A stretch of DNA of 64,000 nucleotides from Weeksella virosa DSM 16922 (GTDB lineage Bacteria; Bacteroidota; Bacteroidia; Flavobacteriales; Weeksellaceae). Under the pieces are notes generated by a model. It did no database searches and was not told the origin of the DNA. It saw only the letters and a list, made by a program, of their open reading frames with translations. The first letter of the stretch is position 1; each line of letters opens with the position of its first letter. Both the position numbers and the translations under genes were made by a program. Positions 1 to 64,000 of the stretch are shown one piece after another. The DNA lies in the NCBI RefSeq assembly GCF_000189415.1, contig NC_015144.1:1598001-1662000 (forward strand). Direction: 5' to 3'.

Positions 1-280
1 ACTTATTGAAGCGTTTGAAGTTTTTTTGTGGTCTAAAAATGAATACCTCATCGTCTTCATTTTTATAAGCTTTCATCCCCTCGAAAATAGCTTGTCCATA
101 ATGAAAAACCATTGCTGCAGGAGTGAGTTCGATCGGTTGGTAAGGCATGATTTTCGGTTCGCTCCACTTTCCGTCTTTGTATTTAGCAATCAACATGTGG
201 TCTGTAAAATCTTTCCCGAAAGTAGTAGACTCAAACACTTTTTCTGTAAATTTGGTTTGAGGTATTTTCTCTATTATCAT
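1..280 (-). CDS. ilvE: Branched-chain amino acid aminotransferase, N-terminal part
   Basis: The gene runs off the left edge; only the first 93 residues are present, starting at an ATG whose complement is 278-280. The visible part carries [13 protein letters not shown], the conserved stretch of fold-type IV PLP-dependent branched-chain transaminases, preceded by [13 protein letters not shown], also typical of that family. The enzyme would interconvert leucine, isoleucine and valine with their 2-oxo acids using glutamate, in the cytoplasm. The catalytic lysine lies beyond the window. A TAnnTTTG -10-like box on the same strand (305-312) sits just upstream. It is divergent from mnmD. The family call is firm; substrate preference is taken from family knowledge. 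Confidence 0.85.
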
Positions 281-304
281 AATGAACTTTTGTTTGTTGC
301 AATC

Positions 305-312
305 CAAATATA
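305..312 (-). promoter_or_regulatory. Bacteroidota -7 element for ilvE
   Basis: TATATTTG on the minus strand matches the Bacteroidota TAnnTTTG consensus and leaves a 5' leader of roughly 20 bases before the ilvE ATG. No good TTG -33 box was found at the usual distance, so the assignment is moderate. Confidence 0.45.
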
Positions 313-369
313 CGTTTATTTTGTTGAATATATTAAATCAAAGCTGATAAAAATTAGGAGATTTTTCGG

Positions 370-1083
370 ATGAAAAGGTCAATTATCCAAACGCAAGACG
401 GTTCGCGTACCATTCGTATAGAAGAATGGGCAGAATCCTATCATTCTGTGCATGGTGCGGTGCAAGAAGCTGTGCATGTTTTTATGAAAAATGGGCTAGA
501 AGAAGTGGCCATGAATAAGTCAACCATAAAAATATTAGAGATTGGCTATGGTACAGGGTTGAATGCTTTATTGACAGTTTTATATGGCTCAAAACTAAAC
601 CTGATGATTGATTATGTGGGGATAGAAAAATTTCCGGTTTCTCGAGAAGAACTTTTCGCTTTGGCTTACGCAGATAGCTGTACGAAAATTGCAGATAAAT
701 CTATCGAGAAAATAGAAGATATACAACAGAAAATGTTCGATGCTTCGTGGGGTGTTTTTACAGAGATAACACCTTCTTTCAGACTGAAAAAAGTACAACT
801 TGATTTTTTCGATTTACCGAAACTATTGGATAAAGATTTCGATTTAATCTATTTTGATGCTTTTGGTGCGCGTGTTCAACCAGAATTATGGGAAATGGAG
901 TTGTTGCAAAAAGTGGTCGAAAAGATGAACATAGAAAGTCAATTCACTACCTATGCTGCGAAAGGGAGTTTGAAACGCACCTTGCAGACATTAGGCCTAG
1001 ATGTCGAAAAACGTGTGGGACCTCCAGGAAAAAGAGAAATGATGATCGCAAAGAAATATCCTATCCAACCCGAAAATATCTGA
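370..1083 (+). CDS. mnmD: tRNA wobble-uridine methyltransferase MnmD (stand-alone)
   Basis: The 237-residue protein is an S-adenosylmethionine methyltransferase of the MnmC N-terminal domain family. Motif I is LEIGYGTGLN at residues 56-65, an acidic DLIYFDAFG lies at 158-166, and TTYAAKGSLKR at 193-203 with GPPGKRE near 218 are family signatures. In proteobacteria this domain is fused to an FAD-dependent domain; here only the methyltransferase half is present, as is usual in Bacteroidota. It would methylate the 5-aminomethyl group on uridine 34 of certain tRNAs to give mnm5(s2)U. The stop codon is 5 bases before the NUDIX gene start, so the two are probably cotranscribed. Confidence 0.85.
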   Translation: MKRSIIQTQDGSRTIRIEEWAESYHSVHGAVQEAVHVFMKNGLEEVAMNKSTIKILEIGYGTGLNALLTVLYGSKLNLMIDYVGIEKFPVSREELFALAYADSCTKIADKSIEKIEDIQQKMFDASWGVFTEITPSFRLKKVQLDFFDLPKLLDKDFDLIYFDAFGARVQPELWEMELLQKVVEKMNIESQFTTYAAKGSLKRTLQTLGLDVEKRVGPPGKREMMIAKKYPIQPENI

Positions 1084-1088
1084 TAACA

Positions 1089-1517
1089 ATGAAACCTTTT
1101 AATGTACGGGTCTATGCATTGCTTGTTCATGATGCAAAAGTTTTGGTAATGCACGAACCTTTTCTAGGGAAGTTGATTTATAAATTTCCGGGTGGTGGAT
1201 TAGAGTTTGGAGAAGGAACGCGTGATTGTTTGGTAAGAGAATTAAAAGAAGAACTGAATCTGGAAATCGAGGTAGAAGAGCATCTTTATACACAAGATTT
1301 TTTCATGCAAAATGCTTTTGATCCCGAAGAGCAAATAATTCTAATTTATTATAAAGCGAGTATTTCTGATAAAAATTTAACTCAATTAAAAGTTTTAGAA
1401 CGGAATATTAACCAGTTACTTTGGATGAGAATCGATGAGCTGTATGTAGAAGATTTTACATTAGTAGCCGATAAAAAAGTGATAGAAATTTTTCGAGAGA
1501 AATATCTAAAGAAATAA
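1089..1517 (+). CDS. NUDIX hydrolase
   Basis: A 142-residue protein with a Nudix box at residues 36-58: G36, E42, R50-E51, E54-E55, i.e. the GX5EX7REUXEE pattern, with Asn57 where the last glycine usually stands. Such enzymes hydrolyse nucleoside diphosphates linked to another moiety; the substrate cannot be read from the sequence. An open frame extends upstream inside mnmD, but the ATG at 1089 gives a protein that begins at the Nudix fold and lies 5 bases after the mnmD stop, so it is the preferred start. It converges on the gene at 1534-1914 with a shared hairpin between them. Confidence 0.8.
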   Translation: MKPFNVRVYALLVHDAKVLVMHEPFLGKLIYKFPGGGLEFGEGTRDCLVRELKEELNLEIEVEEHLYTQDFFMQNAFDPEEQIILIYYKASISDKNLTQLKVLERNINQLLWMRIDELYVEDFTLVADKKVIEIFREKYLKK

Positions 1518-1520
1518 AAA

Positions 1521-1549
1521 AAACTTTGACTCCCTAGGCGTCAAAGTTT
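1521..1549. terminator. Hairpin terminator overlapping the 3' end of the 1534-1914 gene
   Basis: A perfect 10-bp inverted repeat (AAACTTTGAC / GTCAAAGTTT) with a 9-base loop lies between the convergent genes. On the minus strand it is followed by a run of eight T, so it mainly serves the leftward operon; the last codons of the leftward gene form one arm. Confidence 0.75.
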
Positions 1550-1914
1550 ATGATATTTTGATCAACGAAATATTGGATAATTGCGTGTTTCATGAGTAAT
1601 GTTTGTTCGTTTGTTTTCAGTTCTGGCAAATTCTCAATTAGCTCGAAATGTGGCCAACCGTCTTTATCCAAACCATCAAAACGATAATAACCAAAAGGTT
1701 CTAAAACACGACAAACGGCAATATGTAAAAGGTTAATTTTCTCATCCTTTTTGAATCGTCTTTTGCCTTGCCCTAATTCTTGAACCCCGATAAGAAACAG
1801 CATCGTATCCAAATCAGGTAATTCTCCATCGGTGAAATTTTCTTGAAAAAATCCTTCGATTTTCTTCCATTTTTCTGCCATATTACTAGCTCTTGGCATA
1901 AGATGTTGTGCCAT
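1534..1914 (-). CDS. Conserved hypothetical protein
   Basis: A 126-residue soluble protein that I do not recognise by family name. It is largely alpha-helical by composition, with no signal peptide or membrane segment, a mid section rich in Lys/Arg (GQGKRRFKKDEKINLL, residues about 49-64), and an acidic, aromatic-rich second half. Its start lies 3 bases after the stop of the membrane protein at 1918-2487, so it is probably the last gene of an operon greA-HIT-membrane protein-this gene. The position downstream of housekeeping genes suggests a core flavobacterial protein, but no function can be given. Confidence 0.6.
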   Translation of the reverse strand: MAQHLMPRASNMAEKWKKIEGFFQENFTDGELPDLDTMLFLIGVQELGQGKRRFKKDEKINLLHIAVCRVLEPFGYYRFDGLDKDGWPHFELIENLPELKTNEQTLLMKHAIIQYFVDQNIINFDA

Positions 1915-1917
1915 TTT

Positions 1918-2487
1918 TTAGAATTTTTTGCCACGATGACGCATATTTGGATTTTGGAGTTGTCCTGGATTGAAATTGAACTTCTTCATTTGTCCTTGCA
2001 TCATTTTTATATGATCCGTAAACATATTTTTATCATCTAAACGCTTGGCTTCTTTTAGGTAGATTTCCGCCTCTTTTCTTCTTCCTTTTGCCATGGCGGC
2101 TCCTGCTAGAGAAAGGTTTGCCATTGCTCGATCGTGCTTGAAACTAAGACCATAATCCAAAGCATTTCGCATATATTTCTCAGATACAGCAATATTATCC
2201 TCGGCTTCGGTAATGCCTTTCATATAATTAAAATAGCCCCACTGTTTACGAATTAGTTGGGTTTCTTGATTTGTAATTCTATTCAGCCATTTTTTGGCTT
2301 TTTCTACTTCTTGCTTTCGCATGAACCAAAAAGCCATGATGATATTTTCGTTTCGAAAGTAGAATACTATTGGGAAAATTGCTAAAAATAACATTATAAA
2401 GCCCCAGCCATACGCCCGATCTGTAAAAAGATAAATTCCACTAATGATAAGAATGCCAGCTAGTACAAGTTTAAGGTATTTGTTCAT
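1918..2487 (-). CDS. Membrane protein with a TPR-like cytoplasmic domain
   Basis: The 189-residue protein has two hydrophobic segments at about residues 5-23 and 27-45, and then a helical region (about 55-165) with pairs resembling tetratricopeptide repeats, e.g. the MANLSLAGAAMAKGRRKEAE stretch and the flanking AEIYLKEAKRLD helix. The C-terminus is Asn/Gln/Arg rich. TPR domains are protein-binding scaffolds; a partner cannot be named. It sits 6 bases downstream of the HIT gene and 3 bases upstream of the 1534-1914 gene, so it belongs to the same leftward transcription unit. Confidence 0.55.
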   Translation of the reverse strand: MNKYLKLVLAGILIISGIYLFTDRAYGWGFIMLFLAIFPIVFYFRNENIIMAFWFMRKQEVEKAKKWLNRITNQETQLIRKQWGYFNYMKGITEAEDNIAVSEKYMRNALDYGLSFKHDRAMANLSLAGAAMAKGRRKEAEIYLKEAKRLDDKNMFTDHIKMMQGQMKKFNFNPGQLQNPNMRHRGKKF

Positions 2488-2493
2488 AATCTT

Positions 2494-2889
2494 TTATACT
2501 AAGTATGATTTAATTTTATCGGCAATTTTTCGCATTTCTTCTGCAGAAAGCGACAATTTGGGTTGTGTAAAATTGATATCTTGCATAGTGTTGAGAGGAA
2601 CCAAATGTACATGTACATGCGGTACTTCTAGCCCTACAACAGCTACCCCAATTCTTTTACACGGAATGGTTTTTTCTATTGCTGGTGCAATACTGTACGC
2701 AAAATCCATTAGCCCTAGATAAGTTTCACGATCCAACTCAAAGAGTTTATCTACTTCTTTTTTAGGAATTACCAAAACATGTCCTTTCACCAAAGGAAAA
2801 GCATCGAGTATGGCAATATAGTTTTCGTTTTCTGCTACCTTATAAGAAGGAATTTCGTTCCGGATGATTTTTGTGAATATGCTAGCCAT
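2494..2889 (-). CDS. HIT family nucleotide hydrolase
   Basis: A 131-residue histidine-triad protein. The active-site motif HVHVHLVPL is at residues 91-99, and the N-terminal SIFTKIIRNEIPSYKV is typical of the bacterial HinT/Hit group. These enzymes cleave nucleoside phosphoramidates or related adenylated compounds in the cytoplasm. The gene follows greA by 27 bases on the same strand, a pairing often seen in flavobacteria. The exact substrate is not determined by sequence. Confidence 0.85.
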   Translation of the reverse strand: MASIFTKIIRNEIPSYKVAENENYIAILDAFPLVKGHVLVIPKKEVDKLFELDRETYLGLMDFAYSIAPAIEKTIPCKRIGVAVVGLEVPHVHVHLVPLNTMQDINFTQPKLSLSAEEMRKIADKIKSYLV

Positions 2890-2916
2890 TTATTAAAATT
2901 TTTGGCAAGTTACGAT

Positions 2917-3396
2917 TTAATCTAAAGAAATACTCAATACTTCAAAAGTTAAAGTCTGACCATTAGGCAGCTCTATTTCAGCTATATCACCTACCGATTT
3001 GCCTAATAAACCTTTAGCAATTGGTGTATTTACTGATATACGCGCTTTTTTTAGGTCAGCTTCTGTTTCGGGTACCAATGTATATGATAATTCTTGTTTA
3101 CTTACTTGATTGCGAATACGAACAGTAGATAAAATCGAGATTTTAGTAGCATCTAATTTCGATTCGTCTATAAGACGAGCGTTAGCAATGGATTCTTGTA
3201 ACTTAGAAATTCTCATCTCTAACATTCCTTGTGCTTCTTTGGCTGCGTCGTACTCAGCATTTTCAGATAAATCTCCTTTGTCGCGGGCTTCAGCGATTTG
3301 TTGAGAAATTTTCGGACGTTCATAGGTTTCTAGCTCGTGCAATTCGGCACGTAATTTTTCCAAGCCTTCTTTTGTTACATATTGTATATTTGCCAT
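2917..3396 (-). CDS. greA: Transcription elongation factor GreA
   Basis: The 159-residue protein has the GreA layout: an N-terminal antiparallel coiled coil (about residues 1-75) and a C-terminal FKBP-like domain (about 80-157). The coiled-coil tip motif GDLSENAEYDAAKE is at 41-54 with the acidic residues Asp42 and Glu45 that enter the RNA polymerase secondary channel and stimulate cleavage of backtracked RNA. Length matches E. coli GreA (158). It heads a leftward operon and has a long leader with a strong hairpin (3438-3480) and a TATCTTTG promoter box at 3498-3505. Confidence 0.95.
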   Translation of the reverse strand: MANIQYVTKEGLEKLRAELHELETYERPKISQQIAEARDKGDLSENAEYDAAKEAQGMLEMRISKLQESIANARLIDESKLDATKISILSTVRIRNQVSKQELSYTLVPETEADLKKARISVNTPIAKGLLGKSVGDIAEIELPNGQTLTFEVLSISLD

Positions 3397-3437
3397 ATCA
3401 ATGTTTTTTACTTACTTACATTTATAGATATAAAGAA

Positions 3438-3480
3438 AATAATCCTACACATTGCCTTTATCGGGATGCGCAGGACTATT
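3438..3480 (-). promoter_or_regulatory. greA leader hairpin (possible attenuator)
   Basis: In the greA transcript, 3480-3466 can pair with 3452-3438 over 15 bp including three G-U wobbles, with a 13-base loop, followed by a T-rich stretch. The same sequence on the plus strand would give three mismatches instead of wobbles, so the structure suits the greA RNA. Leader control of greA by early termination is known in E. coli; here it is inferred only. Confidence 0.5.
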
Positions 3481-3497
3481 TTCTGTTTTGTTAAATG

Positions 3498-3505
3498 CAA
3501 AGATA
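3498..3505 (-). promoter_or_regulatory. greA -7 promoter element
   Basis: TATCTTTG on the minus strand fits TAnnTTTG. Transcription from here would give a leader of about 95 bases containing the hairpin at 3438-3480. No clear -33 TTG was seen. Confidence 0.45.
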
Positions 3506-3530
3506 GTAAATTTTTAAAATAGACATACAT

Positions 3531-3971
3531 ATGAAGCAATTTATTCGGTTTCTTTTCTTTTTTAGTACATTCTTTGTATCAAGTATTTTCAGTTCCTGTG
3601 AATCCGATACGCACAACGACTGTGTCCCGCGCGTAAATGTAAGCCTGACTCTCAATACTAACTTGCCAGAATATAGTGTTCTAAATTCACCTGGTAGATG
3701 GATATATGTAGGAGGAGAAGGTGCCGGAACAAGAGGTTTGATTATTGTGAGTATCGGTAATGATCGATATAAAGCTTGGGATCGTAATGCACCACATCTA
3801 TGTCCCGATGTCAATACTACCCTCGAAGTAGTAGACGGCATTAAGATAGTGTGCCCAAAAGATGGAGCAGAATGGAATATTAATACAGGACAACCTATAA
3901 AGATTGCCAATCGCCCTCCTATGGAGTATAATGCGTTTCGATCAGGAAATACTTTGGTGGTAACTCGATAG
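3531..3971 (+). CDS. Rieske-fold-like lipoprotein with altered cluster ligands
   Basis: A 146-residue protein with a lipoprotein signal (lipobox SIFSSC, Cys23). The C-terminal half resembles flavobacterial Rieske-type ferredoxin subunits: AWDRNAPHLCPD (residues 82-93) and VCPKDGAEWNINTG (107-120), followed by a PMEY segment. In a true Rieske protein the [2Fe-2S] ligands are CxH and CxxH. Here the pairs read C91-x-D93 and C108-x-x-D111, so both histidines are replaced by aspartate. It may hold no cluster, or bind metal differently. It stands alone between divergent greA and codirectional eno. Family placement is by pattern and only moderately sure. Confidence 0.6.
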   Translation: MKQFIRFLFFFSTFFVSSIFSSCESDTHNDCVPRVNVSLTLNTNLPEYSVLNSPGRWIYVGGEGAGTRGLIIVSIGNDRYKAWDRNAPHLCPDVNTTLEVVDGIKIVCPKDGAEWNINTGQPIKIANRPPMEYNAFRSGNTLVVTR

Positions 3972-5533
<1,562 letters not shown>

Positions 5534-5535
<2 letters not shown>

Positions 5536-5563
5536 AAACTGATGATAAAATTCATGAGTTTTT
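5534..5563 (+). terminator. Probable eno terminator
   Basis: AAAAACT at 5534-5540 pairs with AGTTTTT at 5557-5563; an inner ATG/CAT extends the stem after a mismatch. The stem is A/T-rich and begins at the enolase stop, so it may be weak or only partly effective. Confidence 0.45.
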
Positions 5564-5623
5564 ATGCTGTAAAAATTCGATTTTTATCGTATATTACCCT
5601 GGTTTAAAGAATTATATTAAAAA

Positions 5624-6907
5624 ATGTCAGATAAAGTAACCTTAAATTACGAAGGAAAAAGTTTAGAATTGCCTGTTTCAACTGGAGCTATGGATGAAAA
5701 GGCAATTGATATCTCAAAATTAAGAGACCAAACTGGGTTGATTACAATGGATCCAGGATACAAAAACACTGGTGTATGTGAAAGTGAAATCACTTTTTTA
5801 GATGGGGAAGAAGGAAAATTATTGTATCGTGGTTACCCGATTGAGCAGTTAGCAGAAAAATCGAGTTTTGTTGAGGTTATTTACTTGTTACTAAAAGGAG
5901 AGTTACCAACACAACAAGAATTGGATCAATTCGAAAAAGATATTGCAGAATACAATTATGTGTCAGAGGATTTAGTGAAAATCTTGGATGCATTCCCAAG
6001 TACAGCACACCCAATGGGAATGTTATCGTCGTTGACGTCTGCCTTATCAGCATTCAATCCGAAAACTGTGAATGTAAATTCACCAGAAGACATGTACAAA
6101 GCAGCGGTTACCTTATTGGGTAAATTCCCAGTTTTAGCATCTTGGACACAACGCAAAACAAAAGGTTTACCGATTAATTACTCGAATGATGAACTGGGAT
6201 ATGTAGAGAATTTTTATCATTTGCTCTTCAAAAAACCAGGTAAAGAATTAGAACTGAATCCAGTAGTTGTAGATGCTTTAGACAAGTTATTAATCTTACA
6301 TGCAGATCATGAGCAAAACTGTTCTACCTCTACGGTACGTTTGGTAGGATCATCACATGCAGGGCTATTTGCATCAATTTCAGCAGGGATTTCTGCACTT
6401 TGGGGTCCATTGCATGGTGGAGCAAACCAAGCCGTTCTAGAAATGTTGGAGGCTATAAAAAATGATGGGGGAGATGTGCATAAATACATCGAAAAAGCAA
6501 AAGATAAAAATGACCCTTTCCGTTTGATGGGATTCGGTCATCGTGTGTACAAGAACTTCGATCCACGTGCGAAAATTATAAAAGTGGCTGCCGATAATGT
6601 TTTAGAGCAATTAGGGGTGAATGATCCTATTTTAGATATTGCTAAAAAACTAGAAGAAGCGTCACTACAAGATAGTTATTTCATAGATCGTAAATTATAT
6701 CCTAATGTTGATTTCTACTCAGGAATAATTTATAAAGCATTGGATATCCCTACTGAAATGTTTACCGTAATGTTTGCAGTGGGTCGTTTACCTGGTTGGA
6801 TTGCGCAGTGGATGGAGATGAGACAAACAAATCAACCAATTGGTCGTCCACGCCAATTGTATACTGGGAAGCCTACCCGTGATTATGTAGAAATTTCTAA
6901 AAGATAA
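5624..6907 (+). CDS. gltA: Citrate synthase
   Basis: The 427-residue protein has the length and motifs of the Gram-negative type citrate synthase: the N-terminal small beta domain (to about residue 60), HADHEQNCSTSTVRLVGSSH around 226-245, the catalytic GFGHRVYKNFDPRA around 303-316, and NVDFYSGI with the catalytic aspartate around 363. It condenses acetyl-CoA and oxaloacetate to citrate, entering the TCA cycle. It shares strand with eno; a hairpin terminator (6930-6960) closes the unit. Whether NADH inhibits it allosterically, as in E. coli, cannot be told here. Confidence 0.96.
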   Translation: MSDKVTLNYEGKSLELPVSTGAMDEKAIDISKLRDQTGLITMDPGYKNTGVCESEITFLDGEEGKLLYRGYPIEQLAEKSSFVEVIYLLLKGELPTQQELDQFEKDIAEYNYVSEDLVKILDAFPSTAHPMGMLSSLTSALSAFNPKTVNVNSPEDMYKAAVTLLGKFPVLASWTQRKTKGLPINYSNDELGYVENFYHLLFKKPGKELELNPVVVDALDKLLILHADHEQNCSTSTVRLVGSSHAGLFASISAGISALWGPLHGGANQAVLEMLEAIKNDGGDVHKYIEKAKDKNDPFRLMGFGHRVYKNFDPRAKIIKVAADNVLEQLGVNDPILDIAKKLEEASLQDSYFIDRKLYPNVDFYSGIIYKALDIPTEMFTVMFAVGRLPGWIAQWMEMRQTNQPIGRPRQLYTGKPTRDYVEISKR

Positions 6908-6929
6908 TTTAGATTTAATAAAAACATAT

Positions 6930-6970
6930 AGAGACCGAATCCTTAGAGATATCGGTCTCTTTTATTTTTA
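6930..6970 (+). terminator. gltA terminator
   Basis: Perfect 9-bp arms AGAGACCGA (6930-6938) and TCGGTCTCT (6952-6960) followed by TTTATTTTTA. Confidence 0.8.
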
Positions 6971-6982
6971 ATCTAATTCTAA

Positions 6983-7014
6983 TTTGTAGATAGAAGTTGA
7001 TTTTTGTAATTTTA
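6983..7014 (+). promoter_or_regulatory. Promoter of the lipid hydroxylase gene
   Basis: TTTG at 6983-6986, 20 bases, then TAATTTTA at 7007-7014, one base away from the TAnnTTTG consensus. The ATG follows 18 bases later. Confidence 0.5.
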
Positions 7015-7032
7015 GCTCAGAAATAAATAATC

Positions 7033-7701
7033 ATGAAGTTTGATAAAATAAATAACAAAGGGCAAGCTCAACTCTTTGAAAATAAATTTTTAGAAGCACT
7101 TACCAAAGGTAGCCCACAATTAAGTTGGGGGATACATCTTCCGATTCTTATTTTCTGCTTTTATTACGGCTATAAAAATTATCAAATGCCATTGGGAACG
7201 ATGTTCATGGTATTTTTCGGGGCAATATTCTTTTGGACTTTCTTTGAGTATATTGCGCATCGATATATTTTTCATCTGATAAGTGAAAATCCCAAACTGC
7301 AAAGATTTGCTTACGTAATGCACGGCAATCATCACCATTATCCACGGGATAGACAACGTTTGTTTATGCCTCCTGTGCCAAGTTTAATTATTGTTGCTGC
7401 TTTGTTTGGTATATTTTATCTTGTTATGAGAGAATATGCTTTTGCTTTTTATCCAGGTTTTGTTTTAGGATGGTTGATGTATGCATCAATGCACTATATG
7501 ATCCATGCAATGGCTCCGCCGTTTAAGTTTATGAAACCTCTTTGGCGAAATCATCATCTCCACCATTACAAAGACGAAACCTTAGGTTTTGGCGTATCGA
7601 ACACCTTTTGGGATAAAGTTTTTGGGACAATGTTCGACCTGAAAAAAGAGAAAGAAGATAAAGAAAAAGTTCAAGAGCTAATGTTCGAAAAGAAAAAATA
7701 A
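7033..7701 (+). CDS. Sterol desaturase/fatty acid 2-hydroxylase family membrane enzyme
   Basis: The 222-residue integral membrane protein has about four hydrophobic segments (near 34-50, 56-74, 117-133, 140-158) and the histidine clusters of the diiron fatty acid hydroxylase superfamily: HRYIFH (76-81), HGNHHH (97-102), HYMIH (154-158) and HHLHHY (174-179). The arrangement is like the FA2H hydroxylase domain without the cytochrome b5 domain. In Bacteroidota such enzymes are thought to 2-hydroxylate fatty acyl chains of sphingolipids or related lipids; this substrate is an inference. It is a single-gene unit with its own promoter and terminator. Confidence 0.75.
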   Translation: MKFDKINNKGQAQLFENKFLEALTKGSPQLSWGIHLPILIFCFYYGYKNYQMPLGTMFMVFFGAIFFWTFFEYIAHRYIFHLISENPKLQRFAYVMHGNHHHYPRDRQRLFMPPVPSLIIVAALFGIFYLVMREYAFAFYPGFVLGWLMYASMHYMIHAMAPPFKFMKPLWRNHHLHHYKDETLGFGVSNTFWDKVFGTMFDLKKEKEDKEKVQELMFEKKK

Positions 7702-7721
7702 CATCAATAAAAATATTTAAG

Positions 7722-7751
7722 AGCTTTCAATATATTTTGAAAGCTTTTTTT
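7722..7751 (+). terminator. Terminator of the lipid hydroxylase gene
   Basis: Perfect 9-bp arms AGCTTTCAA (7722-7730) and TTGAAAGCT (7737-7745) with a 6-base loop and a run of T. Confidence 0.8.
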
Positions 7752-8083
7752 GTACCTTTTCTAAAAAAATGAATAAAACAAACTGAAATAATATTTTGGT
7801 CTATTGTTTGCGACAAAGCTAGATGCACACTTTACCATAATGACTGCGATTAACAATCCTAGACAATGGAGCTAGGGCGACAAAGAGAAATGATTTTTGT
7901 GCTTTATACGGACTCATGTAGCAAGAGAAATTCATTCTATCATTAGAATCTAGAAGTAGAGGTTTTAGTGTATTTAATGTAAATAAATTTATAAGAAAGA
8001 TTCCTTTCATCAAAACGACTAATGCTTGGGCGAATGATGACAAAAAAGCTCACAATTAATAAACATAAAAAGTACTACATATA
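7752..8083. other. Intergenic stretch with no recognised gene
   Basis: About 330 bases between the hydroxylase terminator and the AI-2E transporter start. A 74-codon open frame on the minus strand (7819-8043) begins only at TTG, lacks a plausible ribosome-binding context and resembles no family I know. Short readable fragments on the plus strand are interrupted by stops. It may be a decayed gene; nothing is called. Confidence 0.4.
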
Positions 8084-9337
8084 ATGGAAAATAAACAATT
8101 TCAGTTGAAAGAAAGTGCACGTGCTTCACTTCGTCGACATCGCAACAGGAAACTTCCTTTTGTCGTGAAGCTCGCTTGTGTTTTGGTAAGTTTAGTTACT
8201 TTATTTTATATCTCAATTGTCGGTAAATCGATTATTGTGCCTTTGATTATTGGTTTTCTTTTATCAATGGTATTATTACCGATAGCAAATTTCCTCGAAA
8301 GAAAGTTGCGCTTTCCTAGAATTGTAAGTTCTTTGCTTTCTCCGATCATGTTTGTTCTTGTAGTTTTGGGAGTTATGTTTTTGTTGGGGACTCAAATTGT
8401 ACAATTCCAGAATGAGTTGCCCGAATTACAAAAACAATTAATCGATTTGTTTCATAAAACCCAACAATTTATTGCCGAACAATTTAATGTGACGGAACAA
8501 GAACAACTAAACTACTTGAAAAAAAATACAGAATCGACTATCAAACATGGCGGTGCTGTAGTTGGTGATGTTGTGTCAACAATGACAACCGTGATCGGCT
8601 CTTCTGTTTTTGTATTCTTATATACTTTTTTCTTTCTGCTCTATCGTAGCCATCTTACTAAATTTATTGTTTGGTGTTTTCCTCCAAGCGAACAAAAAAA
8701 AGTGCGTAATGTAGTTAGCTCTATCCAAAGCATTATCAAACAATACATCGTAGGTTTGGGCATACAGATTACTTTTATTACGGTTGCTTTGTTTACTGCA
8801 TTTTCTATTATTGGGATAAAATATGCCTTCTTTTTTGCAGCTCTTTGTGGTCTTCTAAACCTAATACCCTATATCGGTATTTTCTCTGCAACAGTTTTGG
8901 CTACTTTGGTGACCTTGGCAACAAACGAACCCATCAATGCTTTGTGGGTAGTGATCTCCGTGATTGTTGTCAATTCGATTGATGGCAATATTCTAACACC
9001 AAAAGTAATAGGATCAAAAGTTTCTCTAAATTCATTTGTAGTACTTTTCGGTATTATCGTAGCAGAAAGTATTTGGGGGATGGCCGGAATGTTTTTAGCG
9101 ATTCCGATTTTGGCAATTGCGCGTATTGTTTTCGATGCGGTCGAAGACCTGAAACCTTACGGATTTTTGTTAGGCGAAGAGAATGCACCTACCCCTATGT
9201 TCGAGAAATATTATAATTTATATTTCACGAAAACAAAACCAAAAGACGAAGATTTACCACAAAATCTACAAACAGAAGAGCAAAATCATCAAGAATTTGA
9301 TGAGCGAAAAAGTGATGAAACTGATAAAGATTCATAA
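8084..9337 (+). CDS. AI-2E family (PerM-like) transporter
   Basis: The 417-residue protein has the AI-2E/PerM architecture: two N-terminal membrane helices (about 27-45 and 50-70), a third near 80-104, a soluble segment (about 105-168), and then a block of five or so helices including the conserved stretch GLLNLIPYIGIF near 263-274 and PKVIGSKVSLN near 305. The C-terminal 50 residues are hydrophilic and charged. Family members include quorum-signal exporters and sodium/proton antiporters, so the substrate is unknown. It ends against the convergent ABC permease with a shared hairpin. Confidence 0.8.
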   Translation: MENKQFQLKESARASLRRHRNRKLPFVVKLACVLVSLVTLFYISIVGKSIIVPLIIGFLLSMVLLPIANFLERKLRFPRIVSSLLSPIMFVLVVLGVMFLLGTQIVQFQNELPELQKQLIDLFHKTQQFIAEQFNVTEQEQLNYLKKNTESTIKHGGAVVGDVVSTMTTVIGSSVFVFLYTFFFLLYRSHLTKFIVWCFPPSEQKKVRNVVSSIQSIIKQYIVGLGIQITFITVALFTAFSIIGIKYAFFFAALCGLLNLIPYIGIFSATVLATLVTLATNEPINALWVVISVIVVNSIDGNILTPKVIGSKVSLNSFVVLFGIIVAESIWGMAGMFLAIPILAIARIVFDAVEDLKPYGFLLGEENAPTPMFEKYYNLYFTKTKPKDEDLPQNLQTEEQNHQEFDERKSDETDKDS

Positions 9338-9398
9338 AATAATAATCAGCAATTCGTTATTTATGGTAGGATTTTTCTCATTCTATCGATATATAAAA

Positions 9399-9428
9399 GA
9401 TCCCTTTCAGAAACTGAGAGGGATTTTA
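9399..9428. terminator. Bidirectional terminator between convergent genes
   Basis: GATCCCTTTCAG (9399-9410) pairs with CTGAGAGGGAT (9414-9424) with one wobble position, between the AI-2E gene and the ABC permease gene; A/T runs flank both sides. Confidence 0.7.
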
Positions 9429-9452
9429 ACTTTTGATTTATTTTGATTGGAT

Positions 9453-10775
9453 TTAATTTTTATAATTAATCCATTTTATCATTTCTTTTATAGTAGGTTT
9501 TTTACCAAACATCAGAATTCCAACTCGATAGATTCTCGCAGCAATAAGAATCATAATCAAGGTAGAAACAATTAAAATTCCTAACGACAGAGCTAATTGC
9601 CAAACAGGAACATCGAACGGAATACGAGTCATCATCGAAATCGGTGACGTTAGCGGAAACATCGATAACCAGAAGGCAACAGGACCATCGGGGTTTTGTA
9701 GTGTTGTAAAACTTCCGTACAATCCGACCATCATTGGGACCAAAGGTAAAAAAGTAAATTGTTGCGTGTCGGTGTCATTGTCCACAGCCGAACCAATTGC
9801 CGCAAATATACTACTGTAAAACAAATAGCCTAAAATGAAAAAACCAATGAATGCAATTATAATAACTGGATAATTTAGGCTTAATAAAGTAGTCGAGATA
9901 TCGTTTATTTGGTGCATAATATCAGGATTCTCTCCTAAGGTTGCGGATGCTTCTTCGGGTAAATTTTCGGTCATCATACTCATTCTTGCAGCCATAATCG
10001 CAGGAAAAATTGTCACCAAAATAAGGGTTATAGCAATCCAAATAGCGAATTGTGTAGTGGCAACCAACGTTGTGCCTATAATTTTTCCCATCATCAGTTC
10101 GAAAGGTTTCACAGAAGAAATAATAATTTCGATAACTCTATTTTGCTTTTCTTCAACCACAGAGCGCATCACTCGTACACCGTAAATCATGATAAATGTG
10201 AATATTATATAACACAAAAAGGCAGAAAGACCAATTTTTACAGCCAAACCAGAATCTTCTTTACCATCTTTTACATTATAAACATTTAGCTTTATATTCG
10301 ATTTTGTATTGTAGATAACCTCTGGGTCAACACCTTTGTTTTGTAAAAGCATTTCTTCTGCTTTTTTATCCAAAGTAAGCTTAATTTTCGTACGTTCTTC
10401 CATACCCAAATTCCCGTTTGTAAAGAGTTGTGTATGCTTATCAAGCGGAGACAAATCAGTTTTGCTTACCAATGGAATATGAAGAAGAGCGTTGAGGAAT
10501 TTACTTCCATTTAGGGTGTCTTTTATCGAATTTAGTTCGTTTTTGGTATAAAAAAGATAAGAAGTCGTCGGTGTAGACTTTAGCTCGGTGAAAAATAATC
10601 CACTTTCATCAACCACCGCAATATTTTTATGTTCTTCATTGGCCATGCTAAACCAAACTACTGCACCGATTGCCAGAATAATTAGCAAAGGTGATAAAAC
10701 AGTCATGATAATGAAAGATTTATTTTTTACTTGCGTCAGGAATTCTCGTTGCGCAACGAGTAGAACTTGTTTCAT
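9453..10775 (-). CDS. ABC-2 type transporter permease (NatB-like)
   Basis: The 440-residue membrane protein has one N-terminal membrane helix (about 22-46), a large extracytoplasmic segment (about 47-175), and a C-terminal group of five or six helices starting near 180. The region GVRVMRSVVEEKQNRVIEII after the second helix is the characteristic coupling segment of ABC-2 permeases of the NatB/YhaP group. It would pair with the ATPase encoded 7 bases upstream, forming an exporter. The substrate (ions, drugs or lipids in related systems) cannot be deduced. Confidence 0.85.
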   Translation of the reverse strand: MKQVLLVAQREFLTQVKNKSFIIMTVLSPLLIILAIGAVVWFSMANEEHKNIAVVDESGLFFTELKSTPTTSYLFYTKNELNSIKDTLNGSKFLNALLHIPLVSKTDLSPLDKHTQLFTNGNLGMEERTKIKLTLDKKAEEMLLQNKGVDPEVIYNTKSNIKLNVYNVKDGKEDSGLAVKIGLSAFLCYIIFTFIMIYGVRVMRSVVEEKQNRVIEIIISSVKPFELMMGKIIGTTLVATTQFAIWIAITLILVTIFPAIMAARMSMMTENLPEEASATLGENPDIMHQINDISTTLLSLNYPVIIIAFIGFFILGYLFYSSIFAAIGSAVDNDTDTQQFTFLPLVPMMVGLYGSFTTLQNPDGPVAFWLSMFPLTSPISMMTRIPFDVPVWQLALSLGILIVSTLIMILIAARIYRVGILMFGKKPTIKEMIKWINYKN

Positions 10776-10782
10776 GGTAGAT

Positions 10783-11706
10783 TTAATGATTTGATTGTTG
10801 AACAGCCTCTAAGAAAATATCGTTCATAGAAGGTATAATTTCACTGAATTGATGAATTTCACCCACTTTGGCCAACTCCGACAATACATGATTAGGAGAA
10901 ATACTTTTATCAAACTTCAGGTCGAATGAATGACCAAAAGGAGTCTGAAGTACATTTTCGGTAGAATAGTGTTGTGAGAAATTGGCAAATGCTTCTTCGG
11001 CAACATTGCTTAGCATAATCCTATATTTACCTGTTTTGTATTGGTTACGGACTTCCTCAATCGTACCATCCAAAACTTTATTAGAAAGATTAATCAAGGC
11101 AACATGATCACACATTTCTTCTACCGACTCCATACGATGTGTAGAGAAAATAACAGTTGTTCCTTTGTCGCGTAATTCTAAAATTTCTTGTGCAATGATG
11201 CTTGCATTTACAGGATCGAAACCACTAAAAGGCTCATCGAAAATAAGTAAAGCGGGATTGTGTATTACAGTGATGACAAATTGTACCTTTTGTCCCATAC
11301 CTTTCGATAATTCACCTAATTTCTTTCCCCACCAAGAAGAAATACCAAGCTTGTCGAACCAATACTGTGTTCTATCGCGCGCTTCTGTATGCGATAAACC
11401 TTTTAGTTTTGCAAAATACATGGCTTGCTCACCGACTTTCATGTTTTTATACAAACCTCTTTCTTCGGGCATATAACCCACATGTGCAATACTTTCTTTG
11501 TTTAGGGGTTGATTATTGAGGATAATTTTACCTTCATCTGGTGCGGTAATTTGATTGATAATTCTAATAAAAGTCGTTTTTCCTGCTCCATTTGGACCCA
11601 AAAGACCATATATAGAACCTTTCGGGATGTTGAGGTCAAACGAATTCAGTGCCGTTTTGTCGGCATAACGCTTGGTTACGTTTTCAGCTTGTAATAAATA
11701 TTCCAT
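10783..11706 (-). CDS. ABC transporter ATP-binding protein (NatA-like)
   Basis: The 307-residue protein carries Walker A GPNGAGKT (about residues 38-45), a Q-loop, the ABC signature in the variant form LSKGMGQKVQ (usual LSGGQ) and Walker B LLIFDEPFSGFDP, followed by the switch histidine in STHRM. The last 90 residues form a C-terminal extension typical of NatA/YhaQ-like subunits. With the permease encoded just downstream it makes an exporter of the drug/ion-resistance class. A TAACTTTG promoter box is at 11726-11733. Confidence 0.88.
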   Translation of the reverse strand: MEYLLQAENVTKRYADKTALNSFDLNIPKGSIYGLLGPNGAGKTTFIRIINQITAPDEGKIILNNQPLNKESIAHVGYMPEERGLYKNMKVGEQAMYFAKLKGLSHTEARDRTQYWFDKLGISSWWGKKLGELSKGMGQKVQFVITVIHNPALLIFDEPFSGFDPVNASIIAQEILELRDKGTTVIFSTHRMESVEEMCDHVALINLSNKVLDGTIEEVRNQYKTGKYRIMLSNVAEEAFANFSQHYSTENVLQTPFGHSFDLKFDKSISPNHVLSELAKVGEIHQFSEIIPSMNDIFLEAVQQSNH

Positions 11707-11725
11707 AATAAACTACTGTTCATTG

Positions 11726-11733
11726 CAAAGTTA
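11726..11733 (-). promoter_or_regulatory. -7 element upstream of the NatA-like gene
   Basis: TAACTTTG on the minus strand fits TAnnTTTG, about 20 bases before the ATG. An upstream TTTG lies 24 bases away, longer than the usual spacer. Confidence 0.4.
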
Positions 11734-11771
11734 GTCATCCCAGTGTAGGAATAGTTACAAATGCGATGAAA

Positions 11772-12092
11772 TTAAGGCCATAAATTTTCTTTGAAGTTGA
11801 CGATTTGATCGTTTTCGATTATAAAACCTTCATTTTCTAATAATTGCTGCATGAGTTGTGGAGGATGAAAATGCATTTTCCCTGTTAATTGTCCGTTACG
11901 GTTAACAACTCGATGAGCAGGAATAGAGCTATCAACATGTGCATGATTGAGAGCGTAGCCAACCATCCTAGCTCCACTTGTAGATCCTAAAATGGCTGCA
12001 ATACGACCGTAAGTTGAAACTTTTCCTAACGGGATTTTCCTCACAATTTCGTATATTTCTGCAAATGTATTTGTTGGTTTGTCTAAACTCAT
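11772..12092 (-). CDS. Alkyltransferase-like protein (ATL), cysteine-less MGMT homologue
   Basis: The 106-residue protein is homologous to the DNA-binding domain of O6-alkylguanine-DNA alkyltransferases: VSTYGRIAAILG, RMVGYALNHA, and then IPAHRVVNRNGQLTG. In active MGMT the motif is PCHRV; here alanine replaces the acceptor cysteine, so it cannot take up an alkyl group. ATL proteins bind O6-alkylguanine lesions and hand them to nucleotide excision repair. The size matches the short ATL class. It is divergent from the gene at 12134 with only 41 bases between them. Confidence 0.85.
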   Translation of the reverse strand: MSLDKPTNTFAEIYEIVRKIPLGKVSTYGRIAAILGSTSGARMVGYALNHAHVDSSIPAHRVVNRNGQLTGKMHFHPPQLMQQLLENEGFIIENDQIVNFKENLWP

Positions 12093-12133
12093 TCTAACTT
12101 ATTTTTATCGTAAATTTAGTAAAATAGAACAAT

Positions 12134-12679
12134 ATGAAACAAAGTCTACATGTGAAATCTATTCGCTCCCGACCAAGACTCAAAGCCTATTCTTATCATA
12201 AAAAAGAAGAGGTAGAAGATATTATGAAACAATTACTCGAGAAAAATTCAGATCTCGGAGGATATGTCGGGACATTAGGAAGTGTGGTTCGGGTACGAAA
12301 AGAAAAAACCAAATATTGGTCACCGCAATTGAGTTTGAAGCTGGAATATAACGAAGATCGCCCCGATGTGTTAGAATTACGAGGGATTTTTGGGCCACGA
12401 CCAAGTGTGTGGACATTTTTCATGTTCTTGTACGGTTTTGCGGGGGCTTTGGCACTAACCGTAGGGATTTATGGTGCGGTAGAAATGGCTCTCGGGATTG
12501 GCACTGTCTGGATTTGGTCTTTGCCAGTTTCTTTTCTGATTGCATTACTTACCTATGCAGCAGCACGGTATGGGCAACATTTATCGCGTAATCAATTAGA
12601 AAGATTGCATCAATTTGTTGATGAAATATATCAGAAAGGAGATTTCTATAATAAATTACCGAAGCCATTATCCAAGTAA
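12134..12679 (+). CDS. Hypothetical membrane protein with two helices
   Basis: The 181-residue protein has a basic cytoplasmic N-terminal domain (residues 1-90, mixed alpha/beta), a hairpin of two membrane helices (about 92-116 and 124-145) separated by a short Gly/Trp loop, and a charged C-terminal helix (150-180). I do not recognise the family. The layout, with one soluble domain before a helical hairpin, suggests a cytoplasmic domain held at the membrane. It is followed by a 116-base gap and the metallophosphoesterase gene. Confidence 0.5.
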   Translation: MKQSLHVKSIRSRPRLKAYSYHKKEEVEDIMKQLLEKNSDLGGYVGTLGSVVRVRKEKTKYWSPQLSLKLEYNEDRPDVLELRGIFGPRPSVWTFFMFLYGFAGALALTVGIYGAVEMALGIGTVWIWSLPVSFLIALLTYAAARYGQHLSRNQLERLHQFVDEIYQKGDFYNKLPKPLSK

Positions 12680-12795
12680 AAGAGTTAAAATCAATGTTAA
12701 TAAATTCTATACACTTTTTCTGAAAACTTCACATTTTAGTAGCTTCTGCACAACTTTCAGGTAACTTCAGTAGCCGATATTTACCTAAAACTACT

Positions 12796-13641
12796 ATGAA
12801 AAGAAAAGTTGATTTGGTGATTATCTCTGATGTGCATTTAGGGACGTACGGTTGCAAAGCAAAAGAACTGTTGGCCTACCTGAAAAGCATAAAACCAAAA
12901 AAAATAATTCTCAATGGTGATTTTATTGATATTTGGCAGTTTAAGAAAAGTTATTTCCCCGCTACACATTTAGAAATCATCAAACATATCCTCAACCTTT
13001 CTCTTAAAGGAACAGAAGTGATTTACATTACAGGAAATCATGACGAGTTTCTTCGCAAATTTCCCAAGGTACAATTTGGTAATATTCAGATTGTAGACAA
13101 ATTAGTTCTAACGGTAGATTATAAAAAAGTATGGATTTTCCATGGAGATGTTTTCGATTTATCCGTACAGCATTCTAAATGGATTGCAAAATTAGGCGGA
13201 ATAGGATACGATTATCTAATCCGAATCAATAATCTATCGAACTGGGTGCTAAAACAATTTGGATATGAAAAATACTCTTTCTCTAAAAAAATAAAAAATT
13301 CGGTAAAAAAAGCAGTCAAATATATAAATGATTTCGAGCAGACAGCAGCCGAACTCGCCATTGAGAATAATTATGATTATGTAATATGTGGGCATATTCA
13401 TCAACCACAAATCAAAAAAGTGACAACCAATAAAGGTGAGTGCGTGTATCTGAACTCTGGTGACTGGATAGAAAATCTTACCACTATAGAATTTCATAAA
13501 GGATTATGGAAAATTCATCACTACGAGACAGGGCAATTCGAGTATGAAAATCAGGAAGATTGGTTGAAAAATGAGCTCCTCGAGCAAGATGAGCAAATGT
13601 TCGAGAATTTGATGGAAAGCATTCAAATAAAAATTAAATGA
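12796..13641 (+). CDS. Metallophosphoesterase, UDP-2,3-diacylglucosamine diphosphatase-like
   Basis: The 281-residue protein has all calcineurin-like metallophosphoesterase motifs: SDVHLG (11-16, with Asp12 and His14), NGDFID (40-45, Asp42), GNHDE (80-84), FHGD (115-118) and GHIH (199-202). This subgroup is usually annotated LpxH-like in Bacteroidota, the enzyme that cleaves UDP-2,3-diacylglucosamine in lipid A synthesis, but the protein is longer than E. coli LpxH (240) and the assignment of that reaction is inferred. Its stop overlaps the start of the next gene (ATGA at 13638), so the two are translationally coupled. Confidence 0.75.
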   Translation: MKRKVDLVIISDVHLGTYGCKAKELLAYLKSIKPKKIILNGDFIDIWQFKKSYFPATHLEIIKHILNLSLKGTEVIYITGNHDEFLRKFPKVQFGNIQIVDKLVLTVDYKKVWIFHGDVFDLSVQHSKWIAKLGGIGYDYLIRINNLSNWVLKQFGYEKYSFSKKIKNSVKKAVKYINDFEQTAAELAIENNYDYVICGHIHQPQIKKVTTNKGECVYLNSGDWIENLTTIEFHKGLWKIHHYETGQFEYENQEDWLKNELLEQDEQMFENLMESIQIKIK

Positions 13642-14630
13642 AAATATTATACGCACTGCAAGCCACAGGAAATGGACATCTGGCACGGGCAAATGTGCTA
13701 ATTCCTAAGCTACAAGAATTTTTGCCAGTTGATGTTTTGGTGTCGGGTACAAATGCTCAACTAAAAGGTACTTTTGAATATAAGAAATACCAAGGAATTT
13801 CTTTGTTCTATTCGGGAAATGGTGGATTGGATTTTATGAAAATAGTACAGAAAAATAGCTTTTCTACCTTTGCTAAAAATATTCGTCGTTGTAAAATCAA
13901 AGATTATAGTTTGGTTATCAACGATTTCGAGCCGATTACCGCTTGGGCAAGTAAACTGCAAAACGTACCGACTTTGGCGCTGAGTCACCAATGGGCTGTG
14001 AAACATACTAGTTCTCCTAAACCAAAACAAAATGATTTTTTTGCTCAAATAATTTTAGAAAAATATGCGCCTTCACGAGAAGGAATCGGATTTCACTTCA
14101 AATCCTATCACTCATCCATTTATCTTCCATTGTTGCGCGAGCAAATTGTTGCACAAAAATCTTCTTATGATCATTATTATTTGGTGTATTTACCAAGTTA
14201 TCACCATGATGAGTTGATTTCATTTTTTCAAAGATTTCCTTCGACAAGGTTTGTTATTTTTTCACCGATGACGAAAACCAGCTTTTCCAACTCTCAAATA
14301 GAAGTTCGACCTATAGATGGAGACCTTTTTATAGAAAAACTTCTTCATTGCGAAGGAGTTATATGTAACGCAGGTTTCGAGTTGCCTTCGGAGGCTCTAT
14401 ACCTGAAGAAAAAACTATACGTTATTCCGATTGCCAAACAATATGAGCAATTGTGCAATTATACAGCATTAAAAAAAATGGGCGTAGACGGAAATCTACA
14501 TTTAGACCAAGCTGAGATCGCATCTTGGCTAAAGAAAAATGCAATTACGAATTTTTCATGGGAAGATCAGACCGATAAAGTAATCGGAAAAGTTTTGCAA
14601 ACGATCTCAAAACTGCCAACTATCCGCTAA
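13638..14630 (+). CDS. Glycosyltransferase family protein (MJ1255-like)
   Basis: The 330-residue protein begins with KILYALQATGNGHLARAN, a glycine-rich nucleotide-sugar loop seen in GT-B glycosyltransferases, and has a C-terminal ICNAGFELPSEAL motif near residue 243-255 resembling the donor-binding site of MurG/MGD-type enzymes. Its start overlaps the stop of the upstream LpxH-like phosphoesterase by 4 bases. Such pairs occur in many Bacteroidota and suggest a joint role in glycolipid or envelope metabolism; acceptor and donor are not known. Confidence 0.7.
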   Translation: MKILYALQATGNGHLARANVLIPKLQEFLPVDVLVSGTNAQLKGTFEYKKYQGISLFYSGNGGLDFMKIVQKNSFSTFAKNIRRCKIKDYSLVINDFEPITAWASKLQNVPTLALSHQWAVKHTSSPKPKQNDFFAQIILEKYAPSREGIGFHFKSYHSSIYLPLLREQIVAQKSSYDHYYLVYLPSYHHDELISFFQRFPSTRFVIFSPMTKTSFSNSQIEVRPIDGDLFIEKLLHCEGVICNAGFELPSEALYLKKKLYVIPIAKQYEQLCNYTALKKMGVDGNLHLDQAEIASWLKKNAITNFSWEDQTDKVIGKVLQTISKLPTIR

Positions 14631-14638
14631 GAATGTTG

Positions 14639-14646
14639 TAATTTTG
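14639..14646 (+). promoter_or_regulatory. -7 element upstream of argS
   Basis: TAATTTTG fits TAnnTTTG and ends 18 bases before the argS ATG. A convincing -33 TTG is not present. Confidence 0.4.
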
Positions 14647-14664
14647 CATTTTTAGAATTTTATC

Positions 14665-16437
14665 ATGACAAATAATAAACAACACCTAAACCTTCTCTTG
14701 CAAAAAGCAATCGAAGAGGTTTATCAATTACAGTTTCCATCGCTAGAAATTCAGTTTACTCGCAAAGAATTCGAAGGAGATTATACCTTGGTTGTTTTTC
14801 CATTAATCAAAACCCTTAAGAAAAAACCAGAACAAATAGGACAAGAAATAGGAGAACATCTTTTGGCACAAAAGAAAATTGCGTCGTACAATGTAGTGAA
14901 GGGCTTTCTTAACATAGAGTTGCTACCTTCTACTATTGTAAGCTACTTATCCGAAAATGCCCAAAATGTAAGTTACGGTCTACAATTTCCTACCGAAAAA
15001 TCGAAAACCGTTATGGTAGAATATTCTTCACCCAATACGAATAAACCTTTGCATCTTGGTCATGTGCGTAACAATCTTTTAGGATATTCGGTTGCAGAAA
15101 TTATTGCAGCAAGTGGAGCAAATATCGTTAAGACCCAAATCATAAACGATCGTGGAATACACATTTGCAAGTCGATGTTGGCTTGGGAAAAATTCGGTAA
15201 CGGAGAAACCCCCGAATCGTCGAAAATTAAAGGAGATCATTTAGTAGGAAAATATTACGTAGAATTTGATAAACATTACCGCGACGAAATCAAAGAATTG
15301 GTTGCAAACGGTATGGAAGAAGAAGAAGCCAAGAAAAAAGCTCCGATTTTTATAGAAGCACAAGAAATGTTGAGAAAATGGGAGGCAAATGATCCCGAAG
15401 TTCGTGCATTGTGGGAGAAAATGAATAATTGGGTGTACGATGGTTTTGCAAAAACTTACCAACGTTTAGGTGTTGATTTTGATGAGTACCTTTACGAGAG
15501 TGATACTTATATTTTGGGAAAAGATTTGGTGGAGGAAGGATTGAGAAATGGGGTTTTTTATCGGAAACAAGATGGCTCTGTTTGGATAGATCTAACAGAG
15601 GATGGTTTGGACGAAAAGTTGGTTTTGCGTGCAGACGGAACCTCTGTGTATATAACGCAAGATTTAGGAACGGCCGTAGAACGCTTTAAACATAGAGAAT
15701 TAGACGATTTAATTTATGTGGTAGGAAATGAGCAAGATTATCATTTCAAAGTTTTGTTTCTTATACTCCAGAAATTGGGATATTCTTGGGCAGAAACATT
15801 ACAGCATCTCTCGTACGGGATGGTAGATCTACCAGAAGGAAAAATGAAATCTCGTGAAGGAACTGTGGTCGATGCCGATGATTTGATGCAAGAAATCTAT
15901 GAAACAGCAAAAGAAATTGCACAAGAATTAGGGAAACTAGAAGGGTATACAGATGCCGAAAAAGAATCTTTATACGAAATAATTGCAATGGGTGCTCTGA
16001 AATATTTTATTTTGAAAGTAGACCCGAAAAAAAGAATTTTATTCGATCCGAAAGAAAGTGTAGATTTTAACGGAAATACTGGCCCTTTTGTGCAATATGC
16101 CTATGCGAGAATCCAATCTTTGTTGCGAAAAGAATCACCAAAAGATATGGATTGGTCTACGATAAAGTTGCAAGGAATCGAAAAAGAATTGATTCGTCTA
16201 CTGAGTGATTTTGGCGAGACAATACAAAAAGCAGCCGAAGAATTGAGTCCGGCAATCATTGCTAACTATACATACGATTTGGTAAAACTCTATAATTCAT
16301 TCTACCAAAATACACCTATCTTGAAAACCGAAAACGAAACCGAAAAACACTTCCGTCTAATGCTTTCCCTTTGGGTGGGAAATACGATAGCTTCTGGACT
16401 GAAGTTGTTAGGGATTCAAGTACCAGAGAGAATGTAA
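14665..16437 (+). CDS. argS: Arginyl-tRNA synthetase
   Basis: The 590-residue class I aminoacyl-tRNA synthetase has an N-terminal Add-1 tRNA-binding domain (about 1-110), the HIGH motif as HLGH at 130-133, the insertion and Rossmann core with KMKSREGTVV near residue 393 in the KMSKS position, and the DALR anticodon-binding domain in the last 120 residues, including the FVQYAYARIQSLLRK stretch. Length is normal for bacterial ArgRS. It charges tRNA-Arg in the cytoplasm. A strong hairpin after the gene also serves the convergent deacetylase gene. Confidence 0.97.
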   Translation: MTNNKQHLNLLLQKAIEEVYQLQFPSLEIQFTRKEFEGDYTLVVFPLIKTLKKKPEQIGQEIGEHLLAQKKIASYNVVKGFLNIELLPSTIVSYLSENAQNVSYGLQFPTEKSKTVMVEYSSPNTNKPLHLGHVRNNLLGYSVAEIIAASGANIVKTQIINDRGIHICKSMLAWEKFGNGETPESSKIKGDHLVGKYYVEFDKHYRDEIKELVANGMEEEEAKKKAPIFIEAQEMLRKWEANDPEVRALWEKMNNWVYDGFAKTYQRLGVDFDEYLYESDTYILGKDLVEEGLRNGVFYRKQDGSVWIDLTEDGLDEKLVLRADGTSVYITQDLGTAVERFKHRELDDLIYVVGNEQDYHFKVLFLILQKLGYSWAETLQHLSYGMVDLPEGKMKSREGTVVDADDLMQEIYETAKEIAQELGKLEGYTDAEKESLYEIIAMGALKYFILKVDPKKRILFDPKESVDFNGNTGPFVQYAYARIQSLLRKESPKDMDWSTIKLQGIEKELIRLLSDFGETIQKAAEELSPAIIANYTYDLVKLYNSFYQNTPILKTENETEKHFRLMLSLWVGNTIASGLKLLGIQVPERM

Positions 16438-16450
16438 CCTAAAAACAATA

Positions 16451-16480
16451 AAAAAACCTCCACATTTTGGAGGTTTTTTT
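16451..16480. terminator. Bidirectional terminator between argS and the deacetylase gene
   Basis: AAAAAACCTCC (16451-16461) pairs with GGAGGTTTTTTT (16469-16480) around a 7-base loop; A-tract and T-tract on the two sides make it effective in both directions. Confidence 0.85.
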
Positions 16481-16499
16481 GTTACTGTTTTTTCTTAGT

Positions 16500-17393
16500 T
16501 TACATTAATTTTTTACTGGATTGTTGTACAGGATAATTAGAAATAACATCCAACACAAGTTTATCGTTTCCTTTGATTAGCCTAATCAGTTCACGTAATT
16601 TTTCTGAATTTTCTACAGAAGAGAACATGTTATCGTGCATCAATAAAATTAAGTGATTTTTCTCGAATGTATAATTTTTCTCTAATCGATGCATAATGCC
16701 TTTATAAATACTTTGTGGTGAGTCTATTGAATTTCCTTTTTTGGGACGCTCCCACTCATAATCCCAACCGTATATTGCATATTGTTTGCTGGCTATATAA
16801 TCGGCCACTTGTGCAGAAGCTTTGTCGAAATCGTTATGTTTGCGTTTACCCACTCGCCAAATATTTCTTCCCGGAAAACGAACAATTCTATTGGGAAAAA
16901 GAATCGAATCGTTGTTGCGCTCAATGTCCTTCAAAACATTATCTGCATTGCTGTAGAATTGTGAATATTTGTTGCGAGCATGTGTATAGGTATGGTTGGC
17001 TAACTCGATGTTTTTGTTGTCTTTATAATCTTTTACATAAGATTTTAGTTTTGGTGTAAAAGCATTAAAACCTACCAAAAAAACAGTAGCTTTTATATTT
17101 TCTTCCGAGACAATTTTGTTTATTTTTTCGCTCCCTTCTTGTGGTCCATCGTCGAATGTAAGGTAGACGAATTTTTTGTCGTCTATACTATCCTGTATTC
17201 TTTTCTGCTGAGCTATCGAGTCTTGCTTTTTTGCAACTGCAATGCTATCTATCACAAGGGAGTCTCGTAATGGAATAGAGGGCTTGGTGGTTTCGTGCAC
17301 TGCATGATAGTTTTGGTTTACTGGCTGTTCTTTTTTACAAGAAGAAAAAGCCAAAATAAAAACAAAAGACAGAAAGAATGTTTTGTTAGGCAT
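16500..17393 (-). CDS. Polysaccharide deacetylase lipoprotein (NodB domain)
   Basis: The 297-residue protein has a lipoprotein signal peptide (AFSSC, Cys19), a charged linker (residues 20-74), and a NodB homology domain with TFDDGP (79-84, metal-binding Asp82) and HTYTH (134-138, the two metal-binding histidines). A later LLMHDN motif near 262 fits the catalytic histidine. Such CE4 enzymes remove acetyl groups from peptidoglycan or other N-acetylated glycans; it would act at the inner or outer membrane after lipidation. A promoter with both boxes lies at 17453-17483. A second, non-lipoprotein NodB enzyme is in the pigment cluster (56730). Confidence 0.82.
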   Translation of the reverse strand: MPNKTFFLSFVFILAFSSCKKEQPVNQNYHAVHETTKPSIPLRDSLVIDSIAVAKKQDSIAQQKRIQDSIDDKKFVYLTFDDGPQEGSEKINKIVSEENIKATVFLVGFNAFTPKLKSYVKDYKDNKNIELANHTYTHARNKYSQFYSNADNVLKDIERNNDSILFPNRIVRFPGRNIWRVGKRKHNDFDKASAQVADYIASKQYAIYGWDYEWERPKKGNSIDSPQSIYKGIMHRLEKNYTFEKNHLILLMHDNMFSSVENSEKLRELIRLIKGNDKLVLDVISNYPVQQSSKKLM

Positions 17394-17452
17394 TATTATG
17401 GTTATGAGATTTTTATTAAAAATGAGATTTGGTTAAGCGATGCAAAAATAAG

Positions 17453-17483
17453 AATTTTGAAAGGATTAACCAATCAAGAAAAT
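17453..17483 (-). promoter_or_regulatory. Promoter of the deacetylase lipoprotein gene
   Basis: On the minus strand TTG (17483-17481), 20 bases, then TATTTTTG (17460-17453): both consensus boxes at the expected spacing, giving a leader of about 50 bases. Confidence 0.65.
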
Positions 17484-17596
17484 TTATTTTATACTAATTT
17501 TTGTACATAATTAACGTTTGGTTTTACAACTTTTTTATAGGGAATTCTGAGATACTTTTCGTTTAAAAAATTTCTAGTAGAGATGGAAAACTTTTA

Positions 17597-17604
17597 TACA
17601 TTTG
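17597..17604 (+). promoter_or_regulatory. mtgA -7 element
   Basis: TACATTTG fits TAnnTTTG. It covers the only upstream in-frame TTG (17602), which argues that translation starts at the ATG at 17626 rather than there. Confidence 0.55.
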
Positions 17605-17625
17605 GAAAGTATTAAAACACACTCC

Positions 17626-18297
17626 ATGCTCAAATTAGTAAAAAAAATTATCCTCTATTTATTTATCGGGCAATTATTTTATATCGTTGTACTGAAGTGG
17701 ATTAACCCACCAATAACCCTTACACAAATAACCGAAATGGTCAATCAAAAAAAAATCAAGAGATCGTACGTCTCTTATGATAAAATGGGTAGGAATATAA
17801 AATTGGCAGTAATTGCATCCGAGGATCAGAAATTCCCTACGCATAACGGTTTTGATTTTGATGAAATTCAACGTGCATACGAAGATAATCAATCGGGTAA
17901 AAGATTTCGTGGTGGGTCGACAATTTCTCAACAAGTCGCTAAAAATGTCTTTTTGTGGCAAGGAAGAACTTGGGTGAGAAAAGGTCTAGAAGTGTATTTC
18001 ACCTTCATGATCGAAAAGATTTGGGGTAAAGAACGCATCCTAGAAATGTATCTAAATACTTCTGAAATGGGGATTGGTGTCTTTGGTATTGAAGCTGCTG
18101 CAGATTATTATTATCAAAAATCGGCCATCGACCTTAGTAGAGAAGAGGCTGCAAGAATTGCGGCTGCTTTACCAAATCCGAGAAAATACAATGTGAATCC
18201 TCCTTCTGCTTTTATTAATAGAAGAGCTAATCAGATTATGCGACAAATGAGAAATATACAAGGTTCTGCTGGTCTTAATGAAATTTTGGATAAATGA
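17626..18297 (+). CDS. mtgA: Monofunctional peptidoglycan glycosyltransferase
   Basis: The 223-residue protein has an N-terminal membrane anchor (about 7-24) and a family 51 glycosyltransferase domain: ASEDQKFPTHNGFD (64-77, catalytic Glu66), RGGSTISQQ (95-103), a KE-rich IWGKERILEMYLN motif and NTSEMG. There is no transpeptidase domain, so it is the monofunctional MtgA type that polymerises lipid II into glycan strands at the periplasmic face. The in-frame TTG at 17602 falls inside a -7 promoter box, so the ATG at 17626 is chosen. It converges on the T9SS protease gene with a shared terminator. Confidence 0.9.
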   Translation: MLKLVKKIILYLFIGQLFYIVVLKWINPPITLTQITEMVNQKKIKRSYVSYDKMGRNIKLAVIASEDQKFPTHNGFDFDEIQRAYEDNQSGKRFRGGSTISQQVAKNVFLWQGRTWVRKGLEVYFTFMIEKIWGKERILEMYLNTSEMGIGVFGIEAAADYYYQKSAIDLSREEAARIAAALPNPRKYNVNPPSAFINRRANQIMRQMRNIQGSAGLNEILDK

Positions 18298-18300
18298 AAA

Positions 18301-18325
18301 AAACTCCCATTTTGGGAGTTTTTTT
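18301..18325. terminator. Bidirectional terminator between mtgA and the protease gene
   Basis: AAACTCCC (18301-18308) pairs with GGGAGTTT (18314-18321), with A-tract before and T-tract after. Confidence 0.8.
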
Positions 18326-18336
18326 ATGATTGAGTT

Positions 18337-20565
18337 TTATTTTACCAAAACTTTCTTGCTGATTTGCTCACCTTTATCATTCTTTAGTTGGATAGTGTAA
18401 TTACCTTTTCCGAAACCTTTCATCGAAAGTTGAGTTTCTGTTTCACCTTTTCCAGATAATAATAATTGTCCTGCCGAAGAATAAATTTTATATTCATATT
18501 CTCCGAAATTTTGTGGCGTAGAAATGGTTAGATTATCTTTGGTTGGGTTCGGATAAATGGATACTTTTTGTATATCATTTGTATTGATACCTAATTTTTT
18601 ACGGATTTTGAATACTGTTGATTCTGAGGATGAGAAATTACCTCCTTCTGCCAAAACAGTTCCATTTTCGGTGGTTAGTTTATAGAAACCTTGTCCATAT
18701 GCACAGCAAATTCCATCACCTCCAGAATCGGTAATCTCGAATGTGTAACAATCGTCTTTTGGTAAATTAATGTCGATTGTATAGACTTGGTTGTTTGAGT
18801 AATTGCTGCCAGATTGTACGACCGCGTTTTTAGAATCATACACTTTCCATTTTGTTTCATCTCCAAAATAATCGGTTCTTAGAGTTAGCGTTACTTTATC
18901 AACTTCATGAGATTCTAATATATGAAAAACTTTGGTACGTTCATTGTTTTTTAAGTTTTCATCTTTGTCATAAATGATCTTAGCTTTCAACTCATGATTT
19001 CCGCTTACCAATTCTTTTTCGGGTAAATTAATAGTAATTCTACTTTTAGGTTCTAAACTTCCGTTCCAGGTTATTGTTTTTTCTTCTTCTTGATTGTATT
19101 GATAAACTAGTGTAAAGTTTTCTGCTTTTTCTAAACCTGCATTTCGAACATCAATCGTTGGATTCACAGTTTCTTCACAACTGCTAGCAATGTTTATCGA
19201 AGCAATTCCGAGGTCGAAGTTTTTCTCTTGTGCTTTGTAAACTTCTAATGTCGTAGCGTTTGTGTTATTAGGGTCTAGCCAATCTTTCAATCGAGAAGTA
19301 GGAGTGCCACCGCCTTCCCATGAAACATCAAAACGTCCATAGTTATCATTCTTGGTGTTTGGATTTGTTCCTGCGCACGCAGATTCTCCTCCATACAATT
19401 GTCCTACCAATAAACCATCCTGGTTGAATAATGCTGAGCCAGAAGAACCTCCTTCGGTAACGCCTAAATCCCATTTCGGGATTTCCCAGTTTTTTACACC
19501 ATATCGGTTGCTTATGGTCGGTGAACTATAGTATTGAGAAATTTTCATGATATCTCCAGCTGGGTGATGTAAACCGGTTACCTCGGTCGGAGGCGTTCCT
19601 GTCCGATCCCATCCGGCCCAACTTAGTTCCCATTCTTCTGGTATTTCATTTCTTAATTTTAGTAAAGCAAAATCGGTATTAGCACTTCGGGCAACAATCT
19701 CTGCTCCACTCATACTATAAACTCGAGGTCCATCTCCACTAGGTGCTGTTGTCCCACAATCTGGATTTTCACTTATCCATTTAAAACGAAATGTCCAATT
19801 GGGCGTTCTGCTATTTATGCAGTGATCGGCAGTAAGAAAATAAGGAGTACCATCCTCGGCCGTATTATTTATTAGAGTTCCGCTACACCATGCAGAAGAA
19901 CCACTTAAAATTAGTGCTACAGCTTGTTTTTGATCATCCCAATTATCGCCTGCTGCACAATTAGCATCTATATTACAATCTCCAGAAGAATTGAGATCTT
20001 TGGTATAATCCTTTATGTTTTTTACAGATCGATAACCATGGACAGCTTTGCTAATTCTGAAGGTTGATTGACCAATTTCTGTAAAAGGCTCATAAAATTC
20101 TATCGTTATTTTATCGCCATCAATCAGCCAAGAGCCTACTTCTTTGGTGTCGTTATTTTCTTTGGCACCATAATACCCCAAAAACTGACCAGCTTCGTTA
20201 TGCATATACAACTTGGCATTGGGTGAAAGTTGATATTGATCGAAAACAAAATTTAGGGTTTGTGCATCTTTCGACTCGATCACTATCTGCCAAAGTCTAT
20301 CACCGTTCGGTAGAGTTGTCCAAAGACCATCTCGTGTAGGCTGAATATCAACAGGAAACTCTTTACCAAAACGGAATGGTTTGGTAGGGAGCTTATCATT
20401 TATGGCATCTTCTTTCTGTAACAAATTCATATCAAAAGCTGGTAATTTGTACGTTGGAATAGAAGACTTTTGATGCATTTTTTGGCTATAAATTGTGCCC
20501 ACATCTGTTACTTGACTCCAAGCAATACCTCCTATCAAAAGGAAAGGTAATAAAATTCTTTTCAT
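18337..20565 (-). CDS. Secreted trypsin-like serine protease with T9SS sorting domain
   Basis: The 742-residue protein has a signal peptide (about 1-17), an N-terminal propeptide-like region (18-205), and a chymotrypsin-fold domain with the triad His248 (FLTADHC), Asp298 (NTDFALL) and Ser375 (GGSSGS), resembling lysyl endopeptidase of the S1 family. Cysteines flank the active site. A beta-sandwich region follows (about 450-650), including a Gly/Asp-rich DSGGDGICC motif, and then a type A T9SS C-terminal domain (about 668-742) starting at VSIYPNPTKDN and ending KKVLVK. It is therefore expected to cross the outer membrane by T9SS and be released or surface-bound. Cleavage specificity is not certain. 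Confidence 0.88.
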   Translation of the reverse strand: MKRILLPFLLIGGIAWSQVTDVGTIYSQKMHQKSSIPTYKLPAFDMNLLQKEDAINDKLPTKPFRFGKEFPVDIQPTRDGLWTTLPNGDRLWQIVIESKDAQTLNFVFDQYQLSPNAKLYMHNEAGQFLGYYGAKENNDTKEVGSWLIDGDKITIEFYEPFTEIGQSTFRISKAVHGYRSVKNIKDYTKDLNSSGDCNIDANCAAGDNWDDQKQAVALILSGSSAWCSGTLINNTAEDGTPYFLTADHCINSRTPNWTFRFKWISENPDCGTTAPSGDGPRVYSMSGAEIVARSANTDFALLKLRNEIPEEWELSWAGWDRTGTPPTEVTGLHHPAGDIMKISQYYSSPTISNRYGVKNWEIPKWDLGVTEGGSSGSALFNQDGLLVGQLYGGESACAGTNPNTKNDNYGRFDVSWEGGGTPTSRLKDWLDPNNTNATTLEVYKAQEKNFDLGIASINIASSCEETVNPTIDVRNAGLEKAENFTLVYQYNQEEEKTITWNGSLEPKSRITINLPEKELVSGNHELKAKIIYDKDENLKNNERTKVFHILESHEVDKVTLTLRTDYFGDETKWKVYDSKNAVVQSGSNYSNNQVYTIDINLPKDDCYTFEITDSGGDGICCAYGQGFYKLTTENGTVLAEGGNFSSSESTVFKIRKKLGINTNDIQKVSIYPNPTKDNLTISTPQNFGEYEYKIYSSAGQLLLSGKGETETQLSMKGFGKGNYTIQLKNDKGEQISKKVLVK

Positions 20566-20626
20566 GGGATAATAGTTTTTTACGTTAATGATTTTTTAAA
20601 ATTAGGCTAATTTTTGATAATCTTAT

Positions 20627-20634
20627 TAAATTTG
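20627..20634 (+). promoter_or_regulatory. -7 element upstream of pepD
   Basis: TAAATTTG fits TAnnTTTG, 15 bases before the ATG at 20650. No clear -33 box. It supports the ATG over the TTG at 20614. Confidence 0.45.
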
Positions 20635-20649
20635 ATAAAAATAAAATTC

Positions 20650-22140
20650 ATGTCTGAAATATTTAAATTGGAACCAAAGCCAATCTGGAAAAATTTTCAT
20701 GCTTTGAATCAGATTCCGAGACCATCAAAAAAAGAAGAAAAAGTTCGGCAATTTATCATCGATTTTGGTGAAAAATTAGGCTTAGATGTTTCTACAGATA
20801 AGGTAGGTAACGTGTTGATCAAAAAATCTGCATATCCAGGAATGGAAGATCGTAAGAAAGTTGTTTTGCAATCGCACCTAGACATGGTGACACAAAAAAA
20901 TAACGATATCGATTTTGATTTTGATACTCAACCAATAGAAATGTATGTAGATGATGGCTTTGTGAAAGCAAACGGAACAACTTTAGGGGCTGATAACGGT
21001 ATTGGGGTTGCTGCAATAATGAGTATTCTAGAATCCAAAGAGATTCCTCACCCGGCAATAGAAGCTTTTTTTACTATAGACGAAGAAACCGGAATGACAG
21101 GTGCACTTGGATTACAACCGAATTTCTTGAGTGGAAAAATCTTGTTAAATCTCGATACCGAAGAAGATGATGAATTGGATATCGGTTGTGCAGGTGGTGT
21201 AGATATTACTGCAAAAAAAACATATCCGGTCGAGAAAATAAAAAATAAAACTGCCTTTCAATTGGTGGTAAAAGGTTTGCAAGGTGGGCACTCGGGGATG
21301 CAAATTCACGAGGGATTAGGAAATTCTAATAAAATTTTAGGTAGAATTTTGTACCATACTTTGGCTTATGAACCACAAATTTCTACTGTAAATAGTGGAG
21401 GTTTACGCAATGCCATTCCGCGAGAAGGAATTGTAGAATTTGCGTTAAACGCAGATAAAGAAAACGAATTTCGACAAGTTTTCGAAACCGTGAAAGAAGA
21501 AGTCATAGAAGAATTTTCGACCAAAGAACCAAAACTATCCATCACTCTAGAAAATGTTTCTGTTGCCGAGGGTATGAGTGTTGATGAGTCAACTACATTT
21601 ATTCGTGTATTGAACGCAGCCTTCAGTGGAGTGTTTCGTATGAGTCCAGATGTGGAAGGATTGGTAGAAACGTCGAATAATTTGGCCAGAGTAGAAGTAG
21701 GAGAAGGGAATATCACATTCAAAAATTTGACGCGTTCTTCGGTGGAAAGTGGAAAAGAATATTTGAGTGAAGTAATTCGGTCAATATTCGAATTGGGTGG
21801 ATTTTCGGTCGAATTTTCTGGTTCTTATCCAGGGTGGAAAGCCAACCCAAAATCAGAAATCTTATCGATTATGAAACAACTCTATACAGAGAAATTTGGT
21901 GAAGAGCCAAGAGTTGTTGCTTGTCATGCGGGATTAGAATGCGGGATTATTGGGCGTAATTATCCTGGCTTGGATATGATTTCTTTCGGCCCGAATATTT
22001 ATGGTGCACACTCACCCGATGAGCGTGTAGAAATAAAATCTGTACAGAAGTTTTGGGACTATTTGCTGTTGGTTTTAAAAGAAATTCCGGTCGATGGAGT
22101 AGTTGATTATAGTTGCGAAGTTCCTAAGCAATATTCATAA
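20650..22140 (+). CDS. pepD: Cytosol aminoacyl-histidine dipeptidase (PepD)
   Basis: A 496-residue M20-family metallopeptidase close in length to E. coli PepD (485). Metal-binding stretches are visible: QSHLDMVTQ near residue 73-81, LGADNGIGVAA near 115-125 and the DEETGMTGALG segment near 144-154 with catalytic Glu pair; GGHSGMQIHEG near 211 belongs to the lid domain. It hydrolyses Xaa-His and other dipeptides in the cytoplasm. An in-frame TTG at 20614 would add 12 hydrophobic residues; the ATG at 20650 gives the normal N-terminus and follows a promoter box. A perfect 14-bp hairpin ends the unit. Confidence 0.92.
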   Translation: MSEIFKLEPKPIWKNFHALNQIPRPSKKEEKVRQFIIDFGEKLGLDVSTDKVGNVLIKKSAYPGMEDRKKVVLQSHLDMVTQKNNDIDFDFDTQPIEMYVDDGFVKANGTTLGADNGIGVAAIMSILESKEIPHPAIEAFFTIDEETGMTGALGLQPNFLSGKILLNLDTEEDDELDIGCAGGVDITAKKTYPVEKIKNKTAFQLVVKGLQGGHSGMQIHEGLGNSNKILGRILYHTLAYEPQISTVNSGGLRNAIPREGIVEFALNADKENEFRQVFETVKEEVIEEFSTKEPKLSITLENVSVAEGMSVDESTTFIRVLNAAFSGVFRMSPDVEGLVETSNNLARVEVGEGNITFKNLTRSSVESGKEYLSEVIRSIFELGGFSVEFSGSYPGWKANPKSEILSIMKQLYTEKFGEEPRVVACHAGLECGIIGRNYPGLDMISFGPNIYGAHSPDERVEIKSVQKFWDYLLLVLKEIPVDGVVDYSCEVPKQYS

Positions 22141-22163
22141 ACGCAAATAAGACTCTATAAAAT

Positions 22164-22199
22164 AAAAGAATCGATTATCATAAGGTAATCGATTCTTTT
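22164..22199. terminator. Strong bidirectional terminator after pepD
   Basis: Perfect 14-bp arms AAAAGAATCGATTA (22164-22177) and TAATCGATTCTTTT (22186-22199). It lies between convergent units and can end both. Confidence 0.88.
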
Positions 22200-22222
22200 C
22201 ATTTGATAACGCTATTAATCTA

Positions 22223-22363
22223 TTAATTCAAAAACATCAAGATGTTTTTTGGTAAAGATTCAGTTTTTATAGGCTGAATGGCTTTTGAAAAGTTTAATAA
22301 TGATTGAATAGTTGATTCTTTCGGATTTAAAGCTGTTTTAAACGATGTAAAATTTTTATCCAT
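22223..22363 (-). CDS. Small hypothetical protein (46 aa) downstream of sigma factor
   Basis: A 46-codon gene running from ATG (complement of 22361-22363) to TAA (complement of 22223-22225), 63 bases after the sigma factor stop. The product begins MDKNFTSFKT and contains KESTIQSLLNFSKAIQ and ends in FLN. This pattern (a helix with LLNFSKA followed by a short basic/Pro segment and a terminal Leu-Asn) recalls very small, widespread flavobacterial hypothetical proteins that often follow sigma-factor genes; that is from memory and no function is known. The codon choice matches neighbouring genes. A hairpin overlaps its 3' end. Too short for usual gene-length cut-offs. Confidence 0.6.
   Translation of the reverse strand: MDKNFTSFKTALNPKESTIQSLLNFSKAIQPIKTESLPKNILMFLN
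22230..22249 (-). terminator. Hairpin at the 3' end of the small gene
   Basis: AAAAACATC and GATGTTTTT form a tight hairpin overlapping the last codons of the 46-residue gene; the T-run is part of the descending arm on the minus strand. Confidence 0.4.
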
Positions 22364-22426
22364 TCGATAACATTTAATATTTAAAGTTAAAACGAATAGT
22401 CAATTAAATTATTGTATAAAAACATG

Positions 22427-23020
22427 CTAATCGATTGTTAGAACTAAATCTTTCTCATTAATCAACTTTCTTAAGTTAATCAAAGCATAGCGCATTCTAC
22501 CCAAAGCTGTATTAATACTTACTTCGGTTTCTTCGGCAATTTCTTTGAAAGTTAGATCTCGAAAAATCCTAAGAATCAATACTTCTTTTTGGTCGGCGGG
22601 TAAACAATCAATCAAATCAATAATTTCACTATTAATTTGTTCTTTGATGAGTTTGGTCTCTAAGCATTCATCCAACTGTCCTAGGCAATCGAAAATATTA
22701 TAATCTTCGTTTAGGCTAGAAGATTCACTTACTTTAGGCATTTTTTTATTGGCTCTAAAGTAGTCAATCGTAAGGTTATGTGCAATTCGCTGAACCCATG
22801 GATAGAATTTTCCTTCTTCGTTGTACTTACCGTTTTTTAGAGTAAGAATTACCTTGACAAAAGTATCCTGGAAGATATCTTCTGCTACGTCGCGATTCAA
22901 AACTTTGTTATAAATAGAGCTATAGATTCTGGTTTTGTACCGATTAATTAATGTTTCCAACGCACTTTCATTCCCCGAAATATAAGCGTGTATAATCACA
23001 GAGTCTTCTTCGTATATCAT
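22427..23020 (-). CDS. RNA polymerase sigma-70 family factor (ECF type)
   Basis: The 197-residue protein has sigma region 2 (about residues 15-85, with DVAEDIFQDTFVKVI and the IDYFRANKK promoter-melting segment) and region 4 (about 130-190, with LPADQKEVLILRIFRDLTFKEIAEE and a helix-turn-helix INTALGRMRYAL). No region 1.2 or 3 is present, which fits an extracytoplasmic-function type. No anti-sigma gene is adjacent; instead a 46-residue gene follows. It would direct RNA polymerase to a specific promoter set; the regulon is unknown. A TATATTTG box at 23108-23115 lies upstream. Confidence 0.88.
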   Translation of the reverse strand: MIYEEDSVIIHAYISGNESALETLINRYKTRIYSSIYNKVLNRDVAEDIFQDTFVKVILTLKNGKYNEEGKFYPWVQRIAHNLTIDYFRANKKMPKVSESSSLNEDYNIFDCLGQLDECLETKLIKEQINSEIIDLIDCLPADQKEVLILRIFRDLTFKEIAEETEVSINTALGRMRYALINLRKLINEKDLVLTID

Positions 23021-23107
23021 ATCTACATTGTTTTTGCAAACAAAAAATTGTGTTAATTAATAGAATAGATATGTATCGATACGCAGTATTTTTATTGGTT
23101 TGTTAAA

Positions 23108-23115
23108 CAAATATA
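23108..23115 (-). promoter_or_regulatory. -7 element upstream of the sigma factor gene
   Basis: TATATTTG on the minus strand fits TAnnTTTG and gives a leader of about 80 bases. No -33 TTG at the standard spacing. Confidence 0.4.
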
Positions 23116-23147
23116 AAAAAACATTTAATTGTTTTAGAAAAATTAAC

Positions 23148-23180
23148 AAAAAAGCAACTAAATTTATTAGTTGCTTTTTT
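23148..23180 (-). terminator. gapA terminator
   Basis: Perfect 14-bp arms AAAAAAGCAACTAA (23148-23161) and TTAGTTGCTTTTTT (23167-23180), just downstream of the leftward gapA. Confidence 0.88.
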
Positions 23181-23204
23181 TAACGTTCAATGAATGATTA
23201 TTGT

Positions 23205-24230
<1,026 letters not shown>

Positions 24231-24269
24231 TTATTATTTGGTGAAAATATGTTTGGTAATATTATTTTT

Positions 24270-25241
24270 CTATATCGCTAATATTTTTGCAACCTTAAGT
24301 AATTCATTATCGATAGAATGATGTTTTTGGATAGCTTCCTCAATCGGAGTATAAACAATTTTGTTCGAGCGTAGCCCCGTCATGACATTGGTTTTGCCCT
24401 TCATTAACGCTTCTACAGCCGCAATCCCTAAACGACTTGCTAATACACGATCTTGGCAGCTTGGGTTACCGCCGCGTTGTATGTGACCAAGAACCGTAAC
24501 GCGTATATCATAATCGGGGTGTTTGGCTTTCACTTGCTTAGCCAACTCGTAAACGTTCCCCAACTCTTCACCTTCGGCGACCACGACAATGCTTGATTTT
24601 TTGCCCGATTTTGCAGATTGTTCTAATGATTGAATCAATTCATTGATGTGGTCTTTTTTTTCTGGGATTAAAATGTTTTGTGCGCCAGAAGCAATGCCAC
24701 TATTTAGAGCAATGAAACCTGCATCGCGACCCATAACTTCTACAAAAAAAACACGATCGTGTGAGGTTGCCGTATCACGAAGTTTGTCTACTGCTTCTAC
24801 TACAGTATTAAGAGCAGTATCATAACCAATCGTATAATCTGTTCCAAAAATATCATTATCTATCGTTCCCGGTATACCAATAAAAGGTAGATTGAATTCT
24901 TGATGAAAAATATTAGCGCCCTTAAAAGAGCCATCGCCACCTATAACTATTAAACCATCAATATTATTTTTTTGAATATTTTGATACGCTTTCTTTCGAC
25001 CTTCTATCGTTCTGAACTCTTCAGATCTGGCTGTTTTTAAGATGGTTCCCCCTTGGTTAATGATATTTTTTACAGATCGAGGTCCCAATGTTAGCATATC
25101 GTTTTGTATCAAGCCTTCATATCCTTGTAAAATCCCAACTGATTCTAAGTTGTAATATCTGCAAGATCTGACAACTGCTCGTATCGCAGCATTCATCCCA
25201 GGAGAATCACCACCAGAAGTTAAAACACCAACTCTTTTCAT
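24270..25241 (-). CDS. pfkA: 6-phosphofructokinase (ATP-dependent)
   Basis: From the ATG at 25241 the protein has 323 residues, matching E. coli PfkA (320), and begins MKRVGVLTSGGDSPGMNAAI with the ATP-binding glycine loop. Other PfkA signatures: VIGGDGSFKGA, the catalytic GTIDNDIFGTDYTIGYDTA near 120-140 with the proton-acceptor aspartate, EVMGRDAGF, and GHIQRGG. A GTG six codons upstream (25259) is in frame but gives an unusual N-terminus. The Gly-Asp pair GGDGS in the ATP site favours ATP over pyrophosphate as donor. It phosphorylates fructose 6-phosphate in glycolysis and is cotranscribed with gapA. Confidence 0.95.
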   Translation of the reverse strand: MKRVGVLTSGGDSPGMNAAIRAVVRSCRYYNLESVGILQGYEGLIQNDMLTLGPRSVKNIINQGGTILKTARSEEFRTIEGRKKAYQNIQKNNIDGLIVIGGDGSFKGANIFHQEFNLPFIGIPGTIDNDIFGTDYTIGYDTALNTVVEAVDKLRDTATSHDRVFFVEVMGRDAGFIALNSGIASGAQNILIPEKKDHINELIQSLEQSAKSGKKSSIVVVAEGEELGNVYELAKQVKAKHPDYDIRVTVLGHIQRGGNPSCQDRVLASRLGIAAVEALMKGKTNVMTGLRSNKIVYTPIEEAIQKHHSIDNELLKVAKILAI

Positions 25242-25285
25242 AGTCTTATAATCTTTCACTTCTCCCTAATGTTGCTAAGCTGATT

Positions 25286-25921
25286 TTAATTTTCATCTTC
25301 GTATACCGGGTAGAGAATTCCTTGAGCAAAATCCCGCTGAAGAATTACTTCTATGAAATAGTCTTCGCGTGTTTTTTTAGGGTCAAAAGTTTGTTTTAGG
25401 CTTATATCATAGGCTCCTCCTGCAGTATTCCATAGAAAAGCTTTCATTCCTCCACGTAATTCTTTGATAATGTCATAGGCGGTTTTGTCGGTTTCTCGGT
25501 AAATGAGCTTAGTTAATATTTGACCACGAGACGTGGTTAAATTTTTTAAATTTTTTTCAAACTGGTCCGCTAATAGTGCTTGTCTTTTTTTGATAAATTT
25601 CTTTTGGTCTTTGCGATAATTTAATTTCTCGATCGAATCCGTTACAAAATTATATTCACGCACAGCAGTGCGTACATAAGGCCAAACGTCACGAACTCGT
25701 TGTCTCAACCAAATATAATATTTTTTTTCTAAATCGGTCTTTAGATTTAGAGAATATATTTCCGATTCTTTTAGTTGAATCGTATCCATAAAATCAATTG
25801 ATTGCTTCGATTCTTCTAGACGCAAAGTATCTTTTTTTAGACCAAAATCAATACCGAAAATCTGTGCCGATACTTGCATGCAGCCTAGAAAGGTAAAAAT
25901 CAGGATATAAACAACTCTCAT
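25286..25921 (-). CDS. DUF4294 domain protein, secreted
   Basis: The 211-residue protein has a signal peptide (about 1-19, cut after VSA) and a region of conserved flavobacterial type (about 60-200: KKYYIWLRQRVRDVWPYVRTA, then GGMKAFLWNTAGGAYDISLK) that corresponds to DUF4294. Its function is not known; it would be periplasmic or outer-membrane linked. It starts the leftward unit with pfkA and gapA and is divergent from the M42 peptidase gene, a neighbourhood common in flavobacteria. Confidence 0.75.
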   Translation of the reverse strand: MRVVYILIFTFLGCMQVSAQIFGIDFGLKKDTLRLEESKQSIDFMDTIQLKESEIYSLNLKTDLEKKYYIWLRQRVRDVWPYVRTAVREYNFVTDSIEKLNYRKDQKKFIKKRQALLADQFEKNLKNLTTSRGQILTKLIYRETDKTAYDIIKELRGGMKAFLWNTAGGAYDISLKQTFDPKKTREDYFIEVILQRDFAQGILYPVYEDEN

Positions 25922-25955
25922 ACGTTCTCTTCTACAAAAATTGTTCCCAATTTAC

Positions 25956-25963
25956 TATATTTG
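25956..25963 (+). promoter_or_regulatory. -7 element upstream of the M42 peptidase gene
   Basis: TATATTTG fits TAnnTTTG, 18 bases before the ATG in the divergent spacer. No standard -33 box. Confidence 0.45.
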
Positions 25964-25981
25964 TTCTATACTAAATAAATT

Positions 25982-27073
25982 ATGATGAAAGAGAACCAGT
26001 TATTCGATGAAAAGTCAATGAGCTTTTTAGAAAAATATTTAAACACTGCATCACCAACAGGATTCGAAGTAGAAGGTCAAAAAGTTTGGATAGATTATAT
26101 ACGTCCTTTTGTCGATGAGGTACACATCGATAATTATGGTACTGCTTACGGGGTAATTAATCCAGAAGCAGATTATAAAGTGGTAATAGAGGCTCATGCA
26201 GATGAAATTTCTTGGTTTGTAAACTATATTTCAGATGATGGTTTGATCTATGTAATCAGAAATGGAGGGTCAGATCATATGATTGCACCATCCAAGGTGG
26301 TTAATATTCATACCAAAAAAGGTATTGTAAAAGGTGTTTTTGGTTGGCCAGCAATTCATTTGCGTACTGTAGGAAAAGAAGAATCACCAACTCCAGACAA
26401 AATTTGGATCGATGTAGGTTGCACCTCGAAAGAGGAAGTGTTAGAGTTAGGTGTACATGTAGGATGCGTGATAACTTATCCAGATGAATTTTTTACATTA
26501 AACAATCGTTACTTTGTTTGCCGTGCAATCGACAATCGTATGGGTGGTTTCATGATTGCAGAGGTTGCTCGAAAAATATTCGAACAAAAAGATCAATTGA
26601 ATTTTGGATTATATATTGTGAATGCAGTACAAGAAGAGGTTGGCTTACGTGGAGCTGAAATGATAACACAAACTATCAAACCAGATGTAGCCATTATTAC
26701 CGACGTTACGCATGATACTACTACTCCGATGATTACAAAATCCAAAGAAGGTGAACAAAAATGTGGAGACGGACCTGTGATATATTATGCGCCAGCAGTA
26801 CAAAACAATTTACGAGAATTAATAATCGAAACAGCCGAAAAAGAAAATATTCCATTCCAACGAGCTGCAAGTTCACGTGTAACAGGTACCGATACAGATG
26901 CGTTTGCGTATAGCAATGGTGGGGTACCTTCTGCTCTAATATCATTACCGTTGCGTTATATGCATACTACGGTAGAAATGGTGCATCAGAGCGATGTGAA
27001 AAATGTAATAGAGTTGATTTACTCATCCGTAAAAACTATAGAGAACAAACAAGATTTCAGGTACATTAAATAG
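25982..27073 (+). CDS. M42 family metallopeptidase (glutamyl/cellulase-type aminopeptidase)
   Basis: The 363-residue protein has M42 co-catalytic metal motifs: VVIEAHADEISW (67-78, His72 and Asp74), CRAIDNRMGG (about 180-189), AVQEEVGLRGAEM (about 214-226 with the catalytic Glu pair), a metal-binding Asp in AIITDVTHD and a late MHTTVEMVH histidine. The group contains tetrahedral aminopeptidases that digest oligopeptides in the cytoplasm and proteins once called endoglucanases. Start: two ATGs in tandem at 25982 and 25985; either is possible. Confidence 0.88.
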   Translation: MMKENQLFDEKSMSFLEKYLNTASPTGFEVEGQKVWIDYIRPFVDEVHIDNYGTAYGVINPEADYKVVIEAHADEISWFVNYISDDGLIYVIRNGGSDHMIAPSKVVNIHTKKGIVKGVFGWPAIHLRTVGKEESPTPDKIWIDVGCTSKEEVLELGVHVGCVITYPDEFFTLNNRYFVCRAIDNRMGGFMIAEVARKIFEQKDQLNFGLYIVNAVQEEVGLRGAEMITQTIKPDVAIITDVTHDTTTPMITKSKEGEQKCGDGPVIYYAPAVQNNLRELIIETAEKENIPFQRAASSRVTGTDTDAFAYSNGGVPSALISLPLRYMHTTVEMVHQSDVKNVIELIYSSVKTIENKQDFRYIK

Positions 27074-27135
27074 TTTTTTTGCTACGATGAATAACTATCG
27101 TTTTTTATCCTACCCGTAAAAGAAAAAACAAATTG

Positions 27136-27168
27136 AAAAGTCATGCTCGTAATAGAGTATGACTTTTT
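27136..27168 (+). terminator. M42 peptidase gene terminator
   Basis: AAAAGTCATGCTC (27136-27148) pairs with GAGTATGACTTTTT (27155-27168) with a single wobble; T-run and T-rich tail follow. Confidence 0.75.
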
Positions 27169-27291
27169 ATTTTTAGAGTCTAAATAAATTAAAGATTAAT
27201 ACGTTTAAAACAACTATACGTTTGGTTTCTATTCATCAATTCGCTTAAACTTGTAAAAATTATCCCATCACTAATAATAGAAATCGAAAGC

Positions 27292-27322
27292 TTGGCAACT
27301 CCTACAGAAAAAATTATCTTTG
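27292..27322 (+). promoter_or_regulatory. Promoter of the purN-purH-purD operon
   Basis: TTG at 27292-27294, 20 bases, then TATCTTTG at 27315-27322, the full Bacteroidota consensus, about 50 bases before the purN ATG. Confidence 0.75.
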
Positions 27323-27373
27323 TAAATAATTAAAAAAGTTCGACTTTTTGATTTCCAAAAAAAAATAGATTTC

Positions 27374-27943
27374 ATGAAAATAGCAGTGTTTGTTTCCGGA
27401 GGTGGAACTAATCTTCAGACTCTAATAGATGCCGTAGAAGATGGACGATTACCCAACGTAGAAATTTCTATGGTGATGGCTGATCGAGATTGTTTTGCGA
27501 TAGAAAGAGCACTCGACCATGAAATTAGAACTTATCTACTCGACCGAAAAACTTTCTCAGAAGATGCTCTTCATAATTTAGAAGGTGAAGAAATAGATCT
27601 AATAGTGTTGGCAGGCTTTTTAAGTATCTTATCCAAAGATTTTACCGAAATCTGGAAAAATAAAATGATCAATATTCACCCATCATTGCTGCCAAAATTT
27701 GGCGGTAAAGGTATGTACGGGGCATATGTTCATAAAGCTGTTTTAGAAGCCAAAGAAAAAGTTTCTGGTGCAACGGTACACTATGTAACAGCCGAGGTAG
27801 ACGAAGGTGCAATTATTTGTCAAGGTGAATTTCAGGTAGATGAAAACGATCAACTAGAAGATTTACAACGAAAAGTGTCCGAAGTAGAACAGCGAATTTT
27901 AGTAGAAGCTGTGAAGAAAATCAGTGCTCAATCTTCTCATTAG
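27374..27943 (+). CDS. purN: Phosphoribosylglycinamide formyltransferase (PurN)
   Basis: The 189-residue protein is a folate-dependent GAR transformylase. [12 protein letters not shown] (7-18) binds the phosphate; [13 protein letters not shown] (99-111) carries catalytic Asn100 and His102; [10 protein letters not shown] (139-148) carries Asp143. The size matches the single-domain enzyme (E. coli 212). It formylates GAR in the third step of purine synthesis using 10-formyl-THF. It leads a purN-purH-purD group with 46-base and 36-base gaps and a consensus promoter. Confidence 0.93.
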
Positions 27944-27989
27944 AAAGATAAATAGGAAAAACAAAAAAACTTTAAAAACAAATATTCTC

Positions 27990-29510
27990 ATGCAAAAACA
28001 AGCACTAATAAGTGTTTCAGACAAAACCAATCTGTTGCCATTTGCGCAATTTTTACAAGCGCATAAGTATAAGATTTTATCAACCGGCGGAACCTTCAAA
28101 TTCTTACAAGATAATGGAGTTGAGGTAACCGAGGTAAAAGATGTAACACAATTCCCAGAGATTTTAGATGGACGTGTAAAAACTTTGCATCCTGCAATTC
28201 ATGGAGGGATTTTAGCACGAAGATCAGATGATAAACATATGGATACCTTACGCGAACATCAAATCAACCCAATAGATATTGTGGTGGTAAACTTGTATCC
28301 CTTTTTCGAAAAACTAAATACCGGACTCTCTGAGGCCGAAATGATCGAATTTATCGACATTGGGGGGCCGTCGATGTTACGATCATCTGCTAAAAACTTT
28401 CAAGACGTAACAGTTATTACCGAAGTAGAAGATTATGCATTGGTAGAAAAAGAAATCAAAGAAAATGGAGAAACCTCTTTGGCTACCAGAAAAAAATTCG
28501 CAGCCAAAGTATTTAACCTTACTTCGGCGTACGATGCAGCAATCTCTACCTATTTATCTGATTCTATAGAAGAAGAATTTCCTAAATATCTAGAAACAGC
28601 TTACGAAAAACAAATGGATTTGCGTTATGGCGAAAATCCACATCAGAAAGCAGCCTATTATGTAGACAAAATTAAAAGTGGTGCAATGAAAGACTTTGTC
28701 TATTTACAAGGTAAGGAGTTATCTTTCAACAATATTCGAGACATGGATTTGGCCTATAAAGTTGTAGCCGAATTCGAAGAAACATGCTGCTGTGCAGTAA
28801 AACATTCTACACCGTGCGGAGTAGCAATTGGCGATACAGTTGCAGAAGTATACGAGAAAACCTATGCTTGCGACCCGATGTCTATTTTTGGTGGAATCGT
28901 AGCATTTAATAAAGAAGTGGATGAAAAAACAGCACGAGAATTGGTGAAAATCTTCCTAGAAATAGTAATTGCTCCAGCCTTTACAGAAGATGCCTTAGAA
29001 GTTTTCAAACAAAAGAAGAACTTACGCATCATACAAGTGAAACATCCGGTTTCTGATAAACAAAGTTATGTGAAGGTAGACGGTGGACTTTTAGTACAAT
29101 CAAGTGATCACCAATTTTCGAATACTTTTGATATAGTTACCAAAGTTGAGCCAACAAAGAAACAAATGACCGATCTAATTTTTGCACAAAAAATTGTAAA
29201 ATGGGTAAAATCTAATGCAATTGTTGTAGCAACAAACGGACAAGCGTATGGTATCGGAGGCGGACAAACAAACCGTATTTGGGCAGCACAACAAGCTATA
29301 GAACGCGCCAAGGAAAAAGTAAATGAAGGATTGGTTCTAGCATCTGATGCTTTTTTTCCATTCCGTGATGTTGTAGATTATGCTGCCGAAAATGGCATTC
29401 AAGCAATCATTCAACCAGGAGGATCAGTAAAAGACGAAGATTCTATCGAGGCGTGTAACGAACATCAAATCCCGATGGTATTTACAGGTATGCGTCATTT
29501 CATGCATTAA
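27990..29510 (+). CDS. purH: Bifunctional AICAR transformylase/IMP cyclohydrolase (PurH)
   Basis: From the ATG at 27990 the protein has 506 residues. The N-terminal MGS-like domain (about 1-190: [37 protein letters not shown]) is the IMP cyclohydrolase; the C-terminal domain carries the transformylase Lys-His pair in [10 protein letters not shown] near residue 262. Length is normal (E. coli 529). It performs the last two steps of IMP synthesis. An open frame extends 22 codons further upstream into purN, but those residues have no counterpart in PurH. Confidence 0.95.
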
Positions 29511-29546
29511 TCTATCGCTACCTAACTATAAATAAGAAAACAAACA

Positions 29547-30809
29547 ATGAGTACAAAAATTTTAATTGTAGGAAGTGGTGGGCGAGAACATGCAATTGGT
29601 TGGAAGTTCGCTGAAGATTTTAAACGTAAACAGGAAAAAGTAGACTTGTTTTTCGTACCTGGAAATGCAGGTACAGCAAAATTAGGTGAAAATATCGCAC
29701 TGAATTCTATTACAGAAATGAAAGATTTTGCTCTAGAAAATAAGATAGATCTCACCTTTGTTGGTCCAGAAGCCGAGTTAGCAGAAGGTATAGTAGACCT
29801 CTTTCAGGCGAATCATCTACCAATTTTTGGCCCACATAGAGAAGCAGCCAAGTTAGAATCTTCCAAAGCTTTTGCAAAAGATTTTATGCATAAATATGGC
29901 GTAAAAACAGCTGAATATAAAGTTTTCCAAGGACCGATGTTGGCTATCGAATATTTAGAAAAAGCAAGCTTCCCAATTGTTATAAAAGCATCTGGTTTGG
30001 CCGCAGGAAAAGGCGTGATTATTTGTCAAGATTTTGACCAAGCCAAAAAAGCTGTTCTAGAAATTATGGAAGACAAAACCTTTGGTGATGCAGGAAATGA
30101 AGTTGTAATTGAAGAATATTTGGAAGGATTCGAAGCATCGATACTTTCTTTTTTCAATGGGAAAACCATTATTCCCTTTATATCTGCCAAAGATCATAAA
30201 AAAATAGGTGAAGGAGAAACCGGGCTCAACACCGGAGGTATGGGAGCAATCGCACCGAACCCCTTATTTACCGAAGCACATTATCAAGCATTTCTAGAGG
30301 ATGTTTTGGAGCCAACAAAATGTGGGTTAATCAAAGAAGGTCTGAGGTTTTCGGGTGTCATTTTCTTTGGTCTGATGATTACTACAAAAGGAGTTTATCT
30401 CTTAGAGTATAATTTACGAATGGGAGATCCAGAAACACAAACAACTTTGCCATTACTAGAAAATGATTTGTATGATGTAGTGCAAAAAACTATTAAAAAC
30501 GAAGAGTTTACGCTGGAGTTTAGCGCTCAACACAGTTGTTGTGTAGTGATGGTTTCGGGAGGATATCCTGGTAATTACGAGAAAGGTTACCCAATAAGAG
30601 GATTGGATCAGGTAACTTGCCCAACGTTTATTGCAGGAGCGAAACTGTCGCAACAAGAAATTCTAACCTCTGGAGGACGTGTGCTTAATGTCGTTGGGAT
30701 AGGAAAGTCGTTAGAAGAAGCAAGAAAAACAGCTTACGAGAATGTAGCAAAAATACACTTCGACTACGAATATTATAGAAATGATATCGGTGAGATAAAA
30801 AAGAAGTAA
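29547..30809 (+). CDS. purD: Phosphoribosylamine-glycine ligase (PurD)
   Basis: The 420-residue ATP-grasp enzyme has the N-terminal ILIVGSGGREHAIGWK (3-18) and FVPGNAGTA, the ATP-grasp KASGLAAGKGVIIC near 146-159, and the metal-binding FSGVIFFGLMIT...LEYNLRMGDPE region. It joins phosphoribosylamine and glycine with ATP, the second step of purine synthesis. The length fits GARS alone, with no PurM or PurN fusion. It ends the purN-purH-purD unit at a strong hairpin. Confidence 0.95.
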   Translation: MSTKILIVGSGGREHAIGWKFAEDFKRKQEKVDLFFVPGNAGTAKLGENIALNSITEMKDFALENKIDLTFVGPEAELAEGIVDLFQANHLPIFGPHREAAKLESSKAFAKDFMHKYGVKTAEYKVFQGPMLAIEYLEKASFPIVIKASGLAAGKGVIICQDFDQAKKAVLEIMEDKTFGDAGNEVVIEEYLEGFEASILSFFNGKTIIPFISAKDHKKIGEGETGLNTGGMGAIAPNPLFTEAHYQAFLEDVLEPTKCGLIKEGLRFSGVIFFGLMITTKGVYLLEYNLRMGDPETQTTLPLLENDLYDVVQKTIKNEEFTLEFSAQHSCCVVMVSGGYPGNYEKGYPIRGLDQVTCPTFIAGAKLSQQEILTSGGRVLNVVGIGKSLEEARKTAYENVAKIHFDYEYYRNDIGEIKKK

Positions 30810-30834
30810 TTTTTATCTACCTATTATATCATAC

Positions 30835-30863
30835 AAAAAAGCGACTATTTAGTCGCTTTTTTT
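30835..30863 (+). terminator. pur operon terminator
   Basis: AAAAAAGCGACTA pairs with TAGTCGCTTTTTT in a tight stem closing purD transcription. Confidence 0.82.
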
Positions 30864-30940
30864 CGATAGTTGTTTTTTGTTTAATCTCCTAAAATACAGA
30901 AAAGAAGAAAAACTAGAAAATCAAATTTTTCATAAAACCG

Positions 30941-30948
30941 TATATTTG
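30941..30948 (+). promoter_or_regulatory. -7 element upstream of the FAA hydrolase gene
   Basis: TATATTTG fits TAnnTTTG, 24 bases before the ATG; -33 region is only weakly TTG-like. Confidence 0.45.
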
Positions 30949-30972
30949 TGTCCGGAAAAATAAAATAGTAGA

Positions 30973-31833
30973 ATGAAGTTAATACGTTTTGGAAAAATAG
31001 GAGAAGAGAAATCTGGCGTCGTAATCGATGAAATAAGGTACGATGTTTCTGGTTCTGGAATTGTGTATGATGAAGAGTTTTTTGGATCAGAAGAGAAAAG
31101 AGCAGTATTAGAAAAATACATCGAAGAAAATAGAAACACTTTGCAAGTAGTGTCGAATGAAGAGCGGTTAGGGCCACCTATGGTACGACCAGGAAAAATT
31201 GTATGCGTTGGATTGAATTTTGAAGACCATGTAAAAGAAACAGGATTAGAACAACAGCCAGAGCCGATTATGTTTCTCAAAGCCAATCAATCTTTTTGTG
31301 GTCCGCAAGACGGCATTATGCAACCAAACGGTTCTACCAAAATGGATTGGGAAACAGAATTAGCTGTAATAATTGGTAAGAAAGCCAACAACGTAAACGA
31401 AGAAGAAGCGATGGATTATGTATACGGCTATGCATTGATGAATGATATTTCGGAGCGTGCATTTCAGACCGATCGCGGTGGTACTTGGGATAAAGGAAAA
31501 GGGTGTGATACTTTTGCACCGCTCGGGCCATGGATTGTGACAAAAGATGAGGTAGATGATGTGGATAATATAGGATTGTGGCTAAAACTAAATGGTGAAA
31601 TGATGCAAGACGGGAATACACGCGATTTCATTTATCGGATTCCGAAATTAATTGCTTATCTAAGTCAATTCCTGTCATTCATGCCCGGAGATATTTTATC
31701 TACTGGCTCACCTGCAGGCTCGGGAATGGGTAAAGAACCGCAAATTTGGCTAAAGCCTGGTGATATTATCGAGTATGGAGGGGATTATTTAGGTAGTACC
31801 ACACAGACTATTCTTCCTTTTAGTAAAGACTAG
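30973..31833 (+). CDS. Fumarylacetoacetate hydrolase family protein
   Basis: The 286-residue protein belongs to the FAH superfamily. PGKIVCVGLNFEDHVKETG (about 74-92) opens the fold, EPIMFLKANQ and DWETELAVIIGKKA (about 124-137, metal-binding glutamates) follow, and LSTGSPAGSGMG near 236-247 is the C-terminal family loop. Members cleave or hydrate C-C bonds of small oxo-acids (fumarylpyruvate, ureidoglycolate-like, 2-keto-3-deoxy sugars). The reaction here cannot be fixed. It stands alone between purD and rplM with its own promoter box. Confidence 0.85.
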   Translation: MKLIRFGKIGEEKSGVVIDEIRYDVSGSGIVYDEEFFGSEEKRAVLEKYIEENRNTLQVVSNEERLGPPMVRPGKIVCVGLNFEDHVKETGLEQQPEPIMFLKANQSFCGPQDGIMQPNGSTKMDWETELAVIIGKKANNVNEEEAMDYVYGYALMNDISERAFQTDRGGTWDKGKGCDTFAPLGPWIVTKDEVDDVDNIGLWLKLNGEMMQDGNTRDFIYRIPKLIAYLSQFLSFMPGDILSTGSPAGSGMGKEPQIWLKPGDIIEYGGDYLGSTTQTILPFSKD

Positions 31834-31870
31834 AACAAAAAAACTTGTTTCTTCAACAATTTCTGTAGTA

Positions 31871-31888
31871 ATCCTTTAGCCAAAGGAT
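31871..31888 (+). terminator. Possible terminator of the FAA hydrolase gene
   Basis: ATCCTTT (31871-31877) pairs with AAAGGAT (31882-31888) around a 4-base loop, with a T-rich stretch a few bases downstream. The stem is short. Confidence 0.4.
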
Positions 31889-31962
31889 GAGGTTTTTGTT
31901 TTGATGAATCATTTATTATCTTCACAGGATTACTTAGAAATTAAAAATAAATAGATAAAAAT

Positions 31963-31995
31963 CAAAATCCTTTTTGCAATCCGAAAAGGATTTTG
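31963..31995 (+). repeat. 12-bp inverted repeat overlapping the rplM promoter
   Basis: CAAAATCCTTTT (31963-31974) and AAAAGGATTTTG (31984-31995) are perfect complements with a 9-base spacer. The repeat spans the -33 box and abuts the -7 box, so it is an operator candidate rather than an RNA hairpin of the mature leader. Confidence 0.55.
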
Positions 31996-32003
31996 TACAT
32001 TTG
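31974..32003 (+). promoter_or_regulatory. rplM-rpsI promoter
   Basis: TTG at 31974-31976, 19 bases, then TACATTTG at 31996-32003: full consensus. The GTG start of rplM is about 55 bases downstream. Confidence 0.78.
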
Positions 32004-32057
32004 CACCCCGATCATAGTGTCGGTAATTAAGTAGAATATTAAAAATCAATCAAGAGA

Positions 32058-32513
32058 GTGGACACGTTAAGTTACAAAACTACATCAGCCAACAAAGAGA
32101 CTGCCCAAAAAGAATGGGTAGTGGTGGACGCTTCTGGCCATAATTTAGGTCGCCTGTCATCAGGAATAGCGAAGCTCCTAAGAGGGAAACACAAAACCAA
32201 TTTTACCCCACATGCAGACTGTGGAGATTACGTTATTGTGTTGAATGCAGACAAAGTTGAATTGTCTGGAAATAAATGGGAGGATAAATTATATATCCGT
32301 CACACAGGTTATCCAGGAGGGCAAAGATCATTAACTGCAACAGAGTTGTTTAATAAGGATCCTAAACGTCTTATCGATAAATCTGTAAAAGGAATGTTGC
32401 CGAAAAATAAACTAGGTGCAGCATTATTGAAAAATTTGCACATTTTCGTGGGAGAAGAGCATACACATCAAGCTCAAAAGCCAAAGAAAATTGATATTAA
32501 CCAATACTTATAA
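32058..32513 (+). CDS. rplM: 50S ribosomal protein L13 (uL13)
   Basis: The 151-residue protein has L13 signatures: [25 protein letters not shown] near the N-terminus, [16 protein letters not shown], and [11 protein letters not shown] with the C-terminal [17 protein letters not shown]. It starts at GTG (32058); no ATG gives the conserved N-terminus, and the upstream stretch AGAGA fits a ribosome-binding region. It is an early-assembly protein of the large subunit and is cotranscribed with rpsI, 8 bases downstream. Confidence 0.95.
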
Positions 32514-32521
32514 TTAAATCC

Positions 32522-32908
32522 ATGGCAATAGTTCATAAAATAGGACGTAGAAAAAAATCTGTAGCCCGTGTTTATTTGCAAGAAGGGACAGGAGAGATTT
32601 ATATCAACGGACGTACTTTAGAAGATTATTTTGGTACAGATGTTTTACGTTACAAAGTAGAGCAACCATTTCTAATCACAGGTACAAAAGACAAATATAA
32701 CGTAGATGTTAAAGTATTTGGAGGTGGTACCACTGGACAAGCAGAGGCAATTCGTTTGGCAATTTCACGTGCATTATGTGAGATAGACTCAGAATTTCGT
32801 TTAGAGTTGAAGCCAGAAGGGTTATTAACTCGCGATCCACGTATGGTAGAGCGTAAAAAATACGGACAGAAGAAAGCTCGTAAGAAATTCCAATTCTCTA
32901 AACGTTAA
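32522..32908 (+). CDS. rpsI: 30S ribosomal protein S9 (uS9)
   Basis: The 128-residue protein ends in [12 protein letters not shown], the conserved basic tail that reaches the P-site tRNA, and carries [12 protein letters not shown] near the start and [19 protein letters not shown] centrally. Length fits S9 (about 130). It follows rplM by 8 bases as in most bacteria. Confidence 0.96.
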
Positions 32909-32939
32909 TCAATTATTTAAATTATTAAAAAAATCCATT

Positions 32940-33014
32940 TTCCGTTGGTTTAGCATCTAAACAATTAAGGCAATTTATATACCCACTTAATTGTTGCTTG
33001 TTGAGAAAACGGAA
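32940..33014 (+). promoter_or_regulatory. Nested-stem leader of rpsB
   Basis: Two nested inverted repeats lie in the spacer before rpsB: outer TTCCGTT (32940-32946) with AACGGAA (33008-33014), and inner AACAATTAAG (32960-32969) with CTTAATTGTT (32986-32995), both perfect. No terminator T-run follows. The fold ends 21 bases before the ATG. It looks like a ribosomal protein autoregulatory leader for S2; that role is inferred. Confidence 0.6.
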
Positions 33015-33035
33015 CGTAAACTATCAAATAAGAAA

Positions 33036-33785
33036 ATGGCAAAAATAAATGTAAAAGACCTATTGAATGCAGGTGTGCATTTTGGTCACTTAACCAGAAA
33101 ATGGAATCCACACATGGCTCCTTATATCTTTATGGAGAAAAATGGTATCCATATTATCGATCTTCACAAAACTGCAGTGAAGTTAGATGAAGCTTCGGAA
33201 GCATTGGGGAAAATCGCAGCATCAGGACGTAAAATTCTATTCGTTGCAACCAAAAAACAAGCAAAAGATGTAGTTGCTAAACATGCAGAAGAAGTAAACA
33301 TGCCGTATATTACAGAACGTTGGCCTGGAGGTATGTTGACAAACTTTGTAACGATCCGTAAAGCAGTTAAAAAAATGAACTCTATTGACCGTATGAAAAA
33401 AGACGGTACTTTCGAAACTTTATCGAAAAAAGAAAGATTGCAAGTAGATCGTCAGCGTGCTAAGTTAGAGAAAAACTTAGGTTCTATCGCAGACATGACA
33501 CGTCTACCTTCTGCAGTATTTGTAGTAGATATTGTACGTGAACATATTGCAATTGCAGAAGCTAAAAAATTAGGTATTCCAGTATTTGCGATGGTGGATA
33601 CTAATACCGATCCGCGAATTGTAGATTACGCAATTCCTGCAAACGATGATGCTTCTAAATCTATTGATATTATTTTATCTACTGTAGCAGAATCTATCAA
33701 AACTGGTTTATCTACCCGTAAAGCAGAAAAAGAAAAAGCGAAAGAAGATAAAGAAGAAGGAGTAGAAAAAACACAAGAAGCTTAA
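33036..33785 (+). CDS. rpsB: 30S ribosomal protein S2 (uS2)
   Basis: From ATG 33036 the protein has 249 residues and starts MAKINVKDLLNAGVHFGHLT, the universal S2 N-terminus; WNPHMAPYIFMEKNGIHIIDL, ERWPGGMLTNF and IPVFAMVDTNTDPRIVDY are diagnostic. An open frame extends 15 codons upstream into the structured leader but lacks conservation. The C-terminus is a charged Lys/Glu tail. S2 sits at the small-subunit neck and is needed for S1 binding. tsf follows after a 120-base gap with a hairpin. Confidence 0.96.
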   Translation: MAKINVKDLLNAGVHFGHLTRKWNPHMAPYIFMEKNGIHIIDLHKTAVKLDEASEALGKIAASGRKILFVATKKQAKDVVAKHAEEVNMPYITERWPGGMLTNFVTIRKAVKKMNSIDRMKKDGTFETLSKKERLQVDRQRAKLEKNLGSIADMTRLPSAVFVVDIVREHIAIAEAKKLGIPVFAMVDTNTDPRIVDYAIPANDDASKSIDIILSTVAESIKTGLSTRKAEKEKAKEDKEEGVEKTQEA

Positions 33786-33825
33786 CATTTATTTGATGAT
33801 TAAGTCATCGATATAGTATAAAATT

Positions 33826-33864
33826 GTAGCTCCTACGTTTTCGGATGTATGAGCTACTTTTGTT
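33826..33864 (+). terminator. Terminator or attenuator between rpsB and tsf
   Basis: GTAGCTC (33826-33832) pairs with GAGCTAC (33851-33857), with a partly self-paired interior, followed by TTTTGTTT. It may reduce rather than stop transcription into tsf, since no clear promoter follows. Confidence 0.55.
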
Positions 33865-33905
33865 TCAGACTACATAAGAAATACTAATAAACTAAAAAAA
33901 CAATT

Positions 33906-34730
33906 ATGAGCTATAAAGCAACAGCCTCTGAGGTAAGTAAATTAAGAAATGCGACAGGAGCAGGAATGATGGACTCTAAAAAAGCTTTGGAAGAAGCTGG
34001 TGGAGATTTTGACAAAGCTGTAGAAATTCTACGTAAAAAAGGTCAGAAAGTTGCTGCAAACAGAGCAGACCGCGAATCTACAGAAGGTGCAGTAATCGCT
34101 AAAGTTAACGCAGCACACAACAAAGGGGTAATTATTGCACTAAACTGTGAAACTGACTTCGTTGCGAAAAACGAAGACTTCGTAAAATTAGCTAATGAAT
34201 TAGCAGAATTAGCTTTAGATTACAACACAAAAGAAGAATTGTTAAAAGCACCTTATGCAGGCATCACTGTAGAAGAGAAATTAACAGAACAAACTGGAGT
34301 AATCGGTGAGAAAATCGAAATCGGAAACTTCCAAACAATCGAAGGATCATCTCTTAACGCTTATATCCATGCAGGTAATCGTATCGCAGCAGTAGTAGCT
34401 CTTTCTGGCGAATACGATGGTGCGAAAGAAGTTGCCTATGATGTTGCAATGCAAGTTGCTGCAATGAATCCAGTAGCATTGGATGAAACCCAAGTTGCTC
34501 AATCGATTATAGATACTGAATTGAATATCGCTCGAGAACAATTAAAAGCAGAAGGGAAACCAGAAAACATGATCGAAAATATTGCAAAAGGGAAACTACA
34601 AAAATTCTTCAAAGAAAACACATTGGTTCATCAAGCATCAATCAAAGATGGGAAAGTAGCAGTACAAGATGTTGTAAAAGCAGTTAACCCAGACCTGAAA
34701 GTAACAGGATTTATCCGTTACTCAATCTAA
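33906..34730 (+). CDS. tsf: Elongation factor Ts
   Basis: The 274-residue protein has the N-terminal UBA-like domain (about 5-50: LRNATGAGMMDSKKALEE) and the two conserved EF-Ts motifs, including NCETDFVAKNEDF (about 80-92) with the Phe that inserts into EF-Tu. Length matches the usual 270-300. It recycles EF-Tu-GDP to EF-Tu-GTP. It is paired with rpsB as in most bacteria and closed by a very strong terminator. Confidence 0.96.
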   Translation: MSYKATASEVSKLRNATGAGMMDSKKALEEAGGDFDKAVEILRKKGQKVAANRADRESTEGAVIAKVNAAHNKGVIIALNCETDFVAKNEDFVKLANELAELALDYNTKEELLKAPYAGITVEEKLTEQTGVIGEKIEIGNFQTIEGSSLNAYIHAGNRIAAVVALSGEYDGAKEVAYDVAMQVAAMNPVALDETQVAQSIIDTELNIAREQLKAEGKPENMIENIAKGKLQKFFKENTLVHQASIKDGKVAVQDVVKAVNPDLKVTGFIRYSI

Positions 34731-34755
34731 TAATCGAAAAGAAATTAGTCAACAT

Positions 34756-34796
34756 AAAACAATCCGGTCAAAGTGTTTTTGACCGGATTGTTTTTT
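34756..34796 (+). terminator. tsf terminator
   Basis: AAAACAATCCGGTCAAA pairs with TTTGACCGGATTGTTTT around a 4-6-base loop, followed by further T; one of the strongest hairpins in the window. Confidence 0.92.
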
Positions 34797-34834
34797 CTAT
34801 ATGGTCTATACTTTAATATTTCCGGTACGATAAA

Positions 34835-35779
34835 TTACTTTGGCAAACTTACAGTAGCATGACTTTCGTTGGTTTGTTCTAAAAATATTTTTCCACGCAA
34901 AATACTCTGAATTGTTTTTATCAACTCCTCTTCAAAAGAATCCCTCAATTGAGATTGGTGGTAAATCAAACTTACTTCTCTCGTTGGAATTGGATTTTCG
35001 AATTGACGTAAATTTTTTCGCAATTTTTTCGGTAATTCTTCTGCCACCAAAGCAGGTAAAAGCGTCATTCCATATCCTTCGTTTGCTAATTTTATCAATG
35101 CGTCAAAACTACCACTTTCTAGTTTAACGGGACGTTGCTTTATTTTAGAGGCTTCGCATAAAGATAAAACATTATCACGGAAACAGTGCCCTTCTTGCAA
35201 GATGAGCAAATCTGCAGATTCTAAATCGGTTTCTACTATTTTTTCCTGGCTTGTCAAACGATGTCCTTCAGGGATATACGCAACCAATGGCTCGTAATAT
35301 AAAGTTTTTTCGATAATTTGATCTTCGTGTAAAGGCGAAACGACAATCCCAAAATCCAATGAACCGTCTTTGATTCCTTTGATGATTTTTTCGGTTTTGA
35401 ATTCTTTGATTATCAAATTCGATTTTGGATGTTTTTTCTCAAAAGTTTTATAGAACAACGGAACCAAGGTAGGCAATATTGTTGGTATTACACCAATCAC
35501 AAAATCACCTTCTAACAGACCTTTTTCTTCATTCACCAAATGCTTCATACGATTAGCTTCCATCAAGATTGTTTTGGCTTGTTGTACTATTTTCTCACCA
35601 ATTTGGGTGATTTTTATCGGATGGGAAGTGCGATCGAAAATCTCTACATTGAGCTCTTTCTCTAGTTTCTGAATTTGCATGCTAAGAGTTGGTTGAGTAA
35701 CAAATGATTTGTCAGCTGCTACAGTAAAGTTTTTATACTCTGCCACTGCCAATACATATTGTAATTGCACTAATGTCAT
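34835..35779 (-). CDS. oxyR: LysR-type peroxide sensor OxyR
   Basis: The 314-residue protein has an N-terminal winged helix-turn-helix (1-60: FTVAADKSFVTQPTLSMQI) and a periplasmic-binding-like effector domain (90-300). In the effector domain EGHCFRDNVLSLC places cysteines at residues 199 and 208, the same numbers as the redox disulfide pair of E. coli OxyR. This makes a peroxide-sensing role likely: oxidation would form the disulfide and activate genes such as catalase or Dps. Targets are not in the window. It is divergent from nothing immediate; a lipoprotein gene lies upstream on the same strand. Confidence 0.9.
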   Translation of the reverse strand: MTLVQLQYVLAVAEYKNFTVAADKSFVTQPTLSMQIQKLEKELNVEIFDRTSHPIKITQIGEKIVQQAKTILMEANRMKHLVNEEKGLLEGDFVIGVIPTILPTLVPLFYKTFEKKHPKSNLIIKEFKTEKIIKGIKDGSLDFGIVVSPLHEDQIIEKTLYYEPLVAYIPEGHRLTSQEKIVETDLESADLLILQEGHCFRDNVLSLCEASKIKQRPVKLESGSFDALIKLANEGYGMTLLPALVAEELPKKLRKNLRQFENPIPTREVSLIYHQSQLRDSFEEELIKTIQSILRGKIFLEQTNESHATVSLPK

Positions 35780-35846
35780 AAAGATTTTTTTGATATGTTA
35801 TCTTAGTAAATATATGAGTTTTTTTGGTAAAAAAATGAGAATAAAA

Positions 35847-35877
35847 TAGCCGTTCCTTTTTAAGAAAGAAACGGCTA
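35847..35877 (-). terminator. Terminator of the 35909 lipoprotein gene
   Basis: TAGCCGTT (35847-35854) pairs with AACGGCTA (35870-35877) with a further inner CTTT/AAAG; on the minus strand TTTTATT follows. Confidence 0.72.
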
Positions 35878-35908
35878 AAATCTAAATTTCTAAAAAAATA
35901 GAAATAAA

Positions 35909-36325
35909 TTATTTATTAAGATTTTTTTGTAATTCAGCTGCCCAATCTTGTAACTTTTTTGCATCTTCTGGGGTGAGTTTTTGTGCAATTTCTGCCATTT
36001 CTTTAGAGAAATCTACAGCTTTAGCTTGTAATTCTGTTAGCTTTGTAGCATCACCAGAAGTAGCAGCTACTTTTAGTTCTTGTACGTAAGCTGCGTATTT
36101 GTCTGCAAATGCTTTTGCCTCTGGAGAGGTGAAAGCTGGCATTGCTGCTAAAGTTTCTAAGTTATTGTCAATCTCAGTTTTTACTGTTTCTGTTGCGTCA
36201 TTTGTTGTTTCAGCTATTACCTCTTGTGTATCTTTAATGTTTTCTACTTTTTTTTCTGTTTCACTTTTGCATGAGGTAAAACCAATCATTCCTAATACGG
36301 CTAATCCTAAAATTGTTTTTTTCAT
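35909..36325 (-). CDS. Small helical lipoprotein, function unknown
   Basis: The 138-residue protein has a lipoprotein signal peptide (lipobox GFTSC, Cys19), an acidic, Thr-rich segment (about 22-60: a likely surface linker) and a helical C-terminal half rich in Ala, Lys and Glu (about 60-138). No enzyme motif is visible. It is a monocistronic unit: a TACCTTTG promoter box at 36361-36368 and a hairpin terminator at 35847-35877. The composition suggests an abundant small envelope lipoprotein, but no function can be assigned. Confidence 0.65.
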   Translation of the reverse strand: MKKTILGLAVLGMIGFTSCKSETEKKVENIKDTQEVIAETTNDATETVKTEIDNNLETLAAMPAFTSPEAKAFADKYAAYVQELKVAATSGDATKLTELQAKAVDFSKEMAEIAQKLTPEDAKKLQDWAAELQKNLNK

Positions 36326-36360
36326 TTGTCTGATTTTTTTAAATGTTTTTTATAGTTTTT

Positions 36361-36368
36361 CAAAGGTA
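36361..36368 (-). promoter_or_regulatory. -7 element upstream of the small lipoprotein gene
   Basis: TACCTTTG on the minus strand fits TAnnTTTG, leaving a leader of about 30 bases. Confidence 0.5.
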
Positions 36369-36399
36369 AAGAATTGATCACAATAAATTATGTATTTTT

Positions 36400-38163
36400 T
36401 TAATTTTCTTCATCAATAAATTGAACTTCATACAATTGATGATAAAAACCATGCTGTGCTAGTAATTCTTCGTGAGTACCACTCTCAACAATCATTCCAT
36501 TATCCATTACTAGAATTTTATCTGCATTTTTTATGGTCGCTAATCGATGTGCAATTATTATCGATGTTCTATTTTCTGTGAGTTTCTCAGTGGCTTTTTG
36601 GATCATCTTTTCAGAGGCGGTATCTATCGAAGAGGTTGCTTCATCCAAAACTAAAACCTCTGGGTTATATATATATGCACGTAAAAAAGAAATCAACTGT
36701 CGTTGCCCAACAGAAAGTGTACTTCCACGCTCGCTTACTTCTGTAAAATAACCTTTGGGTAATTTGGTAATGAACTGATGAATACCAATTATTTTAGCGG
36801 CTTGTTCTACTTCTTCTAAGGTGATTTCTTTATTACCCAATACGATATTGTCGTATATAGTAGAATTGAAAAGGAAGACATCTTGCAAAACAACAGCTAC
36901 ATGTTGACGTAAGTTATGGATATCTAAATCGTAAATATTATGATTATCGATAAAAATCTCTCCAGAATCTATATCATAGAAACGGCTTAATAAGTTGATA
37001 ATTGTTGATTTTCCAGCACCAGTTGATCCAACAATTGCAATAGTTTCACCTGGCTGTGTCGTAAAAGAAATACCTTTTATTACTGGATTGTTCGGCACAT
37101 AAGAAAACTTAACATTACGGAATTCTATTTTCCCGTCGATATGATCGAGCTGTATAGTTCCTTTGTTCGGCAAGCTTTCATCTGAATCTAAAATTTTGAA
37201 AACCCGAGCAGCTCCTACCAGCCCTCGCTGAATAGAATTGAAGCGTTCTGCGATTTGTCTCATCGGTTGCGTTAACATCGTTGTGAAGGATATAAATGCA
37301 ATAATATCGCCAACCGTAACATCTCCATGAATTGCGGTTCGTAATCCTCCAAACCAAATCATCGACCCGATAGCCGTTGCCGAAACAATATCGACCACAG
37401 GAAAAAGAAGAGAGAAATAGAAAACTGTTTTCAGGTAAGTACCCTTTAATTGATTGTTTATGCTTACAAATTTTTTATACTCACGCTTTTCACGGTTGAA
37501 TAGTTGAATGATATTCATCCCGGTTAATCTTTCTTGTACAAAAGAATTGAGATTTGCCGTATAAGTTCTTTCAGCATGGTATACGTTTTTCAGGGCTTTC
37601 TGAAATAGACGTGTAATAATCATCATTAAAGGGAGGATGAGTATCACGACGGTTGCCAATGTCCAATTCATATAGTACATCATACCAACAATGAAGATAA
37701 TTCGTAAAAAATCTCCTAATATGACGAGGATTCCATCATTGAAAACTTCGGCAATTGTTTCTATGTCCGATACCGAGCGCGTTACCAAAACTCCGTTCGG
37801 TGTTCGATCGAAATAACCAAGCCTGAAGGTCAGTAAATGATTGTATAATTTTACCCGTAAGTAGCGAATTACTTTTTGGGCAACAACATTGGCCAAATAA
37901 ATCAAAAAAAACTGCAGAAAGCCTTCTAATAAAAGAGTACCACCAATTAGCATAAGATGTTTTTGTAGCCCAACTGCATCATAATTCACTATGTATTGGT
38001 CAATTGCGACACCAGTGAGATATGGGCGGTATATAGAAACCGCAGAGCTAAGAACCGCAATGGCAACAACCGATAAGAATAAACATTTAGATTGTAGGCC
38101 GATACTGATAACACGCTTTAGACCTTGGAAATCGAAAGATGAACTGTCTAGTTTGTCGCTCAT
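36400..38163 (-). CDS. ABC transporter, fused permease and ATPase (MsbA/MdlB-like)
   Basis: The 587-residue half-transporter has a six-helix exporter domain (about 20-325) and a nucleotide-binding domain with Walker A GSTGAGKST (near 375), the signature written LSVGQRQ instead of LSGGQ, and Walker B VLVLDEATSSID. It would dimerise in the inner membrane. Members export lipids (MsbA), drugs or peptides; nothing fixes the substrate here. Its start overlaps the stop of truA by 4 bases (38160-38163), so the two are translationally coupled. Confidence 0.88.
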   Translation of the reverse strand: MSDKLDSSSFDFQGLKRVISIGLQSKCLFLSVVAIAVLSSAVSIYRPYLTGVAIDQYIVNYDAVGLQKHLMLIGGTLLLEGFLQFFLIYLANVVAQKVIRYLRVKLYNHLLTFRLGYFDRTPNGVLVTRSVSDIETIAEVFNDGILVILGDFLRIIFIVGMMYYMNWTLATVVILILPLMMIITRLFQKALKNVYHAERTYTANLNSFVQERLTGMNIIQLFNREKREYKKFVSINNQLKGTYLKTVFYFSLLFPVVDIVSATAIGSMIWFGGLRTAIHGDVTVGDIIAFISFTTMLTQPMRQIAERFNSIQRGLVGAARVFKILDSDESLPNKGTIQLDHIDGKIEFRNVKFSYVPNNPVIKGISFTTQPGETIAIVGSTGAGKSTIINLLSRFYDIDSGEIFIDNHNIYDLDIHNLRQHVAVVLQDVFLFNSTIYDNIVLGNKEITLEEVEQAAKIIGIHQFITKLPKGYFTEVSERGSTLSVGQRQLISFLRAYIYNPEVLVLDEATSSIDTASEKMIQKATEKLTENRTSIIIAHRLATIKNADKILVMDNGMIVESGTHEELLAQHGFYHQLYEVQFIDEEN

Positions 38164-38906
38164 AATATAAAGAGGTTTTCAGGATAAAGAACTTCTACCA
38201 AAAAAAGGCCTTGTGGAGGGGCAGAAGCAGCTGCAAATTTACGGTCTTTTTTATCAATTATGTTGTTAAAATCGGACGGAGTTATTTTTCCCAAGCCAAC
38301 TTCTACTAATGTCCCCACGATGGCGCGCACCATGTTGCGTAAAAAACGATCGGCTGTAATCTCGAAACAAAAAAAATCTTTCTCGATCTGGATCCACTCT
38401 GCTCGATAAACCGTACAAATATTGGTTTTTACGTCGGTGTGTAATTTTGCAAAACTTCCAAAATCTGCTTTTTTTATCAAGTATTTTGCAGCTTCGTTCA
38501 TTTTTTCTATATCCAATGGTTTTCGTATTTGCCAAGAAGTTGTCGTAGTAAATGGATTTTTTTGGGTATAAATATGGTAGTGATAGGTTCTTTTCACCGC
38601 ATCGAAACGTGCATGTGCTTCTGGAGCCACACAATGAATAGAAGTAACGCTTATATCTTCGGGCAAAAAGGAGTTTAGTCTACGGATAAAATCATCTGTC
38701 AAGCTTCCATCAAAGTCAAAATGTGCGTACATTTTCTTGGCGTGCACTCCGGTATCGGTTCGTCCGGCTCCTACAATATTAATTTCTTCTCGGAGCAAAG
38801 TCGATAAACAAAACTCAATTTTTTCTTGTACAGATAGTTGTTTTGGCTGTCGTTGCCATCCAAAATAGTTTTGTCCGTTGTAAGCTAATTCTAAGAAGTA
38901 TCGCAA
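38160..38906 (-). CDS. truA: tRNA pseudouridine(38-40) synthase TruA
   Basis: With the TTG at 38906 as start the protein has 248 residues and begins (M)RYFLELAYNGQNYFGWQRQ, the usual TruA N-terminus. The nucleophilic aspartate is Asp51 in GAGRTDTGVHA. It isomerises uridines 38-40 of the anticodon arm. The open frame continues 11 codons upstream to another TTG (38939), but those residues are not family-like and run into the divergent phosphodiesterase gene. No ATG is available at the conserved start. Its stop overlaps the start of the ABC exporter. Confidence 0.9.
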   Translation of the reverse strand: MRYFLELAYNGQNYFGWQRQPKQLSVQEKIEFCLSTLLREEINIVGAGRTDTGVHAKKMYAHFDFDGSLTDDFIRRLNSFLPEDISVTSIHCVAPEAHARFDAVKRTYHYHIYTQKNPFTTTTSWQIRKPLDIEKMNEAAKYLIKKADFGSFAKLHTDVKTNICTVYRAEWIQIEKDFFCFEITADRFLRNMVRAIVGTLVEVGLGKITPSDFNNIIDKKDRKFAAASAPPQGLFLVEVLYPENLFIL

Positions 38907-38942
38907 TTGTTTATAAATTTGTTGATTCCAAAAATACAAATT

Positions 38943-39434
38943 TTGAAAAAGATTCTCCTACTATCCGATACTCATTCTTATATCGATGACCGAATTCTTG
39001 CTTATGCTTCGCAGGTTGATGAGGTGTGGCATGCAGGAGATATAGGGCAAGAAAATGTTATTAATCAATTAGAACAAAAAGCCTTTGTGCGAGCTGTATA
39101 CGGGAATATCGATGATCAGTTGATTAGACAATCTTGGCCCGAAAATCAACTTTTTACCTTAGAAGGTGTTACAGTTTTGATGACACACATTGGCGGATAT
39201 CCTAATAAGTACACGGCAAGAGTAAAAAAAATGCTGACTGATCATCGACCAGATCTCTATATTTGTGGACATTCTCATATACTGAAAGTAATGTATGATA
39301 AGAAGTTGCGCTTGTTGCATATGAATCCAGGTGCTGCTGGTAAACATGGTTTCCAACGAGTGAGAACGATGTTGCGGTTTGATTTGAGGGACTCTAAAAT
39401 AGAAAATTTAGAAGTCATAGAATTCGATTCGTAA
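38943..39434 (+). CDS. YfcE/MJ0936-type metallophosphoesterase
   Basis: From the TTG at 38943 the protein has 163 residues and starts (M)KKILLLSDTHSYIDDR with the metal-binding Asp9 and His11. Further motifs are VWHAGDIG (Asp), VYGNIDDQ (Asn) and ICGHSHI (two histidines), all typical of the small YfcE group of phosphodiesterases. In-frame codons continue 12 residues upstream to a TTG at 38907, but the conserved N-terminus begins here. No ATG is available. It is divergent from truA across only 36 bases. Its natural substrate is unknown. Confidence 0.82.
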   Translation: MKKILLLSDTHSYIDDRILAYASQVDEVWHAGDIGQENVINQLEQKAFVRAVYGNIDDQLIRQSWPENQLFTLEGVTVLMTHIGGYPNKYTARVKKMLTDHRPDLYICGHSHILKVMYDKKLRLLHMNPGAAGKHGFQRVRTMLRFDLRDSKIENLEVIEFDS

Positions 39435-39505
39435 ACTTATCTAATTTTTCTCCAACTATTTTGTTTGATAGTTTGTTTATCAAGATATCAGAATAAAATT
39501 AGTAC

Positions 39506-39526
39506 AACCAAATAGTTGGTTTTATA
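39506..39526 (+). terminator. Terminator between the phosphodiesterase and halogenase-like genes
   Basis: AACCAA (39506-39511) pairs with TTGGTT (39516-39521), followed by TTAT. A longer alternative pairing of CCAACTATTT (39452-39461) with AAATAGTTGG (39510-39519) also exists across a 48-base loop. Confidence 0.5.
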
Positions 39527-39595
39527 GAATTTCTTACCAAAAAAATGAAAATTAGGATGAGAAATAGACAATCTATTTTTTATCAAAACAGCTTA

Positions 39596-40834
39596 CTACT
39601 GATTCATTTCGATAAGATAAGCCATGTTTCTAATAACAGACTGATGTTTTTTAACAAATGGATTTTCTTTGTTCCAGACATATCCTGCCAAAACTGAACA
39701 AATTTTCTCCTTGACATCTAAGTTTTCTGGCCGGAAAAAGAAAAGAGTTTGTAGATTTCCTGTGTACCATTCTCGCACGTAGGTAGAAAAAACATCGATC
39801 CCGAATTTCATGTATTCTTCATATTCTACTGCCCAATTTACAGCTTCTCCATTGAGTTCTTTGTAGATTAACTCTGCTGCTAATGCACCAGACTCTGTAG
39901 CAAAACATACGCCTGAAGAAAAAATTGGATCTAAAAATTCGGTACTATTACCGGTGAGAATATAGCCATCGCCAAACATTTTTTTGACAGAAGTAGAGTA
40001 GTTTTTTAATATTTTTGGTTCGAACAGAAAATCTACCTCAGAAAAACGATTTCGATAAAAGGGTGAACGTTGAATTCCGGTTTTTAAAGCTCCCTCAAGA
40101 TTCTCGCTATGCTTGATTAAATCCTCTACATAAGCAGTTTTTCCTACCAGACCTATACTCGTATTACCATTGGAAAACGGTATCACCCATAACCAAACCT
40201 CACGCTCGATTACGTCAAACGTAATTTGAGTGCCTTCTCTCCCGATTGGTCTATTTTTTTCGTAAGTATGCGAAAAAATTGCCGAATGCGGACTCAGTGT
40301 AGAATCATCATGTAGATTTAGCAGTCGAGGTAAAACTCTCCCATAACCACTTGCATCTATGATATATTTAGATCGAATGATAGACTCTGTATTGTCTTTG
40401 TTTTTTATTATCGTTAGGCAATTTCCTTTGTTAGGTTCGACGGCTATAACTTCCGTCTCGAACGCAATGTTAACTCCTTTTCTTTGTAATTCATCGGTAA
40501 TAGCTTTATCAAAATCAGCACGCGGTATTTGCCATGTCCAATCCCACCCCGTACCAAATTTTTTACTAAAATCAAACTCACAAATCAACTCATCTCTCAC
40601 AAATCGAGCACCACTTTTCACCTGAAAGTTATATTTTTTTAGGGGTTCTAGAAGTCCGGCTTCATCGAAACGATCCATCGATCGAGGCAATAAGCTTTCG
40701 CCGACAACTAAACGTGGAAATTTCATTTTTTCAACAACTTTTACCGAGATGTTTCCTTTGTGTAAATAGGCCGCAGCAATGCTTCCTGCAGGGCCGGCAC
40801 CAATTATTACTACATCCACCTCTTCTTGTTTCAT
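39596..40834 (-). CDS. Flavin-dependent halogenase-like oxidoreductase
   Basis: The 412-residue protein has an FAD-binding GAGPAG (12-17), GESLLP (45-50), and FQVKSGARF (70-78), where Lys73 corresponds by motif to the halogenase active-site lysine. Two WxWxIP motifs are present: WTWQIP (99-104) and WLWVIPFSNGNTSIG (214-228); the second is at the place of the classical halogenase signature. These features suggest a phenol-type halogenase acting on a pigment precursor; chlorinated flexirubins are known in some flavobacteria. A non-halogenating FAD reductase of the geranylgeranyl reductase type is the alternative. It is divergent from the ammonia-lyase gene, so it can be regulated apart from the main operon. 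Confidence 0.7.
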   Translation of the reverse strand: MKQEEVDVVIIGAGPAGSIAAAYLHKGNISVKVVEKMKFPRLVVGESLLPRSMDRFDEAGLLEPLKKYNFQVKSGARFVRDELICEFDFSKKFGTGWDWTWQIPRADFDKAITDELQRKGVNIAFETEVIAVEPNKGNCLTIIKNKDNTESIIRSKYIIDASGYGRVLPRLLNLHDDSTLSPHSAIFSHTYEKNRPIGREGTQITFDVIEREVWLWVIPFSNGNTSIGLVGKTAYVEDLIKHSENLEGALKTGIQRSPFYRNRFSEVDFLFEPKILKNYSTSVKKMFGDGYILTGNSTEFLDPIFSSGVCFATESGALAAELIYKELNGEAVNWAVEYEEYMKFGIDVFSTYVREWYTGNLQTLFFFRPENLDVKEKICSVLAGYVWNKENPFVKKHQSVIRNMAYLIEMNQ

Positions 40835-40863
40835 AATTAACTTTTATAGTGTTAAAAAAATAC

Positions 40864-40871
40864 TAATTTTG
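40864..40871 (+). promoter_or_regulatory. Candidate -7 element of the pigment operon
   Basis: TAATTTTG fits TAnnTTTG on the plus strand, 82 bases before the ammonia-lyase ATG. The -33 region is only CTTT-like. It lies in the 119-base divergent spacer that must hold both promoters. Confidence 0.45.
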
Positions 40872-40901
40872 TAGCCATTTATTTACCTAATCAAAACATG
40901 T

Positions 40902-40909
40902 CAAAGGTA
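40902..40909 (-). promoter_or_regulatory. -7 element of the halogenase-like gene
   Basis: TACCTTTG on the minus strand is a perfect TAnnTTTG, about 68 bases before the ATG. It interleaves with the rightward promoter region. Confidence 0.5.
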
Positions 40910-40953
40910 AACAAATTGCTTAAAATAATATAATATAGAACCTGTTTGAGATA

Positions 40954-42480
40954 ATGGAATTATCAGAAAATATTCAAATGAATTTAGCAGAATTAAAATC
41001 GATTGTTTTTGGTAAAAAACAGGTTGACATAGAACCAACTGTTCAGCATAAAATACAAGAAAGTTTTCGATTTTTAGAGAATTTTATTCACGACAAAGTA
41101 ATTTATGGTGTGAACACAGGTTTCGGTCCGATGGCGCAATATCGTATAGGCGAAAAAGATCGTAAACAACTGCAATACAATCTTATTCGGAGTCATGCAA
41201 CCGGAGTTGGACAACCCTTGTCGCTAGAAATGGTGCGGGCAGCAGTTTTAGCAAGATTCAATACCTTATCTTTGGGTTATTCGGGTGTGCATCCATCTGT
41301 TTTAGATTTAATGAAAACGATGCTGAACCGCTCGATTTATCCTGTTATTTTCTCGCACGGAGGAGTAGGAGCTAGCGGTGATTTGGTTCAATTAGCACAT
41401 CTAGCTTTGGCAATGATTGGTGAAGGAGAAGTTTGGTACAAAGGTGAACGTCATCCTACCGAAATTGTTTTTCGTGAAGAAAAAATCGAACCCTTGAAGA
41501 TTTATATTCGCGAGGGATTGAGTATTATGAACGGGACTTCGGTAATGGCAGGAATCGGTTTGGTAAACATATATTACGCTGAAAAATTAATGCGTTTAAG
41601 TTGTGTTGCCTCTAGTATGATCAATGAATTGGTTTGCAGTTATGATGATCATTTTTCTGTAGAATTGAATGCGGCAAAACTCCACAAAGGACAGCGTTAT
41701 ATTGCTAAACAAATGAGAAATTTCTTACAAGATAGTTCTCTAATACGTTCACGAAAAGAGTATTTATACAAAGCAGCAAAAGAAGAAATTTTTAAAGAGA
41801 AAGTACAAGAATATTATTCGTTGCGTTGTGTTCCTCAAATTCTCGGTCCCGTACAAGAAATGATTTGGAGTGCAGAACAAACCATCGAAAAAGAAATCAA
41901 CTCGGCAAGTGATAATCCCATTGTAGATTTAGCAAGTAAGCAGGTGTATCACGGAGGTAATTTCCATGGCGATTATATTGCATTTGAGATGGATAAATTG
42001 AAGTTGGGGATTACAAAATTATGTATGCTCGCAGAACGTCAGTTAAACTATCTACTCAACTCTAAAATCAATGAACTACTTCCACCATTTGTTAATTCTG
42101 GTAAGTTAGGTTTCAATTTTGGAATGCAAGGAGCGCAATTTACAGCAACCTCTACAACAGCCGAAAATCAGACCTTATCAACATCAATGTATATACATTC
42201 GATTCCTAACAATAACGATAATCAAGATGTTGTGAGTATGGGTGCAAATGCAGCTTTGTTGTGTAATCAAGTAATAGAGAATAGTTTCGAGGTTCTCTCT
42301 GTGCATTTCATGACCATTGTACAAGCAATCGAAGTTCGAGGATGTTTAGAACAAATCAATCCAAATTCGAAAAAAATATTCGATTCGATTCGGAAAATAT
42401 TTCCAGCAACCCAACAAGATGTTGTGCTATATCCTTATATTAAGGAAGTGAAAGATTTTTTAAAATCGAACAATTTCTAA
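40954..42480 (+). CDS. Aromatic amino acid ammonia-lyase, probable tyrosine ammonia-lyase
   Basis: The 508-residue protein has the MIO-forming Ala140-Ser141-Gly142 in GVGASGDL and the catalytic Tyr51 in YGVNTGFGPM, with the family motif QYNLIRSHATGVG (74-86), NSASDNPIVD and NNNDNQDVVSMG. It belongs to the histidine/phenylalanine/tyrosine ammonia-lyase family and is often annotated hutH, but no histidine-degradation genes are near. In this context it should deaminate tyrosine to 4-coumarate, the aryl starter of flexirubin; the Flavobacterium johnsoniae homologue in the same setting is a characterised tyrosine ammonia-lyase. It opens the rightward operon, 1 base before the reductase gene. Confidence 0.85.
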   Translation: MELSENIQMNLAELKSIVFGKKQVDIEPTVQHKIQESFRFLENFIHDKVIYGVNTGFGPMAQYRIGEKDRKQLQYNLIRSHATGVGQPLSLEMVRAAVLARFNTLSLGYSGVHPSVLDLMKTMLNRSIYPVIFSHGGVGASGDLVQLAHLALAMIGEGEVWYKGERHPTEIVFREEKIEPLKIYIREGLSIMNGTSVMAGIGLVNIYYAEKLMRLSCVASSMINELVCSYDDHFSVELNAAKLHKGQRYIAKQMRNFLQDSSLIRSRKEYLYKAAKEEIFKEKVQEYYSLRCVPQILGPVQEMIWSAEQTIEKEINSASDNPIVDLASKQVYHGGNFHGDYIAFEMDKLKLGITKLCMLAERQLNYLLNSKINELLPPFVNSGKLGFNFGMQGAQFTATSTTAENQTLSTSMYIHSIPNNNDNQDVVSMGANAALLCNQVIENSFEVLSVHFMTIVQAIEVRGCLEQINPNSKKIFDSIRKIFPATQQDVVLYPYIKEVKDFLKSNNF

Positions 42481-42481
42481 G

Positions 42482-43216
42482 ATGAAAAAAACAGTTTTAG
42501 TAACGGGAGGATCGCGCGGAATAGGTCGTGCAATTTGCGTACAGTTGGCTCAAGATTTAGATTTTCATGTGCTTATTAATTATCATTCTAATAAAGACGC
42601 AGCCATGTCTGTTGCAAAGGAAATAGAAGCGTTGGGGAAAACAGCAGAAATTCTACCGTTCGATGTAAGCAGTCGAGCAGCCGTGCAAGAGGCATTAACA
42701 AACTGGAAAGTCTCTCACCCAGAATATAGAGTAGAGGCAATAGTAAATAATGCCGGAATTACAAAAGATGGCCTTTTTATGTGGATGGATGAAAAAGATT
42801 GGCATTCGGTAATTTCAACAAGTTTAGATGGTTTTTATCATGTCACTCAATTTTTTATACAAGATATGCTCCGTCAACGTTTTGGTAGAATAGTAAATAT
42901 TGTGTCGGTTTCCGGACTCAAAGGAAATCCTGGTCAGACAAATTATGCTGCAGCAAAAGGAGGGGTAATAGCTGCCACAAAATCTTTGGCACAAGAAGTT
43001 GGAAAAAGAAATATTACAGTCAATGCAGTAGCACCTGGATATATCGAAAGTGATATGACTGCCGAAATGAACCAAACAGAACTGAAAAAGCATATTCCAC
43101 TCAACCGGTTTGGGCAAGCCAAAGAAGTGGCCGATTTAGTTAGTTTTTTGGTATCGGAAAAAGCTGCCTATATCACCGGAGAGGTAATCAATATAAATGG
43201 TGGATTATATACATAA
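42482..43216 (+). CDS. fabG: 3-oxoacyl-ACP reductase (FabG-type)
   Basis: The 244-residue short-chain dehydrogenase has TGGSRGIG (8-15) for NADPH, NNAG (near 92) and the Ser-Tyr-Lys set in IVSVSG and NYAAAKGG (near 140-160). It would reduce the beta-keto group of the growing polyene chain on its acyl carrier protein. The start lies 1 base after the ammonia-lyase stop, and the first ketosynthase follows by 12 bases, so it is part of the pigment operon and corresponds to ApeQ in aryl polyene clusters. It may be distinct from the cell's primary FabG, which is not in the window. Confidence 0.85.
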   Translation: MKKTVLVTGGSRGIGRAICVQLAQDLDFHVLINYHSNKDAAMSVAKEIEALGKTAEILPFDVSSRAAVQEALTNWKVSHPEYRVEAIVNNAGITKDGLFMWMDEKDWHSVISTSLDGFYHVTQFFIQDMLRQRFGRIVNIVSVSGLKGNPGQTNYAAAKGGVIAATKSLAQEVGKRNITVNAVAPGYIESDMTAEMNQTELKKHIPLNRFGQAKEVADLVSFLVSEKAAYITGEVININGGLYT

Positions 43217-43228
43217 ATAATTGGTAGA

Positions 43229-44452
43229 ATGGAAAATAGAGTTGTAATCACAGGAATGGGAATTTATTCTTGTTTAGGAACTTCGCTCGATGAGGTTACC
43301 GAGTCTTTACGAAAAGGAAAATCGGGGATTGTATACGATGAAGAAAGAAAGGAATATGGTTTCAAATCTGCCCTAACAGGAAAAGTACCAACCCCAGATC
43401 TGAAAAATATACTCAACAGAAGACAAAGAATTACCATTGGCGAAGAAACCGAGTATGCCTATATGTCGACCATTCAGGCATTGGAACAAGCCAACATTTC
43501 GCACGCTTACTTACAAGAAAACGAAGTCGGAATCCTCTTCGGTAATGATAGCGTTTCACGAGCAGTGATCGAGGCAACCGATATTGTACGCGAGAAAAAA
43601 GATACAACCCTAATCGGGTCGGGTGCAATTTTCAAATCGATGAATTCTACCGTTACCATGAATCTTTCTACTTTGTTTCAGTTAAAAGGTGTCAATATGA
43701 CAATAAGTGCTGCTTGTGCAAGTGGTTCACATGCAGTAGGTTTGGCTTATCTTATGATCAAAGGAGGATTGCAAGATATGGTGATTTGTGGTGGGGCCCA
43801 AGAGATCAATAAATATGCGATGGCTAGTTTCGATGGTTTAGGCGTTTTTTCCAACTCAGAAGATCAACCCACCAAAGCATCACGACCGTTCGATAAAAAT
43901 CGAGACGGATTAGTACCAAGTGGAGGTGCTGCAACGTTGATTTTAGAAAGTTTAGCGTCTGCCCTGAAAAGAGACGTCCCAATACTGGCAGAAGTCGTTG
44001 GGTATGGATTCTCATCGAATGGCGGGCATATCTCTACACCCAATGTAGATGGACCTATGTTAGCGATGCAAAAAGCGCTAAAACAGGCTAATTTATCAGC
44101 CGATGAAATAAGCTATATCAATGCACATGCAACATCTACACCTGTTGGGGATAGTAACGAAGCACAAGCGATTTATAATCTATTTGGAAAGAAACCCTAT
44201 GTAACATCTACAAAGTCGATGACCGGACATGAATGTTGGATGGCTGGAGCAAGCGAAATTGTGTATTCTAATTTAATGATGTTGAATAACTTTATCGCTC
44301 CTAACATAAATTTTGAAGAACCTGATGAAGTCTCGGCTCAATTAAATATTCCGAATCAAATTGTACATAAAGAATTTGATGTATATTTGTCGAACTCTTT
44401 TGGTTTCGGAGGTACAAACTCTGCATTAATCATAAAGAAATATAAAATTTAA
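43229..44452 (+). CDS. Beta-ketoacyl-ACP synthase (FabF-like), complete active site
   Basis: The 407-residue thiolase-fold enzyme has the full Cys-His-His triad: Cys163 in SAACASGSH, His300 in INAHATSTPVGD, and His334 in SMTGHECWMAG. Such an enzyme condenses malonyl-ACP with an acyl starter. Within the cluster it is one of three synthases with complete triads (others at 52566 and 54542). Its TAA overlaps the ATG of the downstream acyl carrier protein. The exact division of labour between the three synthases cannot be read from sequence. Confidence 0.88.
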   Translation: MENRVVITGMGIYSCLGTSLDEVTESLRKGKSGIVYDEERKEYGFKSALTGKVPTPDLKNILNRRQRITIGEETEYAYMSTIQALEQANISHAYLQENEVGILFGNDSVSRAVIEATDIVREKKDTTLIGSGAIFKSMNSTVTMNLSTLFQLKGVNMTISAACASGSHAVGLAYLMIKGGLQDMVICGGAQEINKYAMASFDGLGVFSNSEDQPTKASRPFDKNRDGLVPSGGAATLILESLASALKRDVPILAEVVGYGFSSNGGHISTPNVDGPMLAMQKALKQANLSADEISYINAHATSTPVGDSNEAQAIYNLFGKKPYVTSTKSMTGHECWMAGASEIVYSNLMMLNNFIAPNINFEEPDEVSAQLNIPNQIVHKEFDVYLSNSFGFGGTNSALIIKKYKI

Positions 44453-44715
44453 TGCAAAGAATGGTGAATACAGACATTTCAGTAAAGATTAATGAAATAT
44501 TAATGGAGGAATTTGAAGTAGAAGCAAATGCTATTTCAAAGGAGAAAAATATCAAAGAAACATTAGACTTAGATAGTTTGGATTATGTTGATTTGGTGGT
44601 AATTATCGAATCTAACTTTGGAGTGAAATTGGTCAAAGAAGACTTCTTGAGTATGATAACCTTTGAGGATTTTTATACCATCATTCAACAAAAAATAGAC
44701 GAAAATAAAGCGTAA
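44452..44715 (+). CDS. Acyl carrier protein
   Basis: An 87-residue protein with the phosphopantetheine attachment serine in LDLDSLDYVDL (Ser42), matching the DSL motif of acyl carrier proteins. The N-terminal few residues could start at ATG 44452 (overlapping the synthase stop) or at ATG 44461; coupling favours the first. It would carry the aryl polyene intermediates or the beta-keto chains for DarB. A second carrier protein is at 54285. The TAA overlaps the ATG of the acyltransferase. Confidence 0.9.
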   Translation: MQRMVNTDISVKINEILMEEFEVEANAISKEKNIKETLDLDSLDYVDLVVIIESNFGVKLVKEDFLSMITFEDFYTIIQQKIDENKA

Positions 44716-45593
44716 TGACCCAATGGGAAGGAAAATCGAAGGGGACTTTACTTGGGTATAAAATTTTTGTATACAGTATAAAAAAATTAGGCATACGGAC
44801 AGCGTATATAGTTCTTTTGTTCGTTGCTTTCTATTACTTCTTGTTTGCTTGGTCGAGCAATCGAGTGATGTATAATTATTTTCGGAAAAGACAAAACTTT
44901 TCTATTTCACGATCAATTGTTGGTATCTATAAAAATTATTACATATTTGGGCAAACTCTACTCGATAAAGCCACAATATCTATGGGGTTCCGCAATTGGT
45001 TTACGTATGATTTTGATGGAATCGAAATTCTGAAATCTCTTATAAAAGAAAAAAAAGGAGGAATCTTAATTAGTGCACACGTCGGCAATTTCGAAATTGC
45101 AGAATATTTCCTAAACGATATCAATACCGATATTAATATCCATTTGGTTACCACCGATTTGGAGCGAGATGCAATAAAAAATTATATGGAACAGATTCGA
45201 GTGAAATCAACCATAAAATTTATTGTGATACAAAAAGATATGTCACACATTTACCAAATAACCGATACACTTTCTCGTAACGATTTGATTTGCTTTACAG
45301 GAGATCGTTTTTTTGAAGGAAACAAAACGCTCGAAGAAAATTTATTAGGCGGATTGGCACAATTTCCCGCAGGACCATTTTATATTGCATCACGCTTACA
45401 TGTCCCAGTGGCTTTTGTATATGTGATGAAGGAACCCAATTTGCATTACCATTTATACACGAGAAAAGCAAATTTCAGGCACCGTGACGCACAGCAATTA
45501 CTCAAAGAATATTGTGCAAGTGTAGAAGGTATCCTAAAAAAATATCCATATCAATGGTTTAATTATTTCGATTTTTGGAAATCTACCCGATAA
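44715..45593 (+). CDS. LpxL-like acyltransferase
   Basis: The 292-residue protein has a membrane segment near the N-terminus (about 28-48) and the lipid A late acyltransferase catalytic motif HVGNFE (near residue 118; His-x4-Glu), with a later FTGDRFFEGN block. Members move acyl chains from ACP to a hydroxyl acceptor at the membrane. In a flexirubin locus it is one candidate for joining the polyene acyl-ACP to the resorcinol, or for membrane anchoring; the BtrH-type protein at 49131 is the other. It is coupled by overlap to the acyl carrier protein gene. Confidence 0.8.
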   Translation: MTQWEGKSKGTLLGYKIFVYSIKKLGIRTAYIVLLFVAFYYFLFAWSSNRVMYNYFRKRQNFSISRSIVGIYKNYYIFGQTLLDKATISMGFRNWFTYDFDGIEILKSLIKEKKGGILISAHVGNFEIAEYFLNDINTDINIHLVTTDLERDAIKNYMEQIRVKSTIKFIVIQKDMSHIYQITDTLSRNDLICFTGDRFFEGNKTLEENLLGGLAQFPAGPFYIASRLHVPVAFVYVMKEPNLHYHLYTRKANFRHRDAQQLLKEYCASVEGILKKYPYQWFNYFDFWKSTR

Positions 45594-45602
45594 TAGTTTG
45601 GT

Positions 45603-46520
45603 ATGAAAAAAGTATTGGTTATTTATTATTCGCAATCGGGGCAATTGAAAGATATAGCCAATTCGATAGCACAACCTCTGGTAAATGATACAACCATTGA
45701 AGTAGATTTTTATCCTATCAAGATGAGAAAAGACTTTCCTTTTCCGTGGGATAAAGAAAGTTTTTTTGGAGTTTTTCCCGATTCATTTGGGCAAATACCG
45801 CATGAGATTTTAGCACCTCCTACCGAAATTCTTCATCAGAAATATGATCTTATTTTATTGCATTATCAGGTTTGGTATTTATCTCCTTCTATTCCAGTTA
45901 ATTCTTTCCTACAATCCATATACGCAGAACAACTTCTAAAAAACACAAAGGTGATTACCGTAAGTGGTAGCCGAAATATGTGGGTATATGCACAAGAGAA
46001 AATGAAGAAAATTCTTCTAGCCCAAAAAGCACATTTGGTAGGAAATATCGCCCTTACGGATAGAAATATAAATTTAATCAGTGTAGTTACCGTAGTCGAT
46101 TGGATGTTTACTGGTCTTAAAAGAAAAGCATACGGAGTTTTTCCTTTGCCCGGTGTTAGCAAAAAAGAAATTTACCAAGCCCGAAAGTTTGGCGAAATAA
46201 TCCGGAATGCTTTGCAGAATGACAATTTAAATGAAATACAAACCAAATTAGTTGCAGCAGGTGCCGTAGAAATTAGATGGTTTTTGGTATCAATGGATAA
46301 AAAAGCTAATCGGTTGTTTGCTGTTTGGATAAAGATTTTTAGAGCAAATCCTACTAAGAAATCCCTTCTAATCAAACTCTTTAATATATATTTGTTGATA
46401 GTGATTTGGTTCGTATCCCCGATCGTACATCTCATAGAAACGCTTTTCTATCCATTTTTTATTGGCAAGAAAAGACAACAAAAAAAATATTATCAAGGAA
46501 TCAATCTATCAGAATGTTGA
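45603..46520 (+). CDS. darA: Dialkylresorcinol condensing enzyme DarA
   Basis: The 305-residue protein begins with a flavodoxin-like segment (KKVLVIYYSQSGQLKDIAN, 2-20) and has a hydrophobic C-terminal helix (near 265-285), as in DarA proteins. DarA aromatises the cyclohexanedione produced by DarB into a 2,5-dialkylresorcinol using an FMN-like redox step. Its stop overlaps the darB ATG (46514) by 7 bases, and DarA-DarB pairs are the diagnostic pair of flexirubin loci. The family call rests on the gene pair and the overall pattern. Confidence 0.85.
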   Translation: MKKVLVIYYSQSGQLKDIANSIAQPLVNDTTIEVDFYPIKMRKDFPFPWDKESFFGVFPDSFGQIPHEILAPPTEILHQKYDLILLHYQVWYLSPSIPVNSFLQSIYAEQLLKNTKVITVSGSRNMWVYAQEKMKKILLAQKAHLVGNIALTDRNINLISVVTVVDWMFTGLKRKAYGVFPLPGVSKKEIYQARKFGEIIRNALQNDNLNEIQTKLVAAGAVEIRWFLVSMDKKANRLFAVWIKIFRANPTKKSLLIKLFNIYLLIVIWFVSPIVHLIETLFYPFFIGKKRQQKKYYQGINLSEC

Positions 46521-47653
46521 ACAATGTCTATATAACACGTAGCGCAAAATTTCTACCTAATAAAGCAATTTCCAATGATGAAATGGAAGATTATTTAGGG
46601 CAAATTAATCAACTTCCCTCCAAAGCAAGAAGAGTTGTTTTGAGAAATAATGGTATAATAAAAAGATATTATGTAGTCGATAAACAACAAAATATACACT
46701 ACACAAATGCAGAACTAACCGCTAAAGCAATAGGAAAATTGTTTGATGATCAGGTGGTTATGCAAGATGTGCAGGTTTTGTCTGTTGGTACATCCACGCC
46801 AGATCAGTTGTTGCCATCTCACGCATCGATGGTGCATGGATTACTAAAAAATCCTTCGGTAGAATTAAACTCTTCTAGCGGCATTTGTTGTTCTGGGATG
46901 AATGCTCTGAAATTTGCTTATCTATCTGTTTTGTCTGGCACGGCCAAAAATGCAGTAAGTTCTGGATCAGAATGTGTTTCTCCATGGATGTTGAGTAAAC
47001 GATTCGATCAAGAGATAGAAAACATAAAAGAACTTGATCAACAACCGATTATAGCTTTTCGTAAAGAATTTTTACGCTGGATGCTATCCGATGGAGCAGC
47101 TGCTTTTTTATTACAAAATAAACCCAATGAAAACGCTATTTCATTGAAAATAGAGTGGATGCAATCGTATTCTTATGCGCACGAAACAGAAGCTTGTATG
47201 TATGCGGGTGCAGAAAAAAACGAGGAAGGTGAATTGGTTCCATGGCAAAATTATTCTAATGAAGATTGGCTGAAAAAATCCATATTTAGTATCAAGCAAG
47301 ATGTAAAAGTTTTAGATGAATTTATCCTAGTAAAAGGCGTTGAGAGTATGTTAGATGCTCTAAGAAAGCATCAGATTTCGGTAGACGATATCGATTATTT
47401 TTTACCACATATTTCATCAATGTATTTTAAGGATAAATTATACGATAGTTTCAAAAATGCCAATTTCGAGATACCATTCGATAAATGGTTTATTAATTTG
47501 GATAAAGTAGGGAATGTAGGAGCTGCATCGATTTATTTGATGGTCGAAGAACTCATGAATTCAGGGAAGTTGAAAATTGGGGATAAAATATTATTATCTG
47601 TACCAGAAAGTGGACGATTTTCTTACGCTTATGCTTATCTTACCGTTGTTTAA
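46514..47653 (+). CDS. darB: Beta-ketoacyl synthase III DarB
   Basis: With start at ATG 46514 the protein has 379 residues. A KASIII-type core is visible: Cys126 in SGICCSGMN, His in FLPHISSMY (near 298) and Asn in VGNVGAASIY (near 337), forming the Cys-His-Asn triad. DarB couples a beta-ketoacyl thioester with an enoyl thioester and cyclises to a carboxycyclohexanedione. Upstream codons in frame (from 46406) lie inside darA and are not family-like. The TTG/ATG overlap with DarA indicates coupling. It is followed by two hot-dog proteins. Confidence 0.9.
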   Translation: MLNNVYITRSAKFLPNKAISNDEMEDYLGQINQLPSKARRVVLRNNGIIKRYYVVDKQQNIHYTNAELTAKAIGKLFDDQVVMQDVQVLSVGTSTPDQLLPSHASMVHGLLKNPSVELNSSSGICCSGMNALKFAYLSVLSGTAKNAVSSGSECVSPWMLSKRFDQEIENIKELDQQPIIAFRKEFLRWMLSDGAAAFLLQNKPNENAISLKIEWMQSYSYAHETEACMYAGAEKNEEGELVPWQNYSNEDWLKKSIFSIKQDVKVLDEFILVKGVESMLDALRKHQISVDDIDYFLPHISSMYFKDKLYDSFKNANFEIPFDKWFINLDKVGNVGAASIYLMVEELMNSGKLKIGDKILLSVPESGRFSYAYAYLTVV

Positions 47654-47668
47654 TTAAAATATTTTTTT

Positions 47669-48100
47669 ATGAATTTGCCCATCTGCAATGCAGAAATCAT
47701 CAAAACATTTATCCCTCATCGTGAACCTATAATTATGGTAGATGTTTTGTACAAATATGCAGAAAAACAAGTTGTGGGAGGGTTGACCGTTGAAGAAAAC
47801 AATCTTTTCTATAAAAATGGACATCTTGCAGAACCAGGCCTCATAGAGCATATGGCACAAACAGTAGCACTGCATACAGGTTACCAATACTATCTGATTG
47901 GTCAACCAGCTCCGACGGGTTATATTGGTACGATAAAAAATTTACATATCAATCGATTGCCAAAAGTCAAAGAAAAAATTGTAACAGAAGTAGAAATTCT
48001 ACAAGAAGTAATGGGGGTTTCTTTGGTGAAGATTACATCAAATATCAACCAAGAATGCATAGCAATAGGAGAAATGAAAACCGTTTTAGCTCCTCTATAA
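47669..48100 (+). CDS. Hot-dog dehydratase-like protein (ApeP-type)
   Basis: The 143-residue protein has IPHREPIIMVDVLYK (15-29) with the conserved His17 and the EPGLIEHMAQT helix (about 56-66) of the FabZ/ApeP dehydratase group. It would dehydrate 3-hydroxyacyl-ACP intermediates in the polyene. It lies 15 bases after darB and its stop is followed directly by the next hot-dog gene. The size equals a single hot-dog domain; whether it forms a homodimer or a heterodimer with its neighbour is unknown. Confidence 0.8.
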   Translation: MNLPICNAEIIKTFIPHREPIIMVDVLYKYAEKQVVGGLTVEENNLFYKNGHLAEPGLIEHMAQTVALHTGYQYYLIGQPAPTGYIGTIKNLHINRLPKVKEKIVTEVEILQEVMGVSLVKITSNINQECIAIGEMKTVLAPL

Positions 48101-48544
48101 ATGAGCAACAGTCCGATACAAGAAGTTTCGCTTTTCTTGCCGCATAAAAAACCAATGTTATTGGTCGATCGAATTATTCGTTTAGATTTGGTTTCGGTAG
48201 AAACTGAATTTTATATTAGCGAGGATAATTTTTTTGTAGACGAAAACCACTTGTTAGAAACCGCCTTGATAGAACATTCTGCTCAAAGTTGTTCATGTGT
48301 TTTGGGACAAGAATATTATCAAAAAAAATACGGAATACAACCGAAAAGTTTTGGTTACATCAGTGCAATAAGAACATTTGTTGTTTATCAAATCCCAACC
48401 AAAAACCAAACTTTACACACCTCGGCAGAGATGATTTCTAAAACTTTGCTCAATGATTTTATTCTCTGTTCGCTGAAAGTTGCCTCGTATACAAAAGGTA
48501 ATCTATGTTCAGAAGGGCAAATAAATCTGATTATTCAACTATAA
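48101..48544 (+). CDS. Second hot-dog dehydratase-like protein
   Basis: The 147-residue protein has the same pattern as its neighbour (LPHKKPMLLVDRI at 14-26; ETALIEHSAQSCS at about 54-66). The two may be paralogues and may pair with each other; pseudo-heterodimeric dehydratases are known in aryl polyene clusters. The ATG follows the upstream stop directly (base 48101). After it, a 192-base gap with possible promoter activity separates it from the next group. Confidence 0.75.
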   Translation: MSNSPIQEVSLFLPHKKPMLLVDRIIRLDLVSVETEFYISEDNFFVDENHLLETALIEHSAQSCSCVLGQEYYQKKYGIQPKSFGYISAIRTFVVYQIPTKNQTLHTSAEMISKTLLNDFILCSLKVASYTKGNLCSEGQINLIIQL

Positions 48545-48736
48545 AAACTTTCTTATTAGTTATAATCAATAATTTTCATACCAAAAGAGTAAATATTTAA
48601 ACTAGATTTATCAATCCTATCAAAAAAATTGTAATTTTAGAGACAACAACTATAATAGATTATTTTTTTGATAAGAGAAAAAATAAAACTCACAAACATC
48701 TAAAAATAGTAAATTACTTGTTTTTGAAAGACCACA
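48545..48736. other. Largest gap inside the pigment operon
   Basis: 192 bases without a gene. A TAATTTTA box near 48633 (one off TAnnTTTG) suggests an internal promoter for the downstream part of the locus, but no clear -33 is present. No terminator is seen. Confidence 0.4.
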
Positions 48737-49144
48737 ATGAAGAAGAATGAAGTACCGCAAGACGAAAGCTTTCTGAGTAAAAACAATCTCTCCGAACTAT
48801 ACTATGTCGTAGACGAAGACGGACATTTCACCACCGAACAATCGAGTGGCTGGGAACCCAAAACCATTATGCAAACAGAAACTTTGCGTGTCTTACAACA
48901 ACGTGTAGAGAAAGCAAAAGAAAAGGTGAAACAAGGAAAAGTAAGTCCTATAGTTTATTATATGGAATTGAATAAAATGGACTGGCCAACTTTAGCTGCT
49001 TATATGCACAAGTGGCCTTTTTTTATAAAAAGACATGCCAAACCAAATGTATTTAATCGTCTGAATGATAGTGTGTTGAGTAAATATGCAGAAGTGTTCG
49101 GTATAACTTTAGAAGAACTAAAAAAAATCGATGGAAAAAAATAA
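48737..49144 (+). CDS. Conserved hypothetical with helix-turn-helix-like C-terminus
   Basis: The 135-residue protein has a disordered/acidic N-terminus (1-45), a coiled helix (about 47-68, rich in Lys/Glu), and a C-terminal segment (81-128) with WPTLAAYMHKWPFFIKRH and VLSKYAEVFGITLEEL that resembles an Xre-type helix-turn-helix. It overlaps the BtrH-type gene by 14 bases, so the two are coupled. It may be a regulator or an adaptor of the BtrH-type protein; I cannot name the family. It occurs at the start of the second sub-operon. Confidence 0.55.
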   Translation: MKKNEVPQDESFLSKNNLSELYYVVDEDGHFTTEQSSGWEPKTIMQTETLRVLQQRVEKAKEKVKQGKVSPIVYYMELNKMDWPTLAAYMHKWPFFIKRHAKPNVFNRLNDSVLSKYAEVFGITLEELKKIDGKK

Positions 49145-50141
49145 AGAAATTCCATTTGTACATCACCAATCAGCGCATTGCGAAACAGGAGTAGCCTCTA
49201 ATTTATTAAAAAACAGAGGACTAGACATTAGCGAAGCCATGGTTTTTGGTATTGGATCTGGGTTGTTTTTTGTATACCTGCCTTTTCTCAAAGTAAATCA
49301 CGCACCTGCGATAAGTTATCGTCCAATGCCGGGAAGAATTTTTACCTGTTTGGCAAAGCGTTTAGGCTTGAAAATAGAGCGAAAAAAATTTCGATCAGAA
49401 GAAGAAGCACAAAAACTACTTGATCAGAAAATAGCAGAAAATATTCCCTGTGGTTTGCAAGTTGGGGTTTATAATTTACCTTATTTTCCAGATGAATATC
49501 GCTTTCATTTCAATGCACATAATTTAGTAATCTACGGAAAAAAAGAAGATCACTACTTGGTGAGTGATCCAGTGCTCAATCACCCAACAGAACTTTCTGC
49601 AAAAGATTTAGAAAAAGTACGTTTTGCAAAAGGTGTTTTAGCACCCAAAGGACATATGTATTATCTGACCGAAATTGCTACACATATCGATTGGGATAAA
49701 GCAATACGAAAAGCAATCCAAAAAACATGCAACGAAATGTTGGCACCTGTACCTATTGCAGGGGTTCGAGGAATGCGGTGGTTGGCAAAAGATATCCGAA
49801 AATGGCCGAAGAAAATCGGTAATGTAAAAACCAACTATTATCTAGCACAAATAGTAAGAATGCAAGAGGAAATAGGAACTGGAGGTGGAGGTTTTCGGTA
49901 TTTATTTGCTGTATTTTTACAAGAATCTTCAGAGAAAATACAACAACCTATTTTAGATGATTTTTCTAAAGAAATGATTGCTATTGGCAATCAGTGGAGA
50001 GATTTTGCTTTACAAGCTTCTAGGGTTTATAAAAAGAGGAGTCAATTAGAAGAAGTGTACAATACATTAGCAGATGAACTATTGGTTTTGGCCAATAAAG
50101 AAGAAGATTTTTTTAAGCGTCTGAAAAAAGCTCTGAAGTAA
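49131..50141 (+). CDS. BtrH N-terminal domain protein, candidate ACP-dependent acyltransferase
   Basis: The 336-residue protein has HQSAHCETGVASNLLKNRG (12-30) with Cys17, followed by ISEAMVFGIGSGLFFVYLP, the pattern of the BtrH N-terminal domain, which in butirosin synthesis moves an acyl group from a carrier protein to an amine. The C-terminal half is helical with FSKEMIAIGNQWRDFAL near 285-300, as in the DUF4872-like partner region. In a flexirubin locus a transferase is needed to join the polyene acyl-ACP to the resorcinol hydroxyl. The role is inferred. The start overlaps the upstream HTH-like gene and its stop overlaps the ABC ATPase ATG. Confidence 0.7.
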   Translation: MEKNKEIPFVHHQSAHCETGVASNLLKNRGLDISEAMVFGIGSGLFFVYLPFLKVNHAPAISYRPMPGRIFTCLAKRLGLKIERKKFRSEEEAQKLLDQKIAENIPCGLQVGVYNLPYFPDEYRFHFNAHNLVIYGKKEDHYLVSDPVLNHPTELSAKDLEKVRFAKGVLAPKGHMYYLTEIATHIDWDKAIRKAIQKTCNEMLAPVPIAGVRGMRWLAKDIRKWPKKIGNVKTNYYLAQIVRMQEEIGTGGGGFRYLFAVFLQESSEKIQQPILDDFSKEMIAIGNQWRDFALQASRVYKKRSQLEEVYNTLADELLVLANKEEDFFKRLKKALK

Positions 50142-50884
50142 TGATCCAAATCAAAAACATCTCTAAACGTTATACATCCTACGAAAATACCGCTCTAGAT
50201 GCAGTGTCTTTTTGTATTCCCACTCAATCTATTTTCGGTATTCTTGGTCCTAATGGTGCCGGAAAAACAACCTTAATTACCATGATGTGTGGTCTTCAAA
50301 AGCCAACCGAAGGTGAGATTATTATCAACGGGTTGAGGTACGATAAAAATGCCAAAAGCATAAAAGCCTTAATAGGAGTAGTACCCCAAGAATACGCTTT
50401 GTATCCTACCTTAACAGCTTATGAAAATCTAATTTATTTCGGAAGCATGTATGGATTAAAAGGAAAAAATCTGAAGGAAAATGTGTCGAATTCTCTAGAA
50501 AATATGGGACTGAAATCCTTTGCTAATAAAAGAATAGAAACTTTTTCGGGCGGAATGAAAAGAAGAATAAATCTCTTGGCTGCGGTTTTACATCAACCAA
50601 AAATTCTATTTCTCGATGAGCCAACTGTAGGAGTCGATGTGCAATCGAAAACAAAAATTATAGAGTTTTTGCATCACCTAAATTCTACCGGAACTACAAT
50701 CGTATATACATCGCATCATCTTCGAGAGGCACAAGATTTTTGTACCGAAATAGCAATTCTCGATCAAGGAAAAATAAAAGCAATTGGTTCGCCGAAAAAC
50801 TTACTCGAGTCTTATCCTAATACGAAAAACTTAGAGGACATTTTTATTCAATTAACCGGGAAAAACTTACGAGATGTTACATAG
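50141..50884 (+). CDS. ABC transporter ATP-binding protein
   Basis: The 247-residue protein has Walker A GPNGAGKTT (about 37-45), signature FSGGMKRR (about 136-143), Walker B ILFLDEPTVGVD and the switch histidine in TSHHL. It forms the ATPase of an ABC-2 exporter with the permease that overlaps its 3' end (50874). The BtrH-type gene overlaps its start. In this cluster it may export a lipid-like or pigment intermediate; substrate unproven. Confidence 0.88.
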   Translation: MIQIKNISKRYTSYENTALDAVSFCIPTQSIFGILGPNGAGKTTLITMMCGLQKPTEGEIIINGLRYDKNAKSIKALIGVVPQEYALYPTLTAYENLIYFGSMYGLKGKNLKENVSNSLENMGLKSFANKRIETFSGGMKRRINLLAAVLHQPKILFLDEPTVGVDVQSKTKIIEFLHHLNSTGTTIVYTSHHLREAQDFCTEIAILDQGKIKAIGSPKNLLESYPNTKNLEDIFIQLTGKNLRDVT

Positions 50885-52151
50885 ACTTTGGCAATCTGTG
50901 AAAAAAGAAGCTTTATTACTCTTTCGTGATTATGGCGGTTTAGCGGTGTTGTTTGTTATGCCGATGATTTTAGTTGTGATGGTCACGCTGATCCAAAATC
51001 AGGCTATGCAAGGGCAAACATCGCAAGCATTCCCTTTGTTGTTTATCGACCATGATCAAGATTCGGTTTCACATTCTATTCGGCGACAATTAGTGCAAGA
51101 AAATACATTTTTTTTGATAGATTCTCTCAATGGAAAAGTCCTGAATGAATCTACTGCAAAAAAACTGGTGTATGATGGTAAATATCAATTAGCTTTGATT
51201 CTACCGAATAATTTATCCAAAGATTTGCACACAAATGTCGAATTTAATGTAGAAGAAATCGTAGGAGATTTTGGACTTTATAACACCACGGATAAACCCA
51301 AACAAAAAAATAAGCCCAAAGAAATCGAGTTGATTTTCGATCCTGCTGTCCAAGAAAATTTCAAGAACAATGTGAAATTTGGAATCGAAAAAATAATTTA
51401 TAAAGCCCAATCAGAAACTATTTATCAAACGTTCAGAGAATATTTAGGCGAAGATACAGCACCCAATTTTCAGCAAGATCAATTGATCACTTATAAAGAA
51501 ATTTCCGCAATCAATCATCAAGACAAAGAACCAAACGCAGTACAACACAATGTACCAGCATGGACACTATTTGCAATATTTTTTATCATAGTACCTTTGT
51601 CTGTCAATTTGGTGAATGAGAAGAATTTAGGGACAAACTTTAGGTTGCGAACAAGCCCGATGCCATATTCTACCTTGCTTATAGGTAAAATAATTATTTA
51701 TCTTGTAGTATGTTTGTTGCAGTTTTTCTCCATCATTCTTTTATCTCAGTTACTTTTTCCACTTATCGGATTAGAAATTTTAGACATCGAAGGTAAATTA
51801 CCCATGATGCTTTTTTTTACCATTTTTGTCAGTTTAGCAGCCATAGGGTTGGGGATTTTATTAGGTGTAATTTCTAAAACACAAGAGCAAGCACCACCAT
51901 TCGGAGCTACTTTTGTGGTCATTCTAGCTGCTTTAGGAGGGATTTGGATTCCGGTTTTTATGATGTCTACAACTTTTCAGAAAATAGCAAAACTATCTCC
52001 AATGCATTGGGGACTGAGCGGGTATTATGATATCTTACTGAGAAATGCATCGCTATCATACATCCTACCCGAAATATTTTCCCTACTTTTGTTTTTCCTA
52101 TTCTGTTTAGGCTTATCCATACTTTATGACAGAAAAAAACAAGGCAATTGA
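50874..52151 (+). CDS. ABC-2 transporter permease
   Basis: The 425-residue permease has an N-terminal membrane helix (about 20-40), a large extracytoplasmic region (about 42-220), and a C-terminal set of five helices (about 225-420) with TLFAIFFIIVPLSVNLVNEK before the RLRTSPMPYS coupling segment. It overlaps the ATPase gene by 11 bases and the thioesterase gene by 26 bases, both in other frames. Its topology is of the NatB-type export permease. Confidence 0.85.
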   Translation: MLHRLWQSVKKEALLLFRDYGGLAVLFVMPMILVVMVTLIQNQAMQGQTSQAFPLLFIDHDQDSVSHSIRRQLVQENTFFLIDSLNGKVLNESTAKKLVYDGKYQLALILPNNLSKDLHTNVEFNVEEIVGDFGLYNTTDKPKQKNKPKEIELIFDPAVQENFKNNVKFGIEKIIYKAQSETIYQTFREYLGEDTAPNFQQDQLITYKEISAINHQDKEPNAVQHNVPAWTLFAIFFIIVPLSVNLVNEKNLGTNFRLRTSPMPYSTLLIGKIIIYLVVCLLQFFSIILLSQLLFPLIGLEILDIEGKLPMMLFFTIFVSLAAIGLGILLGVISKTQEQAPPFGATFVVILAALGGIWIPVFMMSTTFQKIAKLSPMHWGLSGYYDILLRNASLSYILPEIFSLLLFFLFCLGLSILYDRKKQGN

Positions 52152-52569
52152 ACTTACACTAGCCAATGAATGCTCTATACGAGTTCGTTTCAATGAAGCA
52201 GATCCGCTTGGGATAGTCTGGCACGGGAATTACCTACGATATTTCGAGGAAGGGCGCGAATCTTTTGGTCGAGAACACGGGCTTACCTACCGAAATATGG
52301 AAGAAAACAAAGTAGCAGCACCAGTCGTAAAATCTCTTTGCGAATATAAATTGCCATTGAAGTATGATGAGATTTTTATTATAAGAACTACTTATATAGA
52401 TTCTGTAGCCGCAAAATTAATTTTCCGGTACGAGTTGATAAACCAACAAGGGAAAACAGTTTGTACAGGAGAAACAATTCAGGTTTTTACCGAACTGTCG
52501 ACAGGAGAATTACTCTTGAATTTTCCTGATTTTATAAAAGATTGGAAGAAAAAAGTCGGTATGCTATGA
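52126..52569 (+). CDS. Acyl-thioesterase (YbgC/4-hydroxybenzoyl-CoA type)
   Basis: The 147-residue hot-dog thioesterase has VRFNEADPLGIVWHGNYLRYFEEGRE around residues 19-38 with the catalytic aspartate in the NEADPLGIVWHGNY motif. It would release or proofread acyl thioesters in the cluster and corresponds to ApeK of aryl polyene loci. Its start lies inside the permease end (overlap 26 bases), and its TGA overlaps the ATG of the next synthase by 1 codon (ATGA at 52566). Confidence 0.85.
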   Translation: MTEKNKAIELTLANECSIRVRFNEADPLGIVWHGNYLRYFEEGRESFGREHGLTYRNMEENKVAAPVVKSLCEYKLPLKYDEIFIIRTTYIDSVAAKLIFRYELINQQGKTVCTGETIQVFTELSTGELLLNFPDFIKDWKKKVGML

Positions 52570-53684
52570 GAAATGTTTTTATTCATCAAGCTGATATTAT
52601 TACACCTTTAGGACTTAGTTTGGATGAGAATTGGTCGAACTTATTAATTCATAAATCAGGCATTCAACGAATAGAAAAAATAGGAGGTATAACAAATTTC
52701 TATGCATCACTTATCCAATCAGAACTAATAAACGATTCGATTATCGCAGATAAAAATTCTTCTCGTATAGAAAAGATGTTGTTGTTGATATTGAATAAAT
52801 TATACCAAAAAAATGTGGAAATTACACCAGAAACTACCGTTGTTCTTTCTACAACCAAAGGAAATATTCGAGCATTAGCCCATAATCCTATCGAAGCATT
52901 CATACCGCAAATAGCAAACTTTTTACAAAAGAAACTACAATTGCAGAACAATGTAGTTGTCGTGTCAAATGCTTGTACATCAGGAGTGTTAGCCGTAAAT
53001 ATTGCCAAGAGAATGTTGCAAACTTCACAAACTAATCAAGCAGTGATATTGGCCGTTGATGAAATTACAGAATTTGTCTTGTCTGGGTTTGATGCTTTCA
53101 AGGCGATGAGTAAAAAACCTTGTAAACCTTTCGATAAATCTCGTGATGGCATTACTTTGGGCGAAGCAGTAGGAGCACTTTATATGTCGACAAAACCCCA
53201 AAATAACACTTGGAATTTCCAGATACTGGGCGAAGGAAATATAAATGATGCTAACCATATATCGGGCCCCTCTAGAACAGGCGAGGGATTGTATAAAAGT
53301 ATAAAAAACGCACTCGAAGAAGCTAAAATTTCTGCCGAAAACATCGACTATATTTCTGCGCACGGAACGGCAACTCGATACAATGATGATATGGAGTCGA
53401 TTGTGTTCGATCGATTGAACATGAACCAAACTCCACTCAATAGTTTGAAAGGTTATTTCGGACATACTTTGGGAGCGTCTGGACTAATAGAGCTGATTTT
53501 TGCGTGCAAACAAATAGAAGAAAAAATTTTATTACAAACGCATGGTTTCGAAGAATTTGGGGTAGCAAAAACAATCAACGTATTGCAAAATCATACAAGA
53601 ACAACAGGAACAACATTCCTGAAAACGGCATCTGGCTTTGGAGGAAGCAACTCGGCAATAATTGTTAGAAAATATGGGAGATAA
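52566..53684 (+). CDS. Beta-ketoacyl synthase, complete active site
   Basis: The 372-residue thiolase-fold protein keeps the triad: Cys137 in VSNACTSG, His266 in ISAHGTATRYND and His300 in GYFGHTLGASG. It is somewhat shorter than FabF (about 410). The TTG/ATG alternatives upstream (52542) are rejected in favour of the ATG at 52566, which overlaps the thioesterase stop. It would be one of the chain-extending synthases of the polyene. Confidence 0.85.
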   Translation: MRNVFIHQADIITPLGLSLDENWSNLLIHKSGIQRIEKIGGITNFYASLIQSELINDSIIADKNSSRIEKMLLLILNKLYQKNVEITPETTVVLSTTKGNIRALAHNPIEAFIPQIANFLQKKLQLQNNVVVVSNACTSGVLAVNIAKRMLQTSQTNQAVILAVDEITEFVLSGFDAFKAMSKKPCKPFDKSRDGITLGEAVGALYMSTKPQNNTWNFQILGEGNINDANHISGPSRTGEGLYKSIKNALEEAKISAENIDYISAHGTATRYNDDMESIVFDRLNMNQTPLNSLKGYFGHTLGASGLIELIFACKQIEEKILLQTHGFEEFGVAKTINVLQNHTRTTGTTFLKTASGFGGSNSAIIVRKYGR

Positions 53685-54297
53685 ACAGCTGTATATCCAA
53701 GATTATGTACAAATTTTGCCCAACAGAATTCGGCAAAACGACCAAATTATTTTTGATAAAGAAGATATAGGGACATTTGCTGACTTTTCTAAAGAAATAT
53801 ATAAGATGCTAGAAATTTCTTATCCGAAATTTTATAAAATGGATGAGCTTTCTAAAATAGCAATACTTGCTTCAGAAATGATTTTCATACAGAATGACTC
53901 TCAAGATACCGCCCTTCTTTTTTGCAATCGTACTGCAAGTTTATATACCGATAGTAAACATCAAAAAAGTATTTCAGACCAAGAAAATTATTTCCCGAGT
54001 CCTTCTGTTTTTGTTTATACACTGCCTAATGTTTGTGTAGGTGAAGTCAGTATCCGATATCAATTACAAACCGAAAGTGCATTTTTTGTTGCCGAAGAAA
54101 TGCCATTTTCTTTGCTAGAAAATCAAACAAAATACCTTTTGAAAACAGGTAAAGCAAGGCAAGTCTTGTGTGCATGGATAGAATATTATCAAGAAAACTA
54201 TTCTGCTTTTGTATATTTGGTTTCTGAAGAAGGAAAAATACCTTATCAAGAGAATTATTTAAAAAATAGATACAAGGAAATATCATGGAAGATTTAA
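53674..54297 (+). CDS. Short, synthase-like protein without catalytic residues
   Basis: The 207-residue protein resembles the N-terminal half of a ketosynthase: a stretch ILASEMIF...DTALLFCNRTASLYTDS and, around residues 108-128, SPSVFVYTLPNVCVGEVSIRY, the part that precedes the active-site cysteine in synthases. The Cys-containing nucleophile loop and the two catalytic histidines are absent. It starts inside the end of the synthase at 52566 and its end overlaps the second acyl carrier protein (54285), so it is a conserved, not vestigial, part of the operon by position. A structural partner role for one of the synthases is a guess. Confidence 0.6.
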   Translation: MGDKQLYIQDYVQILPNRIRQNDQIIFDKEDIGTFADFSKEIYKMLEISYPKFYKMDELSKIAILASEMIFIQNDSQDTALLFCNRTASLYTDSKHQKSISDQENYFPSPSVFVYTLPNVCVGEVSIRYQLQTESAFFVAEEMPFSLLENQTKYLLKTGKARQVLCAWIEYYQENYSAFVYLVSEEGKIPYQENYLKNRYKEISWKI

Positions 54298-54542
54298 TTT
54301 TAGAATTGAAGAATAAAATCGTAGAAGTTCTTAACTTAGAGGATGTTAACATAGAAGATATTCAAGCAAATGAACCGTTATTTGGTGATGGACTAGGATT
54401 GGATTCTATCGATGCTTTAGAACTTATTGTATTGATGGATAAAGATTATGGAATCAAAATTGCAGACCCAAAACAGGGTAAAACCATTTTCGAATCAATC
54501 GAGTCAATGGCTCAATATATCACCGACAATAGAACAAAATAA
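54285..54542 (+). CDS. Acyl carrier protein (second)
   Basis: The 85-residue protein carries the phosphopantetheine serine in GLGLDSIDALELIVL (Ser41) with a DSI variant of the usual DSL motif. Overlaps with both neighbours (12 bases upstream and 1 base downstream) show tight coupling. Together with the carrier at 44452 it supplies two ACPs, as in aryl polyene clusters where the two have different roles. Confidence 0.9.
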   Translation: MEDLILELKNKIVEVLNLEDVNIEDIQANEPLFGDGLGLDSIDALELIVLMDKDYGIKIADPKQGKTIFESIESMAQYITDNRTK

Positions 54543-55738
54543 TGGCTACTAAAATTGCAATAACTGGGATGGGAATTATTTCTGCGATTGGCCATTCGGT
54601 TGCAGAAAATCTCGACTCTTTATTGCATAATAAAAGTGGTCTAGAGAAAATAAAATACTTGTCGACCAAACACAAAAACGAATTTTTGGTAGGAGAAGTC
54701 AAAAAATCCAACCAAGAATTGGCTTCTATTTTAGGTTTACCCAATAATCATACTTTCACAAGAACAGCACTTTTAGGAGCAGTCGCTGCCAAAGAAGCGG
54801 TGAAAAATGCAAATCTTACATGGGGTAAACAAGACCGAATAGGTCTGATTTCATCAACATCGGTAGGTGGGATGGATCAGTCTGAGTTGTATTTTTTCGG
54901 TTATGAAAATCAACCCGACAAACAAAAGTTTATTCTAAGCCACGATGCAGGTGATTCGAGTATAAAAATAGCTGAAATCATCGGTTTAGAAGGTTATGTT
55001 TCTACGGTAAGCACCGCTTGTTCTTCTGCTGCAAATGCAATAATTATGGGTGCTCGATTGATTTCTTCTGGCAAACTCGATTGCGTAATTGTAGGAGGAA
55101 CAGATGCTTTATCAAAATTTACTTTGAATGGTTTCAAGTCGTTGATGATTCTCTCTGATTGCGCAAATCAACCTTTTGATGAAAATAGAAAAGGACTAAA
55201 TCTAGGCGAAGGAGCTGCATATTTGGTGCTAGAGTCGGAAGAATATGCACAAAAAAATCAACGACAGATAAACGCTTATCTTTCTGGTTACGGGAATGCC
55301 AATGATGCACACCACCAAACAGCCTCATCAGAAAATGGAGAAGGAGCTTATTTGGCTATGCAAAAAGCTTTGTCAGTAGCCAAAATTTCACCAGAAAATA
55401 TAGATTATATCAATGCACATGGTACTGCCACAAGAAACAATGACGCCTCTGAGAGTGCTGCATTGTTACGTATTTTTGATAAAAAAACATTATGCTTCAG
55501 TTCTACCAAACCCTTTACAGGCCATACCTTGGCTGCAGCAGCTGGTATAGAAGCTGTGTTTAGTATTCTTGCTTTAGAAAAGCAAAAAGTTTGGGCAAAT
55601 CTCAATTTCGCACAACCTATGCAAACTCATAATCTTCATCCTCAAACCAAAATTTACTCGAAAAAAATAGAACATGTATTGTCGAATTCTTTTGGTTTCG
55701 GAGGAAATTGTTCAACCCTAATTTTTAGTAAAGCATGA
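54542..55738 (+). CDS. Beta-ketoacyl-ACP synthase (FabF-like), complete active site
   Basis: The 398-residue protein has Cys160 in STACSSAANA, His293 in INAHGTATRNND and His328 in PFTGHTLAAAAG. It is the third intact synthase and its start overlaps the ACP stop. It is followed, with a 4-base overlap (55735-55738), by the cysteine-less synthase-like gene at 55735, which suggests the two encode a synthase/chain-length-factor heterodimer as in type II systems. Confidence 0.9.
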   Translation: MATKIAITGMGIISAIGHSVAENLDSLLHNKSGLEKIKYLSTKHKNEFLVGEVKKSNQELASILGLPNNHTFTRTALLGAVAAKEAVKNANLTWGKQDRIGLISSTSVGGMDQSELYFFGYENQPDKQKFILSHDAGDSSIKIAEIIGLEGYVSTVSTACSSAANAIIMGARLISSGKLDCVIVGGTDALSKFTLNGFKSLMILSDCANQPFDENRKGLNLGEGAAYLVLESEEYAQKNQRQINAYLSGYGNANDAHHQTASSENGEGAYLAMQKALSVAKISPENIDYINAHGTATRNNDASESAALLRIFDKKTLCFSSTKPFTGHTLAAAAGIEAVFSILALEKQKVWANLNFAQPMQTHNLHPQTKIYSKKIEHVLSNSFGFGGNCSTLIFSKA

Positions 55739-56748
55739 AGAAATGTTATATAAATGGGGTAGCAGCAATTTCGGCACAGAACTATCGAGAAGTAAAGTTT
55801 ACTGAAAATAATACACCACTGACAGAATTTCTTAATTATGCAGATGAACCAAATTATAAAGAATTTTTATCGGCTTCATCGTTAAGAAGAATGTCGAAAG
55901 CAGTGAAAATGGGATTGTTTACAGCGCAAAAAGCTCTTAAGTCGTCTGAAGTTTCTGAAATAGAAGCCATTATTACGGGTACAGGATTGGGTTGTTTGGC
56001 AGACTCGGAAAAGTTTTTGGCCAATCTGATTCAGAACGATGAAGAATTCTTAACACCAACAGCCTTTATTCAATCAACGCATAATACTGTAGCAGCCCAA
56101 ATTGCACTGCATCTGCACTGCAATGCCTATAATTTTACGTATGTAAATGGTGGAAACTCTTTCGAAGCTGCTGCATTAGATGCACTTTTACAAATTAAAA
56201 ATAACGAAATCTCAAACGCATTGGTCGGTGGAATTGATGAAATTGCAACTCGAACACATCAATTATTACAATTGGTAGAAGTTATTCAATCTACAAAAAA
56301 TGGTTCGGGAGCCAAATTTGGGGAGGGAGCAACATTTTTTATTTTATCGGATAAATTTACTCAAAAATCATATGCAGAAATTGTAGATATAGAAATCCGA
56401 AACAAACTGGAAAATAAAACAATTGAAGAATTTGTGGAAAGTTTTCTACAAGAAAATCAATTGATGTTGAATGATATACAAGTTATTTTTGTAGGAAAAA
56501 ATTCTGAGGTTACTACAACAGAAATCGACCAGTATTTCGATGCATTACCCCAAGCTATATATTCATACAAAAAGTTTTGCGGAGAATACGATACTGCTTC
56601 TGCTTACGGGATGTTGTTGGCTGCTGAATTTCTGAAAAATCAAAATTATCCGAACCAATCAGAAGTAGAAAACATCCTCTTGTACAATCAGTTTTTAGGT
56701 AAAAACCATAGTTTAGTGTTGCTTAGAAAATGTCAAAACATCGAATAG
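55735..56748 (+). CDS. Chain-length-factor-like ketosynthase homologue lacking the cysteine
   Basis: The 337-residue thiolase-fold protein has the dimer-forming FIQSTHNTVAAQIA (111-124) and the loop NFTYVNGGNSFEAAALDA (133-150) where the nucleophile cysteine should stand; Gly residues are found instead, and the downstream His motifs are missing. The layout is that of a chain-length factor (ApeC/CLF type), which pairs with a catalytic synthase to set polyene length. Its partner is most likely the synthase encoded just upstream (overlap 4 bases). Confidence 0.8.
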   Translation: MKKCYINGVAAISAQNYREVKFTENNTPLTEFLNYADEPNYKEFLSASSLRRMSKAVKMGLFTAQKALKSSEVSEIEAIITGTGLGCLADSEKFLANLIQNDEEFLTPTAFIQSTHNTVAAQIALHLHCNAYNFTYVNGGNSFEAAALDALLQIKNNEISNALVGGIDEIATRTHQLLQLVEVIQSTKNGSGAKFGEGATFFILSDKFTQKSYAEIVDIEIRNKLENKTIEEFVESFLQENQLMLNDIQVIFVGKNSEVTTTEIDQYFDALPQAIYSYKKFCGEYDTASAYGMLLAAEFLKNQNYPNQSEVENILLYNQFLGKNHSLVLLRKCQNIE

Positions 56749-57488
56749 TTTCCTGTATCTTTCTTGGATATTTTTTTATTATTATCTACTTGATTTTTGG
56801 GTATGATGTTTCTTATTATTGGTTGATTTTACTTGGGATCCTTTGGCTTGGAATAACAAGTTGGGGTGTGTTTGATCTACGTTTAAACTACTTTCTTAGC
56901 GTTTATTATCATCAAAAAACCAACGCAAGAATAGTCGCTCTTACTTTTGATGATGGACCAACAGAATGGACAGGCGAGTTCTTATCTCTGCTAGAAAAAT
57001 ATAAAGCGAAAGCAACTTTTTTTTGTATAGGCAATCAGATCAAACAATATCCAGAGATATTCGAGCAAATTATCCAAAATCAACATGAAATAGGAAATCA
57101 TACCCAATCGCACCTCAACCAAACAGGTTTTTTATCCTATCAAAAATTGAAAAAAGAAATTCTTAATAATGATGAAATTATAGAAAAATATATGGGCGAA
57201 AAACCCAGCTATTTTCGTCCACCATTTGGCGTTTCAAATCCTACTTTTGCCAAGGTTCTTCAAGATACGAATCATCAAGTAATTGGTTGGAGTGTACGTT
57301 CTTTGGATACAGTGATAAAAGAAGAAAAAACGATTGCAAAAAGAGTCTTGCGAAAAGTGAAGCCAGGATCAATAATTTTGATGCACGACACATCCGAAAA
57401 ATCTTTGTTGGCTTTGGAGCGTATTTTGCAAGAATTGTACAATAATCAATATCAAATGGTTACTATTAGTGAATTGAAAATTAGATAA
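56730..57488 (+). CDS. Polysaccharide deacetylase-like enzyme (NodB domain)
   Basis: The 252-residue protein has two N-terminal membrane helices (about 5-24 and 29-48) and a NodB domain: LTFDDGPTEW (71-80, Asp75), HTQSH (124-128) and FRPPFGVS (162-169), with a C-terminal LMHDTS block. All catalytic residues are present. In pigment clusters such genes are accessory; the enzyme may deacetylate a pigment-linked or peptidoglycan sugar. It overlaps the CLF-like gene by 19 bases. Confidence 0.8.
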   Translation: MSKHRIVSCIFLGYFFIIIYLIFGYDVSYYWLILLGILWLGITSWGVFDLRLNYFLSVYYHQKTNARIVALTFDDGPTEWTGEFLSLLEKYKAKATFFCIGNQIKQYPEIFEQIIQNQHEIGNHTQSHLNQTGFLSYQKLKKEILNNDEIIEKYMGEKPSYFRPPFGVSNPTFAKVLQDTNHQVIGWSVRSLDTVIKEEKTIAKRVLRKVKPGSIILMHDTSEKSLLALERILQELYNNQYQMVTISELKIR

Positions 57489-57490
57489 AT

Positions 57491-58114
57491 ATGAAGAAAT
57501 TAGCAATTTTGTTTTTGGTATTATTGGCTACTTTTTCTCTGGCACAAAATAGGATGAGTTACAATGAAATAATTAATTTCAAGAAATCTGTGAAGACAGA
57601 GATGAATAAGATAAACACTTTTTCTGCTACATTTACAGAAACAAAACACTTGAGTTTCTTGAAAAAACCAACGGTTTCTAAAGGGAAGTTTTATCTTCAA
57701 AATCCAAATAAAGTTTTGTGGCAATACACCAGTCCGAGTAAAACTTCGGTAATATTTGTTGATAATAAAATAACTCTGAAACAAGCCAATAAAAGTAAAA
57801 CAACAGATCTTAGTCGTCAAAAAAACTTCGCACAGTTAAATGCTCTAATCATTGGGTCATTCAACGGAGATTTGTTTGATAATCCAGCGTTCGAGAGTGA
57901 TTTTTATACCAATACTAAAGGTTTTTTGGTTAGATTAATGCCAAAATCAAAAACTGCCAAAAAATATTTAAAACGAATCGAATTACAATTTGATAAGCAA
58001 GTTGATATGGTTAGTGAAGTAAAACTAATCGAACCAAGTAATGATTATACACAGATTTTATTTTCGAATAAATCGATAAACCCGAATATAAGTCCATCTA
58101 TATTTAGGCCATAA
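57491..58114 (+). CDS. LolA-like outer membrane lipoprotein carrier protein
   Basis: The 207-residue protein has a signal peptide (about 1-18) and the fold signature of LolA: FSATFTETKHLSFLKKPTVSKGKF, an LWQYTSPSKT stretch, and GSFNGDLFDNPAF. In aryl polyene loci such chaperones may ferry the hydrophobic pigment or its lipid anchor across the periplasm to the outer membrane. It follows the deacetylase by 2 bases. The canonical LolA of the cell is not in the window. Confidence 0.8.
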   Translation: MKKLAILFLVLLATFSLAQNRMSYNEIINFKKSVKTEMNKINTFSATFTETKHLSFLKKPTVSKGKFYLQNPNKVLWQYTSPSKTSVIFVDNKITLKQANKSKTTDLSRQKNFAQLNALIIGSFNGDLFDNPAFESDFYTNTKGFLVRLMPKSKTAKKYLKRIELQFDKQVDMVSEVKLIEPSNDYTQILFSNKSINPNISPSIFRP

Positions 58115-58183
58115 TGTGAATCGAATAAGAATTTGTATTTTTGGATTGTTTAAAGCAATTTACTGAGAAAATAAACTTGATTT

Positions 58184-58561
58184 ATGGCTGTTTTACATAA
58201 ATTTTACACCGTTATTTCGAATGAAGAAAAGACTGAAAATTCCTATCAAGTTCTAATAGAATTGAATAAAAATCATTCTATTTTCGAGGGGCATTTTCCT
58301 GGTAATCCAGTAACACCAGGTGTGTGTATGATACAGATTATCAAAGAATTGGTAGAAGAAATTACCCAACAAAAATGGCGATTGAATAAGTTGAGCAATG
58401 TGAAATTTATGGCCATAATAAATCCTCAAGAACACCCTATACTGCATATTTCACTTGATATTCAAAAATATCATAATCGGTTGAGGGTGAAGGGGATGAC
58501 TGTTTATGAATCGGTAGTTGCCTTGAAATTGAGTGCAGAATTTGAAAACTCTATGTTATGA
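58184..58561 (+). CDS. 3-hydroxyacyl-ACP dehydratase (third hot-dog protein)
   Basis: The 125-residue protein has HSIFEGHFPGNPVTPGV (31-47), with His37 and the FabA/FabZ-like EGHFPGNPVTPG motif characteristic of functional dehydratases, unlike the more divergent pair at 47669-48544. It is the best candidate for the main dehydratase (ApeI type). It overlaps the next gene by 4 bases (ATGA). Confidence 0.85.
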   Translation: MAVLHKFYTVISNEEKTENSYQVLIELNKNHSIFEGHFPGNPVTPGVCMIQIIKELVEEITQQKWRLNKLSNVKFMAIINPQEHPILHISLDIQKYHNRLRVKGMTVYESVVALKLSAEFENSML

Positions 58562-59040
58562 AACTTTTTTTAGGATTTTTATTAGTAACTTTCATTTTTT
58601 TCGGTTCAACTTTATCAGAGGTTAGAAAAAAATTCGAGCAAGCATCGAAAAGTAAGGAAGAAACAATCAGTTTCTATAATGCTCTACATTCGTATAAAGG
58701 AAAAGACGCAACTATGTTGGCGTATCAAGGTGCGTCAGAAATGTTGTATTCGCGTTATTTTGGTGCAAAGGAAACGAGAAAAAAATTACTTATTAGCGGT
58801 TCTTCGAAAATTGAGGCAGCTATACAATCAGAACCAAGTAATGCAGAAATACGTCTTATTCGTTTTATTATACAAGAGAATTTGCCCAAAGTAATTGCTT
58901 ATAATAGAAACCTAACAGAAGACAAGAAAAGTATCCTAAACTTATACTCGCAACAAACGAAAGAGGTAAAAATGTTGATAAAAAAATACAGTCAACATTC
59001 TAAGGGTTTTACAGCATCAGAAAAAGAGAAATTTAACTAA
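58558..59040 (+). CDS. Exported hypothetical protein
   Basis: The 160-residue protein has a signal peptide (about 1-18) and an otherwise helical mature part with Lys/Glu-rich segments (about 20-160: SYKGKDATMLAYQGASEMLYSR, then NAEIRLIRFIIQENLPKV). No recognised family. It is translationally coupled to the dehydratase upstream and to the glycosyltransferase downstream (4-base gap). Confidence 0.5.
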   Translation: MKLFLGFLLVTFIFFGSTLSEVRKKFEQASKSKEETISFYNALHSYKGKDATMLAYQGASEMLYSRYFGAKETRKKLLISGSSKIEAAIQSEPSNAEIRLIRFIIQENLPKVIAYNRNLTEDKKSILNLYSQQTKEVKMLIKKYSQHSKGFTASEKEKFN

Positions 59041-59044
59041 AATT

Positions 59045-59794
59045 TTGCAAGCAATCACAACAAAACTATTCGATAAATATCGAGTTTGCGTTATCATTCC
59101 GACCTACAATAATTACAAAACTTTGGCAAAAGTCATCGATGGAGTTTTGGATTTTACAGAAAATGTATTGGTGGTAAATGATGGTTCTACCGACGATACA
59201 AACAAAATTTTATCGAAATATAAAAAAATTTCAATAATCCATATACCAATAAATACAGGGAAAGGAAATGCACTGAAATGTGGTTTTCGTTGGGCCAAAG
59301 AAAAGAATTATTCATTTGCTATAACGATCGACTCCGACGGTCAACATTATGCAGATGATTTACCAGTATTTTTAGAGCGATTAGATCAAAAAAAAGGAGA
59401 GCAAATTTTGTTGATTGGCAATAGAAATATGACACAAGAAGGCATTCCAAAGAAAAGTAGTTTCGGGAATAATTTTTCTAATTTTTGGTTTTGGTTCGAA
59501 ACCGGAATAAAGTTAGAAGATACGCAATCTGGTTATCGCTTGTATCCGGTAGAAAAATTACCAAAACGTTTATACACACAAAAATTCGAGTTCGAGATAG
59601 AAGTTATCGTGCGTTTAGCTTGGCGTAGGGTTACCATCGAACACGTTCCGGTGAAGGTTTTGTATGATATGAATGAACGCGTTTCTCACTTTAGGCCCTT
59701 TTGGGATTTCGCCCGTATAAGTGTACTCAATACTTTTCTAGTAGTGTATGCTTTATTTATTTTTTGGCCCAAAAAACTTCTACTAAGAAAATGA
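59045..59794 (+). CDS. Glycosyltransferase family 2
   Basis: The 249-residue protein is a GT-A glycosyltransferase of the dolichyl-phosphate mannose synthase-like group: VIIPTYNN (16-23), VNDGSTD (41-47) and the DxD-like TIDSDGQH (about 94-101), ending in a hydrophobic C-terminal helix (near 225-245). There is no ATG near the conserved start, and TTG at 59045, 4 bases after the upstream stop, is the likely initiation codon. In flexirubin loci these may glycosylate the pigment or a lipid carrier; not determined. Confidence 0.82.
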   Translation: MQAITTKLFDKYRVCVIIPTYNNYKTLAKVIDGVLDFTENVLVVNDGSTDDTNKILSKYKKISIIHIPINTGKGNALKCGFRWAKEKNYSFAITIDSDGQHYADDLPVFLERLDQKKGEQILLIGNRNMTQEGIPKKSSFGNNFSNFWFWFETGIKLEDTQSGYRLYPVEKLPKRLYTQKFEFEIEVIVRLAWRRVTIEHVPVKVLYDMNERVSHFRPFWDFARISVLNTFLVVYALFIFWPKKLLLRK

Positions 59795-59865
59795 AATTAG
59801 AATAAAGAAAAAGGTTTCTTTTCATCTTACTATAATTGTCTTAATTTTAGACAAAATTTCTATTC

Positions 59866-62800
59866 ATGTACCAATTATTCTATCGATTTTACAAATGGGT
59901 AAACCGACATCGATCACTAAGTATTGGTTTGGCTCTGATCAGTTTATTGGTAGGTTTTTTTATTATTTCTAGCCTGAAGATAGAAGATGATATAACGAAA
60001 ATACTCCCTAAAAGTGAACAAGGAAATATCACCACAAAAGTTTTTCAACAACAAAATTTTTCAGACAAAATTACCGTTCTTGTTCAGAAGAAAAATGGTG
60101 GTAATGATGAGCAATTGATAGACGCTGCAGAAGCAATCGAACTCGAGTTAGAAAAGTATAAGAATTCTATAATAAGTATTCAAGGTGTACAAAATGAAGA
60201 AATTTTAGAAGATGCTTTTACGATGGTATATAATCATTTACCAAACTTTTTGTCGGATGATGATTATACGATAATTGAACAGAAAATCAATCAAGATTCG
60301 ATTCGTGCATTAACCCAAACTAATTATGAGCGTTTAACTTCTCCTGCTGGAATTATTAGTCGAAATTTTATCCTAAAAGATCCATTAGGTTTAACTTTTT
60401 TGGGCATGAAAAAATTGCAGGAAATGAGCTCCATGAGTGATTTGTTGTATCAAGATGGTTATCTTTTTACCCAAGATAAATCGACACTATTGCTTTTTAT
60501 CAATCCTAAACATAAAAGCGGTGATACCCAAAACAATGCAGCGTTTGTAGAGGGGATAAAAGAAATAGAATCGAAAATCAATAAAGAGTTTACACACATA
60601 AATGTTCAGTTTTTTGGTGCACCCATTATTGCAGTTGCCAATGCGAAGCAAATAAAATCTGATATCATAAAAACCATTGCAATTTCTATGAGTTTTTTGG
60701 TGGTACTTTTAATGTTTTTTTATCGGAAAATCTCAATTCCCCTAATATTATTTATCCCAACAGTTTTTGGTTTTACAACAGCGCTGGTAATAATTTATTT
60801 TATCCGAAAAGAAGTATCCGCGATTTCAATCAGTATAGGAGCAGTTTTATTGGGAATTACGATTGATTATGCTTTGCATATGATGACACATTTTAGAGAA
60901 AAACAGTCTGTAGAAATCCTATACAAAGAAATTACTCAACCCATACTTATGAGTTGTCTTACGACGGCAACAGCCTTTATTTGTCTAGTGTTTTTGCACT
61001 CTGATGCTTTAATCGATTTAGGGATTTTTGCGTTCATTACGGTATTGATGAGCGGTATTTTTACTTTACTTTTCATCCCACATTTGTATCGTCCTAGATT
61101 AGCAAAATCAGAAGAAAAAACTACATTTATTGACCGATTTGCTTCGCTCAGTTTCGATCAGAATAAACCGTTGATTTTTGTCACGTTGGTGTTGGTGATA
61201 GTAAGTCTATTTACATTTTCTAGCGTAAAATTCAATCAAGATTTATCGAGCCTGAATTACACGCCAGAAGATCAATTAAAAGCTGAAAAAACCTTGTCTC
61301 AAAAGACATCGATGATGCAATCTTCTTTGTATTTGGTGAATTATGGCAGTTCATTAGAAGAAGTGCTAGAAGAGTCAGAAAAAGTTTTTTTTCGTTTACA
61401 AAAAGATTTAAAAAACTCTAAAATCGAAGATTTCTCTTCTATTTCTCCACTATTATTACCCAAAAATAAGCAACAAGAAAAAATAGAAAAATGGAATTCC
61501 TTTTGGACAGAAGAAAGAAAATTACAACTGAAAAAAATGTTGATTAATGAAGGTGAAAAAGTAGGTTTTCTACCAGAAACATATTCAGAATTTTATACAC
61601 ATTTATCGAACCGATTTTCTCTTCTAACTCCTAAAACCATTCGAGATTTTGACACAACATTTTTTGATCAATTTATAACCTCTAAAGATAGTTTTTATAC
61701 AGTTTCTACATTGGTTAAAGTCCACCCAAAACAGAAACAATTCTTTATACAAGACTATCATACTGCCGAGAAAAATGTGCTAATAGACCGTAAACAGCTG
61801 ATCGAGACATATTTAGGTGCAATGGTGAGCGACTTTAATCGATTGATTAATTACTCTTCTATAGCCATTATAATTATACTTTGGATATTTTTCAGACGAG
61901 TAGAATTGGTCCTGGTAAGTTTATTGCCAATCATTGTTACAGCATTGGTTACAGCAGGTTTGATGGGACTTTTTAAAATAGAATTCAATATTTTTAGTTC
62001 CATAGTGTGTACTTTAATTTTTGGTCATGGTGTAGATTTTAGTATTTTCATGACAAGTGCATTGCAAAGACAATATACTACTGGAATCAACGAAACTAAA
62101 AGCTACAAAATTTCGATTCTTTTAGCAGTAACAACCACCTTGTTAGCCATCGGATCATTAATTTTTGCACAACATCCAGCCCTAAAATCTATTGCTTCTA
62201 TTGCTATAATAGGAGTTTCGGTTGCTGCTCTTGTAACGTTTGTTTTGTACCCACCAGTTTTTCGGTTTCTGTTTTTCAATCGCCCACGTAAAGGACTATC
62301 CCCCGTTAGTTTACGCATTGTTATCACAACATTTTATTTGTTTTTCTATTTTATTTTCTTCGGAATTATCTTGAACGGAATCATTCGTATTTTACGAATT
62401 ATTGTACCAATATCTCGGCAAAAAAAATACCAGCTTTTTGATTGGCTTCTAACCAATTTTATGAAAACTATTCCCTATCTGAACCCTTTTGTTAAAAAGA
62501 AAATAATCAATCATTCAGCCAAAAACCATCAGCAAACCGTTTTTATATCTAATCATTCGAGCTCGCTCGACATACCGCTAAATAAAATGTTGCTTAAACA
62601 CTCTATTTTTGTGGTCAATGATTGGGTTTATCGTTCGCCTATTTTTGGAAAAGCAATTCAATCGGCCGGTTTTTTTCCAATTTCCAAAGGGATCGAAAGT
62701 AATTTAGAAAAGCTCAAAAATCGTATAGGAAATGAATTTTCTGTCATCATTTATCCAGAAGGAACGCGTTCACCAAACAATGCCCTTGGTCGTTTTCATA

Positions 62801-63516
62801 AAGGAGCTTTTTATTTGGCTAATGAACTCGAACTCCCTATTCAACCATTGTATTTGTTAGGTGTTTCGGATGTTTGGCCAAAAAATGAATGGTTTATTTT
62901 CGATGGTCAACTAACTTGTGTTTTCGGAAAAGTTATTCAACCAAATGATCAAAATTATGGTACATCATACAGCGAACAAGCCAAAAAGATAAGTCGACAT
63001 TTCAAAGAAGAATATCAGAAATTACGAGATTATTACGAAGATGAAAATTATTTTAGAAAAAAATTATTTTTAAGCTTTCTGTATAAAGAAAATGAGGTTG
63101 TCCATGAAATGAAGATAAATTTTGACCAAAAAAAAACTGTTTATCATGAATTGAACGTTTTACTAAACAAAACAGGAAAAATTTACCGTTATGCAAATGA
63201 TTTTGGCGAATTTGATTTTATTTTGACAATGCAACAGCCCAAAAGAGAAATGTTAACCTATATAGAAAGCAAAGAAAAAAGAGCGATTGCCCAAACCAAT
63301 TATATAACAAAAACTCGAGAAATTCTTTACCTAACCAATGAAACAATTCCAGAAGATTGCACAATTATGATTGTTGATGCACAAAAATTTACTATAGAAA
63401 TATCAACATCTATCAAAGAAATCTTTGTTGTAGATACCTCTCTTTCTGTAGAACATTTTACCGACTTTGTCATAAAATATCCTACCGATAACTTCATGCA
63501 CTTGAAACGATTATGA
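59866..63516 (+). CDS. MMPL exporter fused to PlsC-type acyltransferase, with a degenerate methyltransferase tail
   Basis: The 1216-residue protein has an RND/MMPL exporter (about 1-800; two six-helix blocks each preceded by a large periplasmic loop), a lysophospholipid acyltransferase domain with NHSSSLD (896-902, catalytic His897 and Asp902) and YPEGTR (963-968), and a C-terminal region of about 150 residues (from about 1055). In many flavobacteria the C-terminus is a full SAM-dependent methyltransferase (trifunctional protein); here that region is shortened and the glycine-rich SAM loop (VDIGCG-like) cannot be found, so it is probably non-catalytic. The protein would export and remodel the pigment or its lipid precursor. 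It overlaps the next gene (ATGA). Confidence 0.82.
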   Translation: MYQLFYRFYKWVNRHRSLSIGLALISLLVGFFIISSLKIEDDITKILPKSEQGNITTKVFQQQNFSDKITVLVQKKNGGNDEQLIDAAEAIELELEKYKNSIISIQGVQNEEILEDAFTMVYNHLPNFLSDDDYTIIEQKINQDSIRALTQTNYERLTSPAGIISRNFILKDPLGLTFLGMKKLQEMSSMSDLLYQDGYLFTQDKSTLLLFINPKHKSGDTQNNAAFVEGIKEIESKINKEFTHINVQFFGAPIIAVANAKQIKSDIIKTIAISMSFLVVLLMFFYRKISIPLILFIPTVFGFTTALVIIYFIRKEVSAISISIGAVLLGITIDYALHMMTHFREKQSVEILYKEITQPILMSCLTTATAFICLVFLHSDALIDLGIFAFITVLMSGIFTLLFIPHLYRPRLAKSEEKTTFIDRFASLSFDQNKPLIFVTLVLVIVSLFTFSSVKFNQDLSSLNYTPEDQLKAEKTLSQKTSMMQSSLYLVNYGSSLEEVLEESEKVFFRLQKDLKNSKIEDFSSISPLLLPKNKQQEKIEKWNSFWTEERKLQLKKMLINEGEKVGFLPETYSEFYTHLSNRFSLLTPKTIRDFDTTFFDQFITSKDSFYTVSTLVKVHPKQKQFFIQDYHTAEKNVLIDRKQLIETYLGAMVSDFNRLINYSSIAIIIILWIFFRRVELVLVSLLPIIVTALVTAGLMGLFKIEFNIFSSIVCTLIFGHGVDFSIFMTSALQRQYTTGINETKSYKISILLAVTTTLLAIGSLIFAQHPALKSIASIAIIGVSVAALVTFVLYPPVFRFLFFNRPRKGLSPVSLRIVITTFYLFFYFIFFGIILNGIIRILRIIVPISRQKKYQLFDWLLTNFMKTIPYLNPFVKKKIINHSAKNHQQTVFISNHSSSLDIPLNKMLLKHSIFVVNDWVYRSPIFGKAIQSAGFFPISKGIESNLEKLKNRIGNEFSVIIYPEGTRSPNNALGRFHKGAFYLANELELPIQPLYLLGVSDVWPKNEWFIFDGQLTCVFGKVIQPNDQNYGTSYSEQAKKISRHFKEEYQKLRDYYEDENYFRKKLFLSFLYKENEVVHEMKINFDQKKTVYHELNVLLNKTGKIYRYANDFGEFDFILTMQQPKREMLTYIESKEKRAIAQTNYITKTREILYLTNETIPEDCTIMIVDAQKFTIEISTSIKEIFVVDTSLSVEHFTDFVIKYPTDNFMHLKRL

Positions 63517-64000
63517 AACAGTACGATACGGTAATAATAGGGAGCGGATTAGGCGGTTTGGTTACGGCAGTAATTTTGGCAAAAGAAGGGCAGAAAGTGA
63601 TTGTTTTAGAAAAGAATAATCAATTCGGAGGAAATTTGCAAACTTTTACCCGAAATAAAACCATTTTCGATACCGGCGTTCATTATATCGGAGGACTAGA
63701 TTTGGGCCAAAATTTATACCAATATTTCACTTATTTAGAAATAATGCCCCATCTGAAATTGCAGAAACTTGATGAGAATTGTTTCGATCAAATATCATTT
63801 GACGATGTAGAAGAAACGTTTTGTTTGGCTCAAGGATATGAAAATTTCATTCAACAATTGGTAAAACATTTCCCTAAAGAAGAAAAAGCACTCCGTAAAT
63901 ATTGCCAGACCATAGAAAAGATATGCGATGCATTCCCTATGTACAATTTGAAAAAAGGAAAAATGACTTACGATGACGATATTTTATCGATTCGTTTGGT
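63513..64000 (+). CDS. NAD(P)/FAD-dependent oxidoreductase, partial (phytoene desaturase-like)
   Basis: The gene starts at ATG 63513 (overlap ATGA with the MMPL-PlsC gene) and runs off the right edge; 162 residues are visible. It begins with the dinucleotide-binding IIGSGLGGLVTAVILA (8-23) and KVIVLEKNNQFGG (28-40), followed by DTGVHYIGGL, as in the CrtI/retinol-saturase-like family. In flexirubin clusters such oxidoreductases may act on the polyene or the resorcinol. The rest of the protein is outside the window. Confidence 0.8.
   Translation, partial: MKQYDTVIIGSGLGGLVTAVILAKEGQKVIVLEKNNQFGGNLQTFTRNKTIFDTGVHYIGGLDLGQNLYQYFTYLEIMPHLKLQKLDENCFDQISFDDVEETFCLAQGYENFIQQLVKHFPKEEKALRKYCQTIEKICDAFPMYNLKKGKMTYDDDILSIRL

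Follow-up and report, generated by a model that had tools for sequence, protein, structure and literature searches.

Flexirubin is a long-standing chemotaxonomic marker. Its polyene acyl chain is joined to a dialkylresorcinol (DAR) by an ester bond, and the locus described here raises the question of which enzyme forms this ester. In the literature, we found no paper that identifies or tests the joining enzyme; for Chitinophaga pinensis, the ligase-like FlxW has been suggested for this step (PMC3992019). The window, i.e. the whole stretch of 64,000 nucleotides from Weeksella virosa DSM 16922 that was analysed, contains a BtrH-type gene, darH, which a sequence-only reading had put forward as a plausible alternative to a nearby LpxL-like acyltransferase gene. 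The comparison presented below recasts the gap at the flexirubin ester as a choice that can be tested between these two genes, and presence/absence patterns, natural separations of the cluster modules, conservation of the predicted catalytic triad and a full-length fold match agree in upholding the proposal for darH.

The pigment cluster and its BtrH-type gene

The first part of the cluster consists of genes for a tyrosine ammonia-lyase type lyase, a KR, a KS, an ACP, the LpxL-like acyltransferase, DarA, DarB and two dehydratase-like proteins. It is followed by darG, darH and the genes for an ABC ATPase, an ABC permease, a 4HBT thioesterase, three KS-type proteins and an ACP, and the last part encodes a polysaccharide deacetylase, LolA, a dehydratase, a glycosyltransferase and an MMPL-acyltransferase fusion (Table 1). 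Among named relatives, mostly Flavobacteriaceae, 69 loci of 19 kb or more show nearly the same gene order. Beyond the window end (L099:8036-9685), the further cluster genes encode a FAD oxidoreductase, a protein that combines a lipoprotein-like N-terminus with an AAT (PF03417) acyltransferase domain, and an AMP-binding ligase. The MMPL and acyltransferase parts, fused here, are two separate genes in Azoarcus.

Table 1. Features of the pigment cluster discussed in the text (positions in the window).
Feature	Position	Strand	Assignment	Basis
LpxL-like acyltransferase	44715..45593	+	polyene/export block	PF03279, 32 bits vs cut-off 22.3
darA	45603..46520	+	predicted resorcinol-forming aromatase, DarB partner	weak flavodoxin-type match; adjoins darB in gene maps
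darB	46517..47653	+	dialkylresorcinol-forming ketosynthase	NCBIfam NF053539, 665 bits vs cut-off 550
darG	48737..49144	+	obligate upstream neighbour of darH; C-terminal half with predicted lambda-repressor-type HTH fold	NCBIfam NF053545
darH	49131..50141	+	BtrH-type papain-fold acyltransferase, predicted triad Cys17-His130-Asp146	Pfam/NCBIfam, alignment, model, fold matches
ABC transporter ATPase	50141..50884	+	DAR cassette; gained/lost with darA-darH	PF00005
ABC-2 type permease	50874..52151	+	DAR cassette; gained/lost with darA-darH	PF12698
ACP	54285..54542	+	acyl carrier protein	PF00550; gene maps
MMPL exporter with C-terminal PlsC-type acyltransferase domain	59866-63516		one 1216-aa protein	

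The darH ORF runs from an ATG start to a TAA stop and encodes 336 aa. The ORF, its domains and its N-terminal motif bear out the earlier description of a BtrH-like protein with a Cys17 motif: the stretch HCETGVASNLL, beginning with H16-C17-E18, is intact, and both halves of the protein exceed the Pfam gathering scores, namely BtrH_N (PF14399) at residues 16-147 (E 1e-51, 175 bits against 29.7) and DUF4872 (PF16169) at residues 158-331 (E 1e-60, 204 bits against 28). The protein is a full member of the NCBIfam equivalog NF053550, 'BtrH-related acyltransferase DarH' (507.3 bits against a cut-off of 300), covering positions 2-325 of the 325 in the model, and nothing in its sequence sets it apart from the family. 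The acyltransferase assignment is already present in this family name; our literature search found no paper on the function of DarH or testing the acyltransferase role or substrates of NF053550. A search of the whole host genome with the NF053550 profile found this copy only, and, as the sequence-only reading had it, the acyltransferase at 44715 is LpxL-like by its Pfam match. The closest named relative of DarH is from Weeksella massiliensis (88% identity). The first 14 nt of darH lie within darG, and at the other end 1 nt is shared between the TAA of darH and the ATG of the ABC ATPase gene, a spacing typical of compact operons.

C17, H130 and D146 are identical in all of the 121 aligned DarH proteins and are also found in four remote paralogues. 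The structure model of DarH (pLDDT 87.3, pTM 0.87) is papain-like, and inspection of Cys17 in it, proposed earlier as a check, puts this residue where the first long helix begins, with H130 and D146 on or after the strands following that helix, as in papain folds. Sequence searches of the PDB with DarH (phmmer and profile) gave no relative, and relatives emerged by fold search only. The full-length fold matches are CtaG, AziU3 and CcbD (Z 21-24, about 290-306 residues), and identity to the CtaG/CcbD-type matches is 12-17% (Foldseek). The invariant Cys-His-Asp together with the full-length match groups DarH with CtaG/CcbD-type enzymes, and carrier-dependent acyl transfer by DarH is predicted. 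The fold search also matched the N-terminal domain to C39 peptidases of ABC exporters, at Z about 15 and over about 130-165 residues only; DarH is not itself a C39 peptidase domain, being a separate protein with a helical DUF4872 domain. All of the 121 proteins have Arg at positions 290 and 303 and either Lys or Arg at 301. The distance of these positions from the C-terminus is close to that of the carrier-docking arginines of CcbD, and the residues are mostly not retained in the paralogues; the basic group R290/K301/R303 is a candidate ACP docking site, which we offer as a lead only.

Distribution of darH and separation of the cluster modules

In three Bacteroidota genome samples, comprising 148 genomes from the order of the window, 247 from the phylum and 201 from a second order, which share some genomes and are phylogenetically clustered so that the counts are not additive, DarH was found in 26, 18 and 36 genomes, and DarB in the same 26, in 19 (18 shared; strong matches) and in 37 (36 shared), respectively. 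DarH thus tracks full-length DarB almost one to one. In the first sample, DarB exceeds the cut-off in 25 of the 26 genomes, the remaining one being G088, where darB is split. At that locus (L106), darA and darB both seem frame-broken, and darG and darH are intact. In the phylum sample the exception is G362, which carries polyene genes and a TetR-DarB locus that stands alone, with neither darA nor DarH. The exception in the second order, G414, has an isolated darA-darB pair without darH, and a search for its polyene ketosynthase returned only FabF-like background at 34% identity. DarH is likewise absent from the polyene-only cases, i.e. G095, G362 and six mapped clusters (L176-L179, L181, L183). 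DarH is therefore present where DAR and polyene genes occur together and absent where one of them occurs alone, with G414 as the single clear DAR-only genome; this one genome supports the view that DarH may be dispensable for DAR itself. Fisher tests gave tiny p-values, but these ignore relatedness, and the comparison on a tree is the fairer view. When the states are placed on the tree of 49 polyene ketosynthases, DAR/DarH switches at least 4 to 5 times, in no case accompanied by LpxL; a sign test on this tree was not significant, with too few independent pairs.

We treated DarB-like proteins below the cut-off, namely fusions of about 617-640 aa and those of lone HTH/TetR-DarB loci, as distinct from canonical darA-darB. 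DarB-like ketosynthases in proteins of 616-640 aa occur at L101:10076-11926, in G133 and in several genomes of the second order, outside pigment clusters where examined; the protein at L101 has an extra C-terminal region and adjoins a fatty-acid-hydroxylase-like gene. On plasmids of gut/oral Bacteroidales (L109, L110, L111), a DarB-like gene directly follows an HTH/TetR regulator, and darA, darH and polyene genes were not found beside it. The remote DarH paralogues (L103, L104, L105, L117; about 27-31% identity) fall below the cut-off and were not counted as DarH. Two of them, at L103:10443-11423 and L105:10128-11114, carry the same triad and lie outside pigment clusters, and a gene-by-gene inspection of their contexts revealed no pigment genes.

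The gene maps show three kinds of cluster. Full clusters such as L187 and L189 contain both blocks. In the polyene-only clusters the genes of the DAR block are missing, namely darA, darB, darG, darH, one of the dehydratase-like genes and the ABC pair; L176, L177, L178, L179, L181 and L183 keep LpxL, LolA, the glycosyltransferase and MMPL as far as the fetched stretch reaches. The block darA-darB-DH-darG-darH-ABC-ABC is present or absent as a unit in otherwise collinear clusters (L189 versus L178). The third kind combines polyene genes with darA-darB-darG-darH-ABC-ABC-ACP (L153, L154, L163, L166, L171, L172 and, in two pieces, L115 and L127 of G236), and LpxL, LolA, the deacetylase and MMPL were not found within the fetched stretches. 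In G116, about 360 kb separate the DAR module, which includes darH, from the polyene module, and LpxL stays with the latter. In G163, darG-darH stand alone with no ABC gene beside them, the polyene genes are 24 kb away and darA-darB are on another contig. A homologue of the ACP listed in Table 1 adjoins the DAR cassette when the cassette is separate and also occurs in polyene-only clusters; this ACP is a possible carrier of the donor acyl group.

Proposed role of DarH and the alternatives

DarH is probably the acyltransferase that forms the flexirubin ester, through a CcbD-like ping-pong cycle with DarG as partner and transport by the ABC transporter. Family membership, the conserved triad, the predicted fold, linkage to DarA/DarB and polyene genes, and constant pairing with DarG are observed, whereas we infer which molecules serve as donor and acceptor, how the catalytic cycle runs and what DarG and the transporter do. 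The aryl-polyene acyl group, bound to the phosphopantetheine of ACP, would be passed to Cys17 of DarH. With His130 and Asp146 activating it, a phenolic hydroxyl of the dialkylresorcinol would then attack the acyl-enzyme and release the ester, and the adjacent ABC transporter would move the product or a precursor. In the case of G163, the location of darG-darH apart from darA-darB counts against this role. The co-occurrence is also compatible with another function that involves DAR plus polyene, e.g. handling of the hybrid before export, and cannot separate the two.

In all 125 loci examined, darG is the gene immediately before darH, including those where the pair is separated from all other pigment genes. 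DarG has no significant Pfam match, and a PDB sequence search with its profile gave no relative. In the DarG model (pLDDT 82.4, pTM 0.63), the C-terminal helical domain resembles lambda-repressor-type HTH domains over about 62 residues with Z about 10, a value within the caution range of the tool for small helical domains, and the matches include the HTH domain of the biosynthetic enzyme HppE; such a fold is suggestive. DarG would be an adaptor, perhaps a docking or stability factor for DarH, and a role as regulator is a possible alternative. We make no claim that DarG corresponds to AziU2, which was absent among the listed fold matches of DarG.

As for the LpxL-like gene, its candidacy for the ester gains from its position next to darA in the present cluster type and from an LpxL-type HX4E motif (HxGNFE and close variants) in most LpxL-like matches, and in E. 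coli aryl-polyene clusters the late transfer of the polyene onto its lipid requires apeD, a gene of comparable role (PMC8253772). The gene is, however, retained in clusters without darA-darB-darH, stays with the polyene module of G116, and is missing from the clusters of 21 genomes that possess DarB, DarH and a polyene ketosynthase, the latter with 56-100% identity to the G236 copy in all 21. In the second-order sample, 26 genomes have an LpxL-like gene, 15 with DarH and 11 without, and the strong LpxL-like matches in the 148-genome sample include one in G095, a genome that lacks both DarB and DarH. Pfam gave no acyltransferase family, apart from that of DarH, for the proteins tested from the G236 cluster; the whole G236 genome has one LpxL-type gene (PF03279), located on another contig, and the five other genomes tested have 2 each. 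Judged by gene content, the LpxL-like protein is an unlikely ester former, and we regard this assignment as very improbable. Since the gene is kept in polyene-only clusters and missing in the 21 genomes, lipid anchoring of the polyene fits it better than esterification of the resorcinol, and a second, lipid-anchoring exit of the polyene, as with the late attachment genes of the E. coli aryl-polyene pathway (PMC8253772), appears the better fit. Tentatively, full flexirubin clusters may have two exits for one polyenoyl-ACP, i.e. the DarG-DarH ester and an LpxL/glycosyltransferase/LolA/MMPL lipid anchor, either of which relatives have dropped. If so, the latter block would give a lipid-anchored polyene comparable to the aryl-polyene lipids.

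DarH might instead serve DAR synthesis or transport, by acyl loading or release for DarB or by work like that of a C39-type domain with the ABC transporter. Consistent with this, darH accompanies the DAR cassette throughout, in most cases with the ABC transporter genes next in line, and its N-terminal domain has the C39 resemblance described above. On the other hand, darH is missing from G414, which keeps darA-darB, and from DarB loci free of polyene genes, DAR was formed in E. coli by the DAR proteins of Azoarcus (PMC3949708; exact gene set not specified here), and the full-length fold matches are carrier-dependent acyl-transfer enzymes whereas the C39 peptidases cover just one part of the protein. 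This explanation is improbable. We give still less credence, and the least of all, to another acyltransferase of the extended cluster as the ester former. The AAT-domain protein and the MMPL fusion both have acyltransferase-type domains, but neither was found in the G236 cluster neighbourhood, the fetched stretches covering the distribution of the AAT protein only poorly; the MMPL exporter occurs in polyene-only clusters, and the lipoprotein-like N-terminus of the AAT protein places it probably outside the cytoplasm, away from acyl-ACP. DarH is now supported as a better candidate than the LpxL-like gene, with polyenoyl-ACP as putative donor and the resorcinol as putative acceptor.

DarH compared with known systems

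Outside Bacteroidota, to which the genome samples belong, the betaproteobacterial comparison comes from a single study (PMC3949708). The DAR cluster of the arcuflavin producer Azoarcus lists a 'BtrH-like peptidase', darE, and a DAR-aromatase as the counterpart of darA, in the order darA-darB-x-BtrH-ABC...permease-ACP-KS, the same as here; a polyene-DAR ester was deduced for arcuflavin from its mass spectra (PMC3949708). The names clash, as 'darH' of Azoarcus is a PilT-domain gene (PMC3949708).

BtrH of butirosin biosynthesis, with which DarH has the Pfam N-terminal domain in common, is an ACP:aminoglycoside acyltransferase, its donor being loaded on an acyl carrier protein (PMC10318531, PMC7356214); it N-acylates an aminoglycoside amine, whereas the reaction proposed for DarH is O-acylation of a phenol by a polyene chain. 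CcbD takes the acyl group from a carrier protein onto its own cysteine and then to an amine in a ping-pong reaction, and accepts fatty acyl groups (PMC12945683). The lincosamide enzymes CcbD/LmbD match DarH over the full length (Z 21-22, about 303-306 residues, about 15% identity) and have a similar Cys-His-acid triad, but they form an amide with an amino sugar and their triad acid is Glu, in contrast to Asp in DarH. For CtaG of closthioamide biosynthesis, 4-hydroxybenzoyl transfer to an amine has been proposed (PMC6772006). CtaG is the best fold match (Z 24, about 294 residues, 12-13% identity), and its solved variants at C11, H128 and D144 mark residues spaced like C17, H130 and D146 of DarH. 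AziU3 of azinomycin biosynthesis also matches over the full length (Z 22-23) and, as AziU3/U2, has a partner protein, although the pathway differs. That the characterised relatives considered here form amides, not aryl esters, counts against the proposal for DarH. If the proposal holds, DarH would be, to our knowledge, the first enzyme forming a phenol O-acyl (aryl) ester in this papain-fold, carrier-dependent and otherwise amide-forming group. The prediction that follows, phenol ester formation by a fold known for making amides, would be of use for biocatalysis.
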